Assembly (NCBI GenBank): GCA_003225535.1
Contig: QIAL01000393.1
Span: 3,552-36,259 of the forward strand
Origin: Acidobacteriota bacterium
GTDB lineage: Bacteria > Acidobacteriota > Terriglobia > Terriglobales > Acidobacteriaceae
Direction: 5' to 3'
DNA: 32,708 bases
Positions 1 through 32,708 of the stretch are shown here, in pieces. Numbering within the stretch: the stretch's first letter is position 1; every line of letters begins with the position of its first letter. The notes beneath the pieces are model-generated. The model searched no databases, had not been told where the DNA came from, and was given only the letters and a program-made list of their open reading frames with translations. The position numbers and the translations under genes are program-made.

Positions 1-61
1 CCGCACAGTTAGTGGATTTGTGGTTTTAAATTGAGCGAGGCAGGCACCCTTCTTGATTTGT

Positions 62-2977
62 TTACAACGTCTTCAGGTACTCGATGATTTCCGTGCGCTC
101 CTCCGGGGACAGCTTGCGGCCGATCACTCCGTTGCCCTTCGGACCGTCGTTGAATTCGTGCCCAGCATTTGAATTACCCGGCAGATCGGTGCGGAACTCG
201 GCTGCTCCTTCGAGGGAATCGGTGTTGAGGCCGAGTTTGACTGGATCATATTGCTTACTCCCGAGATAAAACACTTTCGGCCGCTCCGAGACTGGTGATA
301 GCAGCGAAAACAAGTTGGGAACCGAACCATTGTGGAGGTATGGAGGCGTCGCCCAAATCCCATTGTGAGGCCGCGCTTTATACGCCAGGGGTGCCAGCAG
401 TTCGTTTTCCCGGTAGCCATTCCACTCTTCCCTCTGTTCCGGCGTGAGCTTGAGCTCGGCGTACGATTCGTCGATCAGCTTTTGTGTGATGTACCTAAGC
501 CCATCGCGTGCAGAGACGATTCCTTTTCCCAGCGGTCCGCTATCGGCAGTCCGGTTATGAAAATTCTGTGCCTGCTTGGCGTCGGTTCCAATTTCTCCCA
601 GAGGAATCATGGTCACCTTGAAGAACTGCCTTCCTCCAGGAGTCGTACTGTTCCAGTGTTGGGCCTTGCGGCCCTCGTCGGAAAGCATGGGTGACTGATG
701 GCAGTGCAGGCACAATTCGTTATAGAGTTTTTCGCCTTTGGCTGCAGCGACGCGGTCTATCTTCCCCAAGATGTCCTCCGGCCACTTGGGTGACCAAACG
801 CCCAAACCAGGTTCTGAACCGCCTAACAGAAGCTCGATCTCATGGAGATTATCGACGTGTACGGTGTGCTGAAACTGCTGTCCTGGATAGCCCAGCAGGT
901 TGATGCGCGACCGTACCCCCAGAGCCTCGCCCACATTTCTGCCCATTGGTTGCTGGATCGAGCCGTTGTATTGAACCCAGTCCATCCAGGACGCATCCCA
1001 GACGGGGGGGAAATTCACGGGGCCGTCCCCGACCACCAGGTTCTTACTGTTGTTCAACTCGGTCCCAAACACGAAGTTGCCAATCCGTGCCAGCGCGTCG
1101 GTGCGGCCATAACCCTCGGGAGTGGGAAAGAGATGGCGCGTGGCTTTGAACTCAGTGAAGCTGGTGTCGAGGTAGTATTTCAATGCGCGGCGTAACAGAA
1201 CCTGATCTGCGTGGGAGTGATCGGGTCCAAGCACTTTGTTGGCAAATCTGTGAAAGCGGACTGGATCGTAGTAGGTCCAGGTAACTGCGAGACCGAGAGC
1301 CTCGGTGAACTTCTGCAGGTCAATCAACGACGGCCCAGCGTCGATCCGGATTGCTTTTCGGCCGAAAAACAATTCTCCGGTATGACAGGCGGCGCAAGTA
1401 ATACCCAGCACGACGTTCCTCTGCCCTGTGTAGGGATCAACGAAACGATCATCGCGCGCGAATCCAACCGGCAATCCGTCCGGATTTTCCGTAGAGGACG
1501 AATCCGGGATAAAGCCAAAGCCTTGCATGTAGGAGTCTTGCCTGAACGGAGGTGCGCTCGTGATAGTGAGCCGCGGCTGCTCCAATGCAAGAAACCAGGC
1601 ATAAGGTAGGAGTTCACTTCCCTGCGCCGTGTGGTAATACCGACGACGCTGTTCTTCCGTCCAGTTCTGGGGAAGCCAGGCCACTTCCGTCGGCCTTTCG
1701 ACCCTCGGTACTTTCAGGCTGTTCTTTAAGGTGAAGATTGCGATTATGACTGCACCGATGCCGATCACGGACAGCAAGGCAAGAGCGCTGACGATACTCG
1801 GACGCCTGAGTAAAGGCCGCTTTGGCGGTGCCGCTATCGGCTGACCATGTGCCGGTCGAGGCGCAAGTTCGCACGCAGTTTGGGGTTCCGCGATGTACTG
1901 CTGCGGTAGATTCTTAGGCTTGTAACCCTGTACGCCATCCATGCGATCAAGAACACTTTGATGAATGTGGGCGCCGTTTGGGATCGTCCTCGCGCGTCCC
2001 AAGTTTATCCTGATGCCACGCTTCCATTTGCGGTCGGCTTGTCCTGCCACAGGTGCGGGGTACGAGAATATCTTCGGCCAAAACTCAGCTATCCACCACG
2101 CACCCTTTAGTGATTCGTGTTGATTCTCTGTAAGAGGATCCGGTGCCACGTACGGAGGCTTCCCTCCTAGAATGTCAGCCTTTCGAGCCTTATCTATTCG
2201 AAGCCCCGCAAGTTCTGCTTCACAGACCATCCACTGCAAAGCGATCTTCGAGAGCTGGCTCTCTGACTCCGGATAGCTGCCACCAACATCTGAATGCACG
2301 CCAGCGAACCAAAGCTCCTTTACATCTTGCTGATCATCGTGTGGCGTACCGAACAGGTTTTGCCGAAAGAACGCCCTGCGTTCATCAATCGATACCGCCT
2401 GTCGCACGACTTTGAGGTCAGGGTTGTGGATGGCCTTCGTGCCCGGGAAGTGCGCAACGTTGTATACCCAGCCCACCGAACTGACTGTGTCCCAGACTCC
2501 AACGAAATAGGGCTTACATTCGCGGCAAAAGGTTTTCTTGAAGTCGGCAGCCACCGCGAAGTCTATCTTCTTGCTCTTGAGCATCCGAACCGAGTACGGG
2601 ATTAAGCCCTCGTTGTCCTCGCGTAACAATCCAACTATGTGCAGCATCCCGCACAGCGCGCGGGCAGTGTATGCTCCTCGACTGAAACCCAAAAAGTACA
2701 GAGTGTCACCTGGTTGGTATGTCCGCATGAGGAACTGATAGGCGTCCGCAATGTTCTCGGAGATTCCGTATCCAAACGCGAGACCGATCACCTTGGTCCA
2801 CCATCGGGTGATTCCGGTGAGAGCACTCCGGGCGCCCATCGTACCCACTCCTGGATGGTAGTAGGCGACCTGCGAATCGTCGTGCACCAACATCTTGTAG
2901 AGCTTTACGACGTTGGATTTGCTTTCGCCGAACTCATTGCCGGTGCCGTCACAGCAAATCACGATATTCTTCGCCAT
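62..2977 (-). CDS. DUF2235 (T6SS Tle1-like alpha/beta hydrolase) - TM helix - RoxA-like dihaem cytochrome c fusion protein
   Basis: 971 aa ORF. N-term 'IVICCDGTGNEFG' and GFSRG (GxSxG, aa 97-101) with 'FAGVHSDVGGSYPES' are typical of DUF2235. Hydrophobic helix 'IVSALALLSVIGIGAVIIAIF' lies at about aa 395-416 after an Arg/Lys-rich stretch. C-term has CAACH (aa 528-532) and CLHCH (aa 756-760) haem motifs plus 'PYLHNGSVPNLFSLLSPVSERPKVFYLGS', typical of RoxA-like dihaem proteins. Confidence 0.9.
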   Translation of the reverse strand: MAKNIVICCDGTGNEFGESKSNVVKLYKMLVHDDSQVAYYHPGVGTMGARSALTGITRWWTKVIGLAFGYGISENIADAYQFLMRTYQPGDTLYFLGFSRGAYTARALCGMLHIVGLLREDNEGLIPYSVRMLKSKKIDFAVAADFKKTFCRECKPYFVGVWDTVSSVGWVYNVAHFPGTKAIHNPDLKVVRQAVSIDERRAFFRQNLFGTPHDDQQDVKELWFAGVHSDVGGSYPESESQLSKIALQWMVCEAELAGLRIDKARKADILGGKPPYVAPDPLTENQHESLKGAWWIAEFWPKIFSYPAPVAGQADRKWKRGIRINLGRARTIPNGAHIHQSVLDRMDGVQGYKPKNLPQQYIAEPQTACELAPRPAHGQPIAAPPKRPLLRRPSIVSALALLSVIGIGAVIIAIFTLKNSLKVPRVERPTEVAWLPQNWTEEQRRRYYHTAQGSELLPYAWFLALEQPRLTITSAPPFRQDSYMQGFGFIPDSSSTENPDGLPVGFARDDRFVDPYTGQRNVVLGITCAACHTGELFFGRKAIRIDAGPSLIDLQKFTEALGLAVTWTYYDPVRFHRFANKVLGPDHSHADQVLLRRALKYYLDTSFTEFKATRHLFPTPEGYGRTDALARIGNFVFGTELNNSKNLVVGDGPVNFPPVWDASWMDWVQYNGSIQQPMGRNVGEALGVRSRINLLGYPGQQFQHTVHVDNLHEIELLLGGSEPGLGVWSPKWPEDILGKIDRVAAAKGEKLYNELCLHCHQSPMLSDEGRKAQHWNSTTPGGRQFFKVTMIPLGEIGTDAKQAQNFHNRTADSGPLGKGIVSARDGLRYITQKLIDESYAELKLTPEQREEWNGYRENELLAPLAYKARPHNGIWATPPYLHNGSVPNLFSLLSPVSERPKVFYLGSKQYDPVKLGLNTDSLEGAAEFRTDLPGNSNAGHEFNDGPKGNGVIGRKLSPEERTEIIEYLKTL

Positions 2978-3263
2978 AAAATAACTCGCAACGCTTTTTC
3001 AAAGCTACAAAGTAGTTGTTTCGCGGGCCGGGGACTATATCAGGTTCCGGTTGGGCTACGATCTTGCGGTCGAAATCGATGCAGCGGATTCTCGGCCCTG
3101 GTAATGGGGTTGTCAATGGAGAACTCAGCCTGTTACGAAATCAGGACAGACAAATGGGGTGTTAAATCGATCGACCCTCTTATGTCCTTGATGCCCCCCA
3201 GCGATCTTCTGAGGATTCCCGGTTCACAGAGTCGAAGGTGGAGAAATGCAGTTTCGCTCGGGC

Positions 3264-3291
3264 TGAAGTTCTTCACTCTAACAGCCGATAG
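3264..3291 (+). promoter_or_regulatory. sigma28 (FliA)-like promoter upstream of cheY: TGAA-N16-GCCGATAG
   Basis: TGAAGTTC...GCCGATAG resembles TAAAGTTT-N11-GCCGATAA; 70 nt upstream of the cheY ATG. Confidence 0.55.
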
Positions 3292-3360
3292 GTCCTAAGA
3301 AAGAGGATCGGCTGATGCGTTACTGCCGACAGAGCTCAGGAAGGGTGGTTCGACCAACTC

Positions 3361-3747
3361 ATGGATAACATTACTGTGCTCATTGTGGACGATTCGTCCG
3401 TCATGCGGAAAATCGTTGAGCGTTCCCTCCGACAGGCGGGCCTCGAAATCGGGCAAGTCCTCGAAGCCGGCAACGGGCTAGAGGCTTTGGCGGTCCTGAA
3501 CCAGCAGAAAGTGAACCTTGTTCTCTGCGATATCAATATGCCTGCCATGGATGGTCTCGAATTCGTAAAGCAATTGTCCGGTGTGGAAAACGCGAAGGGC
3601 GTTCCGGTGGTCATGATTACGACCGAGGGCAGTGAGGGTCACGTAGTACAGGCTCTGTCGGCCGGCGCTCGTGGTTACATTCGCAAGCCATTTACGGCGG
3701 ATCAAGTAAAAGAACACATCATTCCAGTACTGGCGGGGAACTTATGA
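3361..3747 (+). CDS. cheY: CheY-like single-domain response regulator
   Basis: Receiver domain: 'VLIVDDSSVMRKIVERSL', phospho-Asp in 'LVLCDINMPAMDG', conserved Lys in 'GYIRKPF'. Confidence 0.93.
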   Translation: MDNITVLIVDDSSVMRKIVERSLRQAGLEIGQVLEAGNGLEALAVLNQQKVNLVLCDINMPAMDGLEFVKQLSGVENAKGVPVVMITTEGSEGHVVQALSAGARGYIRKPFTADQVKEHIIPVLAGNL

Positions 3748-4229
3748 ACACTTCCAGGAGTGAAACCGATGCCGCCAGCCGCCGCGAATACTGGCCTCCA
3801 CTGCTGGAGCTTTCCGCGCAAGAAGTTTTTGGTCTTATGTTAGGAGAGCGTTTAGACGCTGCTCCAGAGCCTGCTTCGGAGAATTCTCTCGACGTTACGT
3901 CGATGGTTGGATTTGCCGGGTCCCTGTGCGGACTGTTAACTCTGCGTTGCAGCAGCAAATCCGCTGCCCTCATGGCAAGGAAAATGCTTGGAACGGATGG
4001 TGCGGGGGCCAAGTCACAGATGGAAGATGCGGTGGGCGAGGTGTGTAATATGGTGGCCGGTAACTTCAAGAACAAGATTTCGGGGATCGGCGACGGCTGT
4101 AAACTCTCGGTTCCGACCGTGATCACCGGCAGTAACTATAGCCTGTGCACACTGGCAAATGATTACACGATGGAAATCAACCTCCTGTTCCACGGCAGTC
4201 CCATTGTCATTTCACTGCAACTGAACTGA
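3744..4229 (+). CDS. cheX: CheX-like chemotaxis phosphatase
   Basis: 161 aa with 'MEDAVGEVCNMVAGNFKNKI', matching the CheC/CheX ExxNM.aGN helix; ATGA overlap with cheY. Confidence 0.85.
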   Translation: MNTSRSETDAASRREYWPPLLELSAQEVFGLMLGERLDAAPEPASENSLDVTSMVGFAGSLCGLLTLRCSSKSAALMARKMLGTDGAGAKSQMEDAVGEVCNMVAGNFKNKISGIGDGCKLSVPTVITGSNYSLCTLANDYTMEINLLFHGSPIVISLQLN

Positions 4230-4413
4230 TCGGAGATTCAGAGCAGCTGCGTCTCGGAGTCCCGCCTCAGTTGACCTCAGTGGGTTTCTCAAGACCGACC
4301 TCAATGCCGACTCGTGATTGTGTTCCACCCGCTCGAGTTGCAGTCACTCCGAAGCTCATAGCAAGTAATCGCGGCGCGAGCGTTCGGATGCTGTTTTGAT
4401 ACCCGAATAAAGC

Positions 4414-5316
4414 TCAAATGGATGCGGAAGAATCTGGCCGAAAAACGGCGTCGACGAGCGCGATGATCTCACCCATCGCACCATCGATATCAAGCGTCAG
4501 ACGGGCCAGATCCAGGGTTGCGAGCTGGGGGCAATGCTCCAACAAGCTGAGCCAGGCCTCGTCTCGGGCAAGATCGACGGCCATCGCTTCGTAGTAGCCA
4601 TATCCCAAGTCCCGCAACCGGCAGAGCAGGTCGCTGAGATGGATCAGGGCTACCAGGGCAGGATCGGAAGGGGTCTCTGCAACGTGGTGGTGGAATTCGA
4701 TGACAGCTACCACATCGGCCGAGAACTTCCAATGCTCAGCCAGAATTTTCCCGCTCTGGCAGTGGGTGAATCCCAGCTCCTTAAGTTCCGCCGATTCCAC
4801 AGAAACACGTTCGTCACGGGCTGCGACGAAGCATTTGCGATATTCGTCGGTACAGGCAAGCGTGTTGACCAACATGCCCAGATCATGCAGCAAACCCGAG
4901 AGGTAAGCCTTCTCCGGCTCGGCATATCCAATCAGAGTCGCCAGCTTGCGGCTGATCAAGGCACAGCCTAAAGAGTGACGCCAGAATGTGGTGGCATTAA
5001 AGGCCCATTTATCGGCGGGCACAATCCGGTTCAGACAACACCCCAGCAGTATGGCCTGCACGCGCTTCAAGCCCAGCGTCAGGATTGCGCTCCGCACGGT
5101 CTCTGTTTTACGGCGCCCGAACAGTGGAGAGTTCGCCATCCGCAGGCATTGAGCCGCGATGGAGGAATCGTATGAAACCAATTGCACAACTTGTTCCACA
5201 TTGACCTGCTCGACCGGCAATTGAAGTATCGAAGCAAGCGGCTGGACGATGGCCGGAATGGCCGGGATCGCATCCAGCGTGGTGATCGAAGGTCGGATTT
5301 GATCGAGTGTTTTCAT
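4414..5316 (-). CDS. HDOD domain protein (copy 1)
   Basis: 'IPAIPAIVQPLASILQLP...DSSIAAQCLRMANSPLFG...AYLSGLLHDLGMLVN' is typical of HDOD; paralogous to 25023-25913. Confidence 0.93.
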   Translation of the reverse strand: MKTLDQIRPSITTLDAIPAIPAIVQPLASILQLPVEQVNVEQVVQLVSYDSSIAAQCLRMANSPLFGRRKTETVRSAILTLGLKRVQAILLGCCLNRIVPADKWAFNATTFWRHSLGCALISRKLATLIGYAEPEKAYLSGLLHDLGMLVNTLACTDEYRKCFVAARDERVSVESAELKELGFTHCQSGKILAEHWKFSADVVAVIEFHHHVAETPSDPALVALIHLSDLLCRLRDLGYGYYEAMAVDLARDEAWLSLLEHCPQLATLDLARLTLDIDGAMGEIIALVDAVFRPDSSASI

Positions 5317-6221
5317 GACTTCTCTGACCCACTGTAATTTGGCGGCGCTTTCCAGTACCCGATGGCTCCCGGAAAATGCACCAATCGAAACCGGTCGTCG
5401 ACCTGATAGAGAGACTCGGCGGGTCCCAGAAAGAAATAGCCGCCGGACAGCAGGTTGGAATGGAAATGCTGCATGACCTTGCGTTTCGAGTTCAGGTCGA
5501 AGTAGATGAGAACGTTGCAGCAGAAAATCAGGTCCAGCCCCTTGAGAAAAATCATCTTGCTGTCGTCGCTGAGGTTGACGCGGTCAAAACGGATGATCGA
5601 TTTCAGCTTGTCGGATACCTGCAGGCGTTTCTCGTCATAAGGCTTGAAGTACTTCTTCCTCAACAACTCGCTGGTGCTGCGAAGAGCGTATTCTCCATAA
5701 ATTCCAGCCTTGGCCGCGGACAATGAGTTGTCATTCAAGTCGGTGGCAAGAATGTCGAAGGTCCATCCCGACAACAACGTTGCACTCTCCTCCAACAGGA
5801 ACATGGCTAAGGTATAAGGTTCCTCTCCAGTGGAGCAGCCGGCGCTCCAAATACGAAGCCGCTTGAATCCCATGGCATTCTTGCTCGTGATCAACTGGGG
5901 AAGAATAACTGTGCGCAAGGCTTCCAATTGGGGAGGACTGCGAAACATATAAGTCTCGCCGATGGTGATTTCGTTCAAAAGCAACCTCAGCTCCGCCTCT
6001 CGATTAGCGCGCGTCGTGAGATGAGACAAGTACTCAGCCGGGGTCTTGGCATTCACAACCGCCATGCGACGCGAACAACGCGAGGCCAGCAAGTACAGCT
6101 TCTCCTCCGGCTGATAAATGCCTGAAATTTCGTAGATCAGGTCGCGGATCTTCAGATATGCAGGATCTTTAACATCTTCGGTTTCAGACTTTGAGACGGG
6201 TTTTGTGCCGGTCGTTCCCAA
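5313..6221 (-). CDS. cheR: CheR-type MCP glutamate methyltransferase (copy 1)
   Basis: 'LRIWSAGCSTGEEPYTLAMFLLEES', 'DLIFCCNVLIYFDLNSKRKVMQHF', 'GGYFFLGPAESL'; 4-bp overlap with the HDOD gene. Confidence 0.95.
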   Translation of the reverse strand: MGTTGTKPVSKSETEDVKDPAYLKIRDLIYEISGIYQPEEKLYLLASRCSRRMAVVNAKTPAEYLSHLTTRANREAELRLLLNEITIGETYMFRSPPQLEALRTVILPQLITSKNAMGFKRLRIWSAGCSTGEEPYTLAMFLLEESATLLSGWTFDILATDLNDNSLSAAKAGIYGEYALRSTSELLRKKYFKPYDEKRLQVSDKLKSIIRFDRVNLSDDSKMIFLKGLDLIFCCNVLIYFDLNSKRKVMQHFHSNLLSGGYFFLGPAESLYQVDDRFRLVHFPGAIGYWKAPPNYSGSEKS

Positions 6222-6260
6222 GACTTTCGACTCACTCTCTCCACATCTGGTCAGATACCC

Positions 6261-7364
6261 TCAAATTCGAGCTGTCCTTGCACCCAACGACGCTTGCGTT
6301 CTGCCCGCCAAGACGCGCCGCACAATCTCCTGACTGATCTCTGGCAGGGGACAGATCTTGCTGGCGCATTGCGAATCGACTACCGCTCCCGGCATGCCCC
6401 ATACCACGGAAGAAGCCTCGTCCTGCACAAGCACCTCTCCACCAGCCTCACGGATGTGGGCGGCGCCACGGGCGCCGTCGGAGCCCATGCCGGTCATGAC
6501 CACGGCGAGAACGTTCGCGCCGTAGGTTCGAACCACAGAGCGAAACAATACGTCCACTGCAGGGCGGCAGTAGTTCTCGGGCGAGTCCTGATTGAGTTCC
6601 AAGACGGTTTGCAGTCCCTTGCGCACCACGGTCAAGTGATAGTCACCGCGTGCGATCCAAACCTGTCCGGGCTCCAATGATTTGCCTGTCTCAGCTTCGC
6701 GCACTGAAAGGCGAGATCTTGAATTCAGCCGGTCGGCGAGCATGCGCGTAAACAAGGGGGGCATGTGCTGCACCACCACGACTGGTACCGGAAGATCTTG
6801 AGGTAGCTGAGGGATCACTTCTCCCAGCGCATTCGGTCCCCCTGTGGAAGTTCCGATGGCAAGAATGTCTACGACATGATCGGCCGATGCAGTTCTGTTG
6901 ACCGCAGAGATCGCCGGCACAGGTGCCGAACTGCTGCGCCGACGGCCGGCGAGCGATGTGATCTTGGAGACCAGTTCCCGGCGCAACTGGTCCATCGCGT
7001 TCGCCAAACTCGAGCTGTTGCTCGGCTTGGTTACATAATCGGAGGCGCCCGCGGCCAACGCATCGAGCGTGGTGGCTGCGCCACGCTCGGTGAGGGTGCT
7101 GCACATGACCACCGGCAGCTGAGGATACAGCTTGCGGATCTCAATCAGAGTCTGGATCCCATCCAGCCCGGGCATCTCAATGTCGAGCGTGATGATGTCG
7201 GGATTCAGCTGCGGAATCCTGGCCAGGGCGATCGCACCGTTGGAAGCGGTCCCGGCGACTTTGATTTCCGTAGTGGAAGCGAGAGCGTCGCACAATAGCC
7301 TGCGAACCACCACGGAATCGTCCACGATCAAAACCTGTATGGGCGGCATACGATCGTTACTCAC
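6261..7364 (-). CDS. cheB: CheB methylesterase with receiver domain (copy 1)
   Basis: Receiver 'VLIVDDSVVVRRLL...ITLDIEMPGLDG' plus methylesterase 'LAIGTSTGGPNAL', 'VVVQHMPPLFT', 'MTGMGSDGARG'. Confidence 0.96.
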   Translation of the reverse strand: MSNDRMPPIQVLIVDDSVVVRRLLCDALASTTEIKVAGTASNGAIALARIPQLNPDIITLDIEMPGLDGIQTLIEIRKLYPQLPVVMCSTLTERGAATTLDALAAGASDYVTKPSNSSSLANAMDQLRRELVSKITSLAGRRRSSSAPVPAISAVNRTASADHVVDILAIGTSTGGPNALGEVIPQLPQDLPVPVVVVQHMPPLFTRMLADRLNSRSRLSVREAETGKSLEPGQVWIARGDYHLTVVRKGLQTVLELNQDSPENYCRPAVDVLFRSVVRTYGANVLAVVMTGMGSDGARGAAHIREAGGEVLVQDEASSVVWGMPGAVVDSQCASKICPLPEISQEIVRRVLAGRTQASLGARTARI

Positions 7365-7429
7365 TCGCCGCGGATGCTTGCATTTCCTGGCAGAAATCCG
7401 CGCGGGTTATCTGAACCGGTCAACGCAGG

Positions 7430-9070
7430 CTATGCACCGGCTCTCGCACTCATCGCCTTGGGCGCATGTGGCCTGGCCTGCAGTTCGGCATAAGCGTCCT
7501 TCTCCAGCCGGAAGTGGGCTACCAACTCGCGCAACCTGGTCGACATCTCCGCCAGAGAGCCGGCGGCTTTGGACGAGTCACCGGCGCCATGGGCAGTACT
7601 CTGCGCCGCCTGAGCGACGCCAGCGATGTTCTTGGTGATTTCCGACGAGCCGCGCGCGGCCTCGCTTACGTTGCGGGCCATCTCGTTAGTGGTGGCGTTC
7701 TGTTCCTCGACCGCGGTCGCGATGGTGTTGGAGATGTCGTTTACCTGCTTGATGACCTCGCCTATCTGGCCGATGGCGCCGACCGCGCTTTTGGTGTCAC
7801 TCTGGATGGCTTCGATCTTGCGGCTGATGTCTTCGGTCGCCTTCGCCGTCTGTTTAGCCAGTTCCTTGACTTCGTTGGCCACGACCGCGAATCCCTTACC
7901 AGCCTCACCGGCGCGAGCCGCCTCGATTGTCGCATTCAAGGCCAGCAGGTTGGTCTGTTGGGCAATCGAAGTAATCACTTTGATGACCTGTCCAATCTCA
8001 GTGGATGAATCCCCAAGCTTGGCGACGATCTGATTGGTCTCGTCCGCAACTCTGACGGCGCTGGTCGCCACCTTCGCCGACTCGTGAGCGTTCTTGGCGA
8101 TCTCCTTAATGCTGGCGCTCATCTCTTCGGAGCCCGTGGCCACCGTTTGCAGATTCTTGTTTACTTGCTCGCTGGAACTGGCAACCACCTGGGCCTGGGT
8201 GGAGGTCTCTTCCGAATTGGCGGTGATCTCCTGGCTGGTGCTGGACAGTTCCTCGCTGGCGCTGGCCACTTGCTCGGCCGTTCCGGCGATTGACCGGATC
8301 ATGTCGCGCAGGCTGTTCTTCATGCTGTTGAGCGCGGCGGCCGCACTCCCGATTTCGTCTTGCGACGCAACTTTCAGGTCGTCGATGCCGAGGTTGTTGG
8401 CTGCTATCTCCTGAATCACTGCCACCATACCTTGGATAGCTCCCGTAATGGAGCGGACGATAAGGATGGCAACTCCAAGCCCGACGATCAGCCCGCCGAG
8501 TGCAAGGATGATGAGCAGGCGAAGGATTGACGCTTCCACTCGCTCGTGCTCGGTGATGGCTGCCTCCTGCAACTTGTCAATAATGGCCTGCATACCGTCG
8601 CTAGCCGTCTCTGCTCCTGTGCGGACCTGGACTGCATGCTCGGTGAAGAGCATGTCGGTGGCTTCCTTGGTTTTGCCCCGCCGCCGCAATTCGATCGCCT
8701 GACCCTGCAGTTCTCGGAGTTCCTTTGCTCCTGCATCCACCTTGGCGTATAGCTCTTTTTCTCTCTCAGTTTGCAGCAGCTTGCTCAGTTCCTCCATCGC
8801 CTTATCGGCTTGGGTGATGCCTTCGTCACGGCGCTTGAGAATGCTCTCGCTGTCCGAAAGCACAAATCCTCGAGTAGCGCTGGTCTGCAGCTCCAAGCCA
8901 GCGTCCACGTCCATTGCGAGTTGTGCCTTCAGCATCTGCTTCGAGATTTCGTCGGTAAGATCGGAGAGCTTGTTCATAGAGGTGTAGGTCATGAAGCTTA
9001 TGACCGCGATGATTAAAAGTAGTGCGCCAAAGCCAAATCCCAGCTTCATTTTCAGACTGATCTTGTTCAC
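7430..9070 (-). CDS. Methyl-accepting chemotaxis protein (membrane, 4HB-like sensor, HAMP, MCP signal)
   Basis: TM '[20 protein letters not shown]', second TM about '[21 protein letters not shown]', MCP hairpin '[37 protein letters not shown]'. Start trimmed to GTG at 9070, preceded by GGGAGG; the ORF extends to 9163. Confidence 0.93.
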
Positions 9071-9170
9071 GTCTAGCCTCCCAGCAGAATTCACAGCACC
9101 TGATTTTCCTGGACCCGCGGTAATGGCGAGAACCCTCGCTATCGCAAGACCGGGGGCACGCACAAAGGAG

Positions 9171-9197
9171 TTATCGGCCCCGATATTGAAGGCTTTA
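9171..9197 (-). promoter_or_regulatory. sigma28 (FliA)-like promoter upstream of MCP: TAAA-N15-GCCGATAA
   Basis: Reverse complement reads TAAAGCCTTCAATATCGGGGCCGATAA; both core elements and the 15-nt spacing match the FliA consensus. Confidence 0.8.
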
Positions 9198-9243
9198 GCT
9201 TGTCAAAGAATGCTGGATGCCGGGAATTCTGGCAGTGATCGAC

Positions 9244-10446
9244 TCAGAAGGAGATGACCAATCGAGGAGTGATTACCGGACAATCTCCGTTCGTGCGCAG
9301 CCCGCCGGGATGATGAAGAAATTGAAAGTCTTGCACCAGAGCAACGTGCTTGTTGAACGGGATCTTGTAGTAGGTTTCCACCACGAACTCACTGCGGAGG
9401 CCGAACCCAGCTTGAGGCTCGGACGAAAACCGCACCCAGGTGGCGGCCAATCCCAAGGAGTCCTGGCTTCGGCGTTGCAACGGTCCCTGCAGGATCGCTC
9501 CTCCGCCGATGTGGTGCGTGAAGCCACTCACGCGGCCTTCGGCCCAGCCTAGTTGTAGAAATGTGGAGACCCTGCGCTCGCCCCGATCCTGAGCGAGCGG
9601 TTGCCGTAAAACAGACTGCTCCACGACCGAGTAAAATCCGTGTGCTCCGGAGGACTGGCTGTCGTCAAACCGCGAGATCCTCCCATCCAGCCGCCAGTAC
9701 CCAAAACTGATCCGCCCCGGATGATCTAACTTTCCAATGTTCCAACTGCGTCCTGGCTCGACAATCGACAGGGTATTCGAGCCTGCGGTCTTAAAGACGC
9801 CGAGTCCCAGCCCGTAGCTAGCTCCAGCGTTCACGAACGCGCTCACGCCAGGTTTAGGCTCAGGGTAGGTGGGAAAGGTTACGATTGTCGGACTGTACCC
9901 CATCGAAGAATTTAGAAAGTTTCCTGCGTTTTGAACCACAGCGAACTCCGTATTAGCGTCGATCTTGCCCGCCTTAATACGAATCCGGTCGGACATAAGC
10001 CTCTGCTCAAACCAGATTTCATAAAGCGTGGTTCGGGAACTGGCATCGATGTTGGAATAGAGTTGGGCAGCACCATCGTAGGTTTCCCCAAAAACGTTAA
10101 TGTGGTGTTTGAGCCGCGCCATCCCCGCGCTTCCGCTTAGACCAAAGAGCTTCTTGCCGTCCACCGGTACCAGCAAATCAAAAGAATAGCGGCCGAATCC
10201 ATTACCGGAGTCCTGTTTGGCATGCAAGGTTTTCGACCAATCGTAGATTACGACCGCTTGAGGGGAGATGCCGTGCTCGTTCAGATCGCGCAGTAGTTGC
10301 CGAGGTGTGAAGGCTGATTCCGAGGGAGACTCGTTCGCAGATGGGCTGAGGGCTGACGGTGTGGAAGTCTGCGGGAAACAACGGTAAGAAAACGCTGAGC
10401 TTAGACTCAATAATAGAAATGCCAGGGACCGACCTGAAAGCCTCAC
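9244..10446 (-). CDS. OprB-like carbohydrate-selective porin
   Basis: Signal peptide 'MRLSGRSLAFLLLSLSSAFS'; 'FDLLVPVDGKKLFGLSGSAGMARLKHHIN', 'IWFEQRLMSDRIRIKAGKIDANTEFAVVQNAGNFLNSSMGYSPTI'; ends in F. Confidence 0.82.
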   Translation of the reverse strand: MRLSGRSLAFLLLSLSSAFSYRCFPQTSTPSALSPSANESPSESAFTPRQLLRDLNEHGISPQAVVIYDWSKTLHAKQDSGNGFGRYSFDLLVPVDGKKLFGLSGSAGMARLKHHINVFGETYDGAAQLYSNIDASSRTTLYEIWFEQRLMSDRIRIKAGKIDANTEFAVVQNAGNFLNSSMGYSPTIVTFPTYPEPKPGVSAFVNAGASYGLGLGVFKTAGSNTLSIVEPGRSWNIGKLDHPGRISFGYWRLDGRISRFDDSQSSGAHGFYSVVEQSVLRQPLAQDRGERRVSTFLQLGWAEGRVSGFTHHIGGGAILQGPLQRRSQDSLGLAATWVRFSSEPQAGFGLRSEFVVETYYKIPFNKHVALVQDFQFLHHPGGLRTNGDCPVITPRLVISF

Positions 10447-10500
10447 AGAGGAATGCCTCCCTATATGGCGACCAGTGGCGCGAATGTCGCCGTAAGAGAG

Positions 10501-10527
10501 GCATCGGCTCCGACGAGATAGCCTTTA
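10501..10527 (-). promoter_or_regulatory. sigma28 (FliA)-like promoter upstream of porin: TAAA-N15-GCCGATGC
   Basis: Reverse complement reads TAAAGGCTATCTCGTCGGAGCCGATGC; 15-nt spacing, 54 nt upstream of the porin GTG. Confidence 0.65.
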
Positions 10528-10682
10528 CACGATGGGACGTATCCTTCGGGCCATTACGCCGAGCTCGTTAGTAACGTTGAGGCGTTTAGACTTTAGAAAC
10601 TTCCCATGATGCATCAACCTCTTGATCTGCAGGTCGACTCCTCTGGAATCGGTTGTTCTGATCGATTGGCCGATCGGCCGCT

Positions 10683-11123
10683 TCAGGGTTCCATTTGCTC
10701 CAGCGATTCGCAGGCCTCTTCGGTATTGAGCACATGCATCAAGCCTTGATCCAATTTGTGGACGCCCACAACGAGATTCCTCATATCAGCTTCCAACGTT
10801 TGGGGCGGCGGCTCAGCGGTCTTTTCATCCACCTCGACGACATCGCCGATGCTGTCGACTAACAAACTCACTGGACCTTCCTTGGTGCGCACAACAACAT
10901 TGATCAGCGACGTGCCGGGAGGCCGTTCCGCAATCCGCAAACGCCGGCGCAAATCCACCGCCATAACGATCTGCCCTCGCAGGTTGATCAAGCCGCGGAT
11001 CACATCAGGAAGCAGCGGAACCCGAGTCATCTCCTGATGCTGAATGACTTCCTGTACCTCGTCGACCGCAATGCCGAAAAGCTGATCTGCGAGAAAGAAT
11101 GTGCAAAACTGTTGTGTGGTCAC
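10683..11123 (-). CDS. cheW: CheW coupling protein
   Basis: 'FFLADQLFGIAVDEVQEVIQHQEMTRVPLLPDVIRGLINLRGQIVMAVDLRRRL' is the CheW consensus. Confidence 0.95.
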   Translation of the reverse strand: MTTQQFCTFFLADQLFGIAVDEVQEVIQHQEMTRVPLLPDVIRGLINLRGQIVMAVDLRRRLRIAERPPGTSLINVVVRTKEGPVSLLVDSIGDVVEVDEKTAEPPPQTLEADMRNLVVGVHKLDQGLMHVLNTEEACESLEQMEP

Positions 11124-11138
11124 GGATGCTTGTGCTCC

Positions 11139-13493
11139 TTATGCTTCAGCCCCGACTGATGCCTGGCCGGGTAGAGCCGCCGCAACCAGTCCCGGCAGGT
11201 CCAAAATGTCGGTGACTCGTTTCTGAATCACGGCTGAGCCCAGCACGCCCCTACGCGCAGTCTCGGGTTGAATGACGAACGATTCCTCGACGATGTCGAG
11301 AATGCGATCCACCACCAGCCCGATACTCCGGCCTCTGTCGGCGTAGACCACGACGTGCAGGGCTTCGTGCGCATTCTCCGAAATCACCTTGCGCTTGCTC
11401 TCGAGCACGTGGGTAACCCGGACGAGCGGCATGATCTGTCCTCGATACTGCACGGCCTCTTGGTCACCCGCGACCTCGATGGCGCTGGGAGGGAATTCCT
11501 CCAGACGGGCGACCAAGGCGAGATCAATGGCGATCCTTCCGGTTTCTCCGTGCTGGAACAGCAGCATAGGTTTGCGTTGACTCGTGTCCGTCACAGGAAT
11601 CAATTCGTTTGCTTCTTGTCTTTCGGCTGTTTCCCGTTCCCTGGCATCGCAAAGCACGTTGGCGCGCTGTGCCAGGCCGAGCACGTCGAGGATTAGCGCA
11701 ACCTTCCCGTCCCCCATGATGGTGGCGCCGGCATAGATGTTGACGCTCTTCATTTGCTTGCTCAGCGGCTTGACGACGATCTCCTCAGTATCATTGATCT
11801 CGTCTACGACCAGGCCGAAGGCTCGGTCATCTGCCCGTAGTACGACGATATTGACACTCTGGAATTCGGTCTTGAGGGACGCGGCCACCTGCGCCTGAGA
11901 GTCCGCTCTCAGTTCCCGCTGCAAGTAAACCAACGGCAATAATTTGCCCCGCAGACGGTACACCGGGGCGCCGTTGACGAATTCCAGCCCCTTGCGGGAC
12001 TGTTCGCCTTCCAGTCGAACTAGCTCCAGTAAGCTGACCTGCGGGATGGCGTAACGGTCGCCGGCACTAGTCACAATGAGCGCCGGGATAATGGCCAAGG
12101 TTAGGGGGATCTTCATGCGCACCGTCGAACCTTGCCCGGGCTTGGACTGCAGATCGACGGTGCCGCCGATCTTCTCGATGTTTGTCTTTACCACATCCAG
12201 CCCGACGCCGCGCCCGGAGACGTTGGTGACCTTTTCCGCGGTCGAGAAACCCGCGAGGAAGATGAGGTTGGTAATTTCGCGCTCCGTCATCCGGGCCGCC
12301 TGGTCAGCGGTGATCAAGGCCTTCTGAATGGCTTTATTGCGAAGCTTTTCATAGTCCAACCCGGCGCCATCATCGGTGACCTCGATGTTGACCTGTCCGC
12401 CCTCGTGAAACGCCCGCAGAAAGAGCAGCCCTTCCGGATCCTTTCCTGCCATGCGCCGCACTTGCGGGGGCTCGATGCCATGATCCACCGCATTGCGCAC
12501 CAGGTGGGTGAGTGGATCTTTAATCGCCTCGATGATGGTCTTGTCGAGTTCAGTCTCTTTGCCCTCCATTTCGATGCGCACCTGCTTGCCGCAACCGAGG
12601 GCTACGTCGCGTACTGTGCGCGGGAACTTGCTCCAGACATTGCCGATCGGCTGCATGCGCGTCTTCATCACGCCTTCCTGCAGTTCGGTAGTGAGCAGGT
12701 TCAGCCGCTGACTGGTGGCGAGAAGTTCGCTGTCTTCGGTGGAGTTGGTGTACTGCACGATCTGGTTGCGCAGCAGAACCATCTCGCCCACACGGTTCAT
12801 GAGCCGGTCCAACTGGGAGACATCAACCCGGATCGTACTGTCGCTGGCGCTTTGCCCTCGGGCTTGCTGCTGGGCGTTCAGGGCCTCGACAATGTCCTGC
12901 GGTTTGACGGCTCCCCTTTCGACCAGGATCTCTCCGACATGTCGAGGGTCACCGGCTTTTTGGTGCTCGACAGCGGCATTTACCTCGCTGGCTTTGGCAA
13001 CGCCACGCTTGATGAGAATCTCGCCAAGATTTGGTACTGGTTGTTCTGATGGCGTCGCCGGAGGCTCGATCCTCGCAGCTGTCAAAGGCGAAGCAGGGCT
13101 GCCCGCCGGCGCTTCGAGCAGGCGAGCCAGCTTCAAGATGAGTTCCTGATCATTGCGCTCCCCCTCCTTGCCCGAAGTCTCGATGTTCTTCAACATCTCG
13201 CGAACCGCGTCAAGCATGGCCAGCAATGCGGTGGTAATTTCGGCGTTGAGCGGCAACAGGCCATCGCGCAGGCGCGACAGCAGACTCTCTCCAGCGTGAG
13301 TTACTGCCTCGAGCTCATTAAATGCAAGGAAGCCGGAAGTGCCTTTGATGGTGTGGATCGTCCGGAAAATACTGGCTAGAGTCTCACGATTCGCCGGCTC
13401 CTTCTCGAGCACGACCAGACCCTGATCCAGGCGATCGAGGTTCTCGTAACTCTCGATTAAGAATTCTTTAACAATCGCGGCATCATCGCTCAT
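11139..13493 (-). CDS. cheA: CheA histidine kinase with Hpt, tandem MshEN-like repeat, kinase core and two CheW-like domains
   Basis: Hpt 'FRTIHTIKGTSGFLAF'; 'HLVRNAVDHGIE', 'GRGVGLDVVKTNIEKIGG'. Two CheW-like segments lie near the C-terminus ('IPALIVTSAGDRYAIPQ...' and 'KPMLLFQHGETGRIAIDL...'). Confidence 0.95.
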   Translation of the reverse strand: MSDDAAIVKEFLIESYENLDRLDQGLVVLEKEPANRETLASIFRTIHTIKGTSGFLAFNELEAVTHAGESLLSRLRDGLLPLNAEITTALLAMLDAVREMLKNIETSGKEGERNDQELILKLARLLEAPAGSPASPLTAARIEPPATPSEQPVPNLGEILIKRGVAKASEVNAAVEHQKAGDPRHVGEILVERGAVKPQDIVEALNAQQQARGQSASDSTIRVDVSQLDRLMNRVGEMVLLRNQIVQYTNSTEDSELLATSQRLNLLTTELQEGVMKTRMQPIGNVWSKFPRTVRDVALGCGKQVRIEMEGKETELDKTIIEAIKDPLTHLVRNAVDHGIEPPQVRRMAGKDPEGLLFLRAFHEGGQVNIEVTDDGAGLDYEKLRNKAIQKALITADQAARMTEREITNLIFLAGFSTAEKVTNVSGRGVGLDVVKTNIEKIGGTVDLQSKPGQGSTVRMKIPLTLAIIPALIVTSAGDRYAIPQVSLLELVRLEGEQSRKGLEFVNGAPVYRLRGKLLPLVYLQRELRADSQAQVAASLKTEFQSVNIVVLRADDRAFGLVVDEINDTEEIVVKPLSKQMKSVNIYAGATIMGDGKVALILDVLGLAQRANVLCDARERETAERQEANELIPVTDTSQRKPMLLFQHGETGRIAIDLALVARLEEFPPSAIEVAGDQEAVQYRGQIMPLVRVTHVLESKRKVISENAHEALHVVVYADRGRSIGLVVDRILDIVEESFVIQPETARRGVLGSAVIQKRVTDILDLPGLVAAALPGQASVGAEA

Positions 13494-13632
13494 TCAAAAT
13501 TATCAACGCTCGCGCATTGCCTCGTTACGCATTCTGAGAACGCTGTCGCTGGTGTTGGGCAAACAAATCGGCGTCCCTTTTTTGTTGACGACCGTCTTTC
13601 AAGGGCAGGTTTGCTCCGCCCACATACTTCGT

Positions 13633-13660
13633 CCATCGGCCATGCATGCAAGGGACTTTA
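13633..13660 (-). promoter_or_regulatory. sigma28 (FliA)-like promoter upstream of cheA: TAAA-N16-GCCGATGG
   Basis: Reverse complement reads TAAAGTCCCTTGCATGCATGGCCGATGG; 139 nt upstream of the cheA ATG. Confidence 0.6.
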
Positions 13661-14002
13661 TCTATCGCGCGCAAACTCCAGAACATTAGAGGCATCGAAG
13701 GCCCGCCTCGAAAGCGAAATTCATTTCCTTGTGATCTAGCTCTGGCCCGAGGACTCGAGCGGTCGCGATCGATTACGGGCTCGGTTCAGGCATTCCACGT
13801 TTCCATGGCGACGTTGGGGTTGATTAAGGAACGATTAACCTTGGATGATCCCAACGGTGTTCAACAGTGCAGATCCTCGACCAAAAGGGAGTTCCTCGGC
13901 CCATTACAGTGCGGACTGTCGAATCGTGCAGGTAGTGGGATGATCGACCAAAAAAAGCTGATCAGATTTTGCCAGACGGTCCGCGCGGTTTCGAGCGGAG
14001 TT

Positions 14003-14698
14003 CTACGGGCGGACCGCAGAGGCGAGTTCTGCCAGGCTGGTGATTGTCATATCTGGTTCACCGTCGGCAGATCTGACGGCACCGACGCCTGGGCGTGCAG
14101 ACGGGCGGTTTACCCACACCGTAGCGAGGCCAAGGGCCTGCGCTGGAATGACGTCGTGATAGATGCTCTGACCTATATGCAGGAGACGGTGAGCGGGTGC
14201 GTTGATGCGGCGTAGGGCCAGATTAAAAAGCTCGAGAGAGGGTTTGTAAGCTCGTGCTTGTTGCGCGGTGACGACTTCATCGAAGGCGACTTCAAGTTGA
14301 GGTCGGGTGCCCGCGAACAAATCGTCGTCGACGTTGGAAAGGATGGCGAGGCGGAATCGGGTTTTCAGTTGACGCAAAGCGGTGACGGTATCCGGCCAAG
14401 GCTTCCAAGTCGGAAGAGAATCGGCGAGCGATCGGACTTCTTCGGCAGTGGGAGTGAATCCCAGGTCAGTCCCAAACTGGCGCACGACGGAGCCCAGAAC
14501 TTCACAGTAGGGCTGGAAGGGCGGCTGCTCTGCATGAAGTTCGAAGTCCCCGTAAAGCTTGAGGAGGGCAGCGTCGTCGATGTGTTTGGAATGCGCTGAA
14601 AGGATGCGGCGCAGCGCCGGCAGAATTCCCGCCTCCCAGTTGATGAGGGTTCCATAGCAATCGAAGGTGAGGATCTCGAAGCGGTCGAAGTCGAGCAT
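14003..14698 (-). CDS. HAD superfamily hydrolase, haloacid dehalogenase type II-like
   Basis: 'FEILTFDCYGTLINWEAGI', 'LAILSNVDDDLF', 'AYKPSLELFNLAL', 'LHIGQSIYHDVIPAQALGLATVWVNR'. Confidence 0.92.
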   Translation of the reverse strand: MLDFDRFEILTFDCYGTLINWEAGILPALRRILSAHSKHIDDAALLKLYGDFELHAEQPPFQPYCEVLGSVVRQFGTDLGFTPTAEEVRSLADSLPTWKPWPDTVTALRQLKTRFRLAILSNVDDDLFAGTRPQLEVAFDEVVTAQQARAYKPSLELFNLALRRINAPAHRLLHIGQSIYHDVIPAQALGLATVWVNRPSARPGVGAVRSADGEPDMTITSLAELASAVRP

Positions 14699-14772
14699 GG
14701 TCGCTATTATTTCAGACCGCGATGAGAAAGGCTCACTACCTGTGTCTCGTCACCACTTGAGACAAAGAAAAT

Positions 14773-14806
14773 CCCCACCACGTTCGCACCGCGAAGCGAG
14801 GTGGGG
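14773..14806. terminator. Bidirectional intrinsic terminator
   Basis: CCCCACC-A-CGTTCGC-ACC-GCGAAGCG-A-GGTGGGG stem followed by CTGTTTTTT (+) or ATTTTCTTTG (-). Lies just downstream of the - strand lipoprotein gene. Confidence 0.8.
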
Positions 14807-14820
14807 CTGTTTTTTCCTGA

Positions 14821-15525
14821 CTAGTGGCGCACATCAAGGGGTTGCGAGAGCTCGAAGGTCAGGTCGGACTCGGCAGGAAGTACGATTTCCTTGTTTCCGG
14901 TGAAGGCTGAGCCACCAGCGCCTGCACCTGCGCCGGCTGCGGCACCGATCGCAGCACCCTTGCCACCTCCGGCGAGGGCACCGATAATCCCGCCGAGAGC
15001 TGCGCCTCCACCGGTGAGAACAGCGGTGCGCTTTCCTTTGCCTTTTTCAGAGAAGCTGCGAGCGGCGGCCTGAACCGGGACGTCGGCGCCTTTGACTCGA
15101 ATGGAATCAAGGCGGACCTGCAGAACGGCCCCACCTTTGAACTTGCCCAGCGGCTTGGCATCCGCCACCGTGCCGCTGACGTCGGCACCCTGCGGGATCG
15201 CGACGGCGTTGCCGACCACAACGTCTTTCGCGACGCTGCCGGCGAAGGTGTCACCCGGCTTGCTGAGCTTGGAGCCGATGGAAGATCCGAGACTGATGGT
15301 GATCGCAGTTCCGGACGGCACCACGAGTGGCTCCTTCCTCGCCTCTTTGCGCTCGTGCTGTTTGTGTTCGCGAGCTTCTTTGCTGGGTGGCTTTTCGTCT
15401 GCGCTGGATGTTTGCGTATCGTTGGTGGCGGTGTCGCTAGAGTTGTCGCTTGCGGGTTTGTTGCAGCCTGTGACAGCAAACGCAACGAATAGACATAAAA
15501 ACAGTAATAGAACTTGTGAACGCAT
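14821..15525 (-). CDS. Lipoprotein with Gly/Ala-rich C-terminal region (YMGG/glycine-zipper-like)
   Basis: Lipobox 'FVAFAVTGC'; '[33 protein letters not shown]' glycine zipper. Start trimmed to the internal Met before the signal sequence. Confidence 0.75.
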
Positions 15526-15674
15526 AGACGCCTCCAAGACTTCAGCCAATCCTAAAGGAAATCAAGAGCTTGGGACAACCGGGAGAGGGTTGGGAATATC
15601 AATCGAAGGTGCATGAGGCTAAGGTGTGAAATTCGAACCGTAAGTGAATAGGCAGCTTCAGAGACGTTGCTCCA

Positions 15675-15717
15675 GGCCGCTCGGCTTCGCCTTCGCGGGA
15701 CAGCCGAGGCATCTGTC
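15675..15717. repeat. Intergenic REP-like repeat, copy 1
   Basis: GGCCGCTCGGCTTCGCCTTCGCGGGACAGCCGAGGCATCTGTC; 39/43 identical to 16347-16389 by hand alignment. Confidence 0.75.
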
Positions 15718-15727
15718 GCCACATGAG

Positions 15728-16261
15728 TCAGATGAATTGCCAACGGGTAGCACTGTTCGGGAAATCACTCTCGGTCCACGCAAGCACCACGCGGGGACGA
15801 ACGCAAAAGACGACACTCTCGGGAATGACCATCAGCGGCATCTTGTATTTGGCACGGGACGCAGCGTCGAGTTTCTTCAGGGTTGGCTTATCCGAGAGAT
15901 CAACCTCCTCAGCGGATCCTTCAAGGATGACAACATCATCCCCGGATTCCAGGTGAATGGAGATGGCTGGATTATGTGCGAGGTTGCGAGCCTTGCGGGA
16001 AGAGCGGGCGGTTCCGAAGTAAAGACCGCCGTCGATCCAGAATCCCCACACTGGAATCGAGTGCGGACGGCCATCGCGCCGGGCTGTACAGACCCAGTAA
16101 TTGCGGGATTTGATGAGCCGTTCCTGGGCGTGAGTAAAAGGCAGGAATTTGTGTGGAGACTTCAGTCCATAGAGCGGGGGGACGTGTGGAAGGCCCACGG
16201 TACATCCTTCGGGATTTGAGTGCTGTTTCGAAGATTTTTTCGGGGGCTTCGTTTTCGGCAT
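15728..16261 (-). CDS. Pyridoxamine 5'-phosphate oxidase-like FMN/F420-binding split-barrel protein
   Basis: 'YWVCTARRDGRPHSIPVWGFWIDGGLYFGTARSSRKARNLAHNPAISIHLESGDDVVILEG'. Start trimmed to 'MPKTKPPKK'. Confidence 0.83.
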   Translation of the reverse strand: MPKTKPPKKSSKQHSNPEGCTVGLPHVPPLYGLKSPHKFLPFTHAQERLIKSRNYWVCTARRDGRPHSIPVWGFWIDGGLYFGTARSSRKARNLAHNPAISIHLESGDDVVILEGSAEEVDLSDKPTLKKLDAASRAKYKMPLMVIPESVVFCVRPRVVLAWTESDFPNSATRWQFI

Positions 16262-16346
16262 GAATTCACCTCCAATGAGATTCACGGCTCCCATTTCTTG
16301 GACCGAAGGTGCGCGGAGAAGCGGGGCCCACGGCGACCTTGCCCGT

Positions 16347-16389
16347 GGCCGCTCGACTTCGCCTGCGCGGGACAGCCGAGGCGGCTGTC
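16347..16389. repeat. Intergenic REP-like repeat, copy 2
   Basis: GGCCGCTCGACTTCGCCTGCGCGGGACAGCCGAGGCGGCTGTC; contains the perfect inverted repeat GACAGCC-gaggc-GGCTGTC. Confidence 0.75.
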
Positions 16390-16454
16390 ACTCCATGAAC
16401 CGGACGGCGGACAGGATCAATGTCCCCGCCTGCTGGGTCGTGCGGTTGAGTACT

Positions 16455-17537
16455 CTAGCGCTGAGATACCATGCCGGGCAAGCTAGGAGTTTGTTCGGCT
16501 GACACGGCCTGAGATTCATGGTGGTCACTCACCGGTTCGGATGCGGCCTCTTCGGCCGTTGCGGGTTTCTTCGGGGCAAGGAACTTTTCGGTATTAAGGA
16601 GGGGGCGGCCCAGCGAGGCGTTATAGCTGGTCCAGGGTCCATCAAGGGTAGACTCACGCTCGAAGTGGGCGCGCATGGCCTCCATTTTTGAATCGAGGTC
16701 GTCGAGATAGTGCAGCATGAGTGCTTCGGGAAACATTGGAAGCTTGGGCGAGCCGAAATCGTACTGTCCGTGGTGACTGATGATGAGGTGCTCAACCAGT
16801 GTCTTCAGTTCTTCAGGAAACCCGGGCACCTGAACGAGCTTGGATTGGAGCATCTCGAGCTCAATGATCATGTGTCCCAGAAGCTGGCCCTTGGTCGTGT
16901 ACGAGAATGACCGGTTATACGTCAGCTCGTGGATTTTCCCGATGTCGTGTAGAAAGGCCCCGGTGAACAGAAGATCGCGGTTGATCTGAGGATAGTTCCT
17001 GGAAATCAGATCGCAGGAGCGGAAGAGCGAGACCACGTGATCGAGCAGGCCTCCGATGAAGGCGTGGTGGAGAGTTTTCGCGGCAGGAGCATTGCGATAA
17101 GCTGCTGCGATCACCGGATCGGCCATGAAAGCTTGAACCAGAGTCTTCAAATATTGGTTTTGAAATCCGGAGACAAAGTCGGAGAGAGTTCTCCATAGCT
17201 CATCGATGTCTTTGGTCGTTTTTGGAAGATAATCGGCAAACTCGATCTCCGAATCACCCAGCTTTCGAAGCTTATGAATCGTGAGTTGGAAACGCTGCTT
17301 GTACTTATTGATGAGGCCTTTGACTTTCAGGAAGTCATCCTGCTCAAACGCCTCGAGAACTTCTTCGACGTTGTCCCACATTTTCGCTTCAAGCTGACCG
17401 CTGCGATCGCCGAGCGTGAGTGCGAGGTAAGGCTCCCCGGTTTTCTTGGGCTTGATCTGTTTGGCGACAACGACAAAAGTGGAAGTGACGATCTTATTTT
17501 CGTGGCGCGCGCAATCGCAAATGTAAAAGTCCTTCAT
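16455..17537 (-). CDS. YhaM-like 3'-5' exoribonuclease (OB-fold plus HD domain)
   Basis: 'MKDFYICDCARHENKIVTSTFVVVAKQIKPKKTGEPYLALTLGDRSGQLEAKMWDN' OB-fold; 'HHAFIGGLLDHVVSL', 'TGAFLHDIGKIHEL', 'IISHHGQYDFGSPKLPMFPEA' HD domain. Confidence 0.88.
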   Translation of the reverse strand: MKDFYICDCARHENKIVTSTFVVVAKQIKPKKTGEPYLALTLGDRSGQLEAKMWDNVEEVLEAFEQDDFLKVKGLINKYKQRFQLTIHKLRKLGDSEIEFADYLPKTTKDIDELWRTLSDFVSGFQNQYLKTLVQAFMADPVIAAAYRNAPAAKTLHHAFIGGLLDHVVSLFRSCDLISRNYPQINRDLLFTGAFLHDIGKIHELTYNRSFSYTTKGQLLGHMIIELEMLQSKLVQVPGFPEELKTLVEHLIISHHGQYDFGSPKLPMFPEALMLHYLDDLDSKMEAMRAHFERESTLDGPWTSYNASLGRPLLNTEKFLAPKKPATAEEAASEPVSDHHESQAVSAEQTPSLPGMVSQR

Positions 17538-17664
17538 CAGATGACTGAGTATATGACATCCTGGCGCAAATCGTTTAGCACTGAGAAGGCGCCGCAGGTG
17601 TAAGGTCCCGCTGACAAACATGCCTCAAACGATGGGACCGATCCAGATGAGTCGGGGCGTTGTC

Positions 17665-18813
17665 CTAGATGATGCCGAGTTTCTTCTTTTTCTTGTTTAG
17701 TTTCTTCGCGTCGGCCTCTTTGGCAGTTGTGGTTTCCACGGGCTCGGTTTGATTCGCACTTCTACCGCTGTCAACGTAACCTTGCGCGATCTTGATGTAC
17801 GCCTCTTCTCTGAGCTTTGTGAGGTACGCGCGAAGCGCAGGCTGCAGTTTTTGATAATAGAGCGCGTCTTGAATACGGGGGAGGACATCTTTCATCGCTG
17901 GTACGCCCGCCATCTGATGATCCTCGACTTTAAGAATGGCGAAGCCCTGTTTTACTCGGATGACATCAGTAATCTCGCCCGTTTTCATGGTGAAAGTCCG
18001 GTCTTCGAGTTCTTTCGCAAGCTTGCCACGTTCGAAAGTACCGAGCGCGCCGCCGTCGGCAGCGGAGGGCCCGTCAGAATACTTCTTAGCGATGTCGTCG
18101 AAAGCGGCGCCGTCCCGTAGTTGCTTCAGGATGTCCTTTGCTTTGGTCTCGGCCGCACTGAGAGCGTCAGCATCGGCCGCTTGCTTTGCCGCTTCGTCCA
18201 GCGGCGTTTGGGCCGACGATCCCGCATTGGCGGCATTGGGGTCTGGCGCAGGCGTTACCGCTTTCGGAGTGATCAGAATTTCGCTCAGGCGGATGAACTC
18301 AGCGTGTTGCATCTCGTCTTTATGGTCGTCGTAGAATTTCTGACCTTCTTCTTTGCTGATGGAGAGATGACCTCCGACCTCTTCGCCGATCACTTTTCGC
18401 GTGATGATCTGGTTCTTCTGCGTCTGCTTGAAGTCTTCCCAGGAGACTCCCTGCTTTTCGGCTTCCTTCTCCAAAGCCTCCATAGAATCGAGCTTCATGT
18501 CTTTGCGCATCTGATCGAGTTGCTTGATCAGATCGGTATCAGCGCTGATGCCCAGGTCCTTGCCTTTTTCAAGCAGCAGTTGTTGGTCGATGAGATCCCG
18601 AAGCACGTCCTTTTCGCGGTCGGCATAGACTTTGTCGGCGTTATTGGGGTCCTGCTGCTTGACTTCATCGCGAAGCTGGTCTTTGCTGCGCGCGAACTCA
18701 GACTTGGTGATGATCTGATTGTTAACGCGGGCAATGATTTCTTCGACGACTTGGCCACTCGCGAAAGCGGGCATGCAAGCCAAAGCAATTAGGGTCAATG
18801 GAAGTTTTTTCAT
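17665..18813 (-). CDS. SurA-like periplasmic peptidylprolyl isomerase (SurA_N plus parvulin domain)
   Basis: Signal peptide 'MKKLPLTLIALACMPAFASG'; 'VVEEIIARVNNQIITKSEF'; parvulin 'DIAKKYSDGPSAADGGALGTFERGKLAKELEDRTFTMKTGEITDVIRVKQGFAILKV'. Confidence 0.9.
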   Translation of the reverse strand: MKKLPLTLIALACMPAFASGQVVEEIIARVNNQIITKSEFARSKDQLRDEVKQQDPNNADKVYADREKDVLRDLIDQQLLLEKGKDLGISADTDLIKQLDQMRKDMKLDSMEALEKEAEKQGVSWEDFKQTQKNQIITRKVIGEEVGGHLSISKEEGQKFYDDHKDEMQHAEFIRLSEILITPKAVTPAPDPNAANAGSSAQTPLDEAAKQAADADALSAAETKAKDILKQLRDGAAFDDIAKKYSDGPSAADGGALGTFERGKLAKELEDRTFTMKTGEITDVIRVKQGFAILKVEDHQMAGVPAMKDVLPRIQDALYYQKLQPALRAYLTKLREEAYIKIAQGYVDSGRSANQTEPVETTTAKEADAKKLNKKKKKLGII

Positions 18814-19010
18814 AGAGTCTCTGGGCCGTCACGCTTGCTGAGCTTGCGGGTAAAAAGGGTGGGCCCGGGCCGATATCGGTATTTTACATCCTTGGTGCGG
18901 CTTATAGCCGAGCCATTCCACGATAACGGTCACGTTGTCGGACAAAGCCCTAGAGCGCAGGCGCCCTTAACTATGACGCGAACACAGTCAAGTAAGTTGG
19001 CCGCGACCGA

Positions 19011-19802
19011 TTACGCGGTGCGGACTAAAGCCAAGGCTGTACGGTCGTCGCAGATGGGACCTTTTCCTGAAAACGCGGCAACAGCCTCCAGGACCGAGTC
19101 GCCCAGGGGTCGGGCAGCAATTGCAGGAGCGGACTGGAAGACATCTTTGACTCTTTCCAGGCCGAAACCGCCAGAATGACTATTGCCGTGGCCTTCACAG
19201 TCGACTACTCCGCGAGATACGAGGAGCAAAGAAGCTTGTTGGGCCATGCCCACGGTCGGAGCCTCGCAGGTTGCGTGGGAAAAGAGTCCGAGGGGGAGAC
19301 CTGTGGGGCCCAGCTCAGCGATTCCCGTTGCGTCGCGGAGAAGGGCAGGAGTATGTCCGGCATTGGTGTAGCACAGCGTTCCGAACTGCTCGTGGTAACA
19401 GGCAATGAAGGCAGGACAAGAGTGGACGCCACAGCACACATCGATCAGCCGTCGATTGATCCGGAGGCACAGTTCGGTCATGGCATCGGATTCGTTGATG
19501 TCACGCGGCGAAAACAGCTGCAATCCGACAGCGCGGAAGACTTCTTGGGCAGCGACCAGGAGGCTGCGATTGTCCTCGCGTCGGCCGGCAACGTCGAGCA
19601 GCCCGATCAGAACGCGTTCAGAGCTGACGCGAATGGAGTCGTAGAAGTCTCCCGCCATACGTTTTCCGACGAACACGGCAGCGATGTCGGCGCCTGCGAT
19701 CGTGGGGAAGACGGTTGGGACCGGTTCCAATAGGGTGGGTGCAGCAGCGTCGGAGCGGAAGCGGGAAAGCATGGCAGAAAGGCTCAGAGGCGAAGCTAGC
19801 AT
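19011..19802 (-). CDS. PP2C/SpoIIE (RsbU-like) phosphatase
   Basis: 'AGADIAAVFVGKRMAGDFYDSIRVSSERVLIGLLDVAG', 'TLCYTNAGHTPALLRD', 'PTGLPLGLF'. Confidence 0.85.
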   Translation of the reverse strand: MLASPLSLSAMLSRFRSDAAAPTLLEPVPTVFPTIAGADIAAVFVGKRMAGDFYDSIRVSSERVLIGLLDVAGRREDNRSLLVAAQEVFRAVGLQLFSPRDINESDAMTELCLRINRRLIDVCCGVHSCPAFIACYHEQFGTLCYTNAGHTPALLRDATGIAELGPTGLPLGLFSHATCEAPTVGMAQQASLLLVSRGVVDCEGHGNSHSGGFGLERVKDVFQSAPAIAARPLGDSVLEAVAAFSGKGPICDDRTALALVRTA

Positions 19803-19877
19803 AGGAATGACAGGGCGGCAACCATCGGCCCCATACGAGCTATTGGATTCATCGGCGGCTCAGCCGATCCCTTAAGT

Positions 19878-21293
19878 TTATTCGCCGTATTTGTCGACCA
19901 GGTATTTAGTGAGTTCGGACTCGAGTTGGCCGTAATCGGAATGGATGGTCGCACGAAGGGCAGCTTCGGTGGAACTGCCCTGGCTGATGCGCTGGAGGAT
20001 GCGCTGAACATCGCTCATGCCGTACGAATCGTTAATGTAGGAGACGGCCGCCAGGGATTCGGCGTAGGCGAGGTAGGCCTGAGCGCCGGAAAACTGCAAA
20101 AAACTACCTTCCAGAACATTCAAGGGAATGTTGTGCTGCGCCTTGAACAGCTGTGTGACTTGTCGCCCTGCACCGCCGAGGCTTCTCGGTTCGAGAAACT
20201 GGGCGATGCCTTCGTGCAACCATGGGGGGCATCGTCCGGCAGAAAGTTGGGTGATGAACGAGTGCGCAAGTTCGTGTTTAAGCACGTGGGCGAGTTCGGG
20301 TGTGAGTGAACTGAGGCCGCTGATCGGGATGCGCAGTTTGCCATCATTCATTGCCCCCGACCATGTCGGTGCTTGAGTAACGTCGAAAAAGGCCTGTTCG
20401 GTGTAGAGCGTGACCAGGATGTTATCGCGCGGCGGATTGCCGAGATCACGGACCAGGTCGTCATAATCAGATTCGAGCGCCTGAAGGATCTGGGCACGCA
20501 GCGATTCGGAGGTCTGATGGCCTTCGTAGTGCAGGGTGAAATGCACACTTTCGCCTTGAGAGAACTCCGACTCGGCATTCTGTTCACGCTGGGCTTTCGA
20601 CAAGAACTGCTGCACCTTGGAATCGGGGCGGAGTTCGAGAGAGCGCTTCCAGGAAGCGATCGCTTCCTTGGTGTGATCGGAGGCGAATTGCGCATAACCT
20701 AACATCGTATAAGCGTCTGGTGATTCGGGGGCGGAACGCACAGCGCGCTGGGCGTAACTTGCGGCTTGACTAGCATTTCCGGTGCGAACGAGGACGGCAG
20801 AATAATAAATAAGGATGGTCGAATTCTCCGGCTGGTACCGGAGGGCGTTTTCAAAGTATTGCCGAGCCTGGGCAATGTTTCCGTGGTCGAATTCAAACTT
20901 GCCGGCAATGAAATCGGCCGTTGCGCTCAGTTCGGGATTCCCCTTGGTCTCTAACTTGGAGAGCGACTCGGTATCGATCTTGCCTTCTTTGACTATCTTG
21001 CCAATGAGGTCTCCCTCATTCCCCAGGGTGTTGGGTGGAGCGAAAGCCGGCAGATCGGCAACCTTTCCCCCGCCCGATGAGTGCGCCGGTAACCCGCCTG
21101 CCTCGACGTGGTCGACAGAAGACTTCGGGATGGCGTATGTGTCCTCGCCAATCTCATATTCGTAGCGGTTGCCGTTTTCGCGCACACTATCGACGACAAT
21201 GGTGCGGCCGTTCTTGAGATGGATGGTGTCAGCCCATGCGCCCGTCAGGGCTGGAGCGAGCAATAACGCGAAGAAGGTGACACGTAACCGCAT
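19878..21293 (-). CDS. TPR protein with peptidase MA-like metalloprotease domain
   Basis: Signal peptide 'MRLRVTFFALLLAPALTGAWA'; TPR-like repeats; 'HVLKHELAHSFITQL..GRCPPWLHEGIAQFLE' with HExxH plus downstream Glu. Start trimmed from a TTG at 21326. Confidence 0.85.
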   Translation of the reverse strand: MRLRVTFFALLLAPALTGAWADTIHLKNGRTIVVDSVRENGNRYEYEIGEDTYAIPKSSVDHVEAGGLPAHSSGGGKVADLPAFAPPNTLGNEGDLIGKIVKEGKIDTESLSKLETKGNPELSATADFIAGKFEFDHGNIAQARQYFENALRYQPENSTILIYYSAVLVRTGNASQAASYAQRAVRSAPESPDAYTMLGYAQFASDHTKEAIASWKRSLELRPDSKVQQFLSKAQREQNAESEFSQGESVHFTLHYEGHQTSESLRAQILQALESDYDDLVRDLGNPPRDNILVTLYTEQAFFDVTQAPTWSGAMNDGKLRIPISGLSSLTPELAHVLKHELAHSFITQLSAGRCPPWLHEGIAQFLEPRSLGGAGRQVTQLFKAQHNIPLNVLEGSFLQFSGAQAYLAYAESLAAVSYINDSYGMSDVQRILQRISQGSSTEAALRATIHSDYGQLESELTKYLVDKYGE

Positions 21294-21331
21294 TAAGGCG
21301 CATTCTAACAACGGAGAATCAGGCAACCTAC

Positions 21332-23884
21332 GTGACGAAGGTACTACTCACGATTCGACCCCTGTTGGGGGCACTCATTTGGATCGCTCTTTGCCCACGA
21401 GGCGCCGCCGCGACGACACCAGTGACGGCGGACAAGCCGGCCGAGAATTTGTATCTGCAACTGGGACGGGTTGGACTCGATCCTTCGCGTGTATATCAGG
21501 TGCGCGGCGCATCGCTGAGCCGAGGAGCAATACAGATCAGCCTGGAAGATGGAACCATTGGTTTCACCCAAGACGTGATGGGCCGGATCACCGGAGCGTT
21601 TTTTGAAGGTGAGGGAGAGATTCTGCTCACCCCTCCCAACCAAGTCGAACGTAGATCGATGAGCTTGTTCGCGGGCATGGCGATTCTGGAGGAGCGGTTC
21701 GCGACGGCATACTTCAGGTTTAACGATGAAACTGCAGCGGAGTTGAAACCGGATCTGCGCGAAATCGAAAACAAGCAGGAGTTTGTGGATCGCTGGGGTG
21801 AGACGGCAAAGAATCTCGCCAGCGGAGACGCTATGCGGCTCCTGCTCACATTCAGCCGGATGCTTCCGACCGATGGCGGTTCCGCGGAAGCAGGAGCTGG
21901 CATCCCAAGTGGGGCGAAGCCCGATCGATTCCTTCACGCTCGGTTGCAAGGAACCAAGTTGGGAGTCTTCGACGTCTTCTTTGATTCGACTGCCGGAGAA
22001 CAAATATTGGCAGGCCAAGCAAGAACCGCCGCAAAAGGAGAAGCTTACTACGATGTATGGACTTCGTTTTCACCGACTCAGCCGACGGCGAGGCAGTCGC
22101 AACGCGAGCATGCCGCACAAGAAGAAGGGGCGAGCGCCCATGACGATCGGGTTGCGCTGAAACGATACGCGATCACGACGGAAGTTCTGCCGCCCAAGCA
22201 GATTCGTGCGCAGGCGGTTGTGCACTGTGAAGTTCGAGAGAGTGGCGCGAGAACACTTCTCTTTGAATTATCTCGATTCCTGCAGATTGAGAGTGTGGCG
22301 CTCGATGATACGCCGGTTGAGTTTATCCATAATCCGGCGCTGGAAGGTTCGCAACTGGCGCGCCGCGGCAACGATGTTGTGGCGGTTGTCATGCCCGAAC
22401 TTTTGAAGACCGGACAGAAATTCGATCTGACATTTGTTTATGCCGGAGAAGTTTTGGCGGAAGCAGGCAACGGATTGCTCTATGTTGGCGCGAGGGGGAC
22501 CTGGTATCCGAACCGTGGACTGGAAATGGCCTCCTTCGACCTTCAATTCAGCTATCCGCAAGGCTGGACCCTGATCGCGACCGGCAAGGAGGCGCTATTC
22601 GCCACCCAGAGTATCGCCAGTACGACTGGCGAGCAGACGTCGCGCTGGATTTCGGATCGGCTGATTCCGGTGGCTGGGTTTAATCTTGGCAAATACCGTG
22701 AAGCAACCACCAAGGCGGGAGACGTCGAGGTAGATACCTACGCAACCCAGAGTGTTGAACGAGATTTTCCGAGGCCGCCGATCCAAGTCATCGAGCCGAT
22801 GCGTCCGAATCCGACTCAGCATGTGCCGAAGCTGGTGGTTCCGTCTCAACCAACCCCAGCCCTTAACGAAGTTACCGTGGGTGAGGCGGCTGCTCGCGCG
22901 GTGCAATACTTTAGCGACCGCTTTGGCCCATTTCCGTACAGTCATCTGGCTTTGACGCAGATGCCCGGCAGAGAAAGCCAGGGATGGCCCGGGCTTATCT
23001 TCCTTTCTTCCTACGCATTCCTGGACCGGCAGGGCCGCGAACAACTGCATTACTCTCCGCAACGGATGCTTCTGATAGAGTCCGTCCCGGCGCATGAAAC
23101 TGCCCATCAATGGTGGGGAGACTTGATCCCCTGGGCCAGCTACCGCGATCAATGGTATTCGGAGGCGCTGGCGAATTACTGCGCCCTGATGATGATCCAG
23201 GAGAGAAATCCTGAAGGCTTTCGTCAAGTCATGGATATGTACCGACGTCAATTGGTGGAGAAGAACGGCGACGGCATTGCGCCGATGGATGCTGGACCGG
23301 TGACCCTGGGCACCCGGCTGCTGTCGTCGAGATTTCCTGGCGGGTACGAGGCGATCAGTTATGGGCGCGGCGCGTGGCTTTTCCACATGTTGCGCACCAT
23401 GTTGAATGATGCGGTACGGCAGGAAGAGAAGTCGGGTGGCACGGGTCCAAACGAGCCCTTCGTGCGAGCATTGCGCAAAGTTCGGCAACGCTACGAAGGA
23501 AGAATGATCAGTACGCGGGAACTGGTGGACGTCTTCACAGAAGACCTTCCGCCGGCCTTGAGGTACGAAGGCAAAAAATCTTTGGACTGGTTTCTGGATG
23601 GCTGGATCAACGGTACTTCTCTTCCGACCCTAGAGTTGAAGGGAGTGAAGTTTACTGCGAAAGGATCCTCTTCGATTGTCACCGGCACCATCTTGCAGAA
23701 AGATGCGGCGCAGGATCTGGTGACCTCAGTGCCAGTATATGCAGCGCTAGGAGGAAAACAATTAGTGCTGCTAGGGCGCGTTTTTGCCGATGGCGAGGAG
23801 TCTTCCTTCCGGCTATCAGCTCCGGCGGGCGCACATAAAATCGTGCTGGATCCTTACGGGACGGTGTTGACCAGCCCCAAATAG
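21332..23884 (+). CDS. M1 family aminopeptidase-like protein
   Basis: 'VPAHETAHQWWGDLIPWASYRDQWYSEALANYCALMM' (HExxHx18E); GTG start; signal-like N-terminus. Confidence 0.88.
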   Translation: MTKVLLTIRPLLGALIWIALCPRGAAATTPVTADKPAENLYLQLGRVGLDPSRVYQVRGASLSRGAIQISLEDGTIGFTQDVMGRITGAFFEGEGEILLTPPNQVERRSMSLFAGMAILEERFATAYFRFNDETAAELKPDLREIENKQEFVDRWGETAKNLASGDAMRLLLTFSRMLPTDGGSAEAGAGIPSGAKPDRFLHARLQGTKLGVFDVFFDSTAGEQILAGQARTAAKGEAYYDVWTSFSPTQPTARQSQREHAAQEEGASAHDDRVALKRYAITTEVLPPKQIRAQAVVHCEVRESGARTLLFELSRFLQIESVALDDTPVEFIHNPALEGSQLARRGNDVVAVVMPELLKTGQKFDLTFVYAGEVLAEAGNGLLYVGARGTWYPNRGLEMASFDLQFSYPQGWTLIATGKEALFATQSIASTTGEQTSRWISDRLIPVAGFNLGKYREATTKAGDVEVDTYATQSVERDFPRPPIQVIEPMRPNPTQHVPKLVVPSQPTPALNEVTVGEAAARAVQYFSDRFGPFPYSHLALTQMPGRESQGWPGLIFLSSYAFLDRQGREQLHYSPQRMLLIESVPAHETAHQWWGDLIPWASYRDQWYSEALANYCALMMIQERNPEGFRQVMDMYRRQLVEKNGDGIAPMDAGPVTLGTRLLSSRFPGGYEAISYGRGAWLFHMLRTMLNDAVRQEEKSGGTGPNEPFVRALRKVRQRYEGRMISTRELVDVFTEDLPPALRYEGKKSLDWFLDGWINGTSLPTLELKGVKFTAKGSSSIVTGTILQKDAAQDLVTSVPVYAALGGKQLVLLGRVFADGEESSFRLSAPAGAHKIVLDPYGTVLTSPK

Positions 23885-23934
23885 CGCGAATAAGGTATAT
23901 CGTTCATGGCGATCAAACTTATGCATCGGTGGCT

Positions 23935-25026
23935 CTAGGCTCGCCGGCGGCGTCGGGTAGCATGAATGACATGTGCGGGGATATCGGACAGTGAGAGCAC
24001 GTGCGTCAGAACGCCGAGTTGAGCGCAGACGCGGGGCATGCCATAGACTGCGCAACTGGCTTCATCTTGCCCGAACGTAAGGCCGCCTTGGCGGAAGATA
24101 GCGGTCATACCGGCCGCTCCATCCGATCCCATTCCAGTCATAATGACGGCGAGGGCGCGGTGTTTAAAGACCTCGGCGACGGAGTTCATAAGAACGTCCA
24201 CCGAAGGAATGTGCATTGCATCCTGAGGATGGACGTCGAGACCAATGACCGGCTTCGAATCCGATAACCGCGGAACCACGCGCATGTGGACGCCGGCTGG
24301 CGCGATGTAGGCGGCGCCCGGACGAATGAGTTCGCCTTGGGCAGCTTCCTTCACATTGATAGGGCAGATAGAGTTCAGCCGTTGCGCCAGTGTCGCGGTG
24401 AAACCGACCGGCATATGCTGCACGATCAAAATGGGGACGGGGAAGTTCGGGGGAAACATAGGTAGAATCTGCTCGAGAGCTTTCGGGCCACCCGTGGAGA
24501 CCCCTATGGCGACAATTGCAGGAGCGGCGGACACCGATTTCCCCAACTCGAGCCGGGCGGACTGCGGTGGCTTCCTGTCCTCAACCGGACCAAATCTACT
24601 GCGCCGCGATTGAGCCGCGGCACGGATCTTGGAGATGAGTTCGTTCCGAATATGCGCGATTTCGAGCGAAGTTTGCGACATCTGCTTGGGTACGTAGTCA
24701 AAAGCGCCGGCACTCAAGGCTTCGAGCGTGGTCTCTGCATCTTTCTCTGTTACAGCGCTGACCATGATCACCGGACGAGGAAACTGGTGCATGATGCACC
24801 GTAGGGTGCCCAGGCCATCCAGTCCGGGCATGTTGACGTCGAGAGTGACAACGTCCGGATCGAGGCTCGGGATTTTTTCGAGGGCGACGGACGCACACGA
24901 CGCGGTCGCGACTACTTCCATGTCTGGTTCGCAGTTGACCATTCGCGCCAGCGCCGTGCGCATGAAGGCGCTGTCATCTACCACCAGTACGCGAATTCGA
25001 GGGCTGTCGTCCAAGTTCAAGCTCAT
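23935..25026 (-). CDS. cheB: CheB methylesterase with receiver domain (copy 2)
   Basis: 'VLVVDDSAFMRTALARM...VVTLDVNMPGLDGLGTL', 'AIGVSTGGPKALEQIL', 'VIMTGMGSDGAAGM'. Confidence 0.96.
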   Translation of the reverse strand: MSLNLDDSPRIRVLVVDDSAFMRTALARMVNCEPDMEVVATASCASVALEKIPSLDPDVVTLDVNMPGLDGLGTLRCIMHQFPRPVIMVSAVTEKDAETTLEALSAGAFDYVPKQMSQTSLEIAHIRNELISKIRAAAQSRRSRFGPVEDRKPPQSARLELGKSVSAAPAIVAIGVSTGGPKALEQILPMFPPNFPVPILIVQHMPVGFTATLAQRLNSICPINVKEAAQGELIRPGAAYIAPAGVHMRVVPRLSDSKPVIGLDVHPQDAMHIPSVDVLMNSVAEVFKHRALAVIMTGMGSDGAAGMTAIFRQGGLTFGQDEASCAVYGMPRVCAQLGVLTHVLSLSDIPAHVIHATRRRRRA

Positions 25027-25913
25027 TTGCGGTAAATCGCGTGAACCAGCGAGTGCACTTCGTCCATATACGACTCGAGTTCAAAGGTCAGGCGAGCCCA
25101 GTCCAGGTCTTTCAAGTCAGGGTGCCGTCTGGAGAGCACAGCAATTCCGGTTTGCTTGAGCAGGTTGATCTCGCGCTTTTCGATGTAGCCGTGATTCAAC
25201 CCACTCATGCGGCAGAGCAGGTCGCTAAGTTCCACCAGGGCGATCAATCCAGCATGCTCGGCCGACTCATATGTGGTGTGGTGGAGCGAGACGGTCTCGC
25301 GGAGATCGGGTGCGAGTCCCCAGCGTTCCGCCAGCAGGCGCCCGCTTTCGCAGTGTGTAAAACCAAGAGTGCGCTGTTCCGCTTCGTTAAGGGGAATGCC
25401 CTCGGCGCGTGCAAGCTCGAAGGCAGTGCGGAATTCTGCGGGCAGCACCCATAGGTTCACGACGATGCCGATGTCGTGGAGAAGTCCAGCGAGATAAGCT
25501 TTGCTGGGATCCTTGTAAGAGATTTTTCGGGCGAAATGCCGGCAAACGAGCGCGCAACCCAGCGAGTGTTCCCAGAACGCAACCGGATTGATGCTACCGA
25601 GATCTTTGGGCAGCAGGTTGAGTACGCCACAGGACATGGCAATGTCGCTGACGCGCTGAATTCCGAGTCCGACGATTGCATCCTTCAGAGATTCGACCTT
25701 TTGCCACTTCCCGAACAGCGGGCTGTTGGCCATCTGCAGACACTGCGCCGCGAGGGACTTATCCTGGGCGATCATGTCGGTGATCTTCCGGACATCGAGT
25801 TGCTCGGTCGGAAGCTCCAGGTATCGGAGCAGGGGCTGCAAGACTGCCGGGATGGTCGGAATCTGGCGCAGTCCCTCGACGCGCGAGAGCAGAATTGACT
25901 TCGGAGGAATCAT
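25023..25913 (-). CDS. HDOD domain protein (copy 2)
   Basis: 'QIPTIPAVLQPLLRYLELPTEQLDVRKITDMIAQDKSLAAQCLQMANSPLFGK', 'AYLAGLLHDIGIVVNLWVLP'; 4-bp overlaps at both ends. Confidence 0.93.
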   Translation of the reverse strand: MIPPKSILLSRVEGLRQIPTIPAVLQPLLRYLELPTEQLDVRKITDMIAQDKSLAAQCLQMANSPLFGKWQKVESLKDAIVGLGIQRVSDIAMSCGVLNLLPKDLGSINPVAFWEHSLGCALVCRHFARKISYKDPSKAYLAGLLHDIGIVVNLWVLPAEFRTAFELARAEGIPLNEAEQRTLGFTHCESGRLLAERWGLAPDLRETVSLHHTTYESAEHAGLIALVELSDLLCRMSGLNHGYIEKREINLLKQTGIAVLSRRHPDLKDLDWARLTFELESYMDEVHSLVHAIYRK

Positions 25914-26806
25914 GATCCTTGCCCTCCAGCTTCTGAGTGATCGTTTCTTACGTACGCCGTCGCCCCGGGGAAATGAATCAGCCGGAACTGATCATTGACG
26001 TGGTAGAGCGACTCGGTCTGCCCGAGAAACAGGTATCCATGGGGGAGCAGGTTCTTGTAGAAGTGTTCAATCACGCGCCGCTTCGACGTGAGATCGAAAT
26101 AAATGAGAACGTTGCAGCAGAAGATCAGATCCATGGCCTTCATTGAGGTCATGCGATCGTCGTCGGAGAGATTGAGGCGGGTGAAGCTTACGCACTTCCG
26201 CACCATCGGCTGCACCTGCAATTCCTCGCCGACCGGACCAAAATATCTCTGTTGATAGAGTGGCGTGACGTGGCGAGTGCTGTAGGCGCTGTATGTCGCA
26301 TTGCGGGCATGAGCCAGGGAACGCTCGTTCAGGTCGGTGGCAAAGATTTCTGTGGTCCAGTCATGAGGCTGTTGCGACTCTTCCTGCATCAGCATGCTCA
26401 AGGTGTAAGGCTCTTCGCCGGTGGAGCAACCGGCACTCCAAATTCGTAATCGGCGTATGGGAAGCCTTGCTTTGGCGGCAACGATTTTAGGCAGGATGAT
26501 CTGCCGCACGGCGTCGAGTTGCGGTTGACAGCGGAAGAAGCACGTTTCGCCAATCGTTATTTCGTTCAGCAGCGCAATCAGTTCTGTCTGCCGCGTGGGT
26601 TCGAGCGTCAGGCATGTGAAGTATTCGCGAAGACTCGAAACTTTCAGCTCCTTCATCCGCCGGGCACAGCGATCGAATAGAAGGCGGAGCTTGGTATCGG
26701 GATGAAAGATGCCGGCTACCTGATAAATGAGGTCACGGATCCGGACGAGTTCCGGGTCTGGCGGACCGTCGACAGCCGAAAGCGAGTACACGGGTGCGGC
26801 ACTCAT
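25910..26806 (-). CDS. cheR: CheR-type methyltransferase (copy 2)
   Basis: 'RRLRIWSAGCSTGEEPYTLSMLMQEES', 'DLIFCCNVLIYFDLTSKRRVIEHFYKNLLPHGYLFLGQTESLY'. Confidence 0.95.
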   Translation of the reverse strand: MSAAPVYSLSAVDGPPDPELVRIRDLIYQVAGIFHPDTKLRLLFDRCARRMKELKVSSLREYFTCLTLEPTRQTELIALLNEITIGETCFFRCQPQLDAVRQIILPKIVAAKARLPIRRLRIWSAGCSTGEEPYTLSMLMQEESQQPHDWTTEIFATDLNERSLAHARNATYSAYSTRHVTPLYQQRYFGPVGEELQVQPMVRKCVSFTRLNLSDDDRMTSMKAMDLIFCCNVLIYFDLTSKRRVIEHFYKNLLPHGYLFLGQTESLYHVNDQFRLIHFPGATAYVRNDHSEAGGQGS

Positions 26807-26958
26807 GCCGGGTACGTCCTTATCGTGGTGTTCGCTTCGCGCGCACCAGGGAAGCAGATTTCAAAAGACCACTTCAATTCCATCGACGCACGGGACGAAA
26901 GGCTTTAGGGACATGTGCAGCGAGCCAAAGGCAGATGATCCACCGGAGTTCCGCATCG

Positions 26959-27999
26959 TTAAGGGACGGAAGGCGAGGGCTTGGTGGTGGAAGCCGCGAC
27001 AGTTACATCACTGCGAACGATGTGCTCACTGAGAATCACAACATCCACGCGGCGGTTCTGAGCGCGGTCCTGTGGAGTGTTGTTGCCGGCGATGGGGTGG
27101 TATTCGGCATATCCGGCGGCGGACAAGCGTTCCGCGGAGAAGCGGTAGCGGACAATCAACAGACGAACCAATTCCGTGGAACGGGCCGTCGAGAGCTCCC
27201 AGTTTGAGGCCATCTGAGCCGTGTGGATGGGAACGTTGTCGGTATGCCCTTCAATTCTGAGGCGACATGTACGAACGGCGAGGATGGAAGCGATTCGATC
27301 CAAGGCGGGTAATGCCGAAGGACGCAGAGTAGGGGACCCGCTGTCAAAAAAGCCAAACTCGCGCAAGCTGATTACCAGACCTTCGGACTCACGGTGCAAA
27401 GCGACCGATTTGGCCGCAATTTCGCGATGCAGTGCCTGCTGCAATTCTGCCTGCAAAGTGGTGAGGTTCGCTTCCTGCGAAGATGCGCTGAGCGTGTCCA
27501 GTGGTGGAGACGAGACGCGCCCCAGTTCCGAGTTTCGTTTTGCGTTCTCGATGGCTTGCACGGTGTCGAAGGGCATCGGTTCCTGGATATCGAGCGGGAC
27601 CTTGCTGGTGGAGGCAGGAAACACGCCAAGTTCCTGGAAGGCGACCTGGATCGCCAATGCTAGCTTGCCCACCTTCCGCTGATCTACTTGGGCAGACGCG
27701 TAGTTGATGTAAACGTCGACAACATTCGTAGTCGTATCGAACGTAAGATTCCACACATGCTCGATGATCATGGAGCGGGTGACCTCGCAACCTGCGTGGC
27801 GCATCAGATATTCCAGCAGAGAGAATTCCTTGGCCGTGAGCTCGATCTTCAGTCCCCCGCGCTCGACGATCCGTTGTACCCGGTCGAGCTTCAGGTCGGC
27901 GACGGTGAGCACGGATTCAGACGGAAGATGGCTCCGGCGTATCAGGGCGCGAATGCGAGCTGACAGTTCGCTAAAGGAGAATCCCCTGTATCCAGGCAC
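26959..27999 (-). CDS. OmpR-type winged-helix domain fused to MotB-like post-TM region and OmpA/MotB peptidoglycan-binding domain (out of frame with upstream receiver)
   Basis: wHTH 'LTAKEFSLLEYLMRHAGCEVTRSMIIEHVWNLTFDTTTNVVDVYINY', then MotB-like 'ASAQVDQRKVGKLALAIQVAFQELGVF', then OmpA-like 'LRIEGHTDNVPIHTAQMASNWELSTARSTELVRLL...DRAQNRRVDVVIL'. Confidence 0.7.
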   Translation of the reverse strand: MPGYRGFSFSELSARIRALIRRSHLPSESVLTVADLKLDRVQRIVERGGLKIELTAKEFSLLEYLMRHAGCEVTRSMIIEHVWNLTFDTTTNVVDVYINYASAQVDQRKVGKLALAIQVAFQELGVFPASTSKVPLDIQEPMPFDTVQAIENAKRNSELGRVSSPPLDTLSASSQEANLTTLQAELQQALHREIAAKSVALHRESEGLVISLREFGFFDSGSPTLRPSALPALDRIASILAVRTCRLRIEGHTDNVPIHTAQMASNWELSTARSTELVRLLIVRYRFSAERLSAAGYAEYHPIAGNNTPQDRAQNRRVDVVILSEHIVRSDVTVAASTTKPSPSVP

Positions 28000-28265
28000 T
28001 GTACCCTGTCTTCCACACGCGTGCGCTGCGTCAGTATGAGAATCGGCAAGCTGGGTTTCTTCATCCTGAGCTGGCGCAGTACGGCGACGCCATCGAGTTT
28101 TGGGAGATTAAGATCGAGAATGACCGCTTCATAGTCGCAAGCGAGGGCTGCGGATAGAGATTGCTCACCATCCTGGAACGAATCCACGGTGTAATGCTCG
28201 CCTTCCAGGCCCTGCCGGACGAACCTCGCCAGGGCTTCATCGTCTTCTGCAATAAGAATTCGCAT
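27942..28265 (-). pseudogene. Receiver domain of an OmpR-family response regulator, truncated by frameshift at the conserved-Lys region
   Basis: 'MRILIAEDDEALARFVRQGLEGEHYTVD...AVILDLNLPKLDGVAVLRQLR...VQCLDTG' then out-of-frame 'DSPLANCQLAFAP'. The continuation 'FSFSELSARIRALIRR' is in the 26959-27999 frame. Confidence 0.75.
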
Positions 28266-28468
28266 AAAAGTGAACCGTCCTTAATCGAACAGCCCAGTCT
28301 AGTTAGAAAACACTCAAGTTCAGCCGAATATGCGTCACACGAAGGTATAGGCTTGCGGAATTGGGCCTTTGTTTCGAATAGGGAACCAAGTTGCGCGTGT
28401 CGGATCGCGGTTTGAACCTGAGCGGCCAATAGCTTCATCCTTGACCCAACGTGGATAATTCATGATGG

Positions 28469-29773
28469 ATGTCTGATTGGAGTGAACACTTGCGTGTTCT
28501 GAGTGCAGGGACTCTGAAATCCCTGTTTGTGCCGGGCGGAATTTGGTTGCTGGGGGCGGTGCTACTGGTCTACTCCGGTTGGCTGACCGTTGCCTTGCCT
28601 GTGCTCAGTTTTCTGTACTATTGCGCGATTGCCGCAGGAATGCTGCTGGCGTGGAGATTTCACTCAAGCCGCATCTTCTTGTCTTTGTCGGTAGTCTTTC
28701 TGGCGCAGCAGGCGGCAGCCGTTTCTACGGGACAGCCGCCCTTCATCTCGGCCACCTTAACAGCGCTCGCTGTTCTTCTGCCGGTGAATTTCGTTTTGAT
28801 CGCGATGATGCATGAGCGGGGTTTTACCGTTGAATCGGTGGCGCCCGTGGCTCTATTTCTGTTCGTAGAATCCTTAACCGTGACCGTGTTTTGCGGGGCC
28901 GCGGTCCGCGTGCATAGTCTGTCGATTCCGATTGTCCTGCCGCGTTACGCCTTAGCGGTGCCGGCCACGGCTGCCATCTTCTTGAGTGTGCGATTTCTGC
29001 TGAATCGGAAGCCACTTGATAGTGCGTTGTTGTGGTCTTTAGCCTCCTTCTTTCTGGCGCTACGCTCTGCAGCGGCTATACGAACGTCTACGGCGTACTG
29101 GCTCGCCACGGCGTGTATCCTTGCAACCGCCGTCATCGAGAATTCTTACTTGTTGGCGTATCACGACGAACTGACCTCGCTGCCATCGCGGCGCGCATTT
29201 AATGACGCGTTACTGCGGCTGAAGGCTCCCTATTCGATCGCGGTGGTTGATATCGATCATTTCAAGCGTTTCAACGATACGTACGGCCACGACACCGGTG
29301 ATCAAGTCTTACGAATGGTCGCAACCAACTTGGGGAGTGTCACTGGCGGAGGCAAAGCTTACCGTTGCGGCGGCGAGGAGTTCAACATTCTTTTTCCCGG
29401 CAAAACGATTGCCGAAGTCCTGCCACATCTGGAGAAGTTGCGCGTGACAGTTGCGAAGTCCGAATTTCGCATGCGCGGCAATGACCGGCGGCAGCTTCCG
29501 CGCGGACCCGATCGTCGTAACCAACGGAATCGTGCTCGTGCTCGAAAGGGAGATGCCATTCGACGGCTAGCCGAAGGCAAGCCGTCTTCAGTGCTGTCAG
29601 TGACTATAAGCATCGGTGTAGCCACCGCCGCGGCAGAAAGATCCAGTCCGGAAACGGTACTGGAATCCGCCGATAAGGCGCTCTACCGAGCGAAGGCAAA
29701 CGGACGAAACCGGGTCGAGACGGCGGCATCTCCGCAGCGGCGCGTGCGTACCAGGGCAGCCGGGATCGCCTAG
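28469..29773 (+). CDS. Membrane GGDEF-domain diguanylate cyclase
   Basis: N-term multi-TM region; 'YLLAYHDELTSLPSRRAFNDAL', 'AVVDIDHFKRFNDTYGHDTGDQVLRMVA', 'YRCGGEEFNILF', 'TISIGVA'. Confidence 0.92.
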   Translation: MSDWSEHLRVLSAGTLKSLFVPGGIWLLGAVLLVYSGWLTVALPVLSFLYYCAIAAGMLLAWRFHSSRIFLSLSVVFLAQQAAAVSTGQPPFISATLTALAVLLPVNFVLIAMMHERGFTVESVAPVALFLFVESLTVTVFCGAAVRVHSLSIPIVLPRYALAVPATAAIFLSVRFLLNRKPLDSALLWSLASFFLALRSAAAIRTSTAYWLATACILATAVIENSYLLAYHDELTSLPSRRAFNDALLRLKAPYSIAVVDIDHFKRFNDTYGHDTGDQVLRMVATNLGSVTGGGKAYRCGGEEFNILFPGKTIAEVLPHLEKLRVTVAKSEFRMRGNDRRQLPRGPDRRNQRNRARARKGDAIRRLAEGKPSSVLSVTISIGVATAAAERSSPETVLESADKALYRAKANGRNRVETAASPQRRVRTRAAGIA

Positions 29774-29808
29774 GAAGCTTCCAAACAACTGAGACGGGTA
29801 CGTGCGGG

Positions 29809-29848
29809 CCGGACCGTCGACCGTTGGACGGGAAGTGTGACGGTCCGG
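29809..29848. repeat. Perfect 10-bp inverted repeat with 20-nt spacer
   Basis: CCGGACCGTC (29809-29818) ... GACGGTCCGG (29839-29848); flanks extend the pairing imperfectly (ACGTGCGGG / TTCCGTACGT). Confidence 0.7.
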
Positions 29849-29883
29849 TTCCGTACGTTTCGCAAGCACCGCAGGCCGTGCGG

Positions 29884-30045
29884 TCAGCCGGCGGTCGTAG
29901 GTGAGATCGGGCGCTTCCGGCCGCTGCCCCCACATGCGGGGCATTTTATCCGGATAAACGCGACACCCTCGGACTTCCCGTTCAAGTCCACGGGCTTCGC
30001 AACATATCCAGAACCGCCGCAGTTCGGGCAGTCTTCCGGAGCCAC
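29884..30045 (-). CDS. Small DnaJ-type double CxxCGGSG zinc-ribbon protein (53 aa)
   Basis: Manual translation from GTG at 30045: V(M)APEDCPNCGGSGYVAKPVDLNGKSEGVAFIRIKCPACGGSGRKRPISPTTAG*. GGGGGAG lies upstream. Absent from the supplied ORF list, apparently because of its length. Confidence 0.7.
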   Translation of the reverse strand: MAPEDCPNCGGSGYVAKPVDLNGKSEGVAFIRIKCPACGGSGRKRPISPTTAG

Positions 30046-30294
30046 TCCTTCTCCCCCTCGTGTTACGGAAGATTGTCGCGCAGAGGCAAGGAGTTTTCGC
30101 CAAAGATTGTTTTACGTTACGAATCCCGAACAAACCGCCCTAACCCCGCTCGGAATGCCCTATTCAGTCAGGATTCGTAAACAAGGAGAGGGTGGATCAG
30201 ACAAGACTGTGTTTACTTTGCCGATTCCCTCACCTGCTGAGGGGCATAGGAGCTTCGAGTGCCAGCTTGAACGTCCCAGCTTGAAGCGCGCCGG

Positions 30295-30633
30295 TCAGAC
30301 TTGCAGCTTGAAGATTCTATCCATCCGCATCCATTTTTCTCCTGGCTTTGCTTGCGGGAGAGCCTTCTGGAATCTCCACATCAGGTTCTCCCACTCCTGC
30401 ACTTTTGGATTGCGGCGGTCGGCTTCGGTCTTAGCTTCAAAAGAGAAATCTTTGCTGACCTCCATGATCATGAACATGCGCGTTCCGAGCAGATAGATTT
30501 CCATGTCCAAGACGCCTGAGTCTTTTATGCTCTGGATGATCTCGGGCCAGACGTGCTCGTGATGGCGCTTGTATTCGGCGATGAGTTCGGGGTCATCCTT
30601 GAGATCGAGAGTGAGGCAGAAACGACGATGCAT
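30295..30633 (-). CDS. L-rhamnose mutarotase family protein
   Basis: 'MHRRFCLTLDLKDDPELIAEYKRHHEHVWPEIIQSIKDSGVLDMEIYLLGTRMFMIMEVSKDFSF' matches the RhaM family. Confidence 0.9.
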   Translation of the reverse strand: MHRRFCLTLDLKDDPELIAEYKRHHEHVWPEIIQSIKDSGVLDMEIYLLGTRMFMIMEVSKDFSFEAKTEADRRNPKVQEWENLMWRFQKALPQAKPGEKWMRMDRIFKLQV

Positions 30634-31944
30634 TTAAACCTCTCCGGCTGGCACCGCCGACGCAGCTTCCATGGCGACGGAGGGAGAAGGCCGGTATCCC
30701 CGGATTGCAAAATAGAGCACGTAAGCATGGCACACCAGGGGGACCAGGAAAGCACGCTGAATGTTCCACGCATCGGAGATCCGACCCATGATTACGGGAC
30801 AGACGGCTCCTCCGATGATGGACATGACGAGCAGGGACGAGCCGAGCTTTGTGTAAGGGCCGAGGTTCTTAATACTCAGCGCGAAGATGGTCGGGAACAT
30901 GATGGAGTGAAAGAAGCCGAGCAATACGATGGCTGCAACGGTTGGCACGCCAGAGCCAAGCAAAATGATTGTCAGCGAAAGCAACGAACCGGCGGCAAAG
31001 ATGCTGAGCAACCGACTGGGGGCGATTTTGTGCATGATTGCCGAACCGGAGAATCGTCCGAGCATGAAACCAAACAAATGTGCCTGCAGAAAGCGCGCCG
31101 CGATCTTTTCATGCGTTCCGGTTAACGTGAACTCACTGAACCGGATGATAAAGCTGGCGACTCCGACTTGTGCGCCGACATAGCAAAACTGCGCCGCCAC
31201 TCCCTTGATGAGGTGCGGGAATGCCAAGGTTCCACTGAGCTTGGAGTTTCCGCTCCTTGAGGCTGAATCTGCCGACTCCTTAATTTCCGGCAGCTTCGTC
31301 AAGAAGATGAGGGCAGCGATAAAAAGGAAAATTGCGGTGATCACCAGATAAGGTGTCTTCACCATGTTCGCTTCAGAAATGCGATAGTTCAGCAGTTGCG
31401 TCGGCGACATCTCCGCCTGCTGCGCCGGGGTGTACTCGATGCCGGAAAGAATGAATTTCGAGCCCAGCAGCGCGACGAGAAAAGCGCCAGTGGCATTGAA
31501 CGATTGCGCCAGATTCAAGCGCTGCTCAGAGCTTTCCACCGGACCAAGAGTAGTCACGTATGGATTGGCGGCCACCTCCAGCACCGACTGACCGCATGCC
31601 ATCACAAAGAGTGCAAATAGAAAGAAGGCGTAGACCCTTGCTGAGGCGGCTGGAATGAACAGAATCGTTCCCGTCGCGCATACCGCCAGTCCCATCAGGA
31701 TTCCGCGCTTGTACCCGATCCGTTGCATGATCCAGCCCGCAGGCAACGCCGCCAGGAAATACCCGCCGAAGAATGCCGACTGTATGAGGGATGATTGGAA
31801 GTCGGTCAGTCCGAACGCCTTCTTCAGATGCTGGATCAACACATCGTTCAGGTTGACTCCAATGGCCCATACGAAGAACAAGCTCGTCACCATCGTGAGC
31901 GGGACGATGTATCGGCGTTCCGTGACTGGCGCGGATTTCGTCAT
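30634..31944 (-). CDS. fucP: L-fucose:H+ symporter permease (FucP-like MFS)
   Basis: 'YIVPLTMVTSLFFVWAIGVNLNDVLIQHLKKAFGLTDFQSSLIQSAFFGGYFLAALPAGWIMQRIGYKRGI' is typical of FucP. Confidence 0.9.
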   Translation of the reverse strand: MTKSAPVTERRYIVPLTMVTSLFFVWAIGVNLNDVLIQHLKKAFGLTDFQSSLIQSAFFGGYFLAALPAGWIMQRIGYKRGILMGLAVCATGTILFIPAASARVYAFFLFALFVMACGQSVLEVAANPYVTTLGPVESSEQRLNLAQSFNATGAFLVALLGSKFILSGIEYTPAQQAEMSPTQLLNYRISEANMVKTPYLVITAIFLFIAALIFLTKLPEIKESADSASRSGNSKLSGTLAFPHLIKGVAAQFCYVGAQVGVASFIIRFSEFTLTGTHEKIAARFLQAHLFGFMLGRFSGSAIMHKIAPSRLLSIFAAGSLLSLTIILLGSGVPTVAAIVLLGFFHSIMFPTIFALSIKNLGPYTKLGSSLLVMSIIGGAVCPVIMGRISDAWNIQRAFLVPLVCHAYVLYFAIRGYRPSPSVAMEAASAVPAGEV

Positions 31945-31965
31945 TGTGTGGTCTCGGCAGAATTG

Positions 31966-32708
31966 CTATGTCAGGGCACGATCCAGATGCACGTACCCAC
32001 CATCGACGAACAAGTGTTGTCCCGTCGTATGGCTGGACTTTGCGGAGAGCAGAAAGATAACCATCGCTGCGATTTCCTCTGTAGTCGTCATTCGCTTCTC
32101 CAGCGGAATTTTAGAAAGGATGACACTCAGCTTTTCCTCGGGATTCGGGAAGGTGTCCAGCCAACTCCGGTAAAGCGGCGTCATGACCTCGGCGGGAATC
32201 ACCGTGTTGACACGGATTCCATAGGGCAACAGTTCCGCAGCCCATTCGCGGGTAAGCGCCATAATCGCGCCCTTCGATGATGCATAACCAGATGTGCTGC
32301 CCTGCCCTGTAACCGCCGTCTTCGAGCCGATATTTACGATTGATCCGTGTGCCCGTTTCAAGTGCGGCAATGTGTAATGCGCCATGCTGTAGTAGTGAAC
32401 AAGGTTGCGATTGAGCGAAGCCACATATTCCGCGGGGCTTCCCTCCTCAAGACCCACTTTGTCATTGCGTCCGGCATTGTTCACCAGCGCATCGAGTCGT
32501 CCGAACTCTTTCACCGTTTGAGCAACGGGTTTCTCGCAATTGTCCGGGGTGTCGAGATCAATGCTGATCAGACCACACCGGGAGCCGCCACCTGCAATTT
32601 CAGACTGCAGTTTTTCGCCGGCTTTGGCGTCGCGGTCCACAATTACCGGCACGGCACCCTCGCCCGCGCACGCACGGACGATCGCTGCTCCAATACCCTT
32701 CGCGCCGC
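31966..32708 (-). CDS. SDR family oxidoreductase (possible L-fucose dehydrogenase), 5' end beyond window
   Basis: Listed ORF starts at an internal GTG. The same frame continues upstream to the window edge as 'GAKGIGAAIVRACAGEGAVPVIVD' (Rossmann GxxxGIG), so the gene is truncated by the window. 'LVNNAGRND', 'YASSKGA' are SDR motifs. Confidence 0.9.
   Translation of the reverse strand, partial: GAKGIGAAIVRACAGEGAVPVIVDRDAKAGEKLQSEIAGGGSRCGLISIDLDTPDNCEKPVAQTVKEFGRLDALVNNAGRNDKVGLEEGSPAEYVASLNRNLVHYYSMAHYTLPHLKRAHGSIVNIGSKTAVTGQGSTSGYASSKGAIMALTREWAAELLPYGIRVNTVIPAEVMTPLYRSWLDTFPNPEEKLSVILSKIPLEKRMTTTEEIAAMVIFLLSAKSSHTTGQHLFVDGGYVHLDRALT

Follow-up and report, generated by a model that had tools for sequence, protein, structure and literature searches.

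Does a single gene of an uncultured soil acidobacterium encode two enzymes joined through a membrane helix, and what could the two halves do together? The question is raised by a stretch of 32,708 nucleotides (hereafter the window) of contig QIAL01000393.1 from the Acidobacteriota assembly GCA_003225535.1. An open reading frame at 62..2977 of the window carries, in this order, a DUF2235 hydrolase domain, a hydrophobic helix and a di-haem cytochrome c domain. An earlier note on this DNA had proposed a single frame of 971 aa, and this proposal was borne out. The frame runs without interruption over 971 codons and a stop (ATG at 2977-2975, stop at 64-62), apparently as a monocistronic gene, on the minus strand, which the note had left unstated and to which all the gene's coordinates given below refer. 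The landmarks described at that time, i.e. GFSRG (aa 97-101), the helix (aa 395-416), CAACH (aa 528-532) and CLHCH (aa 756-760), all lie at the places given for them.

We searched 101 relatives for homologues of the fusion and scanned named genomes with clade-specific peptide patterns. Together, the search and the scan identified three other metagenome-assembled genomes (MAGs), of two named Acidobacteriota orders, with this fusion and its linker (67-85% identity). Two of them belong to the same genus as the window: Acidobacteriaceae palsa_142 (G017; 85% identity, the first 62 residues being cut by an assembly N) and Terriglobia SRVP_7 (G011; 70% identity). The fourth fusion, of 974 aa, was added by the scan of named genomes and belongs to the Bryobacterales MAG bog_377 (68% identity). 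The linker (aa 362-394; 1796..1894), which ends in the basic stretch KRPLLRRPS, is colinear across the four fusions (CELAPRP / CELLPRP / GELVPRP), and the transmembrane helix (aa 395-416; 1730..1795) is likewise common to all four. Between the window gene and that of palsa_142 (L070), dN/dS is 0.13 for the hydrolase, 0.42 for the linker (aa 361-393), 0.24 for the helix and 0.07 for the haem domain. The fused gene is therefore real, conserved and kept by purifying selection, linker and helix included. An assembly or annotation artefact (missed stop, frameshift or chimeric contig), against which the earlier note had called for a check at the junction, could be feared from a draft MAG of 1086 contigs that is 85% complete and from a relative encoding the halves as two separate genes, but it is refuted and as good as impossible, because four separate assemblies agree in the junction and linker and dN/dS is below 1 there.

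The fusion is known from a few uncultured soil Acidobacteria. It was found in 3 of the 45 genomes of the window's genus, and no further case was seen when the top candidates per genome were scored in 396 genomes across the phylum, 385 alphaproteobacteria and 399 Pseudomonadota. No plasmid record covered 80% of the fused protein in one place. The relative with separate genes is Candidatus Sulfotelmatobacter Chersky.8_4 (L073), in which the hydrolase gene (371 aa) and the haem protein gene (607 aa) form one operon, closely spaced on one strand, with a hydrophobic ORF of 144 aa between them. The 144-aa ORF (L073:7151-7582, plus strand) has no Pfam match and is absent from the other loci searched. 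Halves encoded as two genes in a related genome had been named beforehand as what would speak against the fusion; such halves literally exist in Chersky.8_4, but they do not undermine it, since both trees nest them among the fusions. In the haem-domain tree, the split protein falls into a single clade with the four fusions (support 100/100), as sister to the Bryobacterales fusion, and the hydrolase tree gives the same pairing. This nesting argues for a fission in Chersky.8_4. One fusion, followed by a fission with the operon retained, would thus be the simplest reading of the trees, repeated fusion being a possible alternative. Moreover, two stand-alone hydrolases (G057 and G172; 72% identity) group beside the window pair in the hydrolase tree, a placement for which hydrolase loss, transfer or a second fusion are possible explanations.

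The N-terminal half matches PF09994 (DUF2235) over nearly the whole profile (1-286 of 287; aa 3-252; 2222..2971), with 259.5 bits against a cut-off of 27 (E = 4.8e-77), and homology to stand-alone hydrolases runs on to about aa 361. A profile of 24 homologues matched three PDB entries: TleB (9j3f), Tle1 (4o5p) and 6sjl. We infer that 9j3f is TleB from what the entry is called and because the offset is 36 at each of the triad positions. TleB is a phospholipase with both PLA1 and PLA2 activity and a crystallographic Ser-Asp-His triad (PMC12421835). The corresponding residues are invariant in the 24 homologues: the nucleophile Ser99 in GFSRG (2681..2683) aligns with the catalytic Ser240 of TleB, the acid Asp163 in the WDTV motif (2489..2491) with Asp280, and the base His228 in the VHSDVGG motif (2294..2296) with His347. 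By homology, this half is shown to be an intact Tle1-type serine hydrolase, and its family would make a phospholipid or a related ester the probable substrate. Other DUF2235 genes came to light in different settings. One adjoins a patatin-like gene in an alphaproteobacterial genome (L171:3-3213, minus strand). Another, stand-alone, is carried by a viral contig beside an integrase-like ORF (L075:4001-5182, plus strand); it has no PADLOC match and is possibly prophage cargo. PADLOC found no defence family.

Around the fused gene lie genes for Big_7 proteins, a response regulator, CheX and HDOD, and it stands alone beside a chemotaxis cluster (3361-13493) that encodes a response regulator, CheX, HDOD, CheR, CheB, MCP and CheA. 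Further along the window is a gene for a GGDEF-domain protein of 434 aa (28469-29773, plus strand). Membership of the Tle1 family, together with a type VI secretion system (T6SS) sheath gene (PF05943) in the same genome, could make the hydrolase half a T6SS effector of the Tle1 type and the fusion a weapon, which we consider very improbable. The sheath (VipB/TssC) genes (G000:C281:820-3750), the first of them in broken frames, are carried by a different contig, whereas the fusion lies among chemotaxis genes, and no adjacent gene was seen to encode VgrG, PAAR, an adaptor or an immunity protein. The close stand-alone hydrolases are compact proteins of 370-430 aa. In addition, an internal signal anchor and c-type haems require export by Sec and maturation by Ccm, which does not suit an effector.

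We then considered how the protein would sit in the membrane. The 20 residues preceding the helix contain four K/R and no D/E. Stand-alone di-haem proteins of the family to which the haem half belongs (NF040606) begin with a signal anchor or a lipobox, and the helix of the fusion corresponds to that signal anchor; the close stand-alone hydrolases mostly have neither. A soluble cytoplasmic hydrolase would thus have been placed ahead of a pre-existing export anchor. Attachment of c-type haem takes place in the periplasm, and cytochrome c assembly proteins are encoded in the window's genome. The origin of the anchor, the positive charge on its N-terminal side and the periplasmic attachment of haem give good support to a predicted bitopic inner-membrane protein whose hydrolase faces the cytoplasm and whose haems face the periplasm, each close to the membrane surface, in agreement with the topology that the earlier note had drawn from the positive-inside rule. 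No internal start suited to a free di-haem protein was found: the sole in-frame start within 60 codons of the helix, an ATG, lies 48 codons upstream of the helix and still within the region of hydrolase homology. AlphaFold2, run on the full protein with an input of eight sequences, gave an unusable model (mean pLDDT 36, pTM 0.28).

A second architecture uses the same anchor. In large genomes from the alphaproteobacterial and Pseudomonadota surveys (L135:6243-9011, minus strand; L196; L197), a soluble domain of about 225 aa precedes the membrane helix and the same di-haem domain. This N-terminal domain starts with ..NPCPFLRGLV and has no Pfam match. Similar-looking open frames of 934-949 aa occur in other genomes, where the di-haem part was the only part matched. 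This architecture is independent of the DUF2235 fusion.

The C-terminal half (aa 439-970; 68..1663) matches the whole NCBIfam model NF040606, "di-heme-cytochrome C peroxidase" (1-524 of 524), with 510 bits against a cut-off of 150 (E = 1.1e-152). The RoxA-like Pfam family PF21419 covers only 39 residues (aa 865-903; E = 1.9e-16), and the RoxA, RoxB and RoxC equivalog models give 44-50 bits where 900-1000 are required. According to these scores, the haem half is related to RoxA but is not itself a RoxA, belonging to a separate subfamily, NF040606. The RoxA label that the earlier note gave to this half is thus too specific and is not supported in that form. The word "peroxidase" is, for NF040606, an annotation in the family name, and we know of no substrate for any protein of this family.

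Across 22 homologues (alignment A3), the only invariant histidines of the haem domain are His532, His760, His882 and His940; these sequences have neither an invariant Met nor an invariant distal His at haem 1. In classical bacterial cytochrome c peroxidases (CCP), the electron-transfer haem is His/Met ligated. This haem is not matched here, His940 being invariant instead of a Met. The motifs around the four histidines align with those of RoxA (4b2n) around H195, H394, H517 and H641. Haem 1 would be held by His532, the proximal ligand in CAACH (1382..1396; RoxA CSACH195), and haem 2 by His760 in CLHCH (aa 756-760; 698..712; RoxA CASCH394), with His940 (158..160; RoxA GGHDF) as the expected second axial ligand. 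His882 lies in the MauG motif PYLHNGSVP (aa 879-887; 317..343) and is the counterpart of RoxA His517. In RoxA, H195 holds the O2-binding haem, while H394 and H641 ligate the second haem (PMC6311187). One further residue deserves attention. Glu684 (926..928), which lies between the haems, is invariant in the 22 sequences of A3 and is Glu or Gln in most NF040606 members, and most other RoxA-like proteins of the alignment do not have these residues there. From alignment and spacing, it probably falls about where RoxA has Phe317, in the region of the distal Glu of CCP. In RoxA this region, with Phe317, is devoid of acid-base residues, unlike that of CCP and MauG (PMC6797691). The RoxA-type ligation favours oxygenation for the haem half, as in RoxA and in OdsA, while Glu684 hints at peroxide reduction.

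Gene context was examined around the stand-alone NF040606 genes. A catalase-related gene, weakly PF00199-like, adjoins 13 of about 52 stand-alone NF040606 loci, which are not all independent. Its product is often exported, and no other operon partner of the di-haem gene was met as often (L111, L120, L121, L124, L126, L127, L137, L140, L141 and L192-L195), and its nearest solved structure is 3e4w (320 aa), a catalase-related peroxidase of Mycobacterium avium paratuberculosis. The partner is absent from the fused genomes of the window's genus. A P450 gene was found beside or near three NF040606 loci, and an oleate hydratase gene within 5 kb (≤5 kb) of two. On pNGR234a, a catalase gene, a hypothetical gene and the di-haem gene are followed directly downstream by a patatin-like phospholipase gene. 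A general operon link between patatin and di-haem genes was rejected, as none of 12 patatin relatives in other genomes adjoins a di-haem gene; the link is limited to the pNGR234a lineage. Overall, the context of NF040606 genes suggests lipid oxidation or peroxide handling. No stand-alone DUF2235 gene adjoins a di-haem gene in the 385 alphaproteobacterial and 399 Pseudomonadota genomes. In three genomes of rhizobial size outside Acidobacteriota the two genes are 33-47 kb apart, and these were not counted as linked.

The two halves might act on unrelated substrates and be joined merely for membrane anchoring or co-expression. The stand-alone hydrolases of the same clade, G057 and G172, have no di-haem gene beside them, no shared neighbourhood or synteny was found among the fusions, and the di-haem anchor evidently accepts N-terminal cargo, since L135, L196 and L197 have a different cytoplasmic domain joined at this position. 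However, none of the four fusions has lost either active site, purifying selection acts on both domains, and the split relative retains both genes in one operon. We regard mere tethering as somewhat unlikely.

The reading that we prefer, tentatively and with somewhat less than even confidence, is a genuine two-enzyme bitopic inner-membrane protein in which both halves share one class of substrate, lipid acyl chains. With moderate support, the hydrolase would release the acyl chains of phospholipids or of related esters, the haem half would perform redox chemistry on free or membrane-bound acyl chains or on their hydroperoxides, and electrons would be exchanged between haem 1 (His532), which has the open site, and haem 2 (His760/His940). 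The fusion suggests, as the leading hypothesis, that lipid cutting may be coupled to lipid oxidation or to peroxide removal. A lipid role is supported by the catalase-related, P450, oleate hydratase and patatin neighbours of the stand-alone genes, and the persistence of the split L073 pair in one operon speaks for the two-enzyme reading as well. Among the di-haem superfamily, OdsA (PA2077), the oleate 10S-dioxygenase of P. aeruginosa, oxygenates oleate in the periplasm and requires both haem His (PMC4496055), and RoxA cleaves polyisoprene (PMC6311187); since both oxidise lipophilic substrates, they support an oxygenase or lipid role here. On the other hand, the domains lie in opposite compartments, so a product would have to cross the membrane or diffuse in it. 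Activity of the hydrolase on the inner leaflet is not assured either, as P. aeruginosa Tle1, the relative that has been studied best, was harmless to E. coli without a signal sequence (PMC13133936). The patatin link is confined to one lineage, the fused genomes have no catalase-related partner, and the two surveys gave no DUF2235/di-haem adjacency, all of which weakens this explanation.

As for the chemistry of the haem half, we lean towards oxygenation of the oxylipin type, like that of OdsA, over peroxide removal, although Glu684 weakens this choice. In its most specific form, a one-polypeptide oxylipin synthase would release a fatty acid from phospholipid at the cytoplasmic face of the membrane and oxygenate it at the periplasmic face, which is doubtful. 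Clearance of lipid peroxides is the alternative that survives best; it is somewhat unlikely but has to be taken seriously. In such a process, the haem half would be a true peroxidase that reduces the hydroperoxides of outer-leaflet phospholipids or fatty acids, and damaged acyl chains would be cut out by the hydrolase. Mammalian peroxiredoxin 6, with peroxidase and PLA2 activity in one protein, is a functional analogue. An invariant Glu684 near the RoxA Phe317 site would recall the catalytic Glu of CCP and MauG, and the catalase-related neighbour fits peroxide handling too. However, the placement of Glu684 comes from alignment, the ligation of haem 2 appears to be bis-His as in RoxA, no Met being invariant, and a distal His is not invariant at haem 1. 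We retain the two-enzyme reading, with oxygenation as its preferred chemistry.

Di-haem proteins of the NF040606 family occur widely among soil bacteria and bacteria associated with plants. That one of them is joined in nature to a phospholipase-type hydrolase points directly to lipids as what this branch, at least, acts on. If the coupling is true, the fusion would represent a transmembrane enzyme of lipid oxidation, from which bacteria might also obtain oxylipins; in Pseudomonas, oxylipins are signals (PMC6377657, PMC5155153). As the earlier note had surmised, no description of a DUF2235 or phospholipase domain joined in one protein to a di-haem cytochrome c peroxidase or RoxA was found in the literature searched. 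Both domain families are known, and it is their combination that appears new.

Several known systems resemble parts of this protein. With the T6SS effectors Tle1 (4o5p, 6sjl) and TleB (9j3f), it has in common the PF09994 catalytic domain and the Ser-Asp-His triad; unlike them, it is not linked to VgrG, adaptor or immunity genes, it does not have the membrane-anchoring domains of Tle1, and its hydrolase is followed in the same chain by a signal anchor and then by a di-haem domain. The haem half shares with RoxA, RoxB and RoxC (4b2n) the four histidines, the PYLHNGSVP motif and the large di-haem size class, but it has a low equivalog score, carries Glu684 probably near the Phe317 site and would be membrane anchored. 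The stand-alone NF040606 protein of pNGR234a (WP_010875339) matches the whole C-terminal domain and the signal anchor with 44% identity, without an N-terminal hydrolase. The FadCcp proteins PA2077 (OdsA) and PA2078, likened here by description, are also large periplasmic di-haem enzymes with two CxxCH motifs, a MauG motif and a C-terminal distal His, and they too have no hydrolase domain. In animals, release and oxygenation are performed by separate enzymes, phospholipase A2 plus cyclooxygenase or lipoxygenase. The coral allene oxide synthase-lipoxygenase fusions (PMC5617202) and mammalian peroxiredoxin 6 differ from the present fusion in having unrelated folds and no membrane span between the active sites, but, like the protein as proposed here, they combine two steps of lipid oxidation or of lipid-peroxide handling within a single chain.
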